Position numbers and translations under genes: made by a program
Notes under the pieces: model-generated
Seen by the model: the letters and a program-made list of their open reading frames with translations, nothing else
Told to the model about the DNA's origin: nothing
Databases searched by the model: none
Assembly: GCA_026004795.1 (NCBI GenBank)
Contig: BPJV01000009.1
Span: 62,001-126,000, forward strand
Direction of reading: 5' to 3'
DNA: 64,000 nucleotides
Source of the DNA: Pirellulaceae bacterium
Lineage (GTDB): Bacteria; Planctomycetota; Planctomycetia; Pirellulales; Pirellulaceae
In this document: piece by piece, positions 1 to 64,000 of the stretch
How the letters are laid out: the number at the start of each line of letters is the position of its first letter
Numbering within the stretch: the first letter of the stretch is position 1

Positions 1-561
1 TCCAATCTCACCATCCAATTCTTGTTTGGGAACCAGCGCCGCCACGGAGTCGACCACAATAACGTCCACCGCATTGCTCTTGACCAAATGCTCGGTGATC
101 TGCATCGCTTCTTCACCAGAACTCGGTTGAGAAACCAGCAGCGTATCCAGCTCCACGCCAATCTTCTTGGCCCAGCTGGGGTCGAAGGCATGTTCGGCAT
201 CGATGATCGCAGCGATGCCCCCCGCCCGCTGCGCTTGAGCACAGATATGCAAGGCCAGGGTCGTCTTACCACTGGACTCAGGACCGAACACCTCGATGAT
301 CCGTCCGCGAGGCACCCCCATTCCCCCCAATGCCATGTCCAGTGACAAACTGCCGGTGGCAATGCCATCGATCTTGAGGGTCGCCTCCCCGCCGAGTGGC
401 ATAATCGAGCCTTCGCCAAACTGTTTCTCAATCTGCTCTAGAGTTGTTTGCAAGCCAGGTTCCCGCTTCAAGAGTGCTTGCAAGCCCTCGTTTACCGGTG
501 CCCCTTTCTTGCCCGCTGCATTCTTTTTCTTGGCCATCGTGCTTCTCGTTGCTGTTGCCAT
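1..561 (-). CDS. recA: Recombinase RecA, N-terminal part (runs off left edge)
   Basis: RecA forms filaments on single-stranded DNA, drives strand exchange and triggers LexA self-cleavage. The gene is read leftwards and the window ends inside it, so only the first 187 codons are present. The Walker A loop GPESSGKT is at about residues 93-100, followed by the typical [13 protein letters not shown] and [10 protein letters not shown] segments. The ATG at 561 is preceded by GGGAGG with about nine bases of spacing. A second in-frame ATG at 537 also precedes the conserved region, so the first eight residues are uncertain. The N-terminus carries a Lys/Ala-rich lead (residues 10-20) before the conserved core. 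Identity is very secure; the C-terminal half cannot be judged. Confidence 0.97.
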
Positions 562-1146
562 CTCCTGAATCCTCCCTTTCGGTTGCTCTTATTCTATCAG
601 CTTCTCCGAGTTCCGGCATCGGCGCGATATTTTCCCATGCTTCCACCGCGCATGGATAATCTCGCTGCGCCGCGTGCCGAATAATGCCTACCGGCCAGCT
701 ACCATCACCTCAGTTCGGCGAAGCGCTGTTAGGATAGCTGACGCATGCCTATTGTCGGCAGCGACTTGGACACCTTTGGTCTAGAAGACGGTCTAGGTCG
801 GCGGGGCCTTACAAAAATCGAATCAGCAACCGGCAGGGAGCATCGATCGTTACCGCCCGGTGCGGTCGGGAAGGCTTGGCAACTCGTCGCTGCCCGCCTC
901 TTGCCTTCAACCAGCCATCGGGAGGTCCCATGGGGACGGCGATGCGGTGGAGAGCTGTCGCCCCGTCCACCGCCTTTCCTTGGCCCCGCTCATAGCACGC
1001 TCCCCCAGCCGCTCGCTGGTTCTCCGCCGCGGGCCACCCGGTTTCCTGTCCAACGCCCTTATGCGTGAGGCGATGCATGTTGCCGGTGGCTTGAGGGGGA
1101 AGCGTTTCTTCTCCATGGGCCGCATTGTCCACCAGGGAGTCGACGC
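562..1146. other. Intergenic stretch between recA and the response regulator
   Basis: This 585-base stretch lies upstream of recA and downstream of the response regulator gene; both are read leftwards. It should hold the recA promoter. I see no convincing coding frame, no clear LexA-type palindrome and no strong terminator hairpin. Open frames here lack ribosome binding sites and resemble no family. Confidence 0.5.
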
Positions 1147-2568
1147 CTACCCGTTGCCGGTGTCTCGTTCCTGTGGCGACTCCAGGGAACGGAGTTTCTC
1201 GCGTAGCGTTCCCCGATGGATGCCAAGCACGCGGGCGGCATGTACACGGTTGTTCCCCACGTGCTGCAGCACGGCCTGCAGAACGACCGGTTCGATCGTA
1301 CCATGTAACCGGCTGAGCAACGACTCAGGGTCTTCCGCTTCGAGCTGGGCTTCAATCCAGGCGCGGGCGGCCCGACGCAACTGCGCAGTGACCGACGGTT
1401 TTTGGGGACTGGACGAAGGGCCAGGAGCTTGAGGCGGAGGGAAATCGGCGATTTTCAGTGGGCGGCCGCGGGCCACAATCGCTGCTCGCTCCACTGCGTG
1501 CTTCAATTCTCGCACATTACCGTACCATGGACGCTTTCGTAGATGGTCCAATAGTTCGTCGTCGACATCGACCGCATGCGGATATCCAATGCGATGCAGA
1601 AAGTATTGCGTCAAGGGAAGGATGTCCTCCACCCGCTCCCGCAGCGGGGGTAGGTGAATATGCATCCCGTTGAGCCGATAAAACAGATCTTCGCGAAAAG
1701 TGCCTTCCTGCACACATTGGCCAAGATCTTTGTTAGTGGCGGCGAGGATGCGCACATCACAGTACAAGGGCTTGACATCACCCACTCGGAAAAACTCGCC
1801 CTTCTCCAGTACACGCAATAGTTTAGCCTGCATGCCCAGCGGAAGCTCCGCGATCTCGTCGAGCAACACCGTGCCACCGTCTGCTTTCTCGAACAATCCT
1901 GCCCGATGCTCCACCGCCCCGGTAAACGCTCCGCGCACGTGACCAAACAATTCGCTTTCGATGAGATTCTCATTCAACGCCACCGGCGCGATCGGATAAT
2001 ACGCCGCGTCGCGGCGATCACTGTGGCGATGGATCGCTTCGGCAACCAGTTCTTTCCCGGTTCCGGTTTCACCGGTGATCAATACGGACAGGGAACTGCG
2101 CGCTACCAGGGCAATCTGCTTAAACGCGTGTTGGATTGCCGGCGATGAGCCGACTAATTCAGGTTGCCGCGATCGAGTTGGCTGAGACGGTGGAGGGGGC
2201 GCATGGCCAGGGGCAGGCTCCAGGCCGCGCTGGATCGCCGCTCGTACCTCGTTCAAGTTGAAGGGCTTGGTGATGTACTCGATCGCTCCTCGCTCGACAG
2301 CGGTGATCGCAGTCTGCAGGTCTCCAAAGGCGGTCATCACGATCACGGGCAACCCGGCCTGCAGACGGCGCATGTCAGGGAGCACCTCGAGCCCTCCTTT
2401 GCCTGGCAACCGCACATCGAGCAGTACCAGGTCGACGGGCCGTTGACCCACGATGTCGATCGCCTCTTCCGCCGTAGCTGCCACGCTCACGTCGTGCTGC
2501 TCGCTCAACATCCGCTGCAGAGCCCAACAGATCGATTCTTCGTCGTCAACGATGAGGATATGCGCCAT
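1147..2568 (-). CDS. NtrC-family sigma-54-dependent response regulator
   Basis: A 473-residue two-component response regulator that should activate sigma-54 promoters when phosphorylated. The receiver domain is residues 1-115, with acidic residues D8/D9, phospho-acceptor D51 and the KPF loop at 101-103. The central AAA+ domain has Walker A GETGTGKE (166-173), the sigma-54 contact loop GAFTGA (213-218) and Walker [11 protein letters not shown] Fis-type helix-turn-helix occupies the last 40 residues ([17 protein letters not shown]). The partner histidine kinase ends 24 bases upstream, so the two genes form one operon. Target genes cannot be read from the sequence. Length and domain order match the family exactly. 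Confidence 0.95.
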
Positions 2569-2592
2569 GGGGTTGTTGAACTTTCGTGGTTT

Positions 2593-4062
2593 TCAATTCT
2601 TCTCACCGTGCGCCGTGGTAGCCGCCTGGCGTGACGCCGCTACCGTTCGCACGCGACAGGTAAAGTGAAACCTTGTTTTCCCCTCCCGGCGTTCCCACGA
2701 CACCGTCCCTCCCATCCTCCCAGCTAGACGCTGCACCAAAGATAGCCCAAGCCCCAGACCTTCGGCTTTGGTGGTTACGAACGGTTCGAACACGCGCTGC
2801 TGAACTTCTGCAGCAATTCCCGGCCCGTTGTCGGTCACTTCCACATGGGCAATCCCCGGTGCCACGCTTACACCGACAAAGACCTCGTTTCCAGCTTGCA
2901 TCGCATTGATCACCAGATTGGAAATCGCCGCATAAAAACCTGGACCGTCTTCGATCATCACCTCCTCCTCGATAGCGCTGAGATCCCAAGTGATAGTGAC
3001 CCGCAAGTGCTTGGCCATGGGATTGAGTGCTGCCTTCAAATCGTGCATACTGCGACACAAGAACTCGGCACGCGGTTGCTGTTCGACAGGTTGTGTCCCC
3101 AGTTTGAGAAGTCGTCCGACATACTCTTCCGCAAAAGCAATCTGCCGCAATGCAACCTGCACTTCCTCGTCGTCAGCCCGGCGTCCTCGCGCATGCGATA
3201 GTTCCAGCGCTAGACGCGCGCCGGTCAACGTATTGCGCAACTGATGGGCCAGCCCGGTGGCAATACGATGCAGGATCTGCTCGCTGTTCTGACGTGCCAG
3301 TTGCTGCCACAGGGCATGCAACTGCTCGGCCATCGAGTTTACCGATTGGATCAACCGACCAATCTCATCAAGCCGCGTGTCGGTTAAACGCGAGGTGAAA
3401 TCCCCTTGCGCGATACGGCCAACATGGTGTTGCAAGCGGGCCAAACGGGTTACCAACCGCGCCGTACTGAACCACGCCAAGCACGACACAATTACTACGG
3501 TGGATACTCCAGCCGCGATGGGCCATGCCGCCACTCGCAACCCTGCCGTACGAATGGTTGCTTGATCAAAAAGGACGTACAACCACACGCCCCGGTCGCT
3601 ACCTGGCGTGAAGCGGGCAAAGCGGTAGGCGAGAAACTCGTGGTTATGGAGGCTCACGCGGAATTCCTCGACGGGGGCGGATGACGCCACTGGTAATGAT
3701 CCCGACAAGGCTTCCAGTTCCCGGTCGGTCATCTCACCCTCCAGCGTGTGTACCGGCGCTGGCAACTGAGGGTCGATCAGCACCAACTCCGTGGCAGTTA
3801 ACCCCGCCAGCGACTCCAAGACAGGAGCCGTCAATGGAAAGGGGCTTCGAGACAGAACATCGCGAATCCCGATGAAGCGATGCTCAACATCTCGCTTCGC
3901 CCACGCCTGGCCGTAGATCAGGGCCACCACGGCCACCACCAAGCTGGCCACTACTGCTCCCACCACCATGGGCGCCAACAGCCGAATAGCCAGCCGCTGT
4001 GTTGACGCGATTCGCCCCTGATCAATGGGAGTGTTCAGTTCGGGAAGGCCGCTGGCATTCAT
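2593..4062 (-). CDS. Membrane sensor histidine kinase, partner of the NtrC-type regulator
   Basis: A 489-residue sensor kinase. A transmembrane helix at about 28-50 and another at about 178-199 enclose an extracytoplasmic sensor region of roughly 125 residues with no recognised domain. A HAMP linker follows, then the phospho-acceptor H-box GLAHQLRNTL (His about 273), the N-box NLVINAMQAG and the G-boxes DNGPGIA and GLGLGLSL. I chose the ATG at 4062 because GGAG lies five bases before it; upstream in-frame starts at 4101 and 4110 have poor spacing. With this start the gene overlaps the end of the CDF exporter gene by 41 bases, so exporter, kinase and regulator are probably co-transcribed. A link to metal sensing is inference from context only. 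Confidence 0.92.
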   Translation of the reverse strand: MNASGLPELNTPIDQGRIASTQRLAIRLLAPMVVGAVVASLVVAVVALIYGQAWAKRDVEHRFIGIRDVLSRSPFPLTAPVLESLAGLTATELVLIDPQLPAPVHTLEGEMTDRELEALSGSLPVASSAPVEEFRVSLHNHEFLAYRFARFTPGSDRGVWLYVLFDQATIRTAGLRVAAWPIAAGVSTVVIVSCLAWFSTARLVTRLARLQHHVGRIAQGDFTSRLTDTRLDEIGRLIQSVNSMAEQLHALWQQLARQNSEQILHRIATGLAHQLRNTLTGARLALELSHARGRRADDEEVQVALRQIAFAEEYVGRLLKLGTQPVEQQPRAEFLCRSMHDLKAALNPMAKHLRVTITWDLSAIEEEVMIEDGPGFYAAISNLVINAMQAGNEVFVGVSVAPGIAHVEVTDNGPGIAAEVQQRVFEPFVTTKAEGLGLGLSLVQRLAGRMGGTVSWERREGKTRFHFTCRVRTVAASRQAATTAHGEKN

Positions 4063-5023
4063 CACTACTCCGTACAGGGGGCGAGGTGTGTTCGAGGCCA
4101 TCTTCCTCATGCCTCACCGAGGCAGGCTCCAGGTGCACCAGGACATCGCGGATACGCGGGAATTCTTCGAGCAATCGCGCCTTGACTCGGTGGCCAATCG
4201 CGTGTCCTGCATACACGGTCAAGTGAGGATCAACCTCGATATGGATGTCGACGAAATACTCTAACCCCGATTTGCGTACCCACAAAGTTTCGACGCCTTC
4301 CACGCCATCAATGCCTTCCGCCACCCGTTGGATCGCCTCGACCAGATCCGTGTCCGCCTGCAAATCCATTAGCTCACTACTACTGACGCGGAATTGGTGC
4401 ATTCCCGACACAATGATTATCAGTCCTACGAACATCGAGGCCGCGGCATCTGCCGACACCCAAGCGGCCCCCCGCCAATAGATTAACCCCAAGCCGCCCA
4501 GCGCGGCCAACGCACTCAGTGCATCGGCCCGGTGGTCCCACGCATTGGCCAATAACGATGCCGAACCCGTTCGTTGACCCACGTGGAGGTGGTATCGAAA
4601 AAGCGCTTCCTTCAACAACACGTTGGTCCCAGCAACCCACAGCGTCCACATGGCAGGAACCTCGGGTGCGGCAAACAGCCGTTCAATGCCCTCCCACACC
4701 ACGAAGCTGCCCGAAACGATGATGAGCGTGGCCACCGTAGTAGCGGCGATTCCTTCCGCCCTGGTGTGGCCATAAGGATGTTCAGCATCTGCTGGGCGGC
4801 GAGCCACGTAAAGCGCTGCGATCACTACAAGGGTAGCGATCGAGTCGCCGAGCGAGTTTACCGCATCGGCCATCAAGGCCAAGGAATGGCCGTACCAGCC
4901 GGAGATCAACTTGATGCCCCCGAGGCTTAGGTTGATCCCCAGACCTGCCGCGGCCGCGCGCGTCACCTGGCGGTAAATGTCGTCAATCGATTGCTGCCGC
5001 CTCAAATACTCACCTACCGCCAC
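4022..5023 (-). CDS. Cation diffusion facilitator (CDF) metal exporter
   Basis: A 333-residue inner-membrane transporter of the CDF family, which exports divalent metals (Zn, Fe, Mn, Co or Cd) by proton antiport. The metal-site signature HSLALMADAVNSLGD is in the second helix, the HPYGH loop follows, and NAWDHRADALSAL supplies the second half of the site. The C-terminal cytoplasmic ferredoxin-like domain is present (VDIHIEVDPHLTVYAGH). The start at 5023 is a GTG with a weak ribosome site. The gene's end overlaps the kinase gene downstream. The metal cannot be assigned from motifs alone. The last 20 residues are polar and look like a variable tail. Confidence 0.93.
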   Translation of the reverse strand: MAVGEYLRRQQSIDDIYRQVTRAAAAGLGINLSLGGIKLISGWYGHSLALMADAVNSLGDSIATLVVIAALYVARRPADAEHPYGHTRAEGIAATTVATLIIVSGSFVVWEGIERLFAAPEVPAMWTLWVAGTNVLLKEALFRYHLHVGQRTGSASLLANAWDHRADALSALAALGGLGLIYWRGAAWVSADAAASMFVGLIIIVSGMHQFRVSSSELMDLQADTDLVEAIQRVAEGIDGVEGVETLWVRKSGLEYFVDIHIEVDPHLTVYAGHAIGHRVKARLLEEFPRIRDVLVHLEPASVRHEEDGLEHTSPPVRSSDECQRPSRTEHSH

Positions 5024-5060
5024 GACACTTCAACCAAATCCTTATCGAAATGCCGCGTCG

Positions 5061-6134
5061 TTACTCAGGCAACTGAACTACCTCCCCGCCGGCACGCGTC
5101 GACATCGCCCGCCATGTGGCCAAGTCGATGTTTTCCGAGATCGTGCGCACGGAACCATCCACCAAGGTTACATTGACGATGCCCGTATGGAAACTACGGG
5201 AGGTGATCATCGCGTAGGTCGGACTACCATTGCTCCCGTTCTTTCCCTCTTGCCATGAGTTGTAGTCCATCTGCTCATACAACGTGCCATTGACCGTGTG
5301 CCGCACGATCGCATTGGGAGGCATGGTGGTCGTGAATCCAGTATGATGCACCCTACCGTCCGGCCACTCCGTATGCCCCGTGTTCTTAAACTCAGCCCCA
5401 CTGGCTACGATCGCCTCGGCTTCCGCCTGCATCTGAGGCATCGCCGTGGTTGAGGGCCCTCCGTTGCGTCGATACGGCGTCCAAGCCTTTACCTCTGCCG
5501 CCAACAGCGTATTGCTAGTGCCATCAGGGATTTGGCCGAAGCGGATGAACGAATTGGGAAAAAACATCCCTGGACCTCCACGCCGCGCTTGCGGGTCGTA
5601 CACGAACCATGTCCCCATGTTAAAGCCATAAGTGGTAGGCCACAATTTCGGGCGACCTCCTCCCGGATCCCTCACGGTGCTCGCTTCCGCATCGCTGGGG
5701 CATTGATACGTGGCGATCCGCAATCCGTCGATCACCATTTGAGAATCCCATCCGACCGTCAGATCGACCTGACTATACAAATTGCCTTGCTCAAGAAACG
5801 GCAGAATCCGCCCGTGCACTCCCCAACTTCCATTATTCGTCGTGTTCGGCAGACGAAAATCAATAACCGTCGATGGCGGAAATCGCTTGTGAGCACTTTC
5901 GTAATTGTGGCAAGCCAGCCCCAACTGCTTCATGTTGTTCTGGCAGCTCATCCGCCGCGCCGCTTCCCTGGCGGCTTGAACTGCCGGAAGCAGCAAGCCC
6001 ACCAGAATTCCAATGATCGCAATCACCACCAACAACTCAACTAACGTAAACCCAGCAGGCCGCTGCGCACCACGCACACCCCCCACGCCACAACAAACTG
6101 CCTCTCTTAACCGCAACGACTTCTTCGACATCAA
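5061..6134 (-). CDS. DUF1559 pilin-like secreted protein
   Basis: A 357-residue member of the large planctomycete DUF1559 family. It begins with a type IV prepilin-like signal ([18 protein letters not shown], about residues 28-45) followed by [20 protein letters not shown], the shared start of these proteins. The end carries the family H-X9-DG motif (FHTGIVNVTLVDGSV). Such proteins are thought to be processed by a prepilin peptidase and exposed at the surface; their function is unknown. The gene stands alone between the CDF exporter and a long non-coding stretch. It is related to, but clearly diverged from, the second DUF1559 protein near 29-30 kb. Confidence 0.93.
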   Translation of the reverse strand: MMSKKSLRLREAVCCGVGGVRGAQRPAGFTLVELLVVIAIIGILVGLLLPAVQAAREAARRMSCQNNMKQLGLACHNYESAHKRFPPSTVIDFRLPNTTNNGSWGVHGRILPFLEQGNLYSQVDLTVGWDSQMVIDGLRIATYQCPSDAEASTVRDPGGGRPKLWPTTYGFNMGTWFVYDPQARRGGPGMFFPNSFIRFGQIPDGTSNTLLAAEVKAWTPYRRNGGPSTTAMPQMQAEAEAIVASGAEFKNTGHTEWPDGRVHHTGFTTTMPPNAIVRHTVNGTLYEQMDYNSWQEGKNGSNGSPTYAMITSRSFHTGIVNVTLVDGSVRTISENIDLATWRAMSTRAGGEVVQLPE

Positions 6135-6305
6135 ACCAACTCCTACTAACTTGTAACCGCCGCACTAGTCGAGCCAACCATCGCACGCTGTCCCATGGCG
6201 GACTCCATCTGAATCAATGCCTCCGCGACCCACACGTCGAGAGCATTCCTTCAATCACCGAGAATCGAGGCCCTGCCCATGGGCAACTTCCGTGCCATCC
6301 CCACT

Positions 6306-6358
6306 TCTCATTTGGTGCCACCCACCTTCCTCACCTCTCATTTGGTGCCACCCACCTT
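6306..6358. repeat. Two tandem copies of the dispersed GGTGCCACCCACC repeat
   Basis: The 23-base unit TCTCATTTGGTGCCACCCAC plus CTT occurs at 6306-6328 and again at 6336-6358, a 30-base period. The core GGTGCCACC is a near-perfect inverted repeat. The same core recurs in other non-coding parts of the window (about 6.99-7.05, 38.64-38.71, 40.64 and 41.39 kb). Confidence 0.8.
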
Positions 6359-6983
6359 GCGATGGCGGAATTCTGTTAACAGCTTCAGCGCGAGCGCCCG
6401 CGTATGGGTGGAGTACTCCGGTAAAATTTAGCTGTGTGAAGTGCGGCGGCGCTTCAATCGGTGCGCTCCCCACAGCGTCCGTGACAACCATTCTTCGTCT
6501 TGCCAATCAACGGGCGATCGGCGCATCGCTAAGCACTTGAACTCAACCATTCCGTTCAGCTCATGGATAGGCAAGCCAAGCGACGCCAGCAACTTATTTT
6601 TCTCAAAGCCCGCATTTCCTCATGCCGGCTACCTACGGACGGCTTCTGGCAGGCTAAAGTTGTAACGTGCGTAGGGTATCCGCTTCCCGACGCACCCCTC
6701 GCAAGAGGATCTTTGAACACCAAGGAGAAGACGCTGGTGCATATTGCGGCGTGCGAAAAGCCCTTTCCTATTCCTGTTCGCGGATAGGTGCCCACCCGCT
6801 CTATTGAGCAATATTTCCCTCGCAAATCTCTGTTTACGCACGCACTAGCTCACTACGGATTGGATTCTTGGAGGTTCTTATGTCCAAGCAGGTATCTGAG
6901 ATTGCGCACCAGGCCTGACGCATCGGGCGTGAAAAGAACCACACACATCGACGAGATTAGATAGCATGCGAAGCTCGAAATGT

Positions 6984-7050
6984 AGTGGGTGGCACTGACT
7001 ATGGAGAAGGGGAATGGTGGGTGGCACCGAGTATGGGTGGCACCGAGTAT
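6984..7050. repeat. Three copies of the dispersed GTGGGTGGCACC repeat, opposite orientation
   Basis: AGTGGGTGGCACT at 6984-6996 is followed by GTGGGTGGCACCGAGTAT near 7017 and GGGTGGCACCGAGTAT near 7035. The orientation is opposite to the pair at 6306-6358. The two last copies share the trailing GAGTATGGG, showing a local duplication of 17-18 bases. Confidence 0.75.
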
Positions 7051-7606
7051 GGGAATGCTGAGTTATGGAATGGGGATTGCGCAAGAAGGGAGGGACTGGA
7101 GGCGCAGGAAGCGAACGCGGGCCCCAAGAGCTGGAGATGAGGGGCGGAAAAAGTGGAAAATTGGGAAGGACGAATTCTGGAGTTCAAGAGCGGATGATCG
7201 GCATGGGTGGCGGTTTGCACAGCAGGGATGGCGGGTTGGCCGCCAGCAAGGATGCGATTTCTCAAGAGGTCGGCAAACCCGGGCAAATAAGCTCGTATTG
7301 CTAGAGAAGCATTCGGAATACATGTCTTTTGGGGGGCGACAACGAACTAGCGGGGTTGCGCGGGCCCTGCCTCAACAGTTGGCGGCATTTCGAGAGAGCG
7401 CTAGATACGAATGTCCGGTGCGACATCGAGTGGGGGCGGACAGAGTGCGGAAAAATATCGTCCGATAGGGCAAGATTTCCGTCCCCAAAGCGAACTCGTT
7501 GATGAGAGGCAGACTTCGGTCCGGATCGGAATCCGGTGGCTTAAGACAGGCGAACTCTGTTGCTCATGGACGAGCGATGGGACGCAGAAAGGGAGAGATA
7601 GGAACA

Positions 7607-8413
7607 ATGTGCAGAAGAATTATCTCGACGTTGTTGGTAGGAGCCGTGGGGCTGGCTGTGCTTGGTTGGTCTGGGGCTTGGAGTTATGTGAAAACGGGGT
7701 ATCAAACTGCCAGTGAGACGGTACAGGATCGTGTCCCAATAGAATGGGAGATCAAGCGGGCTAGGCAGATGATCGAAGATATCCGACCGGAAATTGCTAA
7801 AAATCTGGAGTTAGTTGCACGCGAGGAGGTCGCCGTCGAGCGTTTGGCCAAGGAGGTAGCAAAAAAGGAAGATTTGCTGGCCAGGAGTCGAGAGGAAATC
7901 TTGCAGTTGAAGAACGATTTGCAGAGCGGATCGGTGCGTTTTGTGTATGCCGGCCGATCTTACAGTCGCGACCAGGTTCAAGAAGATCTGGCCAATCGTT
8001 TCAAGCAATTCAAGGTCCATGAGCAGACGACTGCAAAGCTCCATCAGATTCTTACGGCTCGTCAAAAAAACCTTGACGCGGCCCGGCGGAAACTCGACGA
8101 GATGCTTGCAGCCAAACGAGAGCTGGAGGTAGAAGTCGAGAATTTGCAGGCACGCCTAACCATGGTCCAGGTCGCGCATACTAGCAATCCGGTCGTTTTA
8201 GACGACGGGCAACTAAGTCGCACTCGTACACTGCTGGATGACATCCGGACGCGGATCGACGTCGCAGAGCGGACGGTGGCTGCGGAAGGCGCCTTAGACG
8301 GCTTCATCCCGGTGGGAGAATCGGATCCACCAGAGCTGCTCGATGAGATCACCAGGTATTTCGGTGGAGAGCAGGGCGGGGTGGAGACCTTGGTCAGCTC
8401 GGAGGGGTTGTAG
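7607..8413 (+). CDS. Membrane-anchored or secreted coiled-coil protein of unknown function
   Basis: A 268-residue protein. An N-terminal hydrophobic segment (about residues 5-25, ISTLLVGAVGLAVLGW) is a signal anchor. Residues about 45-215 are almost entirely charged heptad-like helix rich in Glu, Lys, Arg and Leu, so a long coiled coil is expected; the remainder is acidic. I chose the ATG at 7607, with AGGA four bases upstream, over the longer frame from 7499, whose extra residues do not look like protein. It is the first gene of a five-gene rightward operon with an FHA-like protein, a Ser/Thr kinase, a secreted protein and an ECF sigma factor. PspA-like folds are also long coiled coils, but I see no signature strong enough to assign it. 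Confidence 0.85.
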   Translation: MCRRIISTLLVGAVGLAVLGWSGAWSYVKTGYQTASETVQDRVPIEWEIKRARQMIEDIRPEIAKNLELVAREEVAVERLAKEVAKKEDLLARSREEILQLKNDLQSGSVRFVYAGRSYSRDQVQEDLANRFKQFKVHEQTTAKLHQILTARQKNLDAARRKLDEMLAAKRELEVEVENLQARLTMVQVAHTSNPVVLDDGQLSRTRTLLDDIRTRIDVAERTVAAEGALDGFIPVGESDPPELLDEITRYFGGEQGGVETLVSSEGL

Positions 8414-8426
8414 TCGATCCATTACA

Positions 8427-9095
8427 ATGTGCATCGTTGCAGGGGAGCACCTCCCGGTGGTCGTAGAGGCGGGGCGAGTGAGAACGGAACGAGCAGGAGC
8501 GAGAGAGTCGCAGTACCACACTCTATGGGTGGACGGCGTGGGGGGATTTCAGCTGTGCGAGGATGCGGAGGTGCTGATCGGCCATGCCTTGCCTGGAGCG
8601 GTGGCTGGCGTGCAGATCGAGGGAGATCTGCCGCGCGTGGTGGGGGCTTTGCGGCGAGCGGACGATCGTTTCCTACTTCAACCGTTGCAGCCTGTGGCCC
8701 TGGATGGGAGGATGGTAGACCGCCCCGTACTGCTGCCCTCTCGCGCGGTGATGCAGATTGGCAGGCGGATCACGCTGCAGTTTTCGCAGCCGAGCCCATT
8801 ATGCACCTCGGCCAGGTTGGAGTTGTTAAGCCATCATCGGTTTGGCAATCATGTCGACGCTGTCCTGTTGGTAGGCAACACTTGTTTGTTGGGGCCTGGT
8901 GAGCACTGTCATGTGCGTTGCCCAGCATGGACAGACGAGATTCTACTGTACCGATCGGAACAGGGGTGGATGATGCGCAGCAAGGCACCGCTGTGGGCTG
9001 ATGGCCAATGGCAGCCGGCCGGTAGTTTTCCGCTCCGGAGTCGCATGCGGTTGGTCGGAGAAACGTGGTCGATGACTTGGAGTCCTCGCGCCTAA
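8427..9095 (+). CDS. FHA-like protein, probably two degenerate FHA modules
   Basis: A 222-residue soluble protein. Two stretches look like forkhead-associated beta-sandwich modules: about residues 45-130 (LIGHALPGAVAGVQIEG, then LLQPLQPVALDGRMV) and about 145-220 (LLVGNTCLLGPGEHCHVRC, then WMMRSKAPLWADGQW). FHA domains bind phosphothreonine, which would fit the kinase gene that follows. The usual Arg and Ser of the phosphopeptide site are not obvious, so binding may be lost or altered. The ATG at 8427 lies 13 bases after the preceding stop and has no strong ribosome site. The FHA assignment is by pattern only and is moderately secure. Confidence 0.7.
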   Translation: MCIVAGEHLPVVVEAGRVRTERAGARESQYHTLWVDGVGGFQLCEDAEVLIGHALPGAVAGVQIEGDLPRVVGALRRADDRFLLQPLQPVALDGRMVDRPVLLPSRAVMQIGRRITLQFSQPSPLCTSARLELLSHHRFGNHVDAVLLVGNTCLLGPGEHCHVRCPAWTDEILLYRSEQGWMMRSKAPLWADGQWQPAGSFPLRSRMRLVGETWSMTWSPRA

Positions 9096-9261
9096 AGGGT
9101 TAGAGCAATCCAGCCCTTTCCTTAGAGACTGCCAATTGGAAGTAACAAAGGTCGCTATCATGCAGGGTGTGGGGATTCGGTTCTGGAAACGACCGCCGGC
9201 GGCGAAGGTGATCGGCACAGCGAGTCTTGCTCCAAGCCTGCCGCAGGTGCGAGGAAAAGCG

Positions 9262-11271
9262 ATGAAGTTTCGTTATGGGCATGGTGATCAACCGTTAGCA
9301 GGGTTCACGATCCAGCGGGGAGTGGGCCTCGGTGGGTTTGGTGAAGTCTACTATGCAGTGAACACGGCAGGTAAGGAGGTTGCCCTCAAGCAGGTACAGC
9401 ACAACCTGGAAATCGAGCTGCGTGGAGTTCGCCAATGCCTAAACCTGAAGCATCCCAACCTCATCGCCATCTACGATATTCAAATCGATGCCGATGGACA
9501 AAGCTGGATTGTCATGGAGTACGTTGCGGGTGCTTCTTTACGTGAAGTGCTCGATCGCCATCCGCACGGTATGCCCCTGAAGGAACTCTATCGCTGGTTT
9601 GGCCAGATCGCTGCTGGGGTGTGTTATCTTCACGACCATGGAATTGTCCATCGCGATTTGAAGCCGGCGAATATCTTTGATGACTTAGGCTTGGTAAAAA
9701 TCGGCGATTATGGACTGTCGAAGTACATCACCCGATCGCGTCGCGGTGGTCAAACCGAAAGTGTTGGTACCTGCCATTACATGGCCCCTGAAATCGGCAA
9801 AGGAGAGTACGGCAAGGAGATCGATATCTATGCTTTGGGAGTGATCTTGTTCGAGATGGCCACCGGTGAACTACCGTTCGACGGCGAGAGCTCTCAAGAG
9901 ATCATCATGAAACACCTTACCGTCGATCCTGATTTGTCGCGAGTACCTTCTCCGATGCGTGAGGTTGTAGCGCGGGCGCTGCACAAGAACCCGGCGAGCC
10001 GGTTCGATGATGTTCGTGATATGATAGCGCCGCTCGGATTGATAATCGATGAACGGGGCTTGGCCTCGGCGATGCAAGATGTGGAGGGAGGCGCGGAGCC
10101 AAAGTCAAAGAACACCGGCCACCACTGGGATAGGAGCGGACCAACAGCGGCTGCCGGGACCACCGAAAGTGCGCCTTCGCGATCACGCCAACCCCCTGGT
10201 CGCCCATCGCCGTACCGGGAACCGATCGCTCGGGCTATTCATCTTGGTTGGATGGAAGCCAATCATTGGTGGGAAAACTTGTCGCTAGCCCCGGGGCTGA
10301 AGAATCTGCTGCTTGCCGTAGGCTTGATTCTGTGTGCCGTCAATGCGGTGGACCTACTGGCCCTGGTGTTGTTGGGGCTCACGTTGTATGTCCCTTATTA
10401 TGCGGTGTGGTGGCTGCTCCAGCCCACGGCGTCTCCCTCACGACCCAACCGCAGTGTCCATGTGCATCGCTATGTAAATGCGGGGCCCGAACCGCCTGTG
10501 CGCCAACGGAAAACGCCGACGGCGAGTCTCGATGCTCCCACAGTGCGGCGGAAAAAGCCGACAGAAGAGCAGTTGCGTGTCGCCTACCGTAACCATTTCT
10601 TGCGTCGCCAACACCCACTGCGACTGGTGGCCGACATCACCGGTGCTTGGTTGGGCAGTGTCGCGGTGGTGGGAGTTTTTTCGACGCTCGTCGGTCTCTT
10701 GCAACTTGGCAGGGGCGCGGCATCCCAACCGCTCATGGTAGGCATCATTTGGATTGCCACCGTATCGATTCTCACGGCCTGGACGGTCATCATGCTTGGC
10801 AAGATGTGGCAATCTTCGACAGGCGATGACGCGCTGCGACGGTTCATCCAACTGACCGCTGGATTTGGAGTGGGAGGGGTGGCGTATTTATTAGCCGAAT
10901 TCCTCATGGTACCTTGGGACGAGATCGCCCGCGAGAGCATCAGCCAGATTCCGGTACACCGTTGGCGGGGGTTCTTCGGGCCAGACAGTCGACCACTCTT
11001 GCCTGCCTATGTGGCCTACTTCCCTCTGGTGATGGGAGTTGTTGGTTGGTGGAAACAGGTTGATCCCTTACGGCGGAAACGCCTTCGCTTTACGAGCGTC
11101 GTGTGGGCGGCGATTGCGGCCGGGCTGGTGCATCTTATTGTCCCATTCCCACAACCATGGGGAGCGTTGATCGCCGCGAGCACGGCGACTGCCGTGCAAC
11201 TGGCCTCTCCTTGGATCGATCCGTCCACCCTTGCTCGTTCCGAAATCTTCCAGGCGAAGGAGGTAGCATGA
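9262..11271 (+). CDS. Ser/Thr protein kinase with polytopic membrane C-terminus
   Basis: A 669-residue kinase. The catalytic domain (about 15-280) has the glycine loop GVGLGGFGEVYYAV (20-33), catalytic lysine K43, HRDLKPAN at 130-137 and an activation segment ending in MAPE. The metal-binding DFG is DYG (149-151). After a Pro/Arg-rich linker (about 300-360) come roughly seven hydrophobic helices over the last 300 residues, so the kinase sits on a multi-pass membrane domain rather than the usual single anchor. The ATG at 9262 has GAGGA seven bases upstream. Its stop overlaps the start of the next gene by ATGA, and the operon ends with an ECF sigma factor, which suggests kinase-controlled transcription. 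Confidence 0.9.
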   Translation: MKFRYGHGDQPLAGFTIQRGVGLGGFGEVYYAVNTAGKEVALKQVQHNLEIELRGVRQCLNLKHPNLIAIYDIQIDADGQSWIVMEYVAGASLREVLDRHPHGMPLKELYRWFGQIAAGVCYLHDHGIVHRDLKPANIFDDLGLVKIGDYGLSKYITRSRRGGQTESVGTCHYMAPEIGKGEYGKEIDIYALGVILFEMATGELPFDGESSQEIIMKHLTVDPDLSRVPSPMREVVARALHKNPASRFDDVRDMIAPLGLIIDERGLASAMQDVEGGAEPKSKNTGHHWDRSGPTAAAGTTESAPSRSRQPPGRPSPYREPIARAIHLGWMEANHWWENLSLAPGLKNLLLAVGLILCAVNAVDLLALVLLGLTLYVPYYAVWWLLQPTASPSRPNRSVHVHRYVNAGPEPPVRQRKTPTASLDAPTVRRKKPTEEQLRVAYRNHFLRRQHPLRLVADITGAWLGSVAVVGVFSTLVGLLQLGRGAASQPLMVGIIWIATVSILTAWTVIMLGKMWQSSTGDDALRRFIQLTAGFGVGGVAYLLAEFLMVPWDEIARESISQIPVHRWRGFFGPDSRPLLPAYVAYFPLVMGVVGWWKQVDPLRRKRLRFTSVVWAAIAAGLVHLIVPFPQPWGALIAASTATAVQLASPWIDPSTLARSEIFQAKEVA

Positions 11272-12128
11272 GGTTTGGCGAAGCTCAGCGTTTGATCCGC
11301 CACGGTGGGATAGGGACTATTTTTTATTGCCTGCCTGTTTTCCTGGTGGGGACGACGATTTCTGCGGCTGCGTCATGCTGCCAGGCGGCAGTTGAGCCCG
11401 ACAGCGCTGCGATGGATTCTGAGCCTCAGTCACCTGATGCCGCGTCGCAGGCGAACGGAGCATCGCTAGCCGACGCGTCGGACCATCCCTCGCTTGTCAA
11501 AGACGATGAGCCGGATGCTACTAGCGGTAGCATGGATCAACTTCCCGAAAAGCAGGGACCTGATTCTCGGGATCATAAGGACGATACCAACTCCCACGAT
11601 TCCGCGTCTGAAGCCCGCCCATTGTCCCTACCCTTAGGTAGTCGACGGTTGCTCCCCGACGATCGGCCGGCATGGGTTGCTGCCGCTCCGGATCTGAGCC
11701 AGCCGACCCATCGACTGTTCATTGGCTCGGAACCGGTCTCAGACAAACAACAGCTAGATGCGGCTTTGGACACCGCGCTGGTGCATGCCGTATCCCGATA
11801 CATCGACAAGCACATCCTCCATTCAGCAGCGGCAGCCGCCAAGTTGCCACTGACGGCCAGCTTTGTGCGATTCAACTTCTTAAATGATCGGCAGGAGTAC
11901 GTGGCCGAGTTGTCGACAAGCAGTGGGCCACTGTATCAGAAATGGGTCATCGTGGAGGTCACCCCTGAGCAACGCGCTGTTATTCGCCGCATGTATCAGG
12001 ATATCATCCAGCGCGAGCGGCTGGGGGCACTGGCATTGTTGGCCGTGGGGGTATGCGCATGCGTGGGCATGGTCCATATTGTGGCTCGATCCCTGGGTCG
12101 TCGTTGGGAAGGGGTGGCTGCCCGATGA
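11268..12128 (+). CDS. Signal-peptide protein with C-terminal membrane anchor, unknown function
   Basis: A 286-residue protein lying between the kinase and the sigma factor and overlapping both by ATGA, which implies translational coupling. It has an N-terminal hydrophobic signal (about residues 17-36, ending near AAASCC), a long acidic Ser/Asp-rich stretch (about 40-130), a folded-looking central region (about 150-250) and a transmembrane helix near the end (LGALALLAVGVCACVGMVHIV). The position between kinase and sigma factor suggests a role in signal relay or as an anti-sigma-like membrane partner, but no anti-sigma motif is visible. I do not recognise the family. Confidence 0.85.
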   Translation: MRFGEAQRLIRHGGIGTIFYCLPVFLVGTTISAAASCCQAAVEPDSAAMDSEPQSPDAASQANGASLADASDHPSLVKDDEPDATSGSMDQLPEKQGPDSRDHKDDTNSHDSASEARPLSLPLGSRRLLPDDRPAWVAAAPDLSQPTHRLFIGSEPVSDKQQLDAALDTALVHAVSRYIDKHILHSAAAAAKLPLTASFVRFNFLNDRQEYVAELSTSSGPLYQKWVIVEVTPEQRAVIRRMYQDIIQRERLGALALLAVGVCACVGMVHIVARSLGRRWEGVAAR

Positions 12129-12781
12129 ACGATGCGTCATTGGTAGACAAGCAGCTGGTGGAACGCATTGAACAAGGAGATGAGCGGGCGTGGGAAGAGC
12201 TGATCGCACGCTACGAGGGACGTTTATTGGCCTTTGCTGGCAGTCGCCTGCACGATCGAGCGGCTGCTGAGGACATCGTCCAGGAAACGTTCATCGGGTT
12301 CCTCAATAGCTTGCCCAATTACGATCGTCGGCGTTCATTGGAGAGTTATCTGTTCACCATCTGCGCTTACAAGCTGACCGACCATCTGCGTCGTGAAGGG
12401 CGTCGCCCCACCATCTCGTTGCATCACGGATCATCGTTGGGCAACTCCCCATGGCAGCTCGTTTCCGCGCAAGCACGACCAGCGAGCAGCATCGTGCGCA
12501 GCGGCGAACGGAGACACTTGGAGGAGCGAGCAATCGTTGAGGCCATCGGCCAACAGGTCGCCAAATGGAAGCAACGAGGCGACTGGACCAAACTCAAGTG
12601 CATCGAGCTGCTATTCGTGGTGGGCGAGAGCAACAAAGTGGTAGCTCAGCGATTGGGGCTTAGCGAACAGCAAGTGGCCAATTTCAAGTCCGATTTCATC
12701 GCCCGCACGCGACAATTGATTGGTCGAAATCTCACCGCCCCGGAGTGGTTTCCTGAGTTGGCGCCGACCACAGATCGATAG
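12125..12781 (+). CDS. RNA polymerase ECF-type sigma factor
   Basis: A 218-residue sigma-70 family factor. Region 2 is clear: RAWEELIARYEGRLLAFAGS, then DIVQETFIGFLNSLPNYD and SYLFTICAYKLTDHLRREGR. Region 4 covers about 155-205, with a helix-turn-helix at VVAQRLGLSEQQVANFKSDF. Regions 1 and 3 are absent, as in ECF factors. The ATG at 12125 overlaps the preceding stop by ATGA, so it is coupled to the membrane protein and kinase genes. Planctomycetes are known to carry ECF groups linked to Ser/Thr kinases, and this fits that pattern. No classical anti-sigma factor is adjacent. Confidence 0.93.
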   Translation: MNDASLVDKQLVERIEQGDERAWEELIARYEGRLLAFAGSRLHDRAAAEDIVQETFIGFLNSLPNYDRRRSLESYLFTICAYKLTDHLRREGRRPTISLHHGSSLGNSPWQLVSAQARPASSIVRSGERRHLEERAIVEAIGQQVAKWKQRGDWTKLKCIELLFVVGESNKVVAQRLGLSEQQVANFKSDFIARTRQLIGRNLTAPEWFPELAPTTDR

Positions 12782-12796
12782 CCGAACAAAGTTCGG
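12782..12796. terminator. Possible hairpin between the sigma-factor gene and asnS
   Basis: CCGAAC and GTTCGG form a 6-bp stem around AAA directly after the sigma-factor stop. The neighbouring genes converge here within 44 bases. There is no T-run, so it is at best a weak terminator. Confidence 0.3.
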
Positions 12797-12824
12797 GACG
12801 ATGCCTGCCCTGATGGCAGAGTCA

Positions 12825-14222
12825 TCAAAACTCCGCCCACCCCGGGGTGCGTGGAAAGGGGATGCAATCACGGATATTCCCCATTCCGGTGATCCACTGG
12901 ACGGCCCGTTCGAATCCCAGCCCGAACCCGCTGTGAGGTACACTGCCAAAACGTCGCAAGTCGAGGTACCACCAATAGTCTTTTTCGTCGAGTTGCATTT
13001 CGGCCATCCGCTGTTGCAACACGTCCAACCGTTCTTCGCGCTGACTTCCCCCGATAATCTCACCCACGTGGGGCACCAGCACGTCCATTGCCGCCACGGT
13101 TTTTCCGTCTTCATTGCATCGCATGTAAAAGGGCTTAATGGTGCGCGGATAATCGTGCAGAATGACCGGCCCCTTTACCAACTCTTCCGTCAAATACCGT
13201 TCATGCTCGGCCTGCAGATCGTGTCCCCATTGGACAGGATACTCAAATGACCTGCCGGAATCCTGAAGATACTTGACGGCCTCAGTATAAGACATGTGGC
13301 GGAAAGAACTGTTCAGCACCAACTCGAGGGCGGCGAGCAAGCCGGGCTGTATGCGTTGATCGAAGAATTCCATATCCTCGGCGCAATGATGCAACGCATC
13401 GCTGAGCAACCTTTTGATAAACCGTTCGGCCAACTGCATGTTGTCGTGCAGATCGAAAAAGGCAGCTTCTGGTTCGATCATCCAGAACTCTGCCAAGTGG
13501 CGGCTGGTATTGCTATTCTCCGCCCGAAACGTGGGGCCGAACGTGTAACATCGGCTCAGCGAGCAGGCGAATATTTCCGCCTCCAATTGGCCGGATACAG
13601 TAAGAAACGCAGGCTTATGAAAAAAGTCGCGCGAGTAGTCGACCTGGCCATTCCGCGTGGGCACACGTTCGAGCGGCAGGGTAGTGACGCGGAACATTTG
13701 TCCCGCTCCTTCACAGTCGCTGGCTGTGATGATCGGGGTGTGCACGTAGTAAAATCGCTCTTCCTGAAAGAACTGGTGCACACTCATCGCCAGCCGGTTT
13801 CTCACCCGCATCACCGCCCCGAAGGAGTTGGTTCGTGGACGCAGGTGCGCCCACTCACGGAGTTTTTCAAAGGTGTGCCTCTTCTTCTGCAGCGGGTAAT
13901 CCGGGGGCGCTCGATCGATGACACGCACCTGGTCGGCAATCAGTTCCGTGGCCTGCCCTTTCCCTTGGCTGGCCTTGATTTCACCGCTAGCGACGATGGA
14001 GCTACCAACGCTCAAACCAACGATTTCGGTGTCGTAATTCGGCAACGACTGGTCGGCGATGATTTGCAAGTTGGCAAGGCACGAACCGTCATTGAGTTCG
14101 ATGAAACTGAACCCGCCCTTACTGTCGCGCCGCGTTCGTACCCATCCTCGCACTTCCACACGTTGCCCAATGGCATCGGTTTGTCGTGCCTGGCTGACCG
14201 GAATCCAATTAGTCTCGGACAT
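12825..14222 (-). CDS. asnS: Asparagine--tRNA ligase
   Basis: A 465-residue class II aminoacyl-tRNA synthetase that charges tRNA-Asn. The N-terminal OB-fold anticodon-binding domain is about 1-115 ([20 protein letters not shown]). Class II motif 2 is [19 protein letters not shown], and motif 3 is [20 protein letters not shown], followed by the typical CIPFPRTP ending. The ATG at 14222 has GGAG five bases upstream; the frame continues to 14267, but the extra residues are not conserved. The EFWMIEPE segment and the ending fit AsnRS rather than AspRS. It ends 44 bases from the convergent sigma-factor gene. An ordinary housekeeping gene. Confidence 0.96.
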
Positions 14223-14281
14223 GATTGCTCCATCGGCCCATGAAGGAAAAATCAGACCGGTCGTCATCCGTAGCGCGAAAA

Positions 14282-15358
14282 CTACTCGGAATCGTCATCT
14301 TGTTCCGCAAGATAACGCTCGGCATCCAACGCCGCCATGCACCCGGTGCCGGCCGAAGTGACTGCTTGACGGTAGTAATCATCCGCCACATCCCCAGCAG
14401 CGAATACTCCTGACACGCTCGTCTTCGTCCGGAAAGGCTCCACCCATTTGATGTATCCTTTGGGATTCATCTCGAGCTGCCCGTTGAGAAACGCCGTGTT
14501 GGGCGTGTGCCCGATGGCCACGAACATTCCGGCTACCTCCAGGACGCTTTCGGTGCCATCGACCGTGTTGCGCAGGCGCAGCCCCGTAACTTTTTCTCCG
14601 TCCCCCAAAACCTCTTCGACCACCGTGTTCCAAAGAATTTTGATCTTCGGGTGCTTCATCGCCCGCTCGGCCATCACCTTACTAGCACGAAGCTCATCAC
14701 GACGATGAATGATGTAGATCGTGTCCGCACCATCGAGGTTGGCCAGGTAAGTGGCCTCTTCAACGGCCGTATCACCGCCCCCGACTACTGCCAGCGGTTT
14801 GCCACGAAACATCGGAAGCGCGCCGTCACACACCGCACAGGCACTGACCCCCTTGTTCTTGTACTTTTCCTCCGACTCCAAACCCAGGTAATTCGCTCGA
14901 GCGCCGGTGGCCACGATGACGGTCCTCGCTTGGATAGTGTCGCCTGAACCTGTCTTGAGCTTCAAGGGACGCGAACTGAAATCGACTTCGACAATATCGT
15001 CCCCCACCACGCGGGTGCCGAAATTCAAAGCTTGCTGCTTCATCAACTCCATGAGCTCGACCCCCTGAACGGCATAGTGAGGGCGGCCATCCTTCGTGTG
15101 CCCTTGGGGAACAGGAGGAAGATTCCAATGTCGATCGGGATCGACGGCACTCTCGACGAAGCACCGTACGTCTCCGGCGGGGAAACCAGGGTAATTCTCG
15201 ATCTCGGTAGTGAATGCCAATTGGCCAAGCGGGATCATTTCCGGCTTGACCGTTCCCTCGAACAACAGGGGTTTAAGATTTGCCCGCGCCGCATAAATGG
15301 CAGCCGACCAACCGGCCGGCCCACTTCCGATGATCACCGTACGTTCGATTTGACTCAT
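14282..15358 (-). CDS. trxB: Thioredoxin reductase
   Basis: A 358-residue FAD/NADPH disulfide reductase that keeps thioredoxin reduced. The FAD motif [16 protein letters not shown] is at about 11-26, the redox pair CAVC at 174-177, the NADPH motif [10 protein letters not shown] follows, and FAAGDVAD lies near the end. It is longer than the usual 310-330 residues because about 30 extra residues (about 66-98, containing [19 protein letters not shown]) sit in the FAD domain before the helix that normally begins with SGPELM. No thioredoxin gene is adjacent. The start [11 protein letters not shown] agrees with the family. Confidence 0.94.
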
Positions 15359-15713
15359 GAATTCCTCGCCTTAACTTCCGAATGGTGAGCCGAGAGACTC
15401 CCCAATGGGACACGTATTCAGCGCACCGGTGCCGTCGGCTTCGCTGGGGAAACATTGATTACACCAAGCAGCGGATTATAGGCATACTCGCCGGTTGTTC
15501 CCAGGTCCCACCTCCCGGCAATCCCGGCAACCATGTCTTGGTAACAGCTACCTCCCCGGGGCGACCTTTCACCGCCGACATGGCGAAGCCAACCGGTAGC
15601 AAGGGATATCGATGAAAAACGCCAGTTTCCCACAAGAGGAAACTGGCGAAGTAGAGTCACCAATGGTTCAGCTGGTCGACCGCGCCGCGTCGCCGGTGCC
15701 AGGAAACAAGTGA
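15359..15713. other. Intergenic stretch upstream of trxB
   Basis: These 355 bases separate the trxB start from the end of the next leftward gene. They hold the Rho-independent terminator at 15615-15648. I see no gene in the remainder, which should contain the trxB promoter. Confidence 0.5.
15615..15648 (-). terminator. Rho-independent terminator of the upstream PQQ-repeat gene
   Basis: On the minus strand a perfect 11-bp stem (CGCCAGTTTCC pairing with GGAAACTGGCG, loop of 7) is followed directly by TTTTT. It lies 66 bases beyond the stop of the PQQ-repeat gene that ends at 15714, so it should end that transcript before trxB. Confidence 0.85.
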
Positions 15714-17363
15714 TTATTCGTCGCCGGCGATCGACGCCTGAGCCCCTTCTTCGATGGCGAATAACTGATTCCTGTTGGCGATGAACAGCGTATTGTTGGC
15801 GGCCACAGGAGTGGTATATACGGCGCTTCCCATGTTGATCTCGCCAATCATTTCCTGTTCTTTGGACACCTTGAAGATGGCGATATCACCGTCTTCGTCC
15901 GAGATGTACACGCGATCTCCGACGATCAGCGGAGAGGCCCATGAGGCGGCGAACATATCGTAGGTCCAGTGAGCTTTACCGGTCTTCGCATCGAGGCAGT
16001 GGAACACACCGCTGAAATCGGCAATGAACAACAGATCGTCTTTGATTGCCACCGTGCCACAAGAGCGATGCATGGTCGTCTCGAACTCTTCGGGGTTGTT
16101 CCCCACGTAATGCCAAACCGCAGCGGAGTTCGGATTATCCCGTTCGAAATCTCCCTTATCCGCTTCGAGTGCCTGAAGTCGTTTGTGAGGAATCGGTGTC
16201 GTGGGATCGGCTGCGTTGTAGACCAGTGTAGGACTGACATCGCCACGCTTGGTCGGATCGATACACCACAAATGGCCATCTCCCTCGCCGTGTTCGGGGT
16301 CTTCTCCGACAGCCACGTACACCAGCCCATCGTAAACGACCGGCGTCCCGATAATGTGATTGCGAGTGGCCGAGCCGCCTAAGACGTAGACAGAATCCTT
16401 GGGATTGCAGTCGAATTTCCACAAGAGCTTCGCCTTACCGTTGTCGCCGCGGGCATCGAACGAGTACAGCCATCCATCGCCACCGCCGAAGAGCACTTGG
16501 GGGACCCCGCCGAGAACGTCGTAGGCCGGCGAGGACCACTGGCCATGCAACACGTTCTTACCAGGCGAATTATCCGCCCAAATCAGTTCGCCCGTTTCGC
16601 GATTCAAGCAGATGAATGAGGGAGCGCTTTCGGCTGGTAGGCTGATATGCCCCTCGTCGACACCGTTGGACGTGTTGACAAAAAGGAGATTTCCAGCGCT
16701 GGTGACCGAACAGCTCGCCATATTGTGCTGCGACACGCCGAGTTCGCGCATCATGTTGAAAGACCAGACGACGTCGGCCTCATCCAGATTCTCGTTCGGC
16801 TCATTCTGGATGCCGTCATTCTCGCCGTCGTGGAACCCCTCGGTGTCTAAGCAATTGACCTCGCCGCGATTGGAGACATACCACAGCCGATCGCCGTCGA
16901 CCAGCGGTGCCGAACAAACCCCTTGTTGGGGCCAGTCATGCACGCGACCGGTCGGCAATTTTTCATTGGAGTGCTGCCACAGGAACTTTCCGGTCTTCTC
17001 ATCGAAGCACAATAGCACCCCCAAATCCACCTCCGGCGGGTAGCGTTTCACGTATCCTGCCCCGTTGTTCGTACCCACGTAGACATGGCCGTTGGCTACG
17101 ACGGGATTGCCGTAGGTCTCCGAACCCAATTCCGCCACCCAACGAATGTTCTTTCCCGAATGCACGTCCCACTCCACCGGTACGCCGGTTTGATCGGTCA
17201 CACTGTTGCGTAAATAGGTCCCGCCCCACTGAGGCCAATCGTTCGGGCCGACATTCATCTCGGAAATCAGCTTCTTGACTCGGGCGATGGCATCCTCGGC
17301 CCTCACCGAGGGGGATAGCATGCACAGGGCCACGGCACCCATCAGGATCTGCTTTATAGGCAT
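15714..17363 (-). CDS. Secreted PQQ-type beta-propeller repeat protein
   Basis: A 549-residue exported protein with an N-terminal signal peptide (about 1-22, ending VRAEDA). The body is a series of beta-propeller blades of the PQQ-enzyme repeat type, each like GKFLWQHS, GELIWADN or GKAHWTYD followed by a V-x-V-G strand. Planctomycetes carry many such proteins, and most lack the PQQ-binding and catalytic residues of true quinoprotein dehydrogenases. I see no disulfide-ring CC pair, so I infer a scaffold or binding role, not dehydrogenase activity. It is 23 bases downstream of a second, related gene and is followed by a good terminator, so the two probably form an operon. Confidence 0.9.
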   Translation of the reverse strand: MPIKQILMGAVALCMLSPSVRAEDAIARVKKLISEMNVGPNDWPQWGGTYLRNSVTDQTGVPVEWDVHSGKNIRWVAELGSETYGNPVVANGHVYVGTNNGAGYVKRYPPEVDLGVLLCFDEKTGKFLWQHSNEKLPTGRVHDWPQQGVCSAPLVDGDRLWYVSNRGEVNCLDTEGFHDGENDGIQNEPNENLDEADVVWSFNMMRELGVSQHNMASCSVTSAGNLLFVNTSNGVDEGHISLPAESAPSFICLNRETGELIWADNSPGKNVLHGQWSSPAYDVLGGVPQVLFGGGDGWLYSFDARGDNGKAKLLWKFDCNPKDSVYVLGGSATRNHIIGTPVVYDGLVYVAVGEDPEHGEGDGHLWCIDPTKRGDVSPTLVYNAADPTTPIPHKRLQALEADKGDFERDNPNSAAVWHYVGNNPEEFETTMHRSCGTVAIKDDLLFIADFSGVFHCLDAKTGKAHWTYDMFAASWASPLIVGDRVYISDEDGDIAIFKVSKEQEMIGEINMGSAVYTTPVAANNTLFIANRNQLFAIEEGAQASIAGDE

Positions 17364-17386
17364 GTTGTTTTATCCTCGCTTCCTAG

Positions 17387-19639
17387 TTACTTATTTCGGT
17401 ACACTTTCACGTTATCGATGTAGAAATCGGCGTCGGTCGAATTGCCAAACATTCCTGGACTTCCCTGGACGTTTGGCTTCGCATCGGCTGCTTCAATCTG
17501 CCAATCGGCCGGTTCTTCTTCACCCCGTTTCCAGACTTTGCCCCGCAACCATGCCTTGCCATCCTTCAATTCGCTCTGGAACTTCATCCGATACCAGGTG
17601 TTTGCTTCCCATTTGAAGGGAATTGTTTTGGCGAAGCGCAGTTCCAATCGAGGTGTCCACGAGCGAATTTGCAACTGGTCTTTGCCCATCAGGTCCAACG
17701 TATAGCGTTGGTTGATCAAGCCCATATCGGCTCGTCCCCCATGGTCCGGGTTCGCGGTCGAGTAGAAATCGGCCTCGATCGTGTAATCGTGGAATGTGGT
17801 CCAACCCATCCAGCTTTGGCTGCGCGTCCCCAGAGGTATGGTGCTGATCTTGACCAACACGTTTTCGCCATCCACTTCCTTGGGCTGATGGCGGTAGGCC
17901 GCTCCGATCCACGTCACCGGCACTTGCTTGTCTTCGAAATCGAACGACCAAGGGAGATCGGGAATCACGCGTGCGCGGGCCGTGCTCGTTATGTCACCGA
18001 CCTTCGCCGTAATGTACACCGCCCGGTGTTCATCTCCCTCCGGTGCGGTGTACGTTCCGGATGAATCGACCGCTCCACCTCCTTCTACAGAGAATTGAGG
18101 ATCGTCGACGACTTTGAGGAACTGACCTAGCTTATTATAAGCACGCACCTGATACGGGGTGGACTGCCCGGGCCAGAGCATGGCCTCGACCGGAGCCACC
18201 TGGATCCGTGCGATGGTCGTATCGTTTTCCACGGGTGGTTCATAGGTCGTGGGACCAGGCGGCAAAGGATCCGCTTCGGGGATGGTATCCGCCTTACCAA
18301 TGCAAATCATTTTGGTGGTCGTGGTGATGTAAATCTTTCCCCGCGAGATGATGTGCGAGGCCAAAATCTCCTCGCGATTCAGGCGCACGCGTTCCACCTC
18401 TTTGACGCCCTCCTCAGTCGGTTCAAACACCCAGTACATCCCGGTCGATTCGGTGAGGTAGATCTTGCCATCGCCGTAGAGGACCGAGCCGGGGCGACGC
18501 CCGATTTTTTGGGAGTGGAGGATCTTTCCGGTTGCCGTGTCCACCACCAGAAACTTGCCATACAAGTCGACGACGTAGAGGCGACCATCAACCACCACGG
18601 GCTGACCGCCACCGATCTCCTCCGCATCGATTTTCCACAGCAAGTCTTCTTCTTTGATCTCTCCTTCGGTACGTCCGTCGAAGGCGAATATGCCACCGCG
18701 AATGCGTGTGTCCGCCGCACTCTGCTCGTGAAAACCGCCGTAGACGATGTTGTCGACAACAACGGGCGAGGTGAAGATTCCGCGCAGTGAAGCTTCATAC
18801 GACCAGATCGGCTTGCCGGTCCGCGGTTGCATGGCATGGATCTTGCCGTCGCCGGCTCCTACCACGATGGCCATTTGGCCGTTGAAATTGGTCAAAAAGG
18901 GAGTGCTGTAGGTGGTATCCTTCGGCTTTGGCGTGGTGCTGGTCAACCACACCGGTGCCCCAGTTCGTTTATCGAAAGCGATGAACCGGTGGGCAGGAAC
19001 TGCATTTTCGCCCCACTGCGTCGAAACGCCGGAGACGATAACGAGATCCTCAAAGACGATCGGAAAATTGGTGCGCCCCCCATAGGTGCTGAGCATGCCA
19101 TACTCTTCGCTCAGAGGAACGCTCCATTTGACCTCCCCCGTTTCGCCATCAACGCATGCAAACTCACATCCCAGCCCCAGCCAATAAATGTTTCCGGTTT
19201 CTGGATCCGCTACCGGGCTGGACCATCCCACACGTTCCGCGGGGGCATCGGTGAGAAAGATGTTCCGCGAATACTCCCAGATCTTTTCCCCGGTTTCCAT
19301 GTCGGCACAAACCAACCGCTCACCTTCCTCGGTCGTCTCCGGTTTGTACCGCGCTACGAAGTACAGCCGTCCATTGAGGGTGATCGGCGTGCACCGCGTA
19401 CCGTAATCCTCGTTTACCCAAAGCACATTCTCTCCTTTGGGCGACCAGGATACGGGAAGATTCTTTTCGCGAGAGATCCCATTCCCTTCCGGCCCGCGCC
19501 ACTGGTACCAGTCCACTGGATCGGCAGCCCGCAGATGCGGGACCAGCTTCTCACCTCCGACAATTGCCGCCGCCATGACCGCTAGAAAAACAATCCGCCG
19601 GCGACTGACCGCCGAAAACCAACGAGTAGGTTCGGTCAT
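17387..19639 (-). CDS. Secreted PQQ-type beta-propeller protein with C-terminal sandwich domain
   Basis: A 750-residue exported protein. A signal peptide or anchor lies at about 13-35 (RRIVFLAVMAAAIVGGEKL). Residues about 40-470 are beta-propeller blades (GRLYFVARYKP, TGEKIWEYSRN, GKPIWSYEAS). Residues about 500-600 look like a bacterial Ig-like domain (YQVRAYNKLGQF, ending in TARARVIPD), and the last 160 look like a concanavalin-type jelly roll (FEDKQVPVTWIGAAY to YIDNVKVYRNK). Proteins of this shape occur in planctomycete polysaccharide-handling loci, but no hydrolase is adjacent. The ATG at 19639 has AGGA eight bases upstream; two upstream in-frame starts lack support. It is paired with the smaller propeller gene downstream. 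Confidence 0.88.
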   Translation of the reverse strand: MTEPTRWFSAVSRRRIVFLAVMAAAIVGGEKLVPHLRAADPVDWYQWRGPEGNGISREKNLPVSWSPKGENVLWVNEDYGTRCTPITLNGRLYFVARYKPETTEEGERLVCADMETGEKIWEYSRNIFLTDAPAERVGWSSPVADPETGNIYWLGLGCEFACVDGETGEVKWSVPLSEEYGMLSTYGGRTNFPIVFEDLVIVSGVSTQWGENAVPAHRFIAFDKRTGAPVWLTSTTPKPKDTTYSTPFLTNFNGQMAIVVGAGDGKIHAMQPRTGKPIWSYEASLRGIFTSPVVVDNIVYGGFHEQSAADTRIRGGIFAFDGRTEGEIKEEDLLWKIDAEEIGGGQPVVVDGRLYVVDLYGKFLVVDTATGKILHSQKIGRRPGSVLYGDGKIYLTESTGMYWVFEPTEEGVKEVERVRLNREEILASHIISRGKIYITTTTKMICIGKADTIPEADPLPPGPTTYEPPVENDTTIARIQVAPVEAMLWPGQSTPYQVRAYNKLGQFLKVVDDPQFSVEGGGAVDSSGTYTAPEGDEHRAVYITAKVGDITSTARARVIPDLPWSFDFEDKQVPVTWIGAAYRHQPKEVDGENVLVKISTIPLGTRSQSWMGWTTFHDYTIEADFYSTANPDHGGRADMGLINQRYTLDLMGKDQLQIRSWTPRLELRFAKTIPFKWEANTWYRMKFQSELKDGKAWLRGKVWKRGEEEPADWQIEAADAKPNVQGSPGMFGNSTDADFYIDNVKVYRNK

Positions 19640-19858
19640 CACTTGATCCTTTCTTTTACTTTCTTCGTGGTGCATCGACAGGATGGTGGGAGCGCATCCT
19701 GGCATGGTTTACTGGTATACGACCATCCTAAGCGATGGTTCGCTGTTTTGGCCAGCAGGCGAGTTCTGGCAAGGCGGGAAGGGGACGGTGTGGGCGGCAT
19801 CACGGATACCCGGTACCGTATCAGTATTGACCTATTGTAGCTAACGCCGCGCGGGCCG

Positions 19859-21673
19859 TCAGGTTTCGCTCACCGATGCCTTGACGCTGGTGCCAGATAG
19901 CGGGCGACGGTGCGGCGGCTGGGGCTCTTTGGTATGCGGACGCCAATCGACCAGGTGCAATTCTACTTTGCGAAACCCCCGAAACTCATTGATGACCGGA
20001 CGATAGGCGACATCGACCGGGCCGTCGACTTCCAGCAACGCCGGGCCCCACTGCTCGGCAACACCGAATGCCACCGCGCGGATCTGCGTCCCATACTGCT
20101 CCAATCGCAAGGCTAAGTGCTTCCCGCTATCGCCCAACATGGCGGGCTCACCGACGATCGACACGCCGGTCGAGCAGAATAGGGGGCGGGGATTGGCCAT
20201 GCCAAAAGGCCCCATGCGATTGATTTGTTCCACCAACTCCAGGTCGAGTTGCCCCAAAGCGGCTTCCGCGTCGATTCGCAGTTCCGGTACGGTATCCATC
20301 TGCTCCGACATCTCCGCCACCACGTCCAAGAAAGCCGCGCGGAAAGCGTCGACCTGACGGTTGTCGATCTTCAGCCCCGCTGCCGCCTGATGCCCACCGC
20401 AGCTTGCTAAGTACTCCTCACACTGGTGCAGAGCCGCATGGAGATCGATGCCGTTGGGACTGCGTGCCGAACCAATCCCTGGCCGCGTTCCCAGCTTGTC
20501 CATGGCAATCATCACCACAGGGCGATGGTACCGCTCGGCCAACTTCCCAGCCACCACACCGATGACGCCGGGGTGCCAGTCGGGCGAGGCCAAGACGAAC
20601 GCCGGGTCGGTCTCATCGTGCACTTTTTTCAATTGCTGCCCAGCCGCCAACTGGATGCTCCGCTCCAGCTTCCCACGAGTCTCATTCAACTGCATCACGT
20701 AGTTGGCCAGGGCCTCGGCTCGTGTCGGGTCTTCGGTAACCAGCAATTCGACTCCCAAGCGAGCCTGCCCCAGGCGACCGGCCGCGTTCAACCGCGGAGC
20801 CAGGACATAGGCGATATCCTCCGCCTCCAACGCCCGCTTTTCGTTGGCCTTCGTCAACTCCAACAGCTTCTGTACCCCTACTGGAGCCTCGGCGAGCAGG
20901 GTGGCCAGGCCACTGCGCACCAGAATGCGATTCTCGTCGATCAGCGGCACGACGTCGGCCACCGTCCCGATTGCGGCTAGGCCGACGGATTGCATCAGAA
21001 ATCGACGCAGCGGCTCGGTGACACGTAGCGCATCGCAATGCAATTGGCACAGCCGCCAAGCCACCTTCAGCGCCACCCCCGCTCCACACAGACCAGGAAA
21101 CGGATAACCTCCCCCGGGGAGGGCCGGATGGACGATGGCTTCTGCGTCGGGCAAGCGATGGGCAAATTGATGGTGGTCGGTAACCACTAGACTCACCCCT
21201 AATTCCTTGGCTCGCTGGGCCGCCTCCACGCTGGCCACACCACAGTCAACGGTGATGATCAACTGCCGTCCCCGCTCGGCCAACCGCTGCACCGAGTCGA
21301 CATGCAAACCATAGCCTTCTTCGAAGCGGTCGGGGACATAGTACACCACCTTCCCCCCGAGCAATTGAATGCATCGGTACAGAATGGCCGTGCCCGTCAT
21401 GCCATCGGCGTCGTAATCGCCGTAGACCACGATCGATTCGTCATCTCGGATGCCGCGCATAATGCGTTGACAGGCTGCCTCCAAGCCCGGCAATCGCTCG
21501 GGCGGACGTAGATCGCTGAGTCTGGCTTCCAGGAACATCCGCACCGCAGCCGGATGAACCATGCCTCTGGCCGCCAGCAACTGCGCCAACACGGGCGACA
21601 AACCGCAGTTGGTGACCAGTTTCTCAATCTGTGCGCGATCCTGCGCGGCGAATGTCCATCGCCGTTCGATCAT
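19859..21673 (-). CDS. recJ: Single-stranded-DNA exonuclease RecJ
   Basis: A 604-residue 5'-3' exonuclease of the DHH phosphoesterase family, acting in recombination and repair. Motif I is VVYGDYDADGMTGTAIL, the second acidic motif is IITVDCGV, the DHH motif is VVTDHHQFAH, and the DHHA1 domain contains CGGHQAAAGLKI. Length agrees with the family (about 560-600). The ATG at 21673 has GGAGG five bases upstream and is preferred over the ATG at 21697 eight codons earlier. The coding part is ordinary. It stands 220 bases upstream of the PQQ-repeat pair and is likely transcribed alone. Confidence 0.95.
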   Translation of the reverse strand: MIERRWTFAAQDRAQIEKLVTNCGLSPVLAQLLAARGMVHPAAVRMFLEARLSDLRPPERLPGLEAACQRIMRGIRDDESIVVYGDYDADGMTGTAILYRCIQLLGGKVVYYVPDRFEEGYGLHVDSVQRLAERGRQLIITVDCGVASVEAAQRAKELGVSLVVTDHHQFAHRLPDAEAIVHPALPGGGYPFPGLCGAGVALKVAWRLCQLHCDALRVTEPLRRFLMQSVGLAAIGTVADVVPLIDENRILVRSGLATLLAEAPVGVQKLLELTKANEKRALEAEDIAYVLAPRLNAAGRLGQARLGVELLVTEDPTRAEALANYVMQLNETRGKLERSIQLAAGQQLKKVHDETDPAFVLASPDWHPGVIGVVAGKLAERYHRPVVMIAMDKLGTRPGIGSARSPNGIDLHAALHQCEEYLASCGGHQAAAGLKIDNRQVDAFRAAFLDVVAEMSEQMDTVPELRIDAEAALGQLDLELVEQINRMGPFGMANPRPLFCSTGVSIVGEPAMLGDSGKHLALRLEQYGTQIRAVAFGVAEQWGPALLEVDGPVDVAYRPVINEFRGFRKVELHLVDWRPHTKEPQPPHRRPLSGTSVKASVSET

Positions 21674-22143
21674 CCTCGCCTCCATCCTTTCTCCCATCGT
21701 GGGGGACTACGCCGACCGCCGACCGGTCGTCGGTGCGACCTCCCGCGCCATTGTCAGGCCTGGCCGCTCCTGCTCCAAGGGGTGGGTTCACTTTATCATG
21801 CTCCCCCATCCTGCCGACTCTCCAGCCGTGAAACTCGGAAACGTTCGTAGTGTGATGTCTGGTTCTCCAGAGGCGACTGCTCGACCTACGGTTTTCCAAC
21901 GATACGGTTTCCCTGGCCCAGTCTATCCGCGCATGGCTCAGCGCTCTCTTACCGCGCTCTGGTTCCCAGAGAGCCACTGGGACTACCCCGCAGTCGGACA
22001 CTCCGCGGTACCGCCGGCTGGCGAACCTGCACCGCAGGCCAATTCCAGGCTGCCGCTGTGGCGGTGAAAATCGACTTGGGGACCATCCCTGCGGCCGGTG
22101 ATGCCGCCGGCACCTCCTTGTCGCCTGCCACTGGTTTGGCGAC
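21674..22143. other. Intergenic stretch between recJ and the amidoligase cluster
   Basis: These 470 bases lie beyond the last gene of the leftward amidoligase cluster and before recJ. A GTCGCC/GGCGAC inverted repeat near 22120-22143 could be a weak hairpin after the cluster, but it lacks a T-run. I see no supported gene. Confidence 0.45.
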
Positions 22144-22854
22144 TCAAGAACCAGCTGGCCAGCGCGAGAACGCCGCCGCAAAGGTCGCCGCCAGATCGTG
22201 CGTCAGGCCGCGCCATTGGCTCTTGTCGGCCGCCAACCACCCCTGGTTGACTTCCAGTTCGATGCCTGCGTAGCGTTCACCAAACTGTTTCCTCAGCGCA
22301 CTGGTCAGACCATCGGCACGGCCAAGGTACGGATAATTGCATCGCACTATCAGATCCGGTCGACATTGAGCAAGTGTCTGTTTCCACAGCCGGCAAAACG
22401 CTTTCTCCCCTCGACACCGCGGATCATACAGCAGTCCGATATCCGCTCGCCGCACCCGGCCGTGCAATTGGGGCGTAAAGGTGTGCACGGACAAGTGGAG
22501 GACGCGTGCCCGCCCCTTGATCTGTTCCTCGACCCAACGTGTCACACGCTCTCGGTGTGGACGGTAGTAATGTTCGATGATCCACTTCCGCTCCTCACGG
22601 TCGACTGCGCGCATGAATTCAGAAAACAGATGAGGATGATGCAGGGATCGGTTCGCCTCCACAAGCAGGCGGCTGACGGTGGTATAGAACAGCGGCACCC
22701 GCAGTCGCCGCTGCATGGTGCGTGCGATCAGCAGCGCACCGGGATCCCAGCCACGATGGCTCGCTAGCACCTCCTCCACCCCAGCGAATAGGCTGCGGTA
22801 GCGAGCGGGGATGCGATTGCCTGCATGTTCACAAGTCAACAGCACGCACCACAC
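22144..22854 (-). CDS. N-formylglutamate amidohydrolase-family protein
   Basis: A 236-residue zinc-dependent hydrolase of the N-formylglutamate amidohydrolase family. The family start LLTCEHAGNRIPARY, the arginine-rich helix VEANRSLHHP, the histidine motif HLSVHTFTPQL and the C-terminal GIELEVNQGW are all present. In histidine breakdown the family cleaves N-formyl-glutamate; here no hut gene is near. It is the last gene of a leftward set with a GCS2-type ligase, an ATP-grasp ligase, a GNAT-nitrilase and a C39-like peptidase, so it probably trims or hydrolyses an amide made by those ligases. It starts four bases after the GCS2 gene ends. Confidence 0.88.
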   Translation of the reverse strand: MWCVLLTCEHAGNRIPARYRSLFAGVEEVLASHRGWDPGALLIARTMQRRLRVPLFYTTVSRLLVEANRSLHHPHLFSEFMRAVDREERKWIIEHYYRPHRERVTRWVEEQIKGRARVLHLSVHTFTPQLHGRVRRADIGLLYDPRCRGEKAFCRLWKQTLAQCRPDLIVRCNYPYLGRADGLTSALRKQFGERYAGIELEVNQGWLAADKSQWRGLTHDLAATFAAAFSRWPAGS

Positions 22855-22857
22855 GTT

Positions 22858-24075
22858 TTACGCCCCATCGAATGGACACCCCTCGGCTAGACAATCGCAT
22901 AGCTGGCCGTACAGAGTGCGCAGTGTGTGTTGCCCGCCTGCCAGCGAGTTGACGATCCGCCGGGCCAACGGACCTCGGTCCAGGATCAACCGCATGGCCG
23001 GACTGTGCAACGCTTGAGCATCAACCTGCTCGAGCATCCAGTGCCACAGCTCCCCGGCCGTCACACGCGGCTGGGGGTAACCAAACTGGCGAAGCAACGT
23101 CGGTTCCGCAATGATCGCTGCCTCGGCATCCCGAAGCGTCCCTTGAAGAACGTCCGCCAGCGGCTCGATGCCGACCTCCTGCTGGTCTTCCCATGCAGTC
23201 CAATGTTCATTGACAAGGGCGCGCAGAATAGCCACCACCGCTTGGCAGATCGCCACGTCGGCAGCAGGACACTCTTGCACATCCAACACGCGGATTTCGA
23301 TCGTATCGCGGTCGAAGCGGGCAATGGCACCGCGGGCGTTCAACCACTCCTGCTGTAGGATGCCCTGGGGATCGTAGGGAGCGATATCGCGGTACATCGG
23401 CTCGAGAATCCGTTGTTCGTAATCTCGACGAGTAAACACCGGCTCGGGAATCACGGTCCCGGTAACCGAGGGAACGCGCCGCGCATTGTGACGGTACACC
23501 TCCAAACGATGGTCCAGGCGACCGGAGAACTGGCCCGCGACGAAGGGCGAACTAGCAGCCAACGCTGGCAGGAGCGGCAGCAGCAGGCGAATGGCAGCAT
23601 GCAGTCGTCCGAATTCCTCGTCATCAGCAAACGGCAAATTCAGATGCGCGCTTTGCAGGTTTGCCCACCCGTGGCCACGGCAATCGAAGATGCGATCGAA
23701 TGCCTGGTACACTGGATTGTAATCGCGCGGCCACAGTTGCATCTCCTGATCCGGATCCATCCACGGATGCATGGCTGTGGGCATCAACCTGGCACCGTGA
23801 CGAGCCAGTCGGGCATTGATTTGTTCCACCTGTTGCTGAAAAAGGCGATCCAAACCTTCCAGAGAAGCGGCCGGTCCATTGGTTTTCAATTCGATGACAT
23901 GCAAGACCAACTCGTTGGACCAAGCTGCTTCCCCCTGCTCGACTTCCGATACTGGGCTTCCGTGGAGATCGACCAAGAGGCGGTCGGCGATCGGTCGGAC
24001 GTCGAGCGTGGTCGCGTCGACGATCATGTACTCCAACTCCACCCCGAAGGCTTCGAACAAATGCAATGCCGTCAC
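22858..24075 (-). CDS. GCS2-family carboxylate-amine ligase
   Basis: A 405-residue member of the glutamate-cysteine ligase 2 (YbdK/EgtA-like) superfamily, which joins a carboxylate to an amine using ATP. The family start FEAFGVELEYMIVD, the acidic motif ELVLHVIELKTNGP, MPTAMHPWMDP, HLNLPFADDEEF and IEIRVLDVQECPAADVA are visible. I chose the GTG at 24075, which overlaps the stop of the ATP-grasp gene (GTGA), because the longer frame to 24165 runs inside that gene. Overlap with the ligase before it and four-base spacing to the hydrolase after it indicate tight co-expression. The substrate is unknown; a true glutathione role is unlikely without gshB nearby. Confidence 0.87.
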   Translation of the reverse strand: MTALHLFEAFGVELEYMIVDATTLDVRPIADRLLVDLHGSPVSEVEQGEAAWSNELVLHVIELKTNGPAASLEGLDRLFQQQVEQINARLARHGARLMPTAMHPWMDPDQEMQLWPRDYNPVYQAFDRIFDCRGHGWANLQSAHLNLPFADDEEFGRLHAAIRLLLPLLPALAASSPFVAGQFSGRLDHRLEVYRHNARRVPSVTGTVIPEPVFTRRDYEQRILEPMYRDIAPYDPQGILQQEWLNARGAIARFDRDTIEIRVLDVQECPAADVAICQAVVAILRALVNEHWTAWEDQQEVGIEPLADVLQGTLRDAEAAIIAEPTLLRQFGYPQPRVTAGELWHWMLEQVDAQALHSPAMRLILDRGPLARRIVNSLAGGQHTLRTLYGQLCDCLAEGCPFDGA

Positions 24076-25532
24076 GCTACGCCCGCCTTTCGTTGCTCGA
24101 TTCTTTTCAAAAAGACGCTCATGATGCGACGGTACAGCTCGTCTTTGAGGATGGCGTCCTCGCATCCGTGGTCGATATTCGGGTTGTCATTGACTTCGAT
24201 GACATAAAACCTTCCATCGGACTCTTTGACGTCGACGCCGTACAGGCCATCGCCAATGAGGTTGGCAGCCTTCAAGGCGGCCTGGACCGCACGACGTGGT
24301 GCCAGTTCGATGGGCACCGTTTCCGATTTTCCGTAGCGAGCGTGTCCATCGCGTCCTTGGTGAATGATTTGCCAATGGCCGCGCGCCATGTAGTAGCGGC
24401 AGGCATACAACGGGGTGCGGTCGATGATGCCGATCCGCCAGTCGAACGTCGTGGGCAGAAACTCCTGGGCCACGACCAGCTCGGATTGCGAGAAGAATTC
24501 ACTCAGCCGCTGATGCAGCTCCTCTTCGCTTTCTACCTTAACCACGCCGGCAGAAAACGAGCTGTCCGGTTTCTTCAGCACGCAGGGAAATCCTAGTTCA
24601 CTGCCGACGGCGGCCGCATTGCCTTGATGAACCACGATGGTGCGCGGCATCGGCACTTTGTGCCGTGAGAGGAGCTCCGCCAGATACACTTTATTGGTGC
24701 ACCGCACGATCGATTGAGGGTCGTCGATGACCACCAATCCCTCTCCAGCCGCTCGTCGCGAGAACCGATAGGTGTATTGGTCGACGTAGGTCGTATCCCG
24801 GATGAACAGGGCATCAAACTCGGCCAAGCGGCCATAATCGTCGCGGGTGATCAATTGGGTGTCGATTCCCAGGCTGGCCGCCGCTTTGATGAAACGTTTA
24901 ATTGCCCCTGGGTCCGATGGGGGCTGGGGATCGGCCGGATTGTGCAAGATGGCCAGATCGAAACGAGCGCGACTTCGCTGCTTCACGCCATTGCGTCGCC
25001 CAGCGAAGTATTGCTGCGCGGCTTCCATGAGGAAGGGCCAATGGGATTCAGGGACCTCTTTCGCCGCGATGGTGGTAATGTGCTTCAACTGCCATCCGTG
25101 CTCCTGGCGTACAAAGCTGGCGCGCAACAATGGCGAGGGAAACTGATTGAACAAATGCAGGGCCAGCCGCTGGTAGCGGTGCGCCATGTTGCGACCGAAG
25201 TAGATGCTCAACACAAACTTGTCCGACTTGATCGGTTGCAGACTGTGACCGATCAGCTCATCCAACTCGCTGGACACCAGCCGCACGATGGCTTGTGTCT
25301 TGATGTCTTGCAACGTGGAGATGCTGGGCAAGGGCTTGTGGCCCCGCGCCTCGGCCAGCAAGGAGACGTAGTACCCGATGCTTTGATAACGGTAGCTGCG
25401 ACACAAATTGAAGACTTTTGCGCCACGCAGCTCGGAGTAGCTCGGATCGGTCAAATAAGTGCGCGCATCCACGATGGACACGTTCTCAAATTCCGCCGGC
25501 CAGTCCTTGGGGCGGTTCGTGACGATAAGCAT
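24072..25532 (-). CDS. RimK-like ATP-grasp ligase with RLAN-type N-terminal domain
   Basis: A 486-residue ligase. The first 190 residues (LIVTNRPKDWPAEFENV, then VFNLCRSYRYQSIGYYVSLL) resemble the RLAN domain found in front of some RimK-type ATP-grasp proteins. The ATP-grasp domain (about 215-475) has FPCVLKKPDSSFSAGVVKV, the acidic VAQEFLPTTFDWRIGII and the metal site VIEVNDNPNIDHG. RimK relatives add amino acids to protein C-termini or make short peptides by acyl-phosphate chemistry. I took the ATG at 25532; the frame continues to 25718 but the extra part looks non-coding and overlaps the upstream gene. Two different amidoligases side by side suggest stepwise amide synthesis. Confidence 0.88.
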   Translation of the reverse strand: MLIVTNRPKDWPAEFENVSIVDARTYLTDPSYSELRGAKVFNLCRSYRYQSIGYYVSLLAEARGHKPLPSISTLQDIKTQAIVRLVSSELDELIGHSLQPIKSDKFVLSIYFGRNMAHRYQRLALHLFNQFPSPLLRASFVRQEHGWQLKHITTIAAKEVPESHWPFLMEAAQQYFAGRRNGVKQRSRARFDLAILHNPADPQPPSDPGAIKRFIKAAASLGIDTQLITRDDYGRLAEFDALFIRDTTYVDQYTYRFSRRAAGEGLVVIDDPQSIVRCTNKVYLAELLSRHKVPMPRTIVVHQGNAAAVGSELGFPCVLKKPDSSFSAGVVKVESEEELHQRLSEFFSQSELVVAQEFLPTTFDWRIGIIDRTPLYACRYYMARGHWQIIHQGRDGHARYGKSETVPIELAPRRAVQAALKAANLIGDGLYGVDVKESDGRFYVIEVNDNPNIDHGCEDAILKDELYRRIMSVFLKRIEQRKAGVA

Positions 25533-25677
25533 CGACACCGAAGGGCACTCCGTCGTAATCTGCTGTGATGACCACGCTGGTCGATCGGTCCGCGTCCACC
25601 TAGACGCGGGTTCGCCAGGGAAGATTGCCTCCGCATGGAAGGAACCCCGGTTCCTCGCCCGGCGGCGATTGGCTCCC

Positions 25678-27237
25678 TTAAATCTCCAACTTCTTGCCGT
25701 CCTCGTGATAGACGACACGGTACAAGTCGCGGCGTCGATCGTTCCAATTCTGGACCGTCCCCCGCTCGCGATGTCGCCGCAACTGCTCGAAATCCAGATC
25801 GTGAATGATCACCGTTTCCACGTTTGGGTTGCATTCGGCCGCCACGGCATCCCGAGCGAATTCCGCATCCGCCGGCGTGAAAATCCCCGATTGGGCGTAA
25901 TGGATGTCGGCATTCTCGACGAAGGGCAAGTTGCCCGTACATCCCGAAATGGCCACATACAGGTGATTTTCAATGCATCGAGCCTGAGCGCAGTGGCGCA
26001 CTCGCAAGTACCCATGCCGCGTATCGGTATTGAAGGGAACAAAGATGATCTGCGCCCCTTTTTGCGCGGCGATGCGCGACAGCTCGGGAAACTCGATGTC
26101 GTAGCAGACTTGAATCCCCACCACACCACAGTCGGTATCGAACACCTCGACCCGGTCACCGGGCGTCACTCCCCACCAACGGCGCTCGCTCGGCGTGATG
26201 TGAATCTTATCCTGTTTGCCAATCGAGCCATCGCGGCGAAAGAGATACGAGGTGTTGTACAACTTGTCACGCTCGACGACGAACTGCGATCCGCCGATCA
26301 CATTGACGTCGTACTTGACGGCCATCTCAGTGAACAAATCAAGGTACTGAGGCGTGAACTCGGCCAGTTGCCGTGCTGCCAAACCGGGACGGGTCGCTTG
26401 CACGCAGGAGAGCAGTTGCGTGGTGAACAGTTCGGGAAAGAGCACGAAGTCGCACTTGTAGTCGGAGGCGACATCGAGGAAGAATTCGCACTGTTGGGCG
26501 AATTCGTCGAAGCTCTTCACCGCCCGCATTTCATACTGCACCACGCACACGCGAATCGGTTCGACGACGTGATGGAAGCGACGCTTGGCACCGCGAATGT
26601 AATCCAAATTGGTCCATTCCAGGTAGGTCGCGTACCCGCACGATGCGGTGTCCGACGGCAGGTAGTTGGGAATCAACCCCCGTACTGAGAAACCATTGGC
26701 CAGTTGGGCGGTGAGCACCGGATCGTAGATCGATTTGTCCACCACCCGCTCGATGTACTCCCGGGCAGACATCTTATCCGCATACTCGTGATAACCTGGA
26801 ATGCGCCCCGCAATGATGATTCTGGCCAAGTTCCGTTCGCGACACAGCTCCTTGCGCGCATCGTACAGCCGTCGCGACAACTTCATTCCACGGAACTCCG
26901 GATCGACCATGATCTCGATTCCGTAGAGCGTGTCTCCCTTCGGCTTATGGTTGCGAATAAATCCATTGTCGGCGACCGCCTTCCAGTTGTGCCATTCCAG
27001 CGACGGGTCGTACTCCAAGATAAGACTCGAGGAAGACGCGGCCAATTTTCCGTCAATTTCGATGCAAATCTGCCCCTCGGGAAAAATCTCCAACTGGCTG
27101 GCGATCTGCTCGCGAGTCCAGGTCGGCATGCCAGGAAAGCACTTTTTCTGCATCTCGACAAGATCGTCGAAATCGTCCATCGTCAACTGACGAACGACGA
27201 TCTTCCACTCGAATTCTTTCAAATCCAACGGTTCCAT
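25678..27237 (-). CDS. Fused GNAT acetyltransferase - nitrilase-family amidohydrolase
   Basis: A 519-residue two-domain protein. Residues about 10-215 form a GNAT acyltransferase with acyl-CoA loop [20 protein letters not shown] (110-129). Residues about 225-505 form a carbon-nitrogen hydrolase with a complete triad: E269 (FVLFPELF), K344 ([11 protein letters not shown]) and C378 ([10 protein letters not shown]). Nitrilases of this class cleave or transfer amides. The fusion is widespread and usually unassigned. Here it precedes the ATP-grasp ligase by 145 bases on the same strand, and a peptidase gene lies 174 bases upstream. It could remove an acyl or amide group from a product of the two ligases; that is inference. 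Confidence 0.9.
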
Positions 27238-27333
27238 CCAACAGTCCTTGGTGGGAATAATTTTAATCGTTGATGTCGCCGTGTCGGTCGACCCGGCCGG
27301 GAGAGCGAGCGCCTTTCCGTTCCAGGCGCAATT

Positions 27334-27402
27334 CTATGCAGGCAGCAGAACTTGGTGGAGGTGCGACGCTTCGATTTCTTCTCCGGCTTTCTCTTTTCCC
27401 AT
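27334..27402 (-). CDS. Possible 22-residue peptide between the peptidase and the GNAT-nitrilase
   Basis: An ATG nine bases after the C39-like peptidase stop opens a 22-codon frame (MGKEKAGEEIEASHLHQVLLPA). GAAGG lies six bases before it, a plausible ribosome site. The first half is Glu/Lys-rich, the second half neutral. A different frame from a GTG at 27422 would give a 67-residue Arg/Lys-rich protein ([16 protein letters not shown]) overlapping the start of the GNAT-nitrilase; it has no visible ribosome site. Either could be an overlooked substrate of the amidoligases, or both could be chance. Codon evidence is too short to decide. Confidence 0.25.
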   Translation of the reverse strand: MGKEKAGEEIEASHLHQVLLPA

Positions 27403-27411
27403 GGAGCACCT

Positions 27412-28128
27412 TCAGTTGCCACCCGGTTCGATCACCAGCAGGTTGGCGTCGTACGTCAGCACCCCAAGCAAGATTGAACACACGAGGCGGTCAATGCTCA
27501 CTTCATAATAATGACGATGTCCAGCCGGATTGGGCAGATAGGGGTCGGCCACCCGCACTTTTCGCTCCTGGGGATCGTAGCCGCATAACACGACGAAATG
27601 CCCCACTGGATAACCCCGCACATCGTCCGCGATGCAACCAGCCCCATACTCGCGGGCACTACGATAGAGGTAGGTAGAGCTCAACCCTGTCAAAATAGGA
27701 ATCCCGCGCTTCAGGTAGCGCCGCAATAGCCCCGAGGTCAAGTCGATCATGCGAATGCTGCCACCCAGTCGCAGGTACTCGCAGTAGGCATTGCATGCGG
27801 CTTGAAGTTTCGGGTCCTCCTTGACCTGAGCTTGTCTCTCCAAGCGTTCGATCAACCGTTCGCTCGCCGCCTCTCCATCGACAAACCACGTGGGATCGAA
27901 GACAGCCAAATTAAACGTGTAAATCCGTGCCCGATAACCCCGGCGTAAAGCATGCCGCCCCAAGTGAACGGCCAATGTCCCTCCCTCGGGCAGCATCGGA
28001 GTTTCACCGATCAATTGGGCCAAACTAATCGTATCGCCGAAATAGCGATAAACCGCATGCAGACACGTCGGCCCGCACGTCGTATTATCTGGTTGGCGGA
28101 GAATTTCGAGCTCCAGTTGCTGCGTCAT
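27412..28128 (-). CDS. C39-like cysteine peptidase family protein
   Basis: A 238-residue papain-fold protein of the peptidase C39-like type. The catalytic pattern is present: Cys18 in QPDNTTCGPTCLHAVYRYFG, His177 in YPVGHFVVLCGYD and Asp195 in VRVADPYLPN. Free-standing C39-like proteins cleave double-glycine leaders or act as transferases; there is no ABC exporter attached here. I took the ATG at 28128; the frame to 28188 adds a non-conserved stretch. It is the first clear gene of the leftward amidoligase set and lies 81 bases downstream of the nitroreductase. It may cleave or transfer the peptide product of the ligases. Confidence 0.85.
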   Translation of the reverse strand: MTQQLELEILRQPDNTTCGPTCLHAVYRYFGDTISLAQLIGETPMLPEGGTLAVHLGRHALRRGYRARIYTFNLAVFDPTWFVDGEAASERLIERLERQAQVKEDPKLQAACNAYCEYLRLGGSIRMIDLTSGLLRRYLKRGIPILTGLSSTYLYRSAREYGAGCIADDVRGYPVGHFVVLCGYDPQERKVRVADPYLPNPAGHRHYYEVSIDRLVCSILLGVLTYDANLLVIEPGGN

Positions 28129-28209
28129 GCCGACGATTGTACCGCAGCCGGATATCCCGCCAATCGGCCGATGCCTTATCCCGGCCAACGGTCGTGCACG
28201 AAATCCGCT

Positions 28210-28866
28210 TCACACCAATTCAATGAACCGAGACCAATGTGCAGGGGGAGTCCGGTGAGCCCGCAGTTTGGAACCAACTACTTCGCCTCCCGCAGTACGA
28301 CGAGGAAACAGAAAAATGGCTCCCAACAAGAGTTCTTGCCCCGGTATGCCTAGCCTCTCCAACTGCTCTGGCTGCCGCAGCACCCCTCCACTGGACCAGT
28401 AGTTGGGGATCCCTCGCGATGTCGCCGCCAACAGGAGATTCTGCACGGCAGCCGATGCGGCGGCAAGGTGCTCCATGTTCGCCAGTGTGGGCTGGAACAA
28501 ACTTCCGGCAGGCAAATCACCGGCTGGTGGATTGGGCAACCAGGTCGCCAACACCAGACCACTGGCTGCCCGTAACATCGACGGAATCTTACCTGCCTCC
28601 GGTAAGGATTCCACATGGCAAACCAACTTGCGGCAGGACTCGCCAGGCAGCACGTAAAACCGCCACGGCTCGATCCCATCCAATCCATCCGCGCGTCCCT
28701 CCCGGTGGACCGGATCGCAGGCCCGATGAAAAGGCGCCCAGCCGGCGGTCTCCAGCAGTTCCTCCAACTGCGACTCTACGCCAGGGTCCATCGGCAACGA
28801 CTCGTCGGCCAACACCTTGACCGTCCGACGCTCCCGAATCACCGCATCGATGGACTGCTGATCCAT
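28210..28866 (-). CDS. Nitroreductase-family protein
   Basis: A 218-residue FMN-dependent oxidoreductase fold. The start IDAVIRERRTVKVLADESLP is the usual FMN-phosphate region, and AAASAAVQNLLLAATSRGIPNYW with GVLRQPEQLERLGIPGQELLLGAIFL gives the typical second half. The family reduces nitro groups, quinones, flavins or enamides. The ATG at 28866 has GGGAG about nine bases upstream, better than the ATG at 28887. It lies 81 bases upstream of the C39-like peptidase on the same strand, so it may be the first gene of the amidoligase cluster; alternatively it is an unrelated detoxification gene. Confidence 0.85.
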   Translation of the reverse strand: MDQQSIDAVIRERRTVKVLADESLPMDPGVESQLEELLETAGWAPFHRACDPVHREGRADGLDGIEPWRFYVLPGESCRKLVCHVESLPEAGKIPSMLRAASGLVLATWLPNPPAGDLPAGSLFQPTLANMEHLAAASAAVQNLLLAATSRGIPNYWSSGGVLRQPEQLERLGIPGQELLLGAIFLFPRRTAGGEVVGSKLRAHRTPPAHWSRFIELV

Positions 28867-28902
28867 GCCGCCAATCTCTCCCGTCATCGTTGGACCGATT
28901 GC

Positions 28903-30006
28903 TTAATCCAAAGCAGGTACCACCTCGCCACCATCGCGGCTCCCTAGCGCCCACCACACGGCACGGTCGATCGATTCGGTCACAAAGTGCACGGAACCAT
29001 CGGCCAGACCTACCTGCACTCCACCTGTATGATAGCTTCGCGATGTCACCGATGCATAGGTGGGCAAAGTAATCGACTTGCCCTCGCGCGAAGAGTTGAA
29101 ATCCACGTCGTAGGTCTGCCCACCATTGGTGTAGAGGACTTTCGTATTCGGTGGGAACAGCGTGGTGAAGCCAGTCTGGTGAATACGCCCATCCACCCAC
29201 TCGGTATGACCGGAGTTGGTTTTGAAATCCCCTCCGTAGGCGACCACTTGCGCCGGATCGCTCGGAGGTGCCACCCCCAAATTACTGGGATTGCCGCCAT
29301 CGCGAAGATACGGATTGTATGCCTTGACCTCAGCGAACGCGATCGTGTTGCTGGTACCATCGGTGATGCTAGCCATGTTCAATCGGCTATTGGGATAAAA
29401 CACGCCATTGCCGCCTCGTCCGCTTTGGGGATCGAACACAAACCATTGCCCTACATTGGCCCCGTAATTCAACGGGTAATGGGCAAAATCGGGCAATCCT
29501 GGCTTAGGATCCGGCCGCAGCCGATCATTGGGTTCACTGGGACACAGATAGACCGGCACACGCGTGGATGCGACCGCTGGTTGCTGAGCATAGGTGAACC
29601 GCCAGTCGATCAAGTTGGAAAGATTGGCCTGTTCGATCTGCGGAAGCAACCTCGCTTGAACACTCCACCCATCCCCGGTGAAGCCGCGCGGAAAAAATCC
29701 AGATGGAGGGAATTTCCGGTACGTGTCGTGGTAGTTATGCAGCGCGAGCACGATCTGCTTCATGTTGTTCGAACAACTCATCCGTCGAGCCGCTTCACGT
29801 GCCGCCTGGACGGCAGGAAGCAACAATCCCACCAGTATTCCAATAATGGCGATCACCACCAATAACTCCACCAGCGTAAAGGCGGATCGACCGGCTTGGG
29901 AGCCGGCTCGGATCGCTGGCGTCCGCGCTCCTACGAACCTTGTGCCCGCCAACCGCTGGGCCAGCCCTACCAATCTCCCGGATAACCAGTCACTGTGACG
30001 TTTCAT
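28903..30006 (-). CDS. DUF1559 pilin-like secreted protein (second copy)
   Basis: A 367-residue DUF1559 protein. The prepilin-type segment [18 protein letters not shown] sits unusually far in, at about residues 43-60, behind a basic lead of some 40 residues. [20 protein letters not shown] follows, and the end has the family motif [16 protein letters not shown]. It lies 36 bases upstream of the nitroreductase on the same strand. Surface or pilus-like location is inferred from the prepilin signal; the function is unknown. Similar in plan to the DUF1559 protein at 5.1-6.1 kb, with the conserved start and end and a divergent middle. Confidence 0.92.
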
Positions 30007-30331
30007 CAACACAAACTCCTAGCGTGCAAGTGCGACCACCAGCGCGATCAAGAAACAGTACGGCAATTCTTTAGGCTCAGCCCCCCACCTGGCTGGCTTC
30101 GGTTCGCACGATCGACACTGCACGCTTGGCGAACCACTGCGGGCTTGGCGCTGTTGAAACTGAGTCTCAATTACGGTAGATTACTCTCGTTGATCAGGCA
30201 GTGCAAGCCGTGATGGCCCGGCGACGCCCCAGCCCCGTCGCATCTAGCCCCGGCTCGACGTTTTCCTTCACTTCCTTTTTGGGAACCGCGTACGGTGAAC
30301 ACCGAAAAGTCACGTCCCCCAAGACAGCCGC
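30007..30331. other. Divergent intergenic region with Fur-like operator
   Basis: These 325 bases separate the leftward DUF1559 gene from the rightward hemP-like gene. They contain the palindrome at 30154-30170. Nothing else is recognisable; the frame used by hemP is closed by stops at 30245 and 30296. Confidence 0.5.
30154..30170. promoter_or_regulatory. Fur-box-like palindrome upstream of hemP
   Basis: TTGAAACTGAGTCTCAA is a 17-base inverted repeat, 8-1-8, with seven of eight positions matching. This has the 7-1-7 shape of Fur operators (TGAnAATnATTnTCA-like). It lies upstream of a gene whose product carries the hemin-uptake HemP signature, as expected for an iron-repressed gene. The two central AT-rich triplets of the E. 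coli consensus are not kept, so recognition by Fur is inferred. Confidence 0.55.
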
Positions 30332-30688
30332 ATGCGGCAGCACCAAGTCCACCAACCGCCAATCGTTCGCCCGACGATTCCCCAGAGCATCTCGCGGCAC
30401 ACGCTGCCGACGGCGCGCCAAGCCCTGGAGAGACGGAGCCATTTGCGCCGAGAGGCTGACCACAGAAAGGATAGCCAGACGGCTGTCCCCGGCTCAGGTG
30501 AGGAGGACAGGGACAGTTCGGCTGCGGAAGACAACCAACCATCGACGCAAGACAACTCCCTGCGCCTGCCGAAAATCATCCGCTTCGAAACCCTCGCTCG
30601 TTGCGGCGATGAGGTCTGGATCGAAAACAACGGCCAGATTTATCGGTTGCGCCGCACTCGGCAAGGAAAACTCATTCTCACCAAGTGA
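30332..30688 (+). CDS. hemP: HemP-like hemin uptake protein
   Basis: The last 40 residues (IIRFETLARCGDEVWIENNG, then QIYRLRRTRQGKLILTK) match the small HemP family found with haem and siderophore uptake genes; the closing RxTRxGKLILTK is diagnostic. HemP proteins are usually about 50-80 residues, whereas this frame from the first ATG gives 118. The first 37 residues look like random Arg/His/Pro-rich sequence. A TTG at 30443 with GGAG four bases upstream would give 81 residues and may be the true start. The upstream Fur-like palindrome supports iron control. No TonB receptor is in the window, so its partners lie elsewhere. Confidence 0.75.
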   Translation: MRQHQVHQPPIVRPTIPQSISRHTLPTARQALERRSHLRREADHRKDSQTAVPGSGEEDRDSSAAEDNQPSTQDNSLRLPKIIRFETLARCGDEVWIENNGQIYRLRRTRQGKLILTK

Positions 30689-31101
30689 CCCTCGTGAGCA
30701 GGGATTGCCCCCGCATCACGCGAATGACTGCACGCTGGCCGCCTCGGAAAAAGAGAAAAGGTGCCATGCTGACTCGAGAAAGGCGAACAGAACAAAGCCA
30801 ACAATGCCCGGCGTCAGTCATCCATTGTTTGCGCGACTGATGCCGAAATCGCAAGGTACGCGATCGACCGCGCTGAAACTGCGTAGCAATCCGTGGTTCT
30901 TACTGAGCCACTCCAGCAACAGCCTGGCCACGGGTTGCCCCCGGCGGCGGATGCTTGTTCCGTGAGGCTCGTCGAGCCCATACGAACCGAGTCGAGCACC
31001 TTGAGCATTGGCATCGTGAATATTTCCACCTTGCCGAGGGCCACTGCTGAGCTTCGCTGCGGGATCCTGCGGGCAATGACGTTCGTGGATGGGGACGGCG
31101 A
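30689..31101. other. Intergenic stretch between hemP and lysA
   Basis: These 413 bases lie between the convergent hemP and lysA genes. The open frames here (for example 30893-31105) have no ribosome sites or recognisable domains. I see no clear terminator or repeat. Confidence 0.45.
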
Positions 31102-32367
31102 TTAGTCAGGAATCATCTCGAGGCCCAACAGGTCGGCGGCCGTTTCGCGGCGGCGGATCAGTTTTGGCTCTCCCTGCTCGATCAACACTTCAGCCGCGCG
31201 GTACTTGCTATTGTAATTGCTTGCCATGGCAAAGCCGTACGCTCCTGCCACCCCGATCACCAGCAGGTCCCCCACAGTGGCCACCGGCAGCCGTCGTGGT
31301 TGCACGTAGCCTCCTTCGCTCTGCGTAAAAATGTCGCCCGATTCGCACAGCGGACCACCGACGATCACCTCCTGTTCTCCCCCCGGAGGTGGTTGGCGGT
31401 AGGCGACGGCGATCGGGTGATAGGCCCCGTAGAGGATGGGGCGGGCGAGGTCGTTGAATCCGGAATCGACAAGGTAGAAAACGTTATCTCCCATGCGCTT
31501 GACCGCACGGATTTCGGTGATCAACACGCCCGATTCGGCCACCAAGAAGCGGCCGGGTTCGATTTCCAATCGCACCGCTCGACCCAAATCAGCCTCGATA
31601 TCCTTTCGCGTTTGATCCCACATGGCAAAGAATTCTTGGAGGTCGACATACGCCTCCCCTTCACGGTACGGGACTGGCAATCCACCGCCAGTTGATATGG
31701 CCCGTAAGGACGCACCAAACTGTTGGCACACCTGCCGCATCGCCCCACATACCTTCCGCAGGTGCTCCATATCCGTACCGCTACCGATATGCATGTGCAC
31801 ACCGGTAATCTGCAAGCCGTACCGCCGGGCACGGGCCAGGCAATCCCCGATTTGTTCGTGCCACACACCATGCTTGGATTGGGGCCCTCCGGTATTGGTT
31901 TTCTGGCTATGGCCATGCCCGAACCCGGGATTCACGCGAATCCAGATGTCGCGCTGTGGAGCCAGTTCGCCAAGCTGGTCAATCATGTCGGGTGACCCCA
32001 CATTCACCGGGATCTGGTGGCGGATAACCAACTGCAACGCTTCCCGATCGAACACGTCTGCCGTATAGACCACACCGGCCGGCTCGGCCGACGGATCGTA
32101 ACCGACGCGCAAAGCACGCTCGATCTCCCCGGCGCTAACGGCATCGACCACGACTCCCCACCGCTTCATGCGGTCGAGAATTGCGATGTTCGAACACGCT
32201 TTTTGGGCATAACGGATCGCGTCGAAATCTCGCAGTAATTCGACCCGCTGCTTCATGATGGCGGCATCATACACGTAGCACGGTGTGCCAAAGCGGTCTG
32301 CCAGATCGTTGATGGAACAGCCGGCGAAGTGTTGACGCACCAAGGGAAACGTGGGGGTAGTGAGCAT
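31102..32367 (-). CDS. lysA: Diaminopimelate decarboxylase
   Basis: A 421-residue PLP-dependent enzyme of the alanine-racemase-fold decarboxylases that makes lysine from meso-diaminopimelate. The PLP lysine is K56 in RYAQKACSN, followed by HMHIGSGTD, STGGGLPVPY, EPGRFLVAESG and the substrate-binding GPLCESGDIF. The ATG at 32367 is preferred; a GTG three codons earlier is possible. Unlike many lysA genes it has no dapF beside it. It is 60 bases downstream of the rhomboid gene on the same strand, so it may be co-transcribed. CESGD favours diaminopimelate over ornithine or carboxynorspermidine as substrate. Confidence 0.92.
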   Translation of the reverse strand: MLTTPTFPLVRQHFAGCSINDLADRFGTPCYVYDAAIMKQRVELLRDFDAIRYAQKACSNIAILDRMKRWGVVVDAVSAGEIERALRVGYDPSAEPAGVVYTADVFDREALQLVIRHQIPVNVGSPDMIDQLGELAPQRDIWIRVNPGFGHGHSQKTNTGGPQSKHGVWHEQIGDCLARARRYGLQITGVHMHIGSGTDMEHLRKVCGAMRQVCQQFGASLRAISTGGGLPVPYREGEAYVDLQEFFAMWDQTRKDIEADLGRAVRLEIEPGRFLVAESGVLITEIRAVKRMGDNVFYLVDSGFNDLARPILYGAYHPIAVAYRQPPPGGEQEVIVGGPLCESGDIFTQSEGGYVQPRRLPVATVGDLLVIGVAGAYGFAMASNYNSKYRAAEVLIEQGEPKLIRRRETAADLLGLEMIPD

Positions 32368-32426
32368 GGCATCCACAAGGGGGTAATTAGAGACAACAGC
32401 CTGACAGAACGCTACCGGTAGCGGAC

Positions 32427-33320
32427 TCAGCGATTTCGCTCTCGAACTTTGCGGCTATAAGTTTCCATAAACTTGCGTTCTTGACGAGTGAGGCTCGACT
32501 CCCCCTGCTCATAGATTTTTCGGAGAATCCTGTCGGCCTCCTCGTCGTCGGCAGTACGAGTGCCACTCGAACGTTTCGGTCTGACGGAAGCCGAGGAGCC
32601 CGAAAAATCGCCGTCACCACGCCGAACATGCAATCCTCGGCTCCAGGCGCGCAGTCGCGTGCCCCATGAATGCCACAGGTTCCCCACCGAAGCGAAATTC
32701 CATCGACCAAAGTAATAGCCGGCTGCCAACGCTGCTCCCACGAGGTGGATGTCAAAGGCAATTCCACCGCGCGAAGTTGCCGGTGTCATTACGTTGAACA
32801 CAATGATGAAGACGCCGACGACCCATGCCTTAACCGGCAGCACTCCCCAAATTAACAGCGTGGCCTGCGGGTAAAAAAAGACGAAGAGCATGGAAATGGC
32901 CGTCACCGCACCCGAAGCGCCGAGCACGTTGACGTCCTGGCCAAGATGCAGGACACACCACACGAGGCCACAGACGACAATGGTGACCAAATAAAAGCGG
33001 AGAAACTCCCATCTGCCCAATCGGATTTCTACAGCGCGGCCGAGAAAGAAAAGCGACAGCATGTTGAACAAAATATGCTGCAAGGAACTATGGGCAAATC
33101 CATAAGTAATCAATCGCCACCAATTCCACGGTTCCCATAGCACCGACGGTGAAAGCATCAGAAATCGAGTCAACGCATCGGACGAACCGCTAAATAAAAA
33201 ATTTGCCACGAATACGGTGGCATTCGCCGCTATCAACAGCGTTACTATCGAATGGCCGCTAAAACGCGCTAACGGATCCCCCCTTGAGTCGCCGTAATAT
33301 TCCCGGTCGTAGATGCCCAT
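32427..33320 (-). CDS. Rhomboid-family intramembrane serine protease
   Basis: A 297-residue membrane protease that cuts transmembrane segments. The catalytic dyad is S136 in the GASG motif (VLGASGAVTAIS) and H192 in FDIHLVGAALAAGYYFG. About six helices span residues 25-205, with the WRLITYGFAHSSLQHILFNM segment typical of the L1 loop and helix 2. The last 90 residues are soluble and charged (EEADRILRKIYEQG, then LTRQERKFMETYSRK), a tail seen in many rhomboids of this group. It lies upstream of lysA and 71 bases downstream of the 650-residue ABC-associated protein. Substrates are unknown. Confidence 0.92.
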   Translation of the reverse strand: MGIYDREYYGDSRGDPLARFSGHSIVTLLIAANATVFVANFLFSGSSDALTRFLMLSPSVLWEPWNWWRLITYGFAHSSLQHILFNMLSLFFLGRAVEIRLGRWEFLRFYLVTIVVCGLVWCVLHLGQDVNVLGASGAVTAISMLFVFFYPQATLLIWGVLPVKAWVVGVFIIVFNVMTPATSRGGIAFDIHLVGAALAAGYYFGRWNFASVGNLWHSWGTRLRAWSRGLHVRRGDGDFSGSSASVRPKRSSGTRTADDEEADRILRKIYEQGESSLTRQERKFMETYSRKVRERNR

Positions 33321-33391
33321 CAGACTCTGGTGATGCTCCTTGCCTTCGTAACGCCTACCTGGTCCCCACTCAACCTGTACGACAATGCTCT

Positions 33392-35344
33392 TTAAGCTTC
33401 TGGGGCAGGAGGTTCACCTTCCTCTGGAGGTGCGACACGTAGCGTCGGCGGCTGCTGTTCCCCAGCCGATTTCTCGGTCAGGTTTTCTCCGGCGCTATCA
33501 CTTCCAGCCGCAGCGTCACCGGATGCCCTGGAGGAGGTTTGCGACGGAGCCGGCGGTTGTTCGTCAGCGCCCACAGGCTGCTCCGTTCCTCCCTTCTCCG
33601 TAGGCAATGAGGCACGCACCTGGTCGACAGCGCTCTCGAGCATCTCCTCCATCGCCTCGGTAGTCACCACGTCCTCGGCCCCTCCTCCTGCAGACTTGTT
33701 GATCGCTTCGCTCTTGCGCAACATTTCCTCCAAGAAATTACGGCCGGGATACCGCTTCGGCCACTGAGCAATAATGCTCATCAAAGCCGGGTCGGCCAAA
33801 TGTTCTTCGTAAATACGCCGGAACTCCATGAATCCCTTCAACGCAAAGTCCGCGGGCAATTCAGGCTGATCCAACAACCTTCGGTAACGCTCTATCGATT
33901 CGAGGACGGCATCGGCCGCATCGTCGATCATCATGGCCGGGTGTTTATTGAACAGTTCATCCCAAGATTGCCAAGCGCGTTCGTATTTCTCCAGCGCCGC
34001 ATCCAGTTCTCCCTTTTCGAGCAATTGATCGGCCTCGTACATATTCGTGCGCGCAGCCAGTGCGGCATCCTCTTGTTCGGCCAGGCAGCGCTGCTCCCAA
34101 TAGGCATAGTTGATCTGGTTGCGGTAGATTTCGATGTGCTGGATTTTTTCCCGCATGGTTTGCAAAGCCTTGGCCATTCGCAGGCCCTCTACTTGCTTCT
34201 CGCTAGGCAGGCGTTTGGCGACCTGCACCGGATCGATCTCCAGCTTCGCAGCGGCCTCTTCTGCCAACAAGATTTCATCGAAGGTGCGGTCCACGTAGTC
34301 CTTGGAATAGGCCTCCAACTGTTCCGGCGTTAAACTCGCCTTGGCTTCCGCAAGCATCTCTTCGTACGTTGCACCACAGAAGCTCGCGAACTCTTCCCGC
34401 GCGGCCTGATACTCTCGGTTGGCAAGTTCTAGTTCGGTCAGATAAATCAAGTCACCGAACGTGGTGCGAATCGGTCGCTCGCCAAATTTTCGCCATTCTC
34501 TCCCAGCCATTCGCCATGCGTACCTGGCCGGCTCACCCAAATACCCGTCCCCCTGGATGGCTTCTGCATACTTCATCAGCCACTGAGGGCCCATGCGGTA
34601 GAACATCATCGTGCTGCGGGCAGGCCGAGCTCCGCGAGCTACCATGTCATAAGCGTACTCGTACCACAAGCGCCCGCTGAGCCAATTGTCCGGTTTGCGG
34701 TCGGGCCCCAACCCCTCTTGTTGCGTGAGATCGACTCCTGTTTTGGCCAACACTTCCTCGTGAAAGTCTTTGTCATTCCGGTACAATTCTCGGTACTGGA
34801 TGCGTTCGTCGGCCACTCCCATTTTGTTGCCAAAAAACCATCCAAGTTCGTACGGCAATTCCGTCCGATGCTTGTTGTACTTCATCCCTTTGATCAAATA
34901 GTTGATCCCTTTCTTGACCCAATCGTAACGATGGCGGTAGTTGTCGAACTCAACAGAAACGTTGTAGGAAAGATTGTGGGATTGAAACTCCCACACCTTG
35001 ATGAAGTGAGGTTGCAGTACGGCGATTTGATTCAATGTTGCGGCCAGGCGATCCCAATACATCTCTTTCTTGTAGTACTCCGCCTTTTGCCACAAGATGG
35101 TGGCCGCTACGCCTCGCAAGCCAAGTGTTGCTAACCGCATCGACTCGCTCGCCGGATCGATTTCTCCCAGATCACCTTGCCCCAGGTTGTACTTCGTGCG
35201 GATTTTGGCCAACGTCCCCCCTTCGACTTTCACCGAACCGTCAGGATGACGCACCGATGGATTGCCTAAGAAATACAGCGGCACCAGCAGCGCCACCATG
35301 GCGGAGATGTACGCCAGACGACGACGAAGGACAATCACGTTCAT
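33392..35344 (-). CDS. Conserved large protein coupled to the ABC permease, unknown function
   Basis: A 650-residue protein with a signal anchor at about 8-27 (LAYISAMVALLVPLYFLGN). The region 70-250 is rich in Trp/Tyr with helical pairs (ATILWQKAEYYKKEMYWDRL, then IAVLQPHFIKVWEFQSHNL) and may be a TPR-like solenoid; residues about 330-560 are long charged helices, and the last 75 are acidic, Pro-rich and disordered. Its ATG overlaps the permease stop (ATGA), so production is coupled to the exporter. I recognise it only as a conserved planctomycete-type protein without a named domain. It probably works at the membrane with the ABC permease. Confidence 0.85.
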   Translation of the reverse strand: MNVIVLRRRLAYISAMVALLVPLYFLGNPSVRHPDGSVKVEGGTLAKIRTKYNLGQGDLGEIDPASESMRLATLGLRGVAATILWQKAEYYKKEMYWDRLAATLNQIAVLQPHFIKVWEFQSHNLSYNVSVEFDNYRHRYDWVKKGINYLIKGMKYNKHRTELPYELGWFFGNKMGVADERIQYRELYRNDKDFHEEVLAKTGVDLTQQEGLGPDRKPDNWLSGRLWYEYAYDMVARGARPARSTMMFYRMGPQWLMKYAEAIQGDGYLGEPARYAWRMAGREWRKFGERPIRTTFGDLIYLTELELANREYQAAREEFASFCGATYEEMLAEAKASLTPEQLEAYSKDYVDRTFDEILLAEEAAAKLEIDPVQVAKRLPSEKQVEGLRMAKALQTMREKIQHIEIYRNQINYAYWEQRCLAEQEDAALAARTNMYEADQLLEKGELDAALEKYERAWQSWDELFNKHPAMMIDDAADAVLESIERYRRLLDQPELPADFALKGFMEFRRIYEEHLADPALMSIIAQWPKRYPGRNFLEEMLRKSEAINKSAGGGAEDVVTTEAMEEMLESAVDQVRASLPTEKGGTEQPVGADEQPPAPSQTSSRASGDAAAGSDSAGENLTEKSAGEQQPPTLRVAPPEEGEPPAPEA

Positions 35345-37152
35345 GCTGCCGCCAACTCCCGTGTCTTGAGGAAGAAATAACCAATGAGGCTGGTGAGTAC
35401 AAAATACGAAAGGGTCATCGTCAGGTGCCTCGCAATGAGCCCGCCGTAGATGTTGAAGCCGTAAGCCACGAAGTCCGACGTATTGAACTGGCCGAAGCTT
35501 GGTATCGCTTGGAACAAACTAACGAGTACCCACATGATACCACGGTCCACCATTTTGATCGTGGTCTCCAGAACCGGATTGCCCAGGTCAAGGTCCACCA
35601 TGGCGCCCGTCTGCAACGGAATCCGGATCAACGACTCGATGGGCCCACCCCCGGGGGCTTCCCCTGTCGCCACATCCAATGCCAAGTTGCCGAAGAAGCC
35701 CAATACTAGGCAAGTCAATGTGGCTACCATCGCGACCGGGCCACTCAAAAAGGTGCTGAACATAACGCCGAGGCATATGATCAACACCATTTGCATCCAG
35801 ATTCCTAAAAAGCCTTTGAACATATTCCAAGCAAAGGTGCTATCGCCGGCACGCAGATACAAATCAGCCGGGGCCATTCCCAAATACTGGCCGGGATCAA
35901 TGCACCGCACCTCGATTTGGATCTTTCCGTCTTGAACAATGTCATCCCAAATATCGATCTCTCGTGGAACCCCGTCGACCGCTCCTTGCAGTTTTCGTGG
36001 AATCTCTCGGTGGTCAAGCTGATACTCTTTTACGATAAAACCGATGCGGTCGCTCTCCACGCGTCCATCGGGACTTTTAAGGACAATTTCGCCCTGCACC
36101 CCAGTGACGATATCTCCTTTGAAAGTACGAAACGCTTTGAGGCTCATCTCAATGGGCAACACGGCCCCGTCCCCAAAGCGTTCTGGCCCGATATCCTCGA
36201 ACGTCCAGATGGCTTTCATCAAGGAATTTCCCTCGATGTATTTTTGATATTCCGATTCGTAACCGACGTTCAGTCCTCCGCCCAGCTTGCCGGCCCGGTC
36301 CGTCATTTGCAACTTGCCGTAAATCGGGATTCGCGCTGCTAACAATCCCTCCGGAGGTCCCACCGTATAGCGTTTTTCGCCATCGACTTCGGTGACCGTA
36401 ATGACATGACGGTGCGACTTTTGCTCATCAGTCGTTCCTCGACGCACAACACCGTCCTCGTCCTCAATCATCTCGAACGTGTGCGAATGGGCCGAGTCGT
36501 AAGTCGTAGTCCCGGACATCCCATCACTAGCAATGTCACGCACGCCATGCTCATGGACGATACCGCGGACGACGAAGATGTAACTAAGGACCCCCATGAC
36601 CACGAGCAGCATCGTCCCCACAGCCGTGAAACCGAATATCCTCCCTAATACAACTTCCGTCGGTCGTACTGGTTTGGTGGCTATCGTTTGAATTGTGCGA
36701 TTCTTAATGTCCGCCGGTAAGCTGAAACAACTTAAAAACAATCCTAGTAACAGAACCAGGTAGCTCGTTCCAGTCATCACAAAACTGATGTACAACCGAG
36801 CAATGTTGTTGGAGCTGGGGTCGAGGAACCATCCAGCAAATAGCAGCCCCACAATAAACACTGCCATGACCACCAAGACGCGACGACGAATCGCCTCCTG
36901 AAATGCCAAGCGAGCCAACGCATGGATCCGTCGCCAAGAGGTGCCCGGGAGATCTCGGGCGATCAATTCGTAGATGACTTTGGTGACTCGATAAAACCCT
37001 TCTCCAGGACCATACCGTGCCAAAGCGACGACATAACACCCCAGGAATCCAAGCAGGGCAATCGCTGCTGCAACCGCTATGCCTTGCAAGAGCCCAAACC
37101 TGAAAATGAGCCACTCGAAGTAGCCCCACATCTGATGTTCTTCTATGCGCAT
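35341..37152 (-). CDS. ABC-2 type transporter permease with large extracytoplasmic domain
   Basis: A 603-residue permease. Two hydrophobic helices near 20-45 and 90-115 and another pair at about 130-210 are followed by a large soluble stretch (about 220-430) with TTYDSAHSHTFEMIEDEDG and SHRHVITVTEVDGEKRY, which contains several His and Asp residues. Helices return at about 445-600. The layout fits ABC-2 exporters such as NosY or gliding-type permeases with an inserted outer domain. The ATPase gene lies 44 bases upstream, and the 650-residue partner overlaps its stop. The ATG at 37152 is used; one at 37131 is possible. The His-rich outer segment could bind a metal, but that is speculative. Confidence 0.87.
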   Translation of the reverse strand: MRIEEHQMWGYFEWLIFRFGLLQGIAVAAAIALLGFLGCYVVALARYGPGEGFYRVTKVIYELIARDLPGTSWRRIHALARLAFQEAIRRRVLVVMAVFIVGLLFAGWFLDPSSNNIARLYISFVMTGTSYLVLLLGLFLSCFSLPADIKNRTIQTIATKPVRPTEVVLGRIFGFTAVGTMLLVVMGVLSYIFVVRGIVHEHGVRDIASDGMSGTTTYDSAHSHTFEMIEDEDGVVRRGTTDEQKSHRHVITVTEVDGEKRYTVGPPEGLLAARIPIYGKLQMTDRAGKLGGGLNVGYESEYQKYIEGNSLMKAIWTFEDIGPERFGDGAVLPIEMSLKAFRTFKGDIVTGVQGEIVLKSPDGRVESDRIGFIVKEYQLDHREIPRKLQGAVDGVPREIDIWDDIVQDGKIQIEVRCIDPGQYLGMAPADLYLRAGDSTFAWNMFKGFLGIWMQMVLIICLGVMFSTFLSGPVAMVATLTCLVLGFFGNLALDVATGEAPGGGPIESLIRIPLQTGAMVDLDLGNPVLETTIKMVDRGIMWVLVSLFQAIPSFGQFNTSDFVAYGFNIYGGLIARHLTMTLSYFVLTSLIGYFFLKTRELAAA

Positions 37153-37196
37153 AACCGCTTCAACTACTTCCTGTGTATCTCGTAATTAGGCCCCAA

Positions 37197-38126
37197 TCAG
37201 TTCGGCTTTGCGGAACTTGGTCGAGCCCCTGGACGATCCTCTTGTACGATCTCCAGGAACAGCTCTTCCATCGTCGTTGTTGGATTGTCGATCGATATCA
37301 CATCACCCCCTTCGTTCTTGATGAACTCGGCAATCTTCTGCTTCAGTTCCTCCGAAAAGCCTTTGGCGTGCACTTCGGTTACGTCCCGCACCTTGAGCAA
37401 CTCGTCCACGCGGCCCAACTCCCGCAACTCGCCAAGGTGCAAAATAGCCACGCGGTCACAGACGTCCTGCACGTCTGCCAATTGGTGGGAACACATCAAA
37501 ATCGTCTTGCCTTCATCCCGCAAACGGACGATCAAGTCCTTCATCTCGCGACTGCCGATCGGGTCCATCCCCGTCGTCGGCTCGTCCAAGATAAGCAAGT
37601 CAGGCTCATTGATCAGCGCCTGAGCCAATCCAATCCGCCGGGTCATCCCCTTGGAATATTCCTTCAACTGTCTCCGGCGGGCCCCATGAAGCCCCACCAT
37701 GCGAATCAACTTGTCAGCCCGTTCGCGGCGCACCTCGGCAGGCATATCGAAGAGCCGCCCATAAAAGTCAAGCGTCTCTTCCGCGTTGAGGAACTTGTAG
37801 AGATACGATTCCTCTGGCAAATACCCAATCCGCTCATTCTTGGTGACGTCTCGGGCGTCCTTACCAAAGACATAGGCATGACCGGAAGTGGGGAAGATCA
37901 ACCCCTGAATCAACTTGATCGTCGTCGACTTCCCTGATCCGTTCGGCCCGAGCAAACCAAAGATCTCTCCCCGCCGCACTTGAATATCTAGAGCTTTAAG
38001 CGCAGCGACCTTCTTCCGTCCCCAAAAGTCGCGATAAACCTTTCCCAGATTCCGCGTCTCAATGACAATGTCACTGTCTGTCTCTGGCGACGTAGTGTTC
38101 GCCTCAGTCGCGATCTCCGTAGTCAT
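37197..38126 (-). CDS. ABC transporter ATP-binding protein
   Basis: A 309-residue ATPase of an ABC-2 type exporter. Walker A is [10 protein letters not shown], the Q-loop region follows at [16 protein letters not shown], the signature is [16 protein letters not shown], Walker B is [13 protein letters not shown] and the switch histidine is in [10 protein letters not shown]. The last 70 residues ([20 protein letters not shown]) form the C-terminal extension common in this class. It is the first gene of a leftward set ATPase - permease - 650-residue protein. The substrate is unknown. About 750 bases of repeat-bearing, non-coding DNA lie upstream. Confidence 0.95.
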
Positions 38127-38880
38127 AACAATCTGCTCGCTAAACCGTGGTGTGTTGCTAATCTCCTTCGAAAAAGACTAGTTCAGACCGTGACTGGTCC
38201 ATACTGGTCTCACCGATGGTAGAGAAGGATCAAGTATCCTCTAATGGCATCAACTGAGAAAGGGTTGGCGAAAGAAAAGGAACACGGGGAAAATGCCCCA
38301 GCGAAACGTCCCGGCCTATCTCAGCCGATGCTTTGCTCCCGCTCCGCCTCCCATCCCGGAGAAAGCATTACGCCCCTTTGTCTTGCCGAAAAGGCCCACT
38401 CTCAACCTCCCTGCATGGCATCTTACCATCCAGGACCGCTCACAAAATCGAAGGCTGGTCTTGCTAACACTAAGGTTAATCACCTGCCGTTTCCAACCAA
38501 GGTTATCCGTCAAGAAACGTCACCAATCTCATTTCATCCCCCTCATCACTTGTCGCCCCCCTTGCCCTCAATTCCTACCCCACTACGCATCAACGCCCTC
38601 GCCAGTTCACTCGCCCACCATTTGCGCCCAATTAGCGCCCAATTGGTGCCACCCACCTTCCTCTTGCCATCCACCCAATTAGTGCCACCCACCTTTCTAT
38701 TGCCATCGGTCGGCCGATCTGCTCTAATGGTGCCTGCCTGCTTGCCGCCGCTCGGGCGGGGTGCCTTGTGCCCATTGGCCTGGTGGCCCTGCGTCGGTCG
38801 AGGTGCCCTGCCGTGGCGGGAAAAAGCCAGCCAACGGTAGTTGCTGCCCCGTTTCCTCTCCTCCCCCAGGAGTTGCCCCC
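38127..38880. other. Intergenic stretch upstream of the Y1 transposase
   Basis: This 754-base stretch lies between the leftward ABC ATPase and the rightward transposase. It should hold the ABC operon promoter. A pair of GGTGCCACCCACC repeats at 38639-38706 lies near the transposase end. The DNA is pyrimidine-rich on the plus strand. Open frames here lack ribosome sites and I do not call them. Confidence 0.5.
38639..38706. repeat. Two tandem copies of the dispersed GGTGCCACCCACC repeat
   Basis: CCAATTGGTGCCACCCACCT starts at 38639 and CCAATTAGTGCCACCCACCT at 38675, each followed by a T/C stretch ending in TTGCCAT; the period is 36 bases. They lie about 175 bases before the Y1 transposase start. 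Same core and orientation as the pair at 6306-6358. Confidence 0.8.
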
Positions 38881-40119
38881 ATGGGAAGACCCAAACGTGC
38901 CGAACAGTGGACTCCCGACGAAATCGCCATCGTCCACTGCGTCCAACGCTGTGTCCGCCGTGCCTTTCTCGCTGGGGTCGATCCCCTCTCCGGCCAAGAC
39001 TACAGCTACCGCCGCGAGTGGATCCGACGCCGCCTCGAGGCCCTCGCCTCGGTCTTCGGCATCGACGTACTCACCTATGCCATCATGTCCAACCACTTGC
39101 ACGTCATCCTCCGCACCCGCCCCGACGTCGTCGCTCAGTGGAGCGACCGGGAGGTGGCCATCCGGTGGCTACGGCTGTTCCCCGGGCACCGCTTGGAAGA
39201 GCATCTGGGAGAGCCGACCGACAGCGACGTGGCGGCCCTGCTGGCCGATCCACAGCGGCTGGACACCGTGCGTCGGCGACTGTCGGACATCTCCTGGCTG
39301 ATGCGTGCCCTGTGCGAGCCGATCGCCCGCATGGCCAATCGCCAGGACAACGTCACCGGGCGATTTTGGGAGGGGCGATTCAAGGCGCAGCGGCTGACCG
39401 ACGAAGCCGGTTTATTGGCCTGCGCGATGTACGTGGACCTCAACCCTGTGCGTGCTGCCATGGCCAGCCAGCCCTCCCAGGCCCCCTTCACTTCGGCCTA
39501 CGATCGGATCCACGCGCAGCAGGGCCAGACGATAGCCTCGGCCGCTTATCCGATCCGATCGATCCCTACCGAGCAGGCGGGGGAGATTCTCCGCACGCAC
39601 ACCTCGGCGCAGATCAAGCAGAGGAAGCAGCGTCAGCGACGCAATCCGACCGGCCAGCGTATTGCCCGCGACGGTTGGTTAGCGCCGTTGTCGGCCGATG
39701 CGAGCATTTCGGCGGCCGACCCGCAAGTGCACCGTGGCGGAGTGCGAGCCAGCGACAAGGGGTTTCTGATGCTCTCCTGGGAGGAGTACCGTAAGCTGCT
39801 GGAGTGGGTTGCCGCGCAGAGGAGCCCGCTCAGTGGCCATGGCCGCCAGTCGGCCGAGTCGGCCCACTCGACCGATTCGACGGGCAACAGCGGGGGAGCG
39901 TCTGGCAAGCCGCCCGCTGGTGTGCAGGGGGTGTTGGCGAAGCTGGGGATAGACGCTGGGTTGTGGTGCGACGTGGTGTGGAACTTTGGCCGCTACTTTG
40001 GCCGCAGCACGTGTGCCGGTCGCTCCGAGAGCATGAGTCGGCATGCCGAGCGGACCGGTCGCCGCTGGGCCCGAGGCCAGCGGCTGGCCGATCAGTGTTT
40101 TTCCTCCCCGCCGACCTGA
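38881..40119 (+). CDS. Y1 (IS200/RAYT-like) transposase
   Basis: A 412-residue HUH-type tyrosine transposase. The metal-binding motif HLH is at 72-74 (IMSNHLHVILRTRPD) and the likely catalytic tyrosine is Y184 in ACAMYVDLNPVRAAMA, a segment typical of REP-associated transposases. GRFWEGRFKAQRL precedes it. True IS200 TnpA proteins are about 140 residues; this one has an additional 200-residue C-terminal region of unknown role, rich in Arg, Ser and Gly. The ATG at 38881 has AGGAG nine bases upstream. Codon use is more GC-rich than in the neighbours. Copies of a short palindromic repeat lie on both sides, as in RAYT-REP pairs. The reading frame is intact. Confidence 0.88.
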   Translation: MGRPKRAEQWTPDEIAIVHCVQRCVRRAFLAGVDPLSGQDYSYRREWIRRRLEALASVFGIDVLTYAIMSNHLHVILRTRPDVVAQWSDREVAIRWLRLFPGHRLEEHLGEPTDSDVAALLADPQRLDTVRRRLSDISWLMRALCEPIARMANRQDNVTGRFWEGRFKAQRLTDEAGLLACAMYVDLNPVRAAMASQPSQAPFTSAYDRIHAQQGQTIASAAYPIRSIPTEQAGEILRTHTSAQIKQRKQRQRRNPTGQRIARDGWLAPLSADASISAADPQVHRGGVRASDKGFLMLSWEEYRKLLEWVAAQRSPLSGHGRQSAESAHSTDSTGNSGGASGKPPAGVQGVLAKLGIDAGLWCDVVWNFGRYFGRSTCAGRSESMSRHAERTGRRWARGQRLADQCFSSPPT

Positions 40120-40420
40120 GCGCAACTGCCCTGTTAATCCCTGCACCCTTCCTCCAAATCGCGCTGCGGGCCGCACGGGCCGCCCCGGCTCACCAAGGAG
40201 CGGTTCGTGGACAGGCTTCTCTGCTTGCTAGATTGTAGGGATCTCACTGCGGGCCGCTGGCTCACCAAAGAGCATCTTGCCAGCCAGCCGCGGCATTCCG
40301 GCCAGCCTCCCCCCCCGTTTCCCCCTTATCGGCCTCCATCCACCCCCAACCCTCACAGCATTCTCCCCCTCCCAGTCTCCCTTCCGCCTCCACACCCCCA
40401 AATCCACAGCCAGCTCCCAC
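40120..40420. other. Non-coding stretch after the Y1 transposase
   Basis: About 300 bases, GC-rich then very C-rich. CTGCGGGCCGC followed by GGCTCACCAA and GAGC occurs twice in imperfect form (about 40164-40203 and 40246-40272), a possible short repeat. No gene is supported. Confidence 0.45.
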
Positions 40421-40641
40421 GGAACCGGCCTGCCGGAGGACGGCCCTGCCGTGAGCTGCTATTACCCTGGCCGTGAATCAACCCCACCTACAAAAGCCCA
40501 GCCAGCCACAGGGCAGCACCAAATCGAATCCGAACAGCGGGTGGCCCTCAAGTTTCCCTCAAGTTTCCGAGATTTGTGATTCTCAAACCGTTGGCTGCTA
40601 CCGAATGGGCCAAGGTTGTCGAAGTTCGCGAGTGCACGAAG
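40421..40641. repeat. Direct repeat, copy 1 (about 220 bases)
   Basis: This stretch is repeated at 40669-40887. From GCTGCTATT onward the two copies are nearly identical over about 185 bases, with single differences such as CAGGG versus CGGGG. The first 30 bases are less well conserved (both begin GGAACCGGCCTG). Read leftwards it contains ALANFDNLGPFGSSQRFENH, a frame that continues the truncated transposase in copy 2. Confidence 0.85.
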
Positions 40642-40666
40642 GTGGGTGGCACCTAAAGGGGAGGTG
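40642..40666. repeat. 25-base direct repeat, copy 1, with the GTGGGTGGCACC core
   Basis: GTGGGTGGCACCTAAAGGGG followed by AGGTG is identical to 41391-41415. It directly follows copy 1 of the 220-base repeat. The core is the same as in the other dispersed copies. Confidence 0.85.
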
Positions 40667-40668
40667 AT

Positions 40669-40887
40669 GGAACCGGCCTGCTGCTGGACAGTCAGGCCGT
40701 GACTGCTATTGCCCTGGCCTTGAATCAACCCCACCTACAAAGCCCAGCCAGCCACGGGGCAGCACCAAATCGAATCCGAACAGCGGGTGGCCCTCAAGTT
40801 TCCCTCAAGTTTCCGAGATTTGTGATTCTCAAACCGTTGGCTGCTACCGAATGGGCCAAGGTTGTCGAAGTTCGCGAGTGCACGAAG
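40669..40887. repeat. Direct repeat, copy 2 (about 220 bases)
   Basis: Second copy of 40421-40641. The match ends at CACGAAG; in copy 1 this is followed by the 25-base repeat, whereas here it is followed by the transposase fragment at 40888-41382, after which the 25-base repeat returns. Confidence 0.85.
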
Positions 40888-41382
40888 CGCCGGATTTTGG
40901 GGATACGCGGCCTGGTTGGCGGCCGTGTCGGCCATCATGAACGTGGCACCATCGACCAGCTTGGCGTGTCGGCCCCGGAACAGATGCTTCGGATCGACTT
41001 GCTGCTGGCACTGCGAGGCAATCGTACCGGCCAGTTCGCGGAGTGCTACGGAACTGAGTTTCGCTCGTGCGCGGCAATAATCCCGTGTGTCCGGATTGAT
41101 CTTGCCCTGACCGGTCCATTGCAAATAGCTGGCAATTCGGCTGACGGCCGATTGGCAAGCCGCCTCCTTGCCGTCACGAAGTACCTGACTCATAAAGGCC
41201 CAGAGCACGATCGAGGTGGTGTAGACCCGTCCGAACATTCCTCCGTGTTTACGGAAGATGCTCTCAATCAGCTCGGCGGTGAGGATCTTCGAAAACGGCA
41301 ATCCCGGCTGAGCGAAAAAGGCACCCAGTGTCTTCCCAAAATCGAAGCTGCGTTTAGGCGGACAAAATGGTATAGAGGCCAT
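40888..41382 (-). pseudogene. Truncated IS4-type transposase (N-terminal 165 residues)
   Basis: Read leftwards from the ATG at 41382, about 165 residues match the start of IS4-type DDE transposases: FGKTLGAFFAQPGLPFSKIL, GGMFGRVYTTSIVLWAFMSQ, CQSAVSRIASYLQWTGQG and CRARAKLSSVALREL. The segment LVDGATFMMADTAANQAAYP holds the first catalytic Asp. Homology stops after YPQNPA, where the direct repeat begins; the remaining roughly 250-280 residues with the other two acidic residues are missing. It cannot be active. No terminal inverted repeats are evident. The frame runs on through the repeat to a stop at 40735. Confidence 0.85.
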
Positions 41383-41390
41383 GAGAAAGA

Positions 41391-41415
41391 GTGGGTGGCA
41401 CCTAAAGGGGAGGTG
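41391..41415. repeat. 25-base direct repeat, copy 2, with the GTGGGTGGCACC core
   Basis: Identical to 40642-40666. It lies just upstream of the truncated transposase start and 42 bases from the cysK stop. Confidence 0.85.
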
Positions 41416-41456
41416 GGGGTTGGAGAGGGGCGGCATGTGTGGGGGGGGCGGGGAGG

Positions 41457-42398
41457 CTAGGTACCGAGGTCGCCGAACAGTGGGGTCGAGAGGTAGCGTT
41501 CCCCGAGGCTGGCCATGATGGTAACAATGCGTTTGCCTTTGAACTCTGGGCGTGAAGCGACCTGAGCGGCGGCCCACATATTCGCCCCGGAACTGATTCC
41601 GGCGACGATGCCTTCGAGCCGTGCGAGGCGTCTTCCCCACTCAAACGCGTCTTCATCGTCGACTTGAATGACATCATCAAGCAACGAGGTATCCAGGTTC
41701 TTGGGGATAAACCCGGCGCCAATTCCTTGAATGCGATGTTTTCCGGGCTGACCGCCGCTGATTACTGGGCTGTGTTTCGGTTCTACGGCGATGGCTTTGA
41801 AATCGGGGTTGAGCTTCTTGATGTAGCGCGCCACTCCAGTAATGGTGCCTCCGGTACCTACTCCGGCGACGATGGCATCAATGTTTTGGCCGCTGTCCTC
41901 CCAAATTTCGGGGCCAGTGGTGGCTTCATGGATAGCCGGGTTGGCTGGGTTTTCGAACTGCTGGGGCATAAAGGCATGTGGATCCGATTCAGCCAGTTCC
42001 TGGGCTTTCGCGATCGCCCCTTTCATCCCTTCCGCAGCGGGAGTGAGAACGAGGTTGGCTCCCATGGCGCGCAGCAGGGCACGTCGTTCGACCGACATCG
42101 ACTCGGGCATCGTCAAGGTCAACTTGTACCCTTTGGCAGCACACACAAATGCGAGGGCGATACCAGTGTTCCCGCTGGTCGGTTCAATGATATGGGTATC
42201 CGGAGTGATCTTCCCCTCCCGTTCTCCGGCTTCGATCATTGCTGCTCCGATACGGTCTTTGACACTATTGAGTGGTTGGAAGAATTCGCATTTCGCGAAA
42301 ATCGTCGCTCCGCCTTCGGGGGCCAAGCGATTGATACGAATCATGGGGGTGTCACCGATAGCTTTGGCTGCACTTTCGTACCATTTTCCTCGTGGCAT
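41457..42398 (-). CDS. cysK: Cysteine synthase (O-acetylserine sulfhydrylase)
   Basis: A 313-residue PLP enzyme that makes cysteine from O-acetylserine and sulfide. The PLP lysine is K47 in LNSVKDRIG; the phosphate-binding PTSGNTG loop, [14 protein letters not shown] and GISSGAN are in the expected order. The ATG at 42398 has AGGA seven to eight bases upstream; an ATG at 42449 adds 17 unconserved residues. The length fits the plain CysK/CysM type without a CBS regulatory domain. It is flanked by the mobile-element patch downstream and a 355-base gap upstream. The last residues ([10 protein letters not shown]) are shortly followed by the 25-base repeat. Confidence 0.95.
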
Positions 42399-42753
42399 GG
42401 CAGTTTCCTGGTTCTTTCGTGTAGTTAGGGTCAATTCGTTAGGTTCCATGGGTGCGAACGATACACCACCACGTTCGTAGCACCGTGTGAGGTCCGTCGT
42501 GCCTTGGTGCAGAACTGCCGAGGCCTCGCATCGCCACCAGACACAAACCGTCAGCACCACGAATCGCTCGATCGTCGTTGTACAGGTCCTTGGTAGGTCT
42601 GCGGGAAGCGGCCAAGACGTCATTGACGCCATGAAGGTTGCCGGCTATTTCAGCCAAGGCGAAGGCAATTCTTACTAAGCCGGATGATAGCATCGCACTT
42701 ATCATGATGTAGAAAAAGCCCCCACGGATTCAAGGTCGCTTTTCTCATTCGGT
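42399..42753. other. Intergenic stretch upstream of cysK
   Basis: These 355 bases lie between cysK and the end of the leftward phosphatase gene. They should hold the cysK promoter. No supported gene, repeat or riboswitch is seen. Confidence 0.45.
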
Positions 42754-44637
42754 CTAGTGCCCCGACGTCATCGGGGAAACAGGCTCGGGTTGGTGATCGA
42801 GGGAGATTGTTTCCGAGTACGCCAACGCTCCAGTGCGTCCGTGAAAATATTGAATGATGACCTGCGGGTGGGGGTAAGCGACCCAGCGTGTGCCCCCTTG
42901 CTTGGGCGGCATGTTGAACACATTGTTCACTTGGACCACACAATAGAACGGGTAGCAACGCTCGGGGCGGGGAATGTCGGGAAGAACGTAACTTGACCAG
43001 CGGATATCGCACCGCCGTGGCCCGGAGTCGTACCAGCCGGTGATTGGGCGATCGCCTTCGTCGAGTTGGGGCACGTGGTTGACGGAATTATGGGGGCCAC
43101 AACAAAACTCCCAAACATGGTCGCTGATTTTGATAGCAAAGCTGTTGTGCAGATCTCCCGTCATCACCAGCACGGGGCGTTCCAGCGATTCCCAGAACTG
43201 CAGCAGGCGCTCGCGTTCGTCCAAGAACGCGACCCACGCTTCCTCTTTGTTCGCTTCGTCAAACTCGAAGCCTCCTGCGCCGCTGTGGGGTACCATCATG
43301 GGCACACTGGATACGACGAAAAAGAAGTCGGCATCGCTTTGTTGCATGCTTGTTATCAACCACTGCCATTGGTGTTCCCCCAGCATGGTCAGTCCGGGTT
43401 TCATCGGATTCTGCACGTCATGCATTTGGCGATGGCTACGAGTATCCAGCAGATAGAACTCGCAGTTAGCCACACGAAATCGCCCATAATTGCGTCGTCC
43501 GATCGAGTACGAAGACTGGCCAGTCGCTACCGCCGGCATGTGCAGCCGCAAGGTGTGTCGATCGACCACCTCCACTATGTCATACACTCGAGAATTGGGA
43601 TCTCCACTGTCGTCGTCATACTGGATTTCATTGAGTCCAGCCGTAGCGGTCCCCCAATGCACATGAAGATTGGACATCTCGTCCAACGGTAGTGCGGTGA
43701 AATCAGCTTGTCGATCGACCAGTAGATCGCTGCCGGCGGTCAGTTCACCGCGCCCAAAATGGATGTCGGCCGCGTGGGCAGTGGGATTCGCCCAGCCCAG
43801 GTAGTCATACCACGCTGTGGTGCCAATATCCCGAAATACCGTTCTGCGGTGACGCCGACCAGCAGTACCCGCCCCCCAGATGTCGTTGACCAATTCGTGG
43901 TCATCAAAGGTGAAGAAACTGGGCACGCGCCGATGCCATTCGGCCAGGGGAACGCCTCGCGAGAGGTACAACCGGTAATTCTCCCACACCCCAACAATCG
44001 TCGGCATGATTTGCACAACGTCCGGAACCTGTGACTTGTCCAGTCGGTGATAGGAGATCCAGGCCTCGGGAGGCGTATCGCGGAGCTCTTCGTAGAGCCA
44101 GTCCCCGTTCATGATGTGAAAATCGACTTCGTCGGCAATCCGTTCATTCATCGTCCGATAGGTGGGCAGCGAATGGCCGATCCCATGCAGGGGATTCTGG
44201 TTGGCACAACTGCCGATTTCAAAGCGGAAGTTGAATAATCCCCGTGGATTGTAGTTGGGATCGACAAGCGTTTGCTGGTCGGGCCAGGTGCGAAAGGAGT
44301 TGACGGTACCTTGCGGATGCCCCTCGATGAACACTTGATAGAAATATCGCGTGTGGGGTTGCAGATTTTCCAACATCACCCATCCCGTACAATCGTCGTG
44401 GTATTGCGTAGGTGGCGACACGACCGACTGATCCATCGTTTGTTCGTTGCGCCCGTAACGAACCTCGAATGGGGTGGGCGCTGACGTCCGCGCCCATACT
44501 GCCATCGAGCGCGGGCCTGGCCGGCCAAGAATAGGACCGTGTGTCATCGTGGGGGGATCGCTAGCCCGACTGGTGGTGGCCACGGCGAACAAGAAGAGGG
44601 CCCCCAGTGCGGGGCGCAGATGCACTCTATTGTTCAT
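42754..44637 (-). CDS. Secreted PhoD-type alkaline phosphatase family protein
   Basis: A 627-residue exported protein with a signal peptide (about 1-22, ALGALFLFAVATTSRAS). The fibronectin-like N-terminal domain (about 25-125, VRYGRNEQTMDQS, then NLQPHTRYFYQVFIEG) and the metallophosphatase core follow the PhoD plan: FEIGSCANQNP, HIMNGDWLYEE, FFTFDDHELVNDIWGAGT and VLVMTGDLHNSFAIKI. PhoD enzymes are Fe/Ca-dependent phosphodiesterases/phosphatases. The ATG at 44637 was chosen because the signal peptide begins there; the longer frame to 44724 has a poor lead. An insert of about 90 residues (YDDDSGDPNSRVYDIVEVVD) sits in the middle. Phosphate control is possible, but no Pho box was identified. 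Confidence 0.88.
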   Translation of the reverse strand: MNNRVHLRPALGALFLFAVATTSRASDPPTMTHGPILGRPGPRSMAVWARTSAPTPFEVRYGRNEQTMDQSVVSPPTQYHDDCTGWVMLENLQPHTRYFYQVFIEGHPQGTVNSFRTWPDQQTLVDPNYNPRGLFNFRFEIGSCANQNPLHGIGHSLPTYRTMNERIADEVDFHIMNGDWLYEELRDTPPEAWISYHRLDKSQVPDVVQIMPTIVGVWENYRLYLSRGVPLAEWHRRVPSFFTFDDHELVNDIWGAGTAGRRHRRTVFRDIGTTAWYDYLGWANPTAHAADIHFGRGELTAGSDLLVDRQADFTALPLDEMSNLHVHWGTATAGLNEIQYDDDSGDPNSRVYDIVEVVDRHTLRLHMPAVATGQSSYSIGRRNYGRFRVANCEFYLLDTRSHRQMHDVQNPMKPGLTMLGEHQWQWLITSMQQSDADFFFVVSSVPMMVPHSGAGGFEFDEANKEEAWVAFLDERERLLQFWESLERPVLVMTGDLHNSFAIKISDHVWEFCCGPHNSVNHVPQLDEGDRPITGWYDSGPRRCDIRWSSYVLPDIPRPERCYPFYCVVQVNNVFNMPPKQGGTRWVAYPHPQVIIQYFHGRTGALAYSETISLDHQPEPVSPMTSGH

Positions 44638-44964
44638 GATGATTCTTTCGTTCAGCTGCTTGGGTCCACATCGCTTGTTAGTCGCTTTGTCGTCGAAAAA
44701 CTGCTGTGGCAACGCCACGCACATTAACCAGTGTGCAACGCAGCATCAACATGGGCGCGATGATGTGCCGGTCGCCTCACTCCCAGTCAGTCTATGGTCT
44801 GCGAGGGATAGAGGTTTCACGGCAACGCGATACAATGATTTCGATTTCTTCTGACCGACGGACATTCCAATGCGTTCGCGTCGAGCAAAAGGGAACGATT
44901 CGGTCGAGCCACGGCACCACACGCCGGGCCCAACCCATCTTTCGATGGCGCAACTGGAGACATC
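44638..44964. other. Divergent intergenic region between phosphatase and oxidoreductase genes
   Basis: These 327 bases should contain promoters for both neighbouring genes. TACAAT at 44831-44836 could be a -10 element for the rightward gene but has no matching -35. No gene is supported here. Confidence 0.4.
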
Positions 44965-45957
44965 ATGAAAGCAGCTTATTTCGAGCAACCGGGGCCTCCC
45001 GAGACGATCCAATATGGCGACCTTCCCGAGCCTCACTGCGGGCCGGGTCAGATTCTGGTGCGAGTTGGCGCGGTTTCGGTCAACCCGATCGACACATATA
45101 TTCGAGCGGGAGCGAATTTCTTTGAGCTCCCCCGGCCCTACATTCTTGGTTGTGATTTTGCTGGAACAGTGGAGTCGGTTGGCGAGGGCGTCACGCAATT
45201 CAAGCCGGGGGATCGTGTCTGGGGGAGTAATCAGGGGTTGTTGGGGCGACAAGGAACCTTTGCCGAAAAATGTGTCGTCGATGCTCAGTGGGCCTATCCT
45301 ATTCCAGAGAACGTGACAGATGAGGCAGCTGCAGCCGTTGCCCTGGTCGGCATCACGGCTCACCTTGGCCTATTCCGCTGTGGGCAGCTCAAGCCGGGAG
45401 AGACGATTTTTATTCGCGGCGGCGTCGGTGGCGTTGGTTCGATGGTCGTGCAGATGGCAAAAGCGATCGGCGCCAAGGTCATTGCCACCGCCGGTGGGGC
45501 CGAAAAGGTCGAGCTCTGTCGCTCGTTAGGTGCCGACCATGTTATCGACTACACCTCGCAAGACATTCGCTCGTCGGTGCAATCGATTGCTCCGGATGGC
45601 GTGCACTTGGTTTGGGAGACGTTGCGCGAACCGGATTTCGACCTCATGGTTGACCTGGCCGCTGAGCAGGGGCGGCTAATTCTCATGGCGGGTCGGGACG
45701 CTCGGCCACCGTTTCCTGTAGGTCCGTTCTACGTCAAGTGTCTGTCGCTGCACGGATTCGTAATGTTCAAGATTCCTGCGGAAGAACAGGCGAAATGCGC
45801 TGCGGACATCAATCATTGGCTATCCACTGGCAAGCTGCGGCCACTGATCGACCGCGTGCTCCCGCTCAGTCAAGCGGCCGAGGCGCACCGACTTCAAGAG
45901 TTGAATACGATCGAGAAGAAGAGCTGCCTGAAAGGCAAACTGGTGCTGAAACCATAG
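44965..45957 (+). CDS. NADPH:quinone oxidoreductase-like medium-chain dehydrogenase
   Basis: A 330-residue zinc-free medium-chain dehydrogenase. The GroES-like domain (about 1-125) has VRVGAVSVNPIDTYIRAG and ILGCDFAGTVESVGEGV; the cofactor domain has FIRGGVGGVGSMVVQMAKAI, the nucleotide motif, and ends with LSQAAEAHRLQE. The catalytic-zinc cysteines of alcohol dehydrogenases are absent, so a quinone or enone reductase is likely. The ATG at 44965 has GGAG five bases upstream. It is rightward and monocistronic, and the RNase P RNA gene follows on the other strand. Confidence 0.92.
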   Translation: MKAAYFEQPGPPETIQYGDLPEPHCGPGQILVRVGAVSVNPIDTYIRAGANFFELPRPYILGCDFAGTVESVGEGVTQFKPGDRVWGSNQGLLGRQGTFAEKCVVDAQWAYPIPENVTDEAAAAVALVGITAHLGLFRCGQLKPGETIFIRGGVGGVGSMVVQMAKAIGAKVIATAGGAEKVELCRSLGADHVIDYTSQDIRSSVQSIAPDGVHLVWETLREPDFDLMVDLAAEQGRLILMAGRDARPPFPVGPFYVKCLSLHGFVMFKIPAEEQAKCAADINHWLSTGKLRPLIDRVLPLSQAAEAHRLQELNTIEKKSCLKGKLVLKP

Positions 45958-45965
45958 AAAGAAGA

Positions 45966-46432
45966 CCTGGCAGGTGCACCGATAAGCCGGGTTCTGTCTA
46001 CGCCTCGCCTGCCTGTTGGGCAACACGATGACGATGGGTGGTCATTTATCTAGGCCAACAATTGCTCGTTGGCTCCAGCGGTCTACCCGACGGTAGCTAA
46101 CGACGCGAGCAACGTCGTGCCCAGCCCTGGATTGCAGGGTTGGACTTCCGTCTGTTTGACCTTGCATCGGGCGGGGTTTACCGAGCCAATCGAGTCACCT
46201 CGATTGCTGGTGAGCTCTTACCTCACCGTTGCACCCTTACCACGCGTCGCCTGACCATTCTTCCTCGCCGCGGTGGCGGGGAAGACCGGCGTGCGACCGT
46301 TCGGCGGTCTGTTCTCTGTGGCACTTTCCCTCACCTTGCGGTGGGTCGGCGTTACCGACCGCCCTGCTCTGCGAAGCCCGGACTTTCCTCTTCCATCGTG
46401 GATGGAAGCGACCACCTGGCGCACCTGCCAGT
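45966..46432 (-). ncRNA. rnpB: RNase P RNA
   Basis: The catalytic RNA of RNase P, which matures tRNA 5' ends. Read leftwards it contains the conserved GAGGAAAGTCCGGGCTTCGC (about 46373-46392), AGGGTGCAACGGTGAGGTAA (about 46214-46233) and the 3' ACAGAACCCGGCTTATCGG (about 45979-45997). The ends pair as helix P1: CTGGCAGGTGC at the 5' end with GCACCTGCCAG at the 3' end, 11 bp. The length of about 467 nt is above the 350-400 of most type A RNAs, with extra hairpin sequence in the 46260-46370 part. The ends are set by P1 and are good to a few bases. Confidence 0.93.
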
Positions 46433-46445
46433 GTCCACGTTATCC

Positions 46446-46476
46446 ATTCTAATCGATACCCTGGAAACGGTGGCAA
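46446..46476 (-). promoter_or_regulatory. Possible sigma-70 promoter of rnpB
   Basis: On the minus strand TTGCCA (46471-46476) and TAGAAT (46446-46451) lie 19 bases apart, about 10-14 bases before the RNA's 5' helix. Spacing is longer than ideal, so this is a candidate only. Confidence 0.35.
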
Positions 46477-46715
46477 GGCTGTCGTAAAACTAAGCGCTGT
46501 CCGAGAGAGTTATCGTCCCAATCATGAATCTTTCTTGCCGGTGAACTGGTGCGTTGCGGAAGGCTCGACGTTGTTTCAGAAAACTGACCAGCGGGCGCAG
46601 GTGGCGTATTCGGTGCCGAAAGCATGGGCTAGCGTCGGCGCAGCACCGGTCGTTGATGCGGTTCAGGCAAATCCCAAGGACTCGTTCGACCGGGAAGGCA
46701 ATGCGCGGGGAGTAG

Positions 46716-47660
46716 ATGACGGTGAGCACAACTGAGATCCGGCCAATTTCGAATCGAGACATTCCCCAGCTGTGCAGCCTGTGGAATGCTCACTCGCATG
46801 CGGTCGGCATTCCGGCCACGTTGACTAGCCAACAGTTGGAGGTGCTCGTTCTGGGAAAACCTTACTTTGCCATGGAAGACTTGTGGGTAGTGGCCGAGCC
46901 GATGACGGGGCAGTTGCTGGCGGCGCTACTGGTCGGCCCCACGGCGAGCGTCGACCTTTCGGACTGGGACACCACGAGTCGCAACGTTCAATGGTATGTC
47001 GACCGCGGTCGGGGAGAGTCGTGGCTGGGCTCTTTACTGGAGGCGGCGCTTGCTCAACATCCACCTGACACTCGCTGGACGGTGGGTGCGACGGCCCCGC
47101 GCGCGGCGTTCGCGCTTAGTGATGGATGGTGCGATGCGATGTCGTGCTGGACCAATTCTACGGCCGCCGCGACGCTCACCGCGCTGGGATTTCGGCCTAT
47201 CGATCAATGGCAGACGTGGCACTTGGACCTGCCGCGTTTTCACCCGCCAATGGATCGCGTGCAGTTGAGCATGCGCAGGGCGGTGGCGGTGGAGCGTGAG
47301 CTGGAGGAACCGCGATTGCCATGGTGGTTGGCTTGTGTTTTGGGCCATGCTGACCTCTACCTTTACCGCATGGTGTCGCGTGACGACGGCACCCCGCTCG
47401 GTGATGCCATGGTGTGGGGCGTGCCATTAGAGATTGACGCACTGCGCGACCGCGTCTGGCTATACCCCCCACCATCTCCAACCGATCCGGGGGTGGAAGC
47501 AACATTGACCTTCCTGCTGTCGGAACTTGCCCGCGATTTGCAGTCCCAGCACGTGATCTCAATCTCCACTACCGTCCGCAGAGAGGACCAAAGCTTGAGT
47601 AAGGTATTGTCGCGCTTAGGTTTTCAGCCAACCAGCGCCGGTACCGTCTACGCGCGCTAG
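46716..47660 (+). CDS. GNAT-like acetyltransferase family protein
   Basis: A 314-residue protein. The start IRPISNRDIPQLCSLWNAHS and the end (LTFLLSELARDLQSQHV, then LSKVLSRLGFQPTSAGTVY) look like the first and last strands of a GNAT fold, and a second partial GNAT pattern is seen in the middle (AAATLTALGFRPIDQWQTWHLDL). A tandem or circular pair of GNAT domains is likely. The acyl-CoA binding loop (R/Q-x-x-G-x-G/A) is not clear in either half, so activity is uncertain. The ATG at 46716 has GGAG four bases upstream; a GTG at 46722 is also possible. The context gives no clue to the substrate. Confidence 0.7.
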   Translation: MTVSTTEIRPISNRDIPQLCSLWNAHSHAVGIPATLTSQQLEVLVLGKPYFAMEDLWVVAEPMTGQLLAALLVGPTASVDLSDWDTTSRNVQWYVDRGRGESWLGSLLEAALAQHPPDTRWTVGATAPRAAFALSDGWCDAMSCWTNSTAAATLTALGFRPIDQWQTWHLDLPRFHPPMDRVQLSMRRAVAVERELEEPRLPWWLACVLGHADLYLYRMVSRDDGTPLGDAMVWGVPLEIDALRDRVWLYPPPSPTDPGVEATLTFLLSELARDLQSQHVISISTTVRREDQSLSKVLSRLGFQPTSAGTVYAR

Positions 47661-47820
47661 CCTGAATTGCTTCTGGCCGCGCTACATCATGCCTGCGTGG
47701 TGCAGTGATCGAGGTCAAGCCTTGTCGACCACTTGTCCGAAGAGGGCGCCATGGTCAGCCGTCGTCGTGCGTCGTAGGGCGGCGCGGTGAGCGTGAGGTT
47801 ACTTCCTCATTTACGTACAG

Positions 47821-47833
47821 GGGAACAGTTCCC
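47821..47833. promoter_or_regulatory. Perfect palindrome GGGAACAGTTCCC upstream of hflX
   Basis: GGGAAC and GTTCCC flank a single A: a perfect 6-1-6 inverted repeat 53 bases before a TATAAT. The shape fits a repressor or activator site. The binding protein is unknown. Confidence 0.4.
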
Positions 47834-47886
47834 AGAGCAACTGGGCCTCCCGGCCAGCGGTTTGGCCTTCAGCAGAGTGAAGCGAC

Positions 47887-47892
47887 TATAAT
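47887..47892 (+). promoter_or_regulatory. Candidate -10 element for hflX
   Basis: A perfect TATAAT. The best -35 candidate, TTGGCC at 47862-47867, is 19 bases upstream and weak. The transcript would have a leader of about 140 bases before hflX. Confidence 0.4.
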
Positions 47893-48042
47893 AGAATCGA
47901 AGCCTGGGAGGTTTGCTGCAGACGAGCGTTCAGCGCGGAAATCGAAGCATCGAACCCATCTGCCGGTTCAAGAAAGTCCCAGAGCCAGAATAGTAGGTGC
48001 ATCTATCGGTAAGCGACGCCATTGAGGAGACTTGACCAAGCA

Positions 48043-49446
48043 GTGCGAGAAAAACTTCGTTCGCAGGAGAAAGTGACGGAACGATCCGTGTTAGCCCGCG
48101 TGATTGGTCCGTCGGACAAGTTCACGGAAGAACCCTTGGAGGAAATGACCGGGTTGGCAACTACGGCTGGCACGGAAGTTGTCGGTGGCGTGTGCCAGCG
48201 TCGTGACACACCGGACCCTCGGACCTATCTCGGCAAGGGGAAGGTGCACGAACTGAAGCAGCTGGTCAAGAACTTGGAAGCCGATGTGGTGATCTTCGAC
48301 AATGACCTGTCCCCCAGCCAGACGCGCAATCTCGAGAAAGAGATCGGCAAGCGGGTGGTGGATCGCACCGAATTGATTCTCGATATTTTCGCTTCCAATG
48401 CGCGGACGCACGAAGCCCGGTTGCAGGTCGAGTTGGCACAGCTTGAATACTCGCTCCCGCGGCTGAAACGCATGTGGACGCACTTGTCCCGCCAGACGAT
48501 GGGCGTGGGAATGCGCGGGCCGGGTGAAAAGCAATTGGAAGTCGACCGGCGGTTGATCGAAAAGCGGATACATGAGCTGAAGCAGAATCTGGCCAAGGTC
48601 GAGCGTCGCAAGCAGCGCGAGGTCGAGGGCCGGCGCGATTACATCACGGTATCCTTGGTCGGCTACACCAATGCCGGCAAGAGCACGCTGATGAATCGCC
48701 TGACCGACGCCGGAGTGGAAGCGGTGGACAAGCTGTTCGCCACTTTGGACACTCGGACGCGGCGGTGGAATTTGCCCAGTTGGGGACCGGTGTTGTTGAG
48801 TGATACGGTCGGTTTCATCCGCGATTTGCCGCACCATCTGGTGGCCAGTTTCCGGGCGACGCTCGAAGAGGCACGGCAAGCGGACCTGCTTCTGCATGTG
48901 GCCGACGCCAGCAATCCAGCCGTCCTCGAGCAAATCTCCGCCGTCTATGCGGTGTTGCAGGAGCTGGGGATCGACGAGAAGCGGACCATTTTGGTGATCA
49001 ATAAGATCGACGTGCCCGAAGCACGGCAACGGGCCGAGATCGTGCGAAATCGCTATCCGCGGGCCATCGCCATCAGTGCTCGCAGCGGAGTTGGCTTGAC
49101 GGAGTTTGCCAAAAAGGTCAGCGAGGAGCTCAGTCGCGGCTTTGCCTCGATCAGCCTGCAGATACCCATCGACGATGGCCGCACTATGGCCTGGTTGGCC
49201 AAGGTCGGCGAGGTGCGCAGCAAACAGTTTCACGAACAGTTCGTGGAAATGCATGTGCGGCTACCGGTGCGACACGTGGGACGCTTGCTGCGCGAAGGGC
49301 ACACGATCGAATCGCGTGATGGCCGTGATTGGGCGTCCATCCTGCCTGCCGATCCGGAACCGTGGGAACTGCAACCGCCTACGATCGGCAGAGCCGTGGG
49401 ACAGTCCGACGACACCACGATGCTCGCCGATGAAGAAGTGGCCTAG
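48043..49446 (+). CDS. hflX: Ribosome-splitting GTPase HflX
   Basis: A GTPase that rescues stalled ribosomes, 467 residues from the chosen start. The N-terminal HflX domain has PDPRTYLGKGKVHELKQLV and the linker motif MRGPGEKQLEVDRR; the G-domain has G1 GYTNAGKST, G3 DTVGFI, G4 NKID and G5-like SARSG. About 90 residues of C-terminal extension follow. Possible starts are TTG 48022, GTG 48043 and GTG 48073; I prefer 48043, with GGAG about 12 bases upstream, while 48073 has AGGAG only three bases before it. The start is uncertain by up to 17 codons. No hfq is adjacent. Confidence 0.93.
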   Translation: MREKLRSQEKVTERSVLARVIGPSDKFTEEPLEEMTGLATTAGTEVVGGVCQRRDTPDPRTYLGKGKVHELKQLVKNLEADVVIFDNDLSPSQTRNLEKEIGKRVVDRTELILDIFASNARTHEARLQVELAQLEYSLPRLKRMWTHLSRQTMGVGMRGPGEKQLEVDRRLIEKRIHELKQNLAKVERRKQREVEGRRDYITVSLVGYTNAGKSTLMNRLTDAGVEAVDKLFATLDTRTRRWNLPSWGPVLLSDTVGFIRDLPHHLVASFRATLEEARQADLLLHVADASNPAVLEQISAVYAVLQELGIDEKRTILVINKIDVPEARQRAEIVRNRYPRAIAISARSGVGLTEFAKKVSEELSRGFASISLQIPIDDGRTMAWLAKVGEVRSKQFHEQFVEMHVRLPVRHVGRLLREGHTIESRDGRDWASILPADPEPWELQPPTIGRAVGQSDDTTMLADEEVA

Positions 49447-49980
49447 CCGTCACCGATTGGCTGGTCCCTGCCGTTGGTAATGCACGTCGCCGTGCGGTCC
49501 CGGCGTCCGTGCCCCAGCATGTCGGCTTGTCGTTCCCTCCGCCCGGCCGTGGCCCGCCGGAATGGGAATTGGTAGGGAACGTCTGGCGGCGCCGCTCCCG
49601 GTGGGTATGAGGGGCCTATCGTTTTCCATCGACGGCAGCTCCTCTTCTCCGCAGCCGCCTTGAGCCAGCGGGCACCGCGGTGGCTTCTTCGCTGCTGCTG
49701 GCCAACCGATGGGCAGCCGCGGGAGCACGCTCGCAGTTGCTGCTCCGTCGCCGGTGGCTACCACCAAGTACTCCAGAGCTCGCCCCGAGCCGCCTGAGTC
49801 ACCAGGCCGCTGACAAAAGTGGCCGTAGTGCTTCCGACCAGCAGGGCTGATACACTGAAGTCGGACTTAATCGGGGCGAGAACCTCGCTGCAGACGTGGC
49901 TTCGGAGCGGACGCGGCCTCGGTGTAGCCTGCGGCGGAAGGTTTTGAGCTAGCTACCAACGCTTTTCCCAACGAGCATCC
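49447..49980. other. Intergenic stretch between hflX and the MutS-type gene
   Basis: About 530 GC-rich bases between two rightward genes. The open frames here have no domain resemblance or ribosome site. It presumably holds the promoter of the MutS-type gene; no clear -35/-10 pair was found. Confidence 0.45.
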
Positions 49981-51927
49981 ATGACTGACCCATCCACCAC
50001 GGCACCTGGCCGTCCCGAGCGACTACCGGCCGAACGTTTCTACCTGGTAATGACTGAACGCGCCGAGAAAACAATCGAGTTGATCGAACGGCGCAGTGCT
50101 GTCCTCGCGTGGCTGCGCACTTTTCTGTTTGTGGTAGCGACGGTCGGTCTCCTGCTCGGCTACGGCGCCGATTGGTACGACCGATGGTGCTTGCTCATCG
50201 GCTGGAGTGCAGCGTTCGGTTTCTTGGCGGCCGTTATCTATCACGAACGACTTCGTCAACGACGGCAGGAGTGCGATGCGGAGATCGCCTTGTTCGCTCA
50301 TCTGCGGGCACGAACGCTGCGGCAATGGGAACAATTGCCAGCGGTTCCGATTCTCGCCGAGTTCGAAGACGTGATCTACGCCGACGACCTCGACGTGGGC
50401 GGTCGGGGCAGCTTGCTGGCCCTCCTGTCGTTAGCACGGACCAGCATGGGAAACCGCTGTGTGCAATCGTGGTTGTTCCACCCGGCCGATTGGCCGATGA
50501 TTCAGCAACGGCAACGAGCAGTGCAGCGGTTGGCCGCGATGCGAGAAATGCGCATCGAATTGCTGCGACAGTTAGCCGCGCACCAGAAGCGAAACGGCAG
50601 CGAATATGGACTGTCCGCCTGGGCATCGCAACCCGATTGGTGGTCGGGGCGACGATGGGCGCGCGCGGCGGCATGGCTCGGTCCCGGCCTCGTGCTTCTT
50701 GGGGCAATGGGTTTGGTTTGGTGGAGTCTAGGCAGTCGGACAACCGATGCCCAATGGGCCATCAGTCTGGTGGCCACGGGATTTGCCATCAACATGTTCG
50801 CCACGCTCGCCTGGGGCGGGCCGATCCACGGCATCTTTCAACAGGTTGCCGGTAATCACCGTGCCGTAGAACGGTTGGTGGCGATCTATGAAACGTTGCA
50901 GGAATTGCCGCACGATGTCCCGTTACTGAAAGAGATATCGGAAGTCGCCGGCCACCGCGCAGACTGTGCCCTGGTGGGCTTCCGCCGTTTGCGGCGCATC
51001 GTGCGCCTGGCCACTCTGCAGCGGGATCCACTGTTGTATTTTGTCTATCTGGCCCTGCAACTGACCATCGCTTGGGATTTTTACATCTTGTGGTGGTTGG
51101 AGCGGTGGAAGAAGCAGTTTGGTTCCGCCGTTCCCACGTGGTTGGATGCCCTCGGCAGGTGTGAAGCTCTGATTAGTGCGGCCACGTTGGCCGATGAGAA
51201 TCCAGCCTGGTGTTATGCTCAACCGCCGTCGGACGCCAACACGGCCATGCATGCCGAGGACCTCGCCCATCCGCTACTACCGGATCGCGGGCGAGTAGCC
51301 AACACCTTCACCCTCGACATCCACGCACCCTTGATGTTGGTCACTGGGTCGAACATGGCCGGCAAAAGCACGTTTCTGCGGGCCATCGGTACCAACCTAC
51401 TGTTGGCGCGCGTCGGGGCTCCCAGTTGCGCCAGCCAATTGAGCACCGAGAATTTTGAATTGGCCACCAGTATCCGCCTCCGCGACAGCCTCCAGGATGG
51501 CATCTCGTTCTTCATGGCCGAACTGCGGCGCATTAAACGGATTGTGGAAATGGCGGAAAAGGCACAGATGGCACGCCACGACGACCCGTCGGTTCCGCGC
51601 ATTCTGTTTCTACTCGATGAAATCTTGCAAGGAACGAACAGCCGTGAGCGGTTGCTCGCCGTGCGCAAGATTATCATGCGGCTGCTTCAGGCGGAAGCCG
51701 TCGGTTTCATCAGCACGCACGACCTTGATCTCGCCGCGTACGAGGAAATTCAACGGGTTGCCCAAGTAGTCCACTTCCGTGAATACTTCGTGCGGCACGG
51801 GGATGAGGAGGTGATGCAGTTCGATTATCGGCTGCGTCCGGGACCAACCCCCACGACCAACGCGTTGAAACTTTTGCAGCTGGTTGGACTGGACAACGAC
51901 GCAACGACCTCGGAAGCCCCCTCGTAG
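49981..51927 (+). CDS. Membrane-anchored MutS-type ATPase
   Basis: A 648-residue protein with the MutS ATPase domain at the C-terminus: Walker A VTGSNMAGKSTFLRAIG (454-470), Walker B LFLLDEILQGTNSRER and STHDLDLA. The DNA-binding mismatch domain I of MutS and the Smr domain of MutS2 are missing. Instead the N-terminal part has membrane helices at about 45-60 and 70-87, a pair at about 230-277 and another at about 350-372, with clamp-like helices between them. It fits the poorly studied MutS-like subfamilies that carry membrane segments. It starts with a clear ATG and stands between hflX and the convergent glutamate-synthase-like gene. Function is unknown; canonical mismatch repair is unlikely. 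Confidence 0.85.
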   Translation: MTDPSTTAPGRPERLPAERFYLVMTERAEKTIELIERRSAVLAWLRTFLFVVATVGLLLGYGADWYDRWCLLIGWSAAFGFLAAVIYHERLRQRRQECDAEIALFAHLRARTLRQWEQLPAVPILAEFEDVIYADDLDVGGRGSLLALLSLARTSMGNRCVQSWLFHPADWPMIQQRQRAVQRLAAMREMRIELLRQLAAHQKRNGSEYGLSAWASQPDWWSGRRWARAAAWLGPGLVLLGAMGLVWWSLGSRTTDAQWAISLVATGFAINMFATLAWGGPIHGIFQQVAGNHRAVERLVAIYETLQELPHDVPLLKEISEVAGHRADCALVGFRRLRRIVRLATLQRDPLLYFVYLALQLTIAWDFYILWWLERWKKQFGSAVPTWLDALGRCEALISAATLADENPAWCYAQPPSDANTAMHAEDLAHPLLPDRGRVANTFTLDIHAPLMLVTGSNMAGKSTFLRAIGTNLLLARVGAPSCASQLSTENFELATSIRLRDSLQDGISFFMAELRRIKRIVEMAEKAQMARHDDPSVPRILFLLDEILQGTNSRERLLAVRKIIMRLLQAEAVGFISTHDLDLAAYEEIQRVAQVVHFREYFVRHGDEEVMQFDYRLRPGPTPTTNALKLLQLVGLDNDATTSEAPS

Positions 51928-51944
51928 CGCGTCTGGCCAGCAGA

Positions 51945-52919
51945 TCACTTCAGCAACTCGACGCCGGCAATCCGGGCTGCGGTTTCCGAGAGGGCGCGCA
52001 GCGACGTCGGTTGAAGATCCCGCAAACGGCGAGCGCCGCACCGTTGCATGAAGTATCGCAACTGCTTCTCCGCCTCCGCCAGACGCTCCTCGATGGCCTG
52101 AGAACCATCGTCGTCGCCCCCCCAGGTAATCCCCGCCAACATGCCACTGCCCACTTGAGCTGTCGAGGCAGTCAACAGGGGAGTCAACCACGCATCGATG
52201 GCATGGACGTTCGCCCCCAGCGCCAAACACACCAGTCCCTCCCAGGGATCTTCGATCCGCGCATCGACGATAATGGCTACGCTGCGATCGGTGTCCTCCT
52301 CGATCATAATGCGCGTTTGGCGAATGGCGGCAACCAGACCCGCGCGCGTAGCATCCAGCGTGGGATCGTGCACCAGCGTCACAAAATCGACGTCTCCCTC
52401 GAGACATCGCATCACGTCCTCCTGGCGACAGGGAACGGGAATAGCAATGCCGACTGCCGCATGGCAATCGAGCGCCGAACGCAGAGCGTTGAAGAAGCCA
52501 AAACGACGACGTGAATGCGACAATTCACTGGGCCAGCCCCACAGTCCAGTGTGGCGATCGCGCAAATCCAGTTCCACCAAATCGGCAGTGCGCAGTTCCT
52601 CGAAATCCCAAAGATCGTTACGAAAAATTCGGCAGAGCCGCAGCGGCGCGTCCTGGCGTGAAAAACCGGCCAACGCATCTTTCGACACGGTAACGACAGC
52701 CTCGCGAGCGCGCAATGCCTTGCAAATCGCCTCCCATTTCCCACCTGCCTGCTCGGGCGTTATGCCGCGCACGATCCAGGGCGTGTGGAGACTCAAAGCG
52801 CGATCGGGGCCCAACCCGTCGATCATCACCTCCGTGTCGTCGACTGTTTCCTTCACCTGATAACCCGCGCTGTTCAACGTTTCGGGCATCAGCATTAGAT
52901 TTCGCAGTACGTCCTTCAT
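51945..52919 (-). CDS. Degenerate glutamate-synthase FMN-domain-like protein
   Basis: A 324-residue protein resembling a shortened GltB FMN/TIM-barrel domain. TADLVELDLRDRHTGLWGWP aligns with the ELEIKxxQGAKPGxGGxLP segment, VAIIVDARIEDPWEGLVCLA with the flavin-phosphate IIADGGIR strand, and AEKQLRYFMQRCGARRLRDL with the closing VREIMAxLGxRSLDDL helix. The 3Fe-4S cysteines and the CHTNTCPVG segment of GltB are missing, so electron transfer as in glutamate synthase is unlikely. Its ATG overlaps the stop of the GXGXG gene (ATGA). It is the last gene of the kinase, glycosyltransferase, flippase and GXGXG operon. Confidence 0.72.
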   Translation of the reverse strand: MKDVLRNLMLMPETLNSAGYQVKETVDDTEVMIDGLGPDRALSLHTPWIVRGITPEQAGGKWEAICKALRAREAVVTVSKDALAGFSRQDAPLRLCRIFRNDLWDFEELRTADLVELDLRDRHTGLWGWPSELSHSRRRFGFFNALRSALDCHAAVGIAIPVPCRQEDVMRCLEGDVDFVTLVHDPTLDATRAGLVAAIRQTRIMIEEDTDRSVAIIVDARIEDPWEGLVCLALGANVHAIDAWLTPLLTASTAQVGSGMLAGITWGGDDDGSQAIEERLAEAEKQLRYFMQRCGARRLRDLQPTSLRALSETAARIAGVELLK

Positions 52920-53587
52920 TCCTGTGGCTCCCGAGGTCGATAGACCCGAAAATCCTTGACGTCTCCCTTGATCCCGGCGCGGGCCAACAGCAGGCTCAAC
53001 CGCAACGCCTCCGCGCTCTTCATCCGCACTTCGCGAACTCCCGACGCTGGTTTGGCCGTCCCCCGCACGAATATCGTCCCACCCACCATGTTCAGCCCCA
53101 GCTCGGCACCGCTACCATTGCACAACACCAGATCTCCACCGCTCATGCCACAGCCGGCTCGATCGCCACAGGTACTGCGCACGACGATGTCGGCTCCCGC
53201 TAAAGCATAACCGCAGTCATTGCCTGCTTTCCCGTGCACACCGAGGAATCCTCCTTTGGCGAATGCCCCCAAAAAATCGTCCGCAGAATTTCGAATCAAG
53301 AGACTTCCTGATTCCATCTGATAAGCAGTACATGCACCGCAAGAACCATGCACTTCGATTTGTGCGTCCGCACCCAAGAAATAAAAATAATTTCCCACGT
53401 CTGCTGCGAACTGCAGATGAATCCCCTTGCGCAATCCCGCAGCCACTCCGGAGACCGTTGCCGGAAGATTTACCACATTCGCTTCGATCGGAGGTGTGAG
53501 AGAGCGCAAGTAGGCATTGAACTCCAGCAGGCTCCGAAAGGCCATCGCATCGATTTCAACCACCGAGTGTTCCGCTTCGCTGTTCAT
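52916..53587 (-). CDS. GXGXG-motif protein (glutamate synthase C-terminal-like)
   Basis: A 223-residue right-handed beta-helix protein of the GXGXG family found at the C-terminus of glutamate synthase large subunits and in formylmethanofuran dehydrogenase subunit C. Repeats are visible as VGNYFYFLGADAQIEVHGS, AGNDCGYALAGADIVVRST, CGDRAGCGMSGGDLVLCNG and AELGLNMVGGTIFVRG. It overlaps the flippase stop before it and the FMN-like gene after it, each by ATGA. Separate GXGXG and FMN-like subunits recall N-methylglutamate synthase, but the glutaminase subunit is absent here. The role is probably structural or as an ammonia or one-carbon tunnel. Confidence 0.85.
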   Translation of the reverse strand: MNSEAEHSVVEIDAMAFRSLLEFNAYLRSLTPPIEANVVNLPATVSGVAAGLRKGIHLQFAADVGNYFYFLGADAQIEVHGSCGACTAYQMESGSLLIRNSADDFLGAFAKGGFLGVHGKAGNDCGYALAGADIVVRSTCGDRAGCGMSGGDLVLCNGSGAELGLNMVGGTIFVRGTAKPASGVREVRMKSAEALRLSLLLARAGIKGDVKDFRVYRPREPQE

Positions 53588-55152
53588 TCCGCAGCTCCCC
53601 TCACCTTCTGCCGTAACTCGTCGGCCAATTGCCGAACCTCCTCCACCTGACTAACCCACAGGCTCGCCACGTAGGCCCCGACACCAACGGGTGCCGCCAG
53701 CCAGGTATTCCCCAATCCGCTGGCGTAGACAGCATGACTGCACAGGCAGGCAAGCAGTGAACATACGGTGGCCAGCGCCACGTACCGACCACATCCGGCA
53801 AAAAATCCATCACCGATCGTACGACGCAGCAGGACAGCCATGGTCGCCGTCGACAAGAGAAAGTAGGCACTAGTGGCTATTGGAATCGCCCACAATCCCC
53901 ACCATCGGAAGAGGCTCACTTTGGCAATTACCCCCAGCAACATCCATCCCAGTCCTACAAAGGTCGGCGTGCGAGTATCCCCTAATACATAGAAAGTGCG
54001 GGCCAGCAGTTCGCCGCTGCTCGCTCCTATGAAAACTCCCAACAGGGCTACCGTAAGCCCCGCAACCAGTCGCCCTTGTTCCATGGTGAATTGTCCACGG
54101 ACCAGAAGGTCTTCAACAATACGTTGCGCGAACACTCCAAATCCCACCGCTATCGGCACGATGAGCAACACCATACGACGAACGGCAATGGCCAATTGCC
54201 GCGCCAACTCCCCCCGCCCGGACCTTACCCAATGCTCAGCAAGCTGTGGAAAGACGATCAATGATAAACTGCTCGTTCCCATTGACAACAAGGCGGCAAG
54301 GAATCGCTGGGCGTAGTAGATGGCGGCGATTGCCCCGGCCCCTTGCAGTCCATCGGCCAGGGTCCGATCGACGAGTGGATCAAGGCGCACGATCGCGGCA
54401 CCGGTCATCAAAGGCCACAGGCCGATCACCAGCCGCCCCAGGCTCGCGGCGTCGGCCCGCGCGGGGCACCAGTGACGCAGCATGGGAAGCAGATGGATCG
54501 CTAAGCTGACGGCCGACCCCAAGTTGATTGCCCAAGCGAAGTAGGCAATATCCGCCGCTCCTCGCCACCATACCAGGAGCAGGCTGGAGGTCACGCCGAT
54601 CACCCCCGCCCAAGCAGGCAATTGAAAACGATGCCGTGCGTGGTAGACCGCCTGCGCCCAGGAGATCCCACTGGTCAACACTACCTGCAGGCTCAGGATC
54701 CGCAGCAACTGGATCGTTTCCGCTCTGGCCACTCGCGACAGATCATCGTACAGCAGGTCGCAGATGGCAGGACTCAGAACCAATACCGCCGCGCTTACCG
54801 CGCCAGTCAACAGTCCGGTGAGGCGTCCGGTATACCACGCCAGCTCCCACCCGGCGATCGATCGAACATCTTGACTGAATCGCGACACCAATTCCGGCAC
54901 TAAGACGTACGCCAGCGATCCAGTAAGCATGGCGGCGATCACTGTGGGGACCGCCAGCGCGGCAGCCAGCGCATCAGCCTGTGTGGCGAGTGCATAGGTG
55001 GTCGCCAGATGCCGGAAAAAAAGAAACTGCAGCATGATCTGCAGAATCGACGTCAGCGAGATCACCACCACGTTGACCGCCGTGCGGCGGGTCGAGGCCG
55101 CACGCAGCGGTGGGGCGGGATCGTTCTGGGGAGCAGAGGAGGCAGCCGTCAT
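53584..55152 (-). CDS. MurJ/MviN-family lipid-linked glycan flippase
   Basis: A 522-residue MATE-like membrane protein with about 13-14 helices. The start VVISLTSILQIMLQFLFFRH, the charged SLAYVLVPELVSRFSQ, and YYAQRFLAALLSMGTSSLSLIVFPQLAEH follow MurJ/MviN proteins, which flip lipid-linked sugars across the membrane. The ATG at 55152 overlaps the glycosyltransferase stop by ATGA. Because it sits next to a glycosyltransferase and not in a murein cluster, it more likely exports a specific glycan or glycolipid than lipid II; many planctomycetes have little peptidoglycan. The frame extends to 55242, but that part lies inside the glycosyltransferase gene. Confidence 0.87.
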   Translation of the reverse strand: MTAASSAPQNDPAPPLRAASTRRTAVNVVVISLTSILQIMLQFLFFRHLATTYALATQADALAAALAVPTVIAAMLTGSLAYVLVPELVSRFSQDVRSIAGWELAWYTGRLTGLLTGAVSAAVLVLSPAICDLLYDDLSRVARAETIQLLRILSLQVVLTSGISWAQAVYHARHRFQLPAWAGVIGVTSSLLLVWWRGAADIAYFAWAINLGSAVSLAIHLLPMLRHWCPARADAASLGRLVIGLWPLMTGAAIVRLDPLVDRTLADGLQGAGAIAAIYYAQRFLAALLSMGTSSLSLIVFPQLAEHWVRSGRGELARQLAIAVRRMVLLIVPIAVGFGVFAQRIVEDLLVRGQFTMEQGRLVAGLTVALLGVFIGASSGELLARTFYVLGDTRTPTFVGLGWMLLGVIAKVSLFRWWGLWAIPIATSAYFLLSTATMAVLLRRTIGDGFFAGCGRYVALATVCSLLACLCSHAVYASGLGNTWLAAPVGVGAYVASLWVSQVEEVRQLADELRQKVRGAAE

Positions 55153-56357
55153 CGTTGCACAGTCTTTCGCCAGCGAGTCGGATTCGTCGGACCGGCCGAT
55201 TCCACCAGTGCCGCGATGAGCTGCTGCATGGTGCCCCCCCAACGCAACAAGCCATGGTGCTGCAGCACGTACTCCCGCCCCCGGTTAGCTCGCTCCTGCA
55301 CCACGGCGGCATCGGCGGTTCGCAGTTGTCGCATAGCATTGCAAACGGCTTCCGCCGACATGGCGTTACTGACCCATCCTCGTCCGTCGCTCAATAACGT
55401 CACGAGATCGTCGCTACACGGCGTCGCGATCACTGGCCGTCCCAGCACCATCGCCTCGAGGGCGACGTTGGGTAGTCCTTCATACTGACTGGGAATCAAC
55501 AGGCCCACCGCGCGGCGCATCAGGGGAAATGGGTTGTTCACCGCGCCACAGAAACGGACGCAGGAGTCGAGCTGCAGTTGCTGACAAAGCGCCTGCAACT
55601 GGGCACGCAAAGGACCATCGCCGACCAGCAACAACTGCTCGCCCTCGGCAGCGGGAATCATTCGACGATATGCGGCAAACGCTTCCAGTGCCCGCTGATG
55701 TCCTTTTTCGGCAGTCATCCGAGCGACCATCAGCCAATAAGGTCTGCCCCGGCATTCGGCATCCGGCGCTGACCACTGCTGCTGCGCGGCCCTTTCGATC
55801 GCTTCGGCGTCGACGGCGTTAGGCACTACCGTGATGCGGTCGAGCGGTAGGCGGAAGTACTCCGCGGCGTCTTCCGCAACGGCGCGCGAGACGGCGATGA
55901 TGACCGACTGCGGGGACTGATAATAACGAGCGAGAAGGTATCGCTTCCACCGATGGAACCTCTCCCTGGCCTGGCCAAAATCCCGGCTGGGAGGGCTGGT
56001 GATCACCGAGATGCGCGGGATCGCCAGACGTCGACACGCGGCCCCGGTAACCAGCGTCATATGGTAGGTGCGATCGTATACCACATCGATGGCGCGACGC
56101 CGCAAGATTTCCGTCATATGCGCAATCTGCGCACGACGAATACGTCCCGGCCACCACAGCCGAGCGTGGTAGTGGGAAAAGAAATCGTGGATCGGCACCC
56201 CAGCAGGGACGCGCTCCATCAGCGTTCCCCGACGATGCAAGAGATAGATTTCCCGCAGGAAATGCTCTGCGGGCAACACGCGAACCAACTGGACCAATTG
56301 GCGTTCGCTGCCGCCTGCCTCCAAGGAGCTACCACATGCCAAGACGCGGATCGTCAC
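55149..56357 (-). CDS. Family 4 glycosyltransferase
   Basis: A 402-residue GT-B glycosyltransferase. The N-terminal domain starts VLACGSSLEAGGSERQLVQL, the typical donor-loop region of GT4. The C-terminal domain has YWLMVARMTAEKGHQRALEA, LLLVGDGPLRAQLQAL, VRFCGAVNNPFPLMRRAVGL and the nucleotide-sugar motif SQYEGLPNVALEAMVLGRPV, with E-x7-E present. It starts with a GTG four bases after the kinase stop and overlaps the flippase by ATGA. It should add a sugar to a membrane-linked acceptor on the inner face before transport. Donor and acceptor cannot be told from sequence. Confidence 0.92.
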   Translation of the reverse strand: MTIRVLACGSSLEAGGSERQLVQLVRVLPAEHFLREIYLLHRRGTLMERVPAGVPIHDFFSHYHARLWWPGRIRRAQIAHMTEILRRRAIDVVYDRTYHMTLVTGAACRRLAIPRISVITSPPSRDFGQARERFHRWKRYLLARYYQSPQSVIIAVSRAVAEDAAEYFRLPLDRITVVPNAVDAEAIERAAQQQWSAPDAECRGRPYWLMVARMTAEKGHQRALEAFAAYRRMIPAAEGEQLLLVGDGPLRAQLQALCQQLQLDSCVRFCGAVNNPFPLMRRAVGLLIPSQYEGLPNVALEAMVLGRPVIATPCSDDLVTLLSDGRGWVSNAMSAEAVCNAMRQLRTADAAVVQERANRGREYVLQHHGLLRWGGTMQQLIAALVESAGPTNPTRWRKTVQR

Positions 56358-56361
56358 GTCA

Positions 56362-58320
56362 TCAGGACTCCGATTCCAGAAAACTGCGAATGCGAACGAT
56401 CTGTGGCTGCGCCCATGGTTTATCGGCGTACAACGTCAGAATATCGCGGTAGAAGGATTTTAACGCGGCTCCCGACAACGACTGCTCGGCAGATTGGATC
56501 AATGCCTCCAGTTCCACGGCCGCTGGTGGCACCTCCTTGGAGATGGGGCGCTGCGTCGTCTGCGCGTACCGCGCCAGTTCCACCAGACGTTGTTCGTCGC
56601 GGGCAAGGTTGTCGATTTGACCGAAGACGTCGAGGAAGGCAGCTAGCTTTTCTCGCGCGCGGAGCGGATTCTCCTCCCGCGCGGTCATACTATCCAGGAA
56701 GGCTTGCTCCAGTGCGCTCAGTGCCTCTTCACCGCCTCGCGACACCCTTCGGCGCAACGATCGCGTCCACCGAGTAAGCTCCAGTTCATTGACCAGCGCT
56801 TGCAATTCCTCGGCCCGTGCGTCGTCGGGAAATCTGGCCAGGAACTGTTCGATCTCGTCACGTACGTCAAGCAATTGACCGTCGTCCCCGGAATCAACGG
56901 CCTGCATCACCTGAGCGTACAGCTCGTCGGCGGTGGGAGGTTGCAGCGTCTTGACGATTACCCCCACGGCAACCAACAGCAGGACGACGATACCCAAAAT
57001 CGACGCCATATGCAGCCAATCTCGCCCTGGCTCGGTACCCCGCTCCTGTTCCAACCATAGGAATGATTCCGGCTCCTCGTCCTGATCGTCGTCCACGGCG
57101 TGGTAGCGACTTGGCCCCGTTCCCGTCACGGCGCTATGACCGCCCGGTGCCGCAGAGGCTTCGACCGAGGGACTGTGCGTGAAGTCATCGACATCGATTA
57201 CCGAGGACTGGGTTTCCGACGCGCTTTGTCCGTCAGGCAACAATTGCTGCAGGTCTTGAGCCGCCACGGTCACTTCGTCATCCCCGATGGAATCAACCTT
57301 CGCGTCGAACTTCGCCGACTTCCCTGGAGCGGCGATGGTTTCGCCGGTGCGAGGCGGCGACTTGGCCGCTTCGGTCACTCGCAAGTCATCATCATCGATA
57401 TCGGACAGATCGAGGGACGTCATCTCCGGCCCGATCGCCTCGCAGGCATCCCCCGTCGGTGCCCCGGACTTCTCACTCGGCGATGGTTTCTTTCCCACCG
57501 TAGCATGCTTCATCGCCAACAAGCGATTGCGAACCACCAGTGCGGTGGGGGGGCGTCGCGAAGGGTCTTTTTCGAGCAACTCATAGACGATCTGGGCCAA
57601 CTCCGGCGGCACCTCAGGGGCTTTCTCACTCAGGCTGGGAACCGAATGGTAGCGCACGGCGTAAAGCACTTCGGGCACGCTACGCGCCGCGAACGGAGGC
57701 TTGCCAGCCAACAGGGCGTACATGACGCAGCCGAGGGCGTACAAATCGCTCCGCGCCGTCACCGGCTTCCCCTCCGCTTGCTCCGGTGGCATGTAGTCGG
57801 CCGTGCCGATCACCGCCCCCGCAGCGGTCACTTCGCTGGCACCGAACAATTTGGCGATACCAAAATCCGTTAGTTTGACGGTTCCCCCCGAGGCCACCAG
57901 CAGGTTGGCAGGTTTCAAATCGCGGTGAATGATTCCCAAATCATGGGCATGCTTGAGGGCACCGGTGGTTTGAATCCCCACCTCCAGAACATCTTCCCAC
58001 GGGATTCTCCCGTGCTTGCGGAGGTGCTGTTCCAGGGAATTGCCTTCCACGTACTCCATGGCATAGAACAGCAACCCTCGCTCCTCGCCATAGCCGAGCA
58101 GAGTAACGATGTTCGGATGGCGCAGACGTTTCAGCACTTCCACTTCGGCGGCGAAGCGACGGCGGAATTTCATTTGGTCGGCGATCGCCGGCGAGATGAC
58201 TTTGATCGCCACCGGTTCTCCGCTACGTTGATGCACTCCCTTGTACACCACCCCCATACCACCGCGTCCCAGTATGGATTCCACGCGGTAGGGGCCAAGG
58301 AATTCAAGATCAAGTTGCAT
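56362..58320 (-). CDS. Membrane Ser/Thr protein kinase (PknB type)
   Basis: A 652-residue kinase. The catalytic domain (about 10-275) has ILGRGGMGVVYKG (16-28), catalytic K40, HRDLKPAN, TDFGIAKLF and the APE-equivalent YMPPEQAEGKP. An acidic disordered linker (about 290-455) leads to a single transmembrane helix (MASILGIVVLLLVAVGVIV) and an outer or far domain of about 180 residues with helical repeats (VMQAVDSGDDGQLLDVRDEI, then ARAEELQALVNELELTRW). No PASTA repeats are present. I chose the ATG at 58320; a TTG at 58350 is the alternative. It heads the leftward operon with the glycosyltransferase, flippase and glutamate-synthase-like genes and may regulate them by phosphorylation. Confidence 0.93.
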   Translation of the reverse strand: MQLDLEFLGPYRVESILGRGGMGVVYKGVHQRSGEPVAIKVISPAIADQMKFRRRFAAEVEVLKRLRHPNIVTLLGYGEERGLLFYAMEYVEGNSLEQHLRKHGRIPWEDVLEVGIQTTGALKHAHDLGIIHRDLKPANLLVASGGTVKLTDFGIAKLFGASEVTAAGAVIGTADYMPPEQAEGKPVTARSDLYALGCVMYALLAGKPPFAARSVPEVLYAVRYHSVPSLSEKAPEVPPELAQIVYELLEKDPSRRPPTALVVRNRLLAMKHATVGKKPSPSEKSGAPTGDACEAIGPEMTSLDLSDIDDDDLRVTEAAKSPPRTGETIAAPGKSAKFDAKVDSIGDDEVTVAAQDLQQLLPDGQSASETQSSVIDVDDFTHSPSVEASAAPGGHSAVTGTGPSRYHAVDDDQDEEPESFLWLEQERGTEPGRDWLHMASILGIVVLLLVAVGVIVKTLQPPTADELYAQVMQAVDSGDDGQLLDVRDEIEQFLARFPDDARAEELQALVNELELTRWTRSLRRRVSRGGEEALSALEQAFLDSMTAREENPLRAREKLAAFLDVFGQIDNLARDEQRLVELARYAQTTQRPISKEVPPAAVELEALIQSAEQSLSGAALKSFYRDILTLYADKPWAQPQIVRIRSFLESES

Positions 58321-58455
58321 GGTTGTGGGCCTAGAGGAGAAGTCGTCCAATCACGCGGGCTGGCAGTCCGGACATCATGGCTACAATCGTAGCATCGCGC
58401 CACTTTCTGCGCGGAGCATCACATCGCGCCGGCACAAGCTAGGGAGCCGCAGCCC

Positions 58456-59379
58456 ATGTTATTGTACGTCAGTCAACAGTTCGAGAACCATCAAACGGGC
58501 CACCATCCCGAATGCCCCGCCCGCACAACCCGGCTGAATCGGTTGCTGGAAGAGACCGGTTGGCTGGAGAGAGCCACCGTGCCCCCCTGGAATCCAGCTT
58601 CGCGAGAACAGTTGCAATGGAACCATAGTCCGGAATATGTGGATCAATTGGAGCGCTGGTGCCGCGAGAATGCCGGGCAGATCGAAGCCGACACGGTGGT
58701 CAGCCCGGGATCGTGGGAGGCAGCCCGATGGGCAGCCGGTGCCGCCATCGATGCCGTGCGGCGGGTGCTGGCGGGTGAAGCAGCGACGGCCTTCTGCGCC
58801 ATTCGTCCGCCGGGACATCATGCCCTCCCTGACAGGCCCATGGGGTTCTGCCTGGTGAACAACGTGGCGTTGGCAGCGCATGCTGCTCTGCGGTGCGGAG
58901 CAGAGCGGGTGATGATCATCGATTGGGACGTCCATCATGGTAACGGCACGCAAGAGGCTTTCTATGCGGACGGGCGAGTGGCCTTCTATTCGATCCACCG
59001 CAGCCCCTTTTATCCCGGCACGGGAGCCGCAGACGAACGGGGCGTCGGGGCCGGAGAGGGTTGGATTCTCAACCGCCCGGTACCGGCAACGATTTCCACC
59101 AAGGCCTACATCGAGCTTTTTTCCGAGGACATTCAGCTGCTGGCCGAACGGACCGATCCCCAGCACCTACTCATCAGTGCAGGATTCGACGCCCACCGCG
59201 GCGATCCAGTTGGTGGGCTCTGCCTGGAAGAAGAGGACTTCGCGACGCTCACGGCCATCGTACAGTCGGTTGCTCAACGTCGAGGAATCCAGGGAATCGT
59301 CAGCATGCTCGAAGGGGGCTACCACCTCGAGCATATGCCGCGCAGCGTGTTGGCTCATATCCAACAGCTGGCTCACTGA
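58456..59379 (+). CDS. Histone-deacetylase-family amidohydrolase
   Basis: A 307-residue zinc hydrolase of the HDAC/AcuC/acetylpolyamine amidohydrolase superfamily (class II-like). The start [20 protein letters not shown], the active-site IRPPGHHA (H121, H122), zinc ligands D158 and H160 in [12 protein letters not shown], the third ligand in [11 protein letters not shown], and the closing [11 protein letters not shown] are all present, so it should be active. Bacterial members remove acetyl groups from polyamines, small amides or proteins. The ATG at 58456 has GGGAG ten bases upstream. It faces away from the kinase operon, with 135 bases between. The substrate is unknown. Confidence 0.94.
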
Positions 59380-59406
59380 CCCGACGACGTGTTCCTCAGG
59401 CCACCG

Positions 59407-61014
59407 TCAAGCCGTAGGCGGGTCGTTGCGCGGTGGGTTCAATTCCAAGGATTCCCCACCGCTACCGCTTTCGCTCTGTGAATCACTGCCACTGCCTCCC
59501 GCCTCGTTGTTCGACGGTGGCGGAAACACGGACTCGGCCTGCGGAGCGGCCATGTCGCCCTGGCCGTTTCCATTATTCGCCGAAGCCCCCGAGTTGTCGG
59601 CGGCATTCCCTCCCGCACTCGATGAATTCGACGAGCTGGACGAAGCCTGCGCATCCTCCTCGGGTATTTCAATTCGTTGCATCGACCGGTCACCCAATGA
59701 AGGTGGCACATCGGCAGGATCGGTACTCGAACCGGCCGCCCCTTGGTTGCCAGTGGCGGAGCTGGACGGTGCTGGTCGAGGCTCTCCATAGATCACTCGC
59801 TCGATCACCTCTCCGGCACACGGATCGCCGGCTACGGGCATCAGCGAACTGCGTTCAACCGACAATGCTGCTGAGTAGGGATCGTAGTAGCTGAGCACCG
59901 TGGGACTGTGCACGACGCGTGGCACGAGCTTTCGCACCGTGTACGGTTCATACCGTGCCACACGGCGCGGCACCTTTACTTTTGTCGTCACCGCCTCGGT
60001 TTCATAATACTGCACCGGGACCTCTTCTTCGACCGTCTCCACTTTGTACGTAACTCGCTCCACGGTCTTCGGACGCACCATCTCTTCTTCGACCCACTCG
60101 GTGACCGTCACCGGCACCTTACGCACTACTTCTTGAGTGACCGGTTTGCGAATGGTGTAGGGAACCTTGCGCACCTCCTGAACTGGCTCCATGCGGGTCA
60201 CCGTCACCGGCACTTGTTCCTCGATAACCTCGGTCTCCATGCGGGTTACCTGAACCGGCACTTGTTGTTGAACGGTGGTCGGCATCAACGTCGTCTTGGG
60301 TACGACGACCGGTACCGGGTTGGGCTTGTACTGGATCTGAGCAAAGGTTCGCGGCGGCCCCGTGTAGGGTACCCATCCCAAACCACCGCGGCGATAGGCT
60401 ACGGTGCCATCGGCGGCCACATGCATGCCCCCGGGGACCCAGCGCAGCAAATAGCGAGTATCGCCTGGCTGCACCATGGGCTGGGCAACGTATTGCCCTT
60501 GGTCGACAACCGTTTGCTCATAGGTCGTCACTGGCTGGTAGGTCACGTAGTTCTGAGTCTGCAACTGAGTTTCCACCACCGGCCGCTGGACCACACGACG
60601 CTGCGTTTGGTAAGTGGTCTCCGTAACCGGTCGGTAGGTGGTATACGTCTCTTCGCGTTCGGCCGTTTCCGTCACATAGGTCGTCTGCAGAACACGCTCC
60701 TCCTTGAAAGTCTGCCGCGTGACAGGACGACGGACGATGTAGCGTTCTTCAACCGTCGAGGTTTCGACGACCGGCTTGCGCACCGTCTTCGTTCGTTTCT
60801 CCAGCCGCGTTTTGAGAACCGGGCGGTAGGTCGTAACCTCTTGCTCCTCGTACACGGTCTCGTAGACCACCCGCATGCGCTGCTCGAGCTGCTCCTCGTA
60901 GACCGTTTGGGGCTGGACGCTATAAACAGGACCGCAAACTTGGGCCACCGCGGCGACCGGCATCACGGCGCCCATGGTAGCCAGGACGGAGATGTGCACA
61001 GATCGAAGCTTCAT
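59407..61014 (-). CDS. Secreted Tyr/Val/Pro repeat protein, YTV-like wall protein
   Basis: A 535-residue exported protein with a signal peptide (about 1-24, ISVLATMGAVMPVAAVAQ). Residues 35-370 consist of short repeats such as VYETVYEEQ, TYRPVLKTR, TVRKPVVET, RRPVTRQTF, YVTYQPVTTYEQ, VPVTVTRMEP and YTIRKPVTQE, with strong alternation of Val/Thr with Glu/Arg, i.e. extended beta strands. This is like the YTV repeats of planctomycete cell-wall proteins, though it is far smaller than the giant members. An interruption at about 190-240 carries RYLLRWVPGGMHVAADGT. The tail (about 430-535) is Ser/Asn/Gly/Pro-rich and disordered. ATG 61014 has GGTGG four bases upstream. Confidence 0.82.
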   Translation of the reverse strand: MKLRSVHISVLATMGAVMPVAAVAQVCGPVYSVQPQTVYEEQLEQRMRVVYETVYEEQEVTTYRPVLKTRLEKRTKTVRKPVVETSTVEERYIVRRPVTRQTFKEERVLQTTYVTETAEREETYTTYRPVTETTYQTQRRVVQRPVVETQLQTQNYVTYQPVTTYEQTVVDQGQYVAQPMVQPGDTRYLLRWVPGGMHVAADGTVAYRRGGLGWVPYTGPPRTFAQIQYKPNPVPVVVPKTTLMPTTVQQQVPVQVTRMETEVIEEQVPVTVTRMEPVQEVRKVPYTIRKPVTQEVVRKVPVTVTEWVEEEMVRPKTVERVTYKVETVEEEVPVQYYETEAVTTKVKVPRRVARYEPYTVRKLVPRVVHSPTVLSYYDPYSAALSVERSSLMPVAGDPCAGEVIERVIYGEPRPAPSSSATGNQGAAGSSTDPADVPPSLGDRSMQRIEIPEEDAQASSSSSNSSSAGGNAADNSGASANNGNGQGDMAAPQAESVFPPPSNNEAGGSGSDSQSESGSGGESLELNPPRNDPPTA

Positions 61015-61480
61015 ACTACCACCGTTTTTCTGCCATGGAGTCATGCATTCGCACCACGTGCGATCGTAATCCAACAAAGCCTGCGAAGCTCCATCTCCTC
61101 TGCGGCGGATCCTTCACCCCGTGCGACGGGTTTGCCCTGGCACCGCTTCAATCGCAGCCCAGGCGGCAATCCCTCGTGTCATTATGGCACGTCACGGAAC
61201 CCGTTTCCACGATCGTCACCACCGCATCGCGACAACCCGCCAAGCAATACCAACTCCTCGGCAAATAGCATGCCATTTTCTCCATCCTGGTCAGTTGGTA
61301 TCGGAGAACGGGCAGGCTGTCTCTGTGTTAGCAATGTACGTGACTGAGTCTCCAGTCCATAGGCGGAGTTTAGGAAGAACGCCAGAAGAGAAAAAGAATC
61401 CCCTGGCCAAGTTCCGATTAGGCCGATTAGGCAAGACCGACTGCCTGCCGAATAGGGAAAGCTAGCAAAGAATCTTGGCA
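61015..61480. other. Intergenic stretch upstream of the YTV-like gene
   Basis: About 470 bases between two leftward genes. CCTAATCGG occurs twice close together (about 61420-61440). No supported gene; it should contain the promoter of the YTV-like gene. Confidence 0.45.
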
Positions 61481-63082
61481 CTACGGCCGGTTCCCCGCCA
61501 GCAAGGCCTGGCGAATTGCCTGGCGAACCGCTTCATCATTTTCGCGGCTGAGGAGCATCCGTAACTGACGTCGCACCTCCTCATCCATCATCGTTCCCAG
61601 CAGCGCCACCGCCCGTCCACGCACCTCTGCTTGTCCATCCGAGGCCATCCACAACAGCCATTGCCGAGGATTCAGATCCTCTCGCCGCAGAATTACGTCG
61701 AGTAACTCGAGGCGTACCGTCTTCGACCCCCGAGCCAGGGTAACCGCCAACTCCAAGTCCTGGTCGGACCACCCTCTGGATTTCAGCGCCAAGGTGGCAG
61801 CTTGGCCGATCTTTGGTTGAATACTGCCGAGCAGCCGCACCAACTGGTCGTCTGGTAACCGATCGATGCCCTCCAGAGTGACCGGCTCATCAACCACCAT
61901 GCGTTTTAGCGGAGCATCGGCCATTCGATGCACAACAACGGCCGTCGGCTGCAGGTTGGTTGCCTGCCCGGCGGGGACCATGCCATCAGTGTTGGATATC
62001 AAGCGATACCTGGCACTTGGCATCGCACCACTTGAATCCGGCTTTTCAGTGGGAGCAGGCGCCGCTGGTGGTGCAGCCAGTGAAACCAACGCGGCGGCAT
62101 TTTCAGCATCTTCCTTCGTTCCTCCGACCACCCGCCTGTAGGAAGGCATTTGCACGACGGGCTGTTGGGTTGCCCCATGGCCTGCCGAACTCTCCCCTGC
62201 GGGACCAGATTCTGCTGCCGACGCCTCACGGGCAGAGAAAGCGGTGGGAGGGAACTCATCATTCGCTCTGCCATCGGACAACGTCGCGCTCACAGCCGAC
62301 GGGAAGTCGCCGGCCGCGCCAGGGACGCCTGCCGCCTGCGGCCTGTTCGTCGTCGCCCCTTGCTGGTCATCGCTCAGCTCCGACGTGGGAGGTGGCGGTG
62401 GCGTCTGCAGACCTGCTGAGGAAGAACGCGTGGCTTGGGGGGGCACGGCCGAAGCATCGACCATGGCGGAGTCGATTTCCAACGCCGCGGCGGTGGCTTG
62501 GCCCCCCCGCCGCAGGACCAGTTCGCGGAGGGCGCTTTCCAGCTTCTTCCACTCCTGCCCCTCGCGTTGCTGACATGCGGCCGCAACCCTGGTGGCCAGC
62601 ATGCGGAGGTGCATTTCTCCCTCGGAGGTCAGTGCCTCGGGCAGGGCTGATAGACGGTCGAGGAGGAGCCGTATTCGGTCGACCGCTTCGGCAGCATCGC
62701 TCTGCAGCCAAACCTCCGTTTTTTCCCGCAGCACGTCATGCGCGGCTAAGGCTACCGCTGGATCGGGATGCGCCAGGGCGTCGACCAGCATCAGCGCTCC
62801 GTCGGCCGGCAATTGCCGCGCCGCCTCGATAGCTAACAGAGCTTCAGCCGGATGTTGCGGGTCCGCCAATTGTCGCTGCAGTTCCCTGAGCATCCATCGT
62901 CGGCCATGATCCCACAGCAGCCACCCGGCACTGCTTCCCACCATGACCGCCACCAACAACACCTTTCGCCATCCAGGAGGGGCAGGGCGCGGAGCGTCGA
63001 CGCGAAATCGAATCTCGATCGCCGAGTCGCGTCGTTGATGTTCAGACATCGTTTGCGCCGATTGTTTGTTACCAGATTGCAT
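61481..63082 (-). CDS. Membrane protein with helical-repeat C-terminus, unknown function
   Basis: A 533-residue protein. A single transmembrane helix lies at about 38-58 (VLLVAVMVGSSAGWLLWDHG) behind a basic cytoplasmic lead. Residues about 60-210 are Ala/Leu-rich helices (LLAIEAARQLPADGALMLVD, then PAVALAAHDVLREKTEVW), followed by a low-complexity Pro/Ser/Ala stretch (about 215-370) and a final HEAT-like part (about 405-530, with SDGQAEVRGRAVALLGTMMD, then LLSRENDEAVRQAIRQALL). HEAT-like solenoids bind proteins. The start may be ATG 63082 or ATG 63049; neither has a good ribosome site. The family is not recognised. The YTV-like gene follows 466 bases downstream. Confidence 0.82.
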   Translation of the reverse strand: MQSGNKQSAQTMSEHQRRDSAIEIRFRVDAPRPAPPGWRKVLLVAVMVGSSAGWLLWDHGRRWMLRELQRQLADPQHPAEALLAIEAARQLPADGALMLVDALAHPDPAVALAAHDVLREKTEVWLQSDAAEAVDRIRLLLDRLSALPEALTSEGEMHLRMLATRVAAACQQREGQEWKKLESALRELVLRRGGQATAAALEIDSAMVDASAVPPQATRSSSAGLQTPPPPPTSELSDDQQGATTNRPQAAGVPGAAGDFPSAVSATLSDGRANDEFPPTAFSAREASAAESGPAGESSAGHGATQQPVVQMPSYRRVVGGTKEDAENAAALVSLAAPPAAPAPTEKPDSSGAMPSARYRLISNTDGMVPAGQATNLQPTAVVVHRMADAPLKRMVVDEPVTLEGIDRLPDDQLVRLLGSIQPKIGQAATLALKSRGWSDQDLELAVTLARGSKTVRLELLDVILRREDLNPRQWLLWMASDGQAEVRGRAVALLGTMMDEEVRRQLRMLLSRENDEAVRQAIRQALLAGNRP

Positions 63083-63471
63083 TGGCCGAATGGTCTCAAG
63101 CCTAGCGGTGCATCACTCCCTCCCGATCTTTTCCCCTCTGATTTCTCGCAGAATGCCCCGTTTGACTCAAGATCAGAATGAAGCCGAATTCCCGCAAAAC
63201 CATTGCGGTTGCCATCACCCAATGGCCGAAAACAACTATCGGCGGTGCGCCATTTCGCCTGTTCCCTCCCTCACCGGCCAGTGCCGGGGTGAATCAGCCA
63301 AACATCGGTCGCCCCTAATCACGGCTTCGGCGCGTCCACAAGCGTGCGCTGCGCGGTGATCACGGGGAGGATTCGGCCTGCCAGCCGGCGCGGACAGGCA
63401 GCGGTGCGTGCTAATTCCAGTGCACAACCGCGGGGGGCGGATTCTCACTCTCGGCAGCTACGGTCATCCCG
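63083..63471. other. Divergent intergenic region
   Basis: About 390 bases between the leftward helical-repeat gene and the rightward secreted protein. No convincing promoter pair, repeat or gene was seen. Confidence 0.4.
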
Positions 63472-64000
63472 ATGGGCTTACTTCATCGCGCAATGCTAGC
63501 AATGGTTGCTTGCCTACACGGCTGCGGCCTCCTCGTTGCTGGCTTGGGGACCTTAGCGACCACCTTCCCACCGGCGCGCGCTCAACCTCCCGTGGTGGCG
63601 TCGGTCGAATCGGGAAACTCGCATCGCAGCGTGCGTCAAGACGCCGTGGCAGCCATTCCTTTCCATCGGCTCAACCCTGAATTGAGCCAACGCATCGATG
63701 CCATCGTCCGCAACCCCAGCTTCTTCCGTCGCATGCCATCCCAGCGCATCGAATGCGATCCAGCATTGTTCACGCTGCTGGTTCGCCGGCCGGAGATCAT
63801 GGTCAATATCTGGGACGTGATGGGCATCACCAACGTTAGCACCCGGCGGTTGAGCCCCGACACGTTCTTGGCCGACGATGGCATGGGAACCCGGTGCCGT
63901 TGCAGATTGGTGTACGGCACGGGAGAGACGCACATCTATTACGGGGCGGGAGTCTACGATGGTACGCTATCGCCGCGGGAGGTGCGCGGCGACTGCGTCT
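63472..64000 (+). CDS. Secreted protein of unknown function, N-terminal part (runs off right edge)
   Basis: An open frame from the ATG at 63472 (or ATG 63493, seven codons on) continues to the window end, giving 176 codons. It begins with a signal peptide (MLAMVACLHGCGLLVAGLGT to PPARAQP, cleavage near residue 40). The mature part contains IPFHRLNPELSQRIDAIVRN, SFFRRMPSQRIECDPALFTL, MVNIWDVMGITNVSTRRLSP and GETHIYYGAGVYDGTLSP, which look like a compact folded domain with conserved-type residues. I do not recognise the family. It has no good ribosome site. The C-terminal end is outside the window. Confidence 0.8.
   Translation, partial: MGLLHRAMLAMVACLHGCGLLVAGLGTLATTFPPARAQPPVVASVESGNSHRSVRQDAVAAIPFHRLNPELSQRIDAIVRNPSFFRRMPSQRIECDPALFTLLVRRPEIMVNIWDVMGITNVSTRRLSPDTFLADDGMGTRCRCRLVYGTGETHIYYGAGVYDGTLSPREVRGDCV

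Follow-up and report, generated by a model that had tools for sequence, protein, structure and literature searches.

A degenerate glutamate synthase pair in Pirellulaceae with a probable non-enzymatic role

Introduction

The closest described relatives of the locus reported here are the split glutamate synthases MgsABC and GlxBCD, in which a GXGXG subunit and an FMN-barrel subunit are separate proteins encoded side by side. MgsA, MgsB and MgsC are described as GltB1-, GltB3- and GltB2-like, respectively (PMC6237917). In GltB, by comparison, the GXGXG domain and the FMN-type barrel are part of one long chain that also carries the glutaminase and the cofactors. A GXGXG beta-helix is likewise found in FwdC/FhcC, subunit C of formylmethanofuran dehydrogenase/Fhc. 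A looser parallel is mycobacterial PknB-MviN(MurJ)-FhaA, which controls the flipping of lipid II and likewise has a Ser/Thr kinase beside a MurJ-family flippase.

Here, we analyze an operon in a window of 64,000 nucleotides (the whole stretch of DNA that was analyzed, from a Pirellulaceae bacterium) that ends in a GXGXG protein and a barrel protein. Both subunits are homologous by sequence to those of the split synthases, and the barrel protein resembles a glutamate-synthase core that no longer works. As many related bacteria keep both genes, the defunct pair has probably taken on a different role, one that is not enzymatic. No earlier description of such a degenerate pair in planctomycetes was found among the published open-access papers searched, which is weak evidence of novelty.

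The kinase-glycosyltransferase-MurJ operon

The five leftward genes at 51945-58320 are laid out as the initial annotation had described, with ATGA overlaps at three junctions (glycosyltransferase/MurJ, MurJ/GXGXG and GXGXG/barrel) and the GTG start of the glycosyltransferase lying 4 bases past the kinase stop:

51945..52919, minus strand: barrel gene; 324-aa degenerate FMN-type TIM barrel, apparently MgsC/GlxD/GltB2-derived; lacks the Fe-S cysteines and most residues of the flavin site
52916..53587, minus strand: GXGXG gene; 223-aa beta-helix, apparently MgsB/GlxC/GltB3-derived, co-occurring with the barrel protein
53584..55152, minus strand: MurJ-family flippase; 522 aa, above the PF03023 cut-off at 140 bits
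55149..56357, minus strand: GT4 glycosyltransferase; 402 aa, starting at GTG, with an E-x7-E motif at residue 293
56362..58320, minus strand: Hanks-type Ser/Thr kinase; 652 aa with the catalytic motifs and one hydrophobic segment at 438-456

The kinase domain scores 197 bits against PF00069 and carries the AIK, HRDLKP and DFG motifs of a Hanks-type enzyme. The C-terminal part, putatively extracytoplasmic, was found in all 10 family genomes tested. The kinase is not a PknB-type PASTA kinase by profile, scoring 290 against the 450 bits required by NF033483, with no PASTA family in the Pfam table. The MurJ-like protein clears PF03023 comfortably (140.1 bits, cut-off 27.4) and falls under the TIGR01695 equivalog cut-off (155.7 vs 235.55 bits), a threshold that only 6 of the 12 matching controls from 14 genomes exceeded. 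Unlike in the mycobacterial system, the operon proteins contain no FHA or pseudokinase match, the kinase has no PASTA match, and the flippase is missing from the operon in three of ten genomes of the window's genus. Scanning the operon for promoters and terminators yielded no more sites than shuffled sequence did.

Descent from glutamate synthase

As had been proposed from the DNA alone, each of the two small proteins corresponds to one domain of glutamate synthase, the first to the C-terminal GXGXG domain and the second to the FMN domain. The model of the 223-aa protein aligns with residues 1242-1498 of GltS (1ofe) at Z 24.3 and with FwdC (5t61) at Z 21.6, and a profile of its relatives scores 171-185 bits on seven active MgsB-type proteins. 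Its Pfam score of 29.3 lies below the cut-off of 32.5. By single-sequence score, its best match is formylmethanofuran dehydrogenase subunit C (57.6 bits, compared with 8 bits for GltB). However, an identity as FwdC/FhcC was rejected, given a TIGR03122 score of 57.6 against a cut-off of 130.65, three true subunit-C controls of the same family at 258-261 bits, and a partner that is a glutamate-synthase-type barrel. One of those controls is encoded in the same genome (L075, at C4), and the other Fwd/Fhc subunits are absent from the operon.

The 324-aa protein matches no Pfam family, nothing usable in NCBIfam and no PDB sequence significantly, and a scan of genome contigs with this single sequence found no relative. 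Its relatives were therefore gathered through whole-genome searches and a scan with a sub-family alignment (25 named loci). AlphaFold predicts an FMN-type TIM barrel (pLDDT 88), the fold anticipated by the initial annotation, from an alignment whose 6 presumed active rows may have helped the model. This model aligns with an FMN-oxidoreductase/IMPDH-class TIM barrel at Z 22.1 over 272 residues; no glutamate synthase chain was among the 50 of 999 chains listed for it by VIA-align, which excludes nothing. A profile of 21 barrel relatives, built with the presumed active rows left out, found eight MgsC-type proteins at E 1e-16 to 1e-20, and hhalign gave a probability of 98.3 for the barrel family against one of these eight. 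This profile, like barrel profiles A2, A3 and A6, excludes the genome's own GltB (L077). By sequence, then, the 324-aa protein is a homologue of MgsC/GlxD, the FMN subunit in split glutamate synthases. It is shorter than two active FMN subunits, which have 442 and 446 residues. The genome separately encodes a full GltB in a 1532-aa frame (at C3).

Loss of catalytic features

Throughout, "active" denotes proteins presumed active from conserved residues and "type-2" the degenerate pair. In the alignment of 74 barrel relatives (sequences under 270 aa and duplicates removed, own GltB entered only as residues 701-1300; an earlier alignment had 41 non-duplicate relatives above 200 bits), each of the Fe-S cysteines C330, C361 and C366 is retained in 0/74, bearing out over the family the loss first noticed in the window protein. 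The conserved lysines K165 and K228 are also gone from all 74, as is G122, while G119 and G121 are each kept in a single relative. From their invariance, we take these two lysines and three glycines to be FMN-binding. Another flavin-site glycine, G300, is retained in 31/74. The 34 presumed active homologues have 67 near-invariant positions in common; 4 of these are retained by 80% or more of the relatives and 43 by 10% or fewer. Flavin might bind the barrel through other residues.

New conservation has also appeared (W127 in 69/74, P130 in 70/74 and D242 in 69/74, in window numbering), and a sub-group of seven relatives has far more invariant residues. The 74 relatives have in common no set of several polar, catalytic-looking residues beyond those of the active family.

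The operon contains no class-II glutaminase subunit, and no MgsA-type glutaminase was found in 12/12 pair-bearing genomes, where the best score was 44.6 bits compared with 253-458 bits in 3/3 control genomes. A 280-aa frame in one genome (G059) gave a weak glutaminase-like match of 29.7 bits. Measured against the MgsABC/GlxBCD systems, the operon retains a separate GXGXG subunit and lacks the glutaminase, a PF01645 FMN subunit with its FMN-site residues, and the Fe-S cysteines. The earlier suggestion of a repurposed glutamate-synthase module is supported, as are the cysteine loss and the TIM barrel.

Pairing across the family

In 241 genomes assigned by inference to the Pirellulaceae, the GXGXG gene occurs in 109, all of which carry the barrel gene; the remaining 132, which include incomplete assemblies, have neither. 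In 23 of the 109, the genes are not adjacent, i.e., they lie on separate contigs or more than 150 kb apart within one. Since every GXGXG genome carries the barrel gene even where the two are apart, the real unit is the pair. For five genomes without an adjacent barrel, one was predicted elsewhere and then found (187-202 bits); the barrel count comprises these, 83 profile matches and 21 adjacent genes read off contexts. In the profile searches, scoring was limited to the top 8 to 11 candidates of each genome (the top 5 for the phylum sample).

The figure of 109 GXGXG genomes follows from 120 at E 1e-30, from which 11 of the active type were set aside (10 at 167-187 bits, and G054, where a 672-aa frame scores 108 bits). 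Because full-length type-2 scores go down to 196.5 bits, a mere 10 bits or so above the active range, the type-2 calls drew on context as well. Nine of the 10 active-type loci (all but G508) were read, and each has a gene for a glutaminase or for an FMN subunit next to it. Five genomes with cut or split GXGXG matches in or below the active range (113-182 bits; G487, G489, G527, G563 and G615) were kept among the 109 because a degenerate barrel adjoins each.

The GXGXG and barrel trees match with r 0.915 over 65 rows with both genes (59 type-2 and 6 active, after five duplicate loci and short rows were dropped). The strict pairing in 109 genomes predicts that the two proteins physically interact. 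Co-occurrence and matched trees are also expected from common descent of both genes.

Gene neighborhoods

The GXGXG neighborhoods read came from 58 of the 109 genomes and from 25 named loci, some being the same genomes; at several loci (e.g., L068, L181, L189, L207 and L214), the GXGXG gene or the barrel gene escaped the simple ORF caller. Among genomes of the window's genus whose contig reaches upstream, the pair lies downstream of these operon genes in 10/10: after kinase, glycosyltransferase and MurJ in five, after kinase and glycosyltransferase without MurJ in three (one with a 433-base gap), and after MurJ followed by the contig end in two. As the order kinase-GT-(MurJ)-GXGXG-barrel recurs in other genomes of the genus, the arrangement is beyond chance. 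Two genomes of the genus have the kinase with no glycosyltransferase, MurJ or pair beside it.

The proposal of a glycan-pathway operon consequently stands within the window's genus and not as a general rule, for the pair was found in many other genera without these glycan genes, the very finding that the initial annotation had named as refuting it. Within the 58 neighborhoods, MurJ linkage is limited to the window's genus and one other genome. Elsewhere, the neighbors vary by genus, from purine nucleoside phosphorylases and topoisomerase I to argB-argF, which precede the pair in part of genus g11 (in L194, the argB and ornithine carbamoyltransferase models are above cut-off), and a glutamate dehydrogenase gene precedes it in L053. 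In eight distinct Rhodopirellula/Rubripirellula-type loci, a GT2-family gene lies three genes downstream of the pair on the opposite strand. Of nine MurJ-bearing genomes, one (G066) has its pair located elsewhere.

Selection and divergence

In four pairs of relatives, with both genes measured in each, dN/dS is 0.06-0.33, and most barrel and GXGXG profile matches have no reported internal stop. Judged from these sequences, the pair is under purifying selection in the relatives measured. The window barrel shares 29% identity with its L038 counterpart, while the operon neighbors share 46-54%; the corresponding dN/dS of 0.51 is near saturation and is not relied on. Fast barrel divergence in the window's lineage could mean relaxed constraint.

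Discussion

An obligate, non-catalytic scaffold or regulator fits the data best. We put at roughly 60% the probability that the two proteins form an obligate complex derived from the GXGXG and FMN subunits of an MgsABC/GlxBCD-type synthase and serve as a scaffold or ligand-responsive regulator. The beta-helix and barrel would have kept the mutual contact that they make in glutamate synthase. The complex would act without redox chemistry, either as a scaffold or by regulating in response to a new ligand bound where the flavin once sat. In the window's genus, the genes ahead of the pair encode a membrane Ser/Thr kinase, a GT4 enzyme and usually a MurJ-family flippase; there the complex would, by virtue of co-expression, most likely have an accessory or regulatory part in an envelope-glycan step. 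This is the weakest link of the explanation, the glycan link resting on one genus and, in part, one more genome. A broader and more tentative reading is that a whole enzyme core became an obligate two-protein pseudoenzyme, with glutaminase, flavin and Fe-S cluster lost together, and that a Planctomycetota lineage kept the pair and plugged it into different operons, here a kinase-linked envelope-glycan one, as a reusable scaffold or sensor.

The retained barrel fold, the purifying selection in relatives, the newly conserved W127, P130 and D242, and the seven-member sub-group with its many more invariant residues would also suit a still-active enzyme of new chemistry, in which the old flavin pocket takes a different cofactor or substrate and the operon version modifies a glycan or its lipid carrier. 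This is unlikely, considering that the 74 relatives lack a common polar catalytic-looking set beyond that of the active family and that gene neighbors are unrelated between genera, which is at odds with a single glycan reaction. Somewhat less probable again is that the pair regulates glutamate and nitrogen metabolism or acts as a decoy in it (e.g., for glutamate synthase or glutamate dehydrogenase), the glycan operon being only its site of expression in this genus. Descent from glutamate synthase, the full GltB elsewhere in the genome, the positions after argB-argF and after a glutamate dehydrogenase gene, and a solved glutamate synthase-glutamate dehydrogenase complex (title of PDB 7mfm) speak for it, but most neighborhoods read are not nitrogen-related (purine nucleoside phosphorylase, topoisomerase I, kinase-GT).

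The amide or amino decoration originally envisaged would require a working amidotransferase module acting on a glycan or lipid. Despite the glutamate-synthase descent of the module, the GT4 and MurJ-family genes in its operon and the GT2-family gene near the pair in Rhodopirellula/Rubripirellula-type loci, this is already largely refuted and highly improbable: no MgsA-type glutaminase was found in the 12 pair genomes searched, the Fe-S cysteines, both flavin-site lysines and most glycines are gone, and the pair occurs in other genera without relatives of these glycan genes. Even less credible is that the genes are decaying relics carried along in operons. The window barrel does evolve faster than its operon neighbors, but the scarcity of internal stops, the low dN/dS in relatives and the 109/109 co-occurrence, 23 of them non-adjacent, point the other way.

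If the scaffold or regulator reading is true, a two-subunit enzyme core has been retained as a pair after cofactor loss, and the purpose of a pseudoenzyme complex becomes testable in culturable Rhodopirellula relatives. In Pirellulaceae, labels like "glutamate synthase-like" and "FwdC-like" may then be attached to a protein that is not an enzyme.

Operon Organization and Flanking Genes

Gene calls bore out the initial annotation's five-gene leftward operon and its spacing in all details open to checking. The five packed genes lie within positions 58320-51945 of the window, and ATGA overlaps join the last four:

First gene, minus strand: membrane Ser/Thr kinase, 652 aa
Second gene, minus strand: GT4 glycosyltransferase, 402 aa, beginning with GTG 4 bases after the kinase gene
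53584-55152, minus strand: MurJ-family flippase, 522 aa
52916-53587, minus strand, fourth gene: GXGXG protein, 223 aa
51945-52919, minus strand, last gene: 324-aa protein

The kinase retains its catalytic motifs and contains a single hydrophobic segment. As its C-terminal part (56362-57033) is present in 10/10 family genomes tested, it appears to belong to the family's core genes. The operon flippase (53584-55152; G000:C3:292750) is the sole MurJ-family protein above the Pfam cut-off in the window's genome, and 5/15 genomes of the genus have no MurJ-family protein above about 30 bits.

A MutS-like protein with MutS_III and MutS_V domains and hydrophobic N-terminal stretches is encoded at 49981-51927, convergent with the operon; several other members of the genus also have this gene beside the operon. 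A histone-deacetylase-family gene (58456-59379; PF00850, 304 bits) is divergent from the kinase gene, and a repetitive 556-aa protein with YTV repeats is encoded at 59407-61077 (PF07639).

Origin of the GXGXG and Barrel Proteins

The Pfam GXGXG score of the 223-aa protein (29.3 bits) is slightly below the cut-off of 32.5. Scored as a single sequence, the protein resembles formylmethanofuran dehydrogenase subunit C (57.6 bits) more closely than GltB (8 bits), but genuine subunit-C proteins from the same family, including one in the window's genome, reach 258-261 bits. The closest structural match of its model (pLDDT 94.5) is glutamate synthase (Z 24.3, 201 residues, 2.4 A), followed by FwdC (Z 21.6). 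Against a profile of the degenerate, or type-2, GXGXG proteins, seven MgsB-type proteins reach 171-185 bits, three subunit-C proteins 74-92 and GltB 15.7.

A family-profile search gave no match for the 324-aa protein. Its predicted structure (pLDDT 88.4) is the TIM barrel that the initial annotation had expected, of the FMN-oxidoreductase/IMPDH class, and aligns with type II IPP isomerase at Z 22.1 over 272 residues. Because the alignment feeding this model included six presumed active homologues, homology was also tested purely at the sequence level. Built from 21 barrel relatives with zero active rows, a profile recovered eight MgsC-type proteins of the window's bacterial family (1e-16 to 1e-20); the full-length GltB of the window's genome scored 0.2 bits. 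One of the eight, which carries a Glu_synthase domain (316 bits), matches the barrel family at 98.3% in hhalign. PMC6237917 describes MgsA as GltB1-like, MgsB as GltB3-like and MgsC as GltB2-like. Since the folds fit and the profiles match MgsC-type and MgsB-type proteins, both proteins most likely go back to one split glutamate synthase, for example of the MgsBC/GlxCD type, and derive from its GXGXG and FMN subunits, in keeping with the glutamate-synthase descent first proposed.

Loss of Catalytic Features

Across 34 homologues presumed to be active, of which 28 come from the phylum sample, five from the family and one is part of the GltB of the window's genome, 67 positions are near-invariant. 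In 74 degenerate relatives of the barrel, 43 of these are kept in at most 10% and only P86, R216, D247 and G314 (numbering of locus L061) in at least 80%. The three Fe-S cysteines, whose loss had been noticed in the window's protein, occur in 0/74 relatives each, as do K165 and K228; the glycines of the GGT/SGG motifs are kept in 0/74 (G256), 3/74 (G257), 7/74 (G299) and 31/74 (G300). An earlier set of 41 relatives showed the same pattern. In addition, no MgsA-like glutaminase was found in 12/12 pair-bearing genomes (top match 44.6 bits), the weak matches lying in frames of 549-693 aa, except one 280-aa frame in genome G059 (29.7 bits); three genomes with an active system, used as positive controls, gave 253, 440 and 458 bits. 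With neither glutaminase nor these cysteines and lysines, the amidotransferase role first proposed is unlikely.

The pair genes are not decaying, as dN/dS is 0.06-0.33 for both in four pairs of relatives. Newly conserved barrel positions (window numbering) include W127 (69/74), P130 (70/74) and D242 (69/74), and the alignment revealed no new catalytic-looking residue set common to all 74 relatives. Going by these sequence tests, the barrel protein looks catalytically dead, though a new enzyme activity of the pair is conceivable.

Distribution and Pairing

Named relatives belong to Rhodopirellula, Rubripirellula, Stieleria and other planctomycetes; Rhodopirellula is a member of the Pirellulaceae, with which we infer the searched family to be identical. 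In a 392-genome phylum sample, where five candidates from each genome were scored, high-scoring degenerate barrels are confined to this family, with at most 73 bits elsewhere. With 11 active-type GXGXG genomes set aside, the type-2 GXGXG gene occurs in 109/241 family genomes. The barrel gene was found by profile in 83 genomes and directly downstream of the GXGXG gene in 21 more; in the remaining five, all of genus g11, it was predicted to lie elsewhere and was found in 5/5 with a closer profile (187-202 bits), checked on one known genome as positive control. Both genes are thus present in 109/109 GXGXG genomes and neither in 132/241. The closer profile likewise gave no barrel in two members of the window's genus that lack the GXGXG gene, and the barrel profile matched no degenerate barrel in 10 of the genomes classed as active-type.

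This pairing cannot be put down to linkage alone, because 23 genomes from five genera (g45, 13; g7, 3; g66, 1; g37, 1; g11, 5) have the two genes in non-adjacent places, either separated by more than 150 kb or on separate contigs. Distances in the two gene trees correlate (r 0.915 over 59 loci), as is also expected from common descent alone.

Some family genomes (L061 3661-11084 and similar loci) encode an active-type split glutamate synthase, consisting of glutaminase, GXGXG and FMN subunits. Behind its genes lie those for a glutamine-synthetase-family protein and for a DAO-family oxidoreductase.

Gene Neighborhoods

The placement of the pair in a glycan operon, as initially described, recurs in the window's genus, but other genera show different neighbors. 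The pair is present in 13/15 genomes of the genus and follows glycan-block genes in 10/10 whose contig reaches upstream; the other three end at the pair. Upstream are kinase-GT-MurJ in five, kinase-GT without MurJ in three (one with a 433-base gap) and MurJ followed by the contig end in two. GT-MurJ also precedes the pair in G025, a genome of another genus. Beyond these, no relative of the operon MurJ was found in the pair neighborhoods read, and the only relative of the operon GT lies about 9 kb off (L053). A different GT4 gene is third upstream of the pair at L043, and eight distinct loci have a GT2-family gene three genes downstream, on the opposite strand.

Directly 5' of the pair in 18/25 named loci are one or two purine nucleoside phosphorylase cluster genes, an identity assigned on representatives; this linkage was seen at L109-L127. 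Other neighbors are topoisomerase I (L041) or argB-argF (L194) in g11, a metallophosphatase (L039), a c554-type cytochrome (L043, L056), glutamate dehydrogenase (L053), and an SHD1 protein upstream with G6PDH downstream (L070).

The kinase-GT-MurJ linkage is characteristic of the window's genus. In the two genus genomes without the pair, the kinase is present with no GT, MurJ or pair adjoining, and one (G492) has MurJ elsewhere. Among 100 sampled genomes, nine have a MurJ relative, which adjoins the pair in three and not in six; of these six, G066 carries the pair at another place. Kinase without pair and MurJ away from it indicate that block and pair are separable, yet they travel together in the window's genus.

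Proposed Function

The best reading is that the GXGXG beta-helix and the barrel would form an obligate non-redox complex, kept for binding rather than chemistry, as a scaffold or as a sensor whose empty flavin pocket would hold a new ligand. Folds, residue losses, selection and co-occurrence come out of the computations; complex, ligand and glycan role are inferred. Two points count against this reading: co-occurrence is confounded by descent, and the window's barrel is among the fast-diverging members. The literature searched, outside whose coverage many journals fall, held no earlier description of such a pair. The component parts are of known kinds; on the tests made, a two-subunit core that persists across much of the family after losing its cofactor residues is a new variation on them. 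In the window's genus, the pair is probably co-expressed with the membrane kinase, the glycosyltransferase and, in most cases, the MurJ-family flippase; it may steer a step involving envelope glycans.
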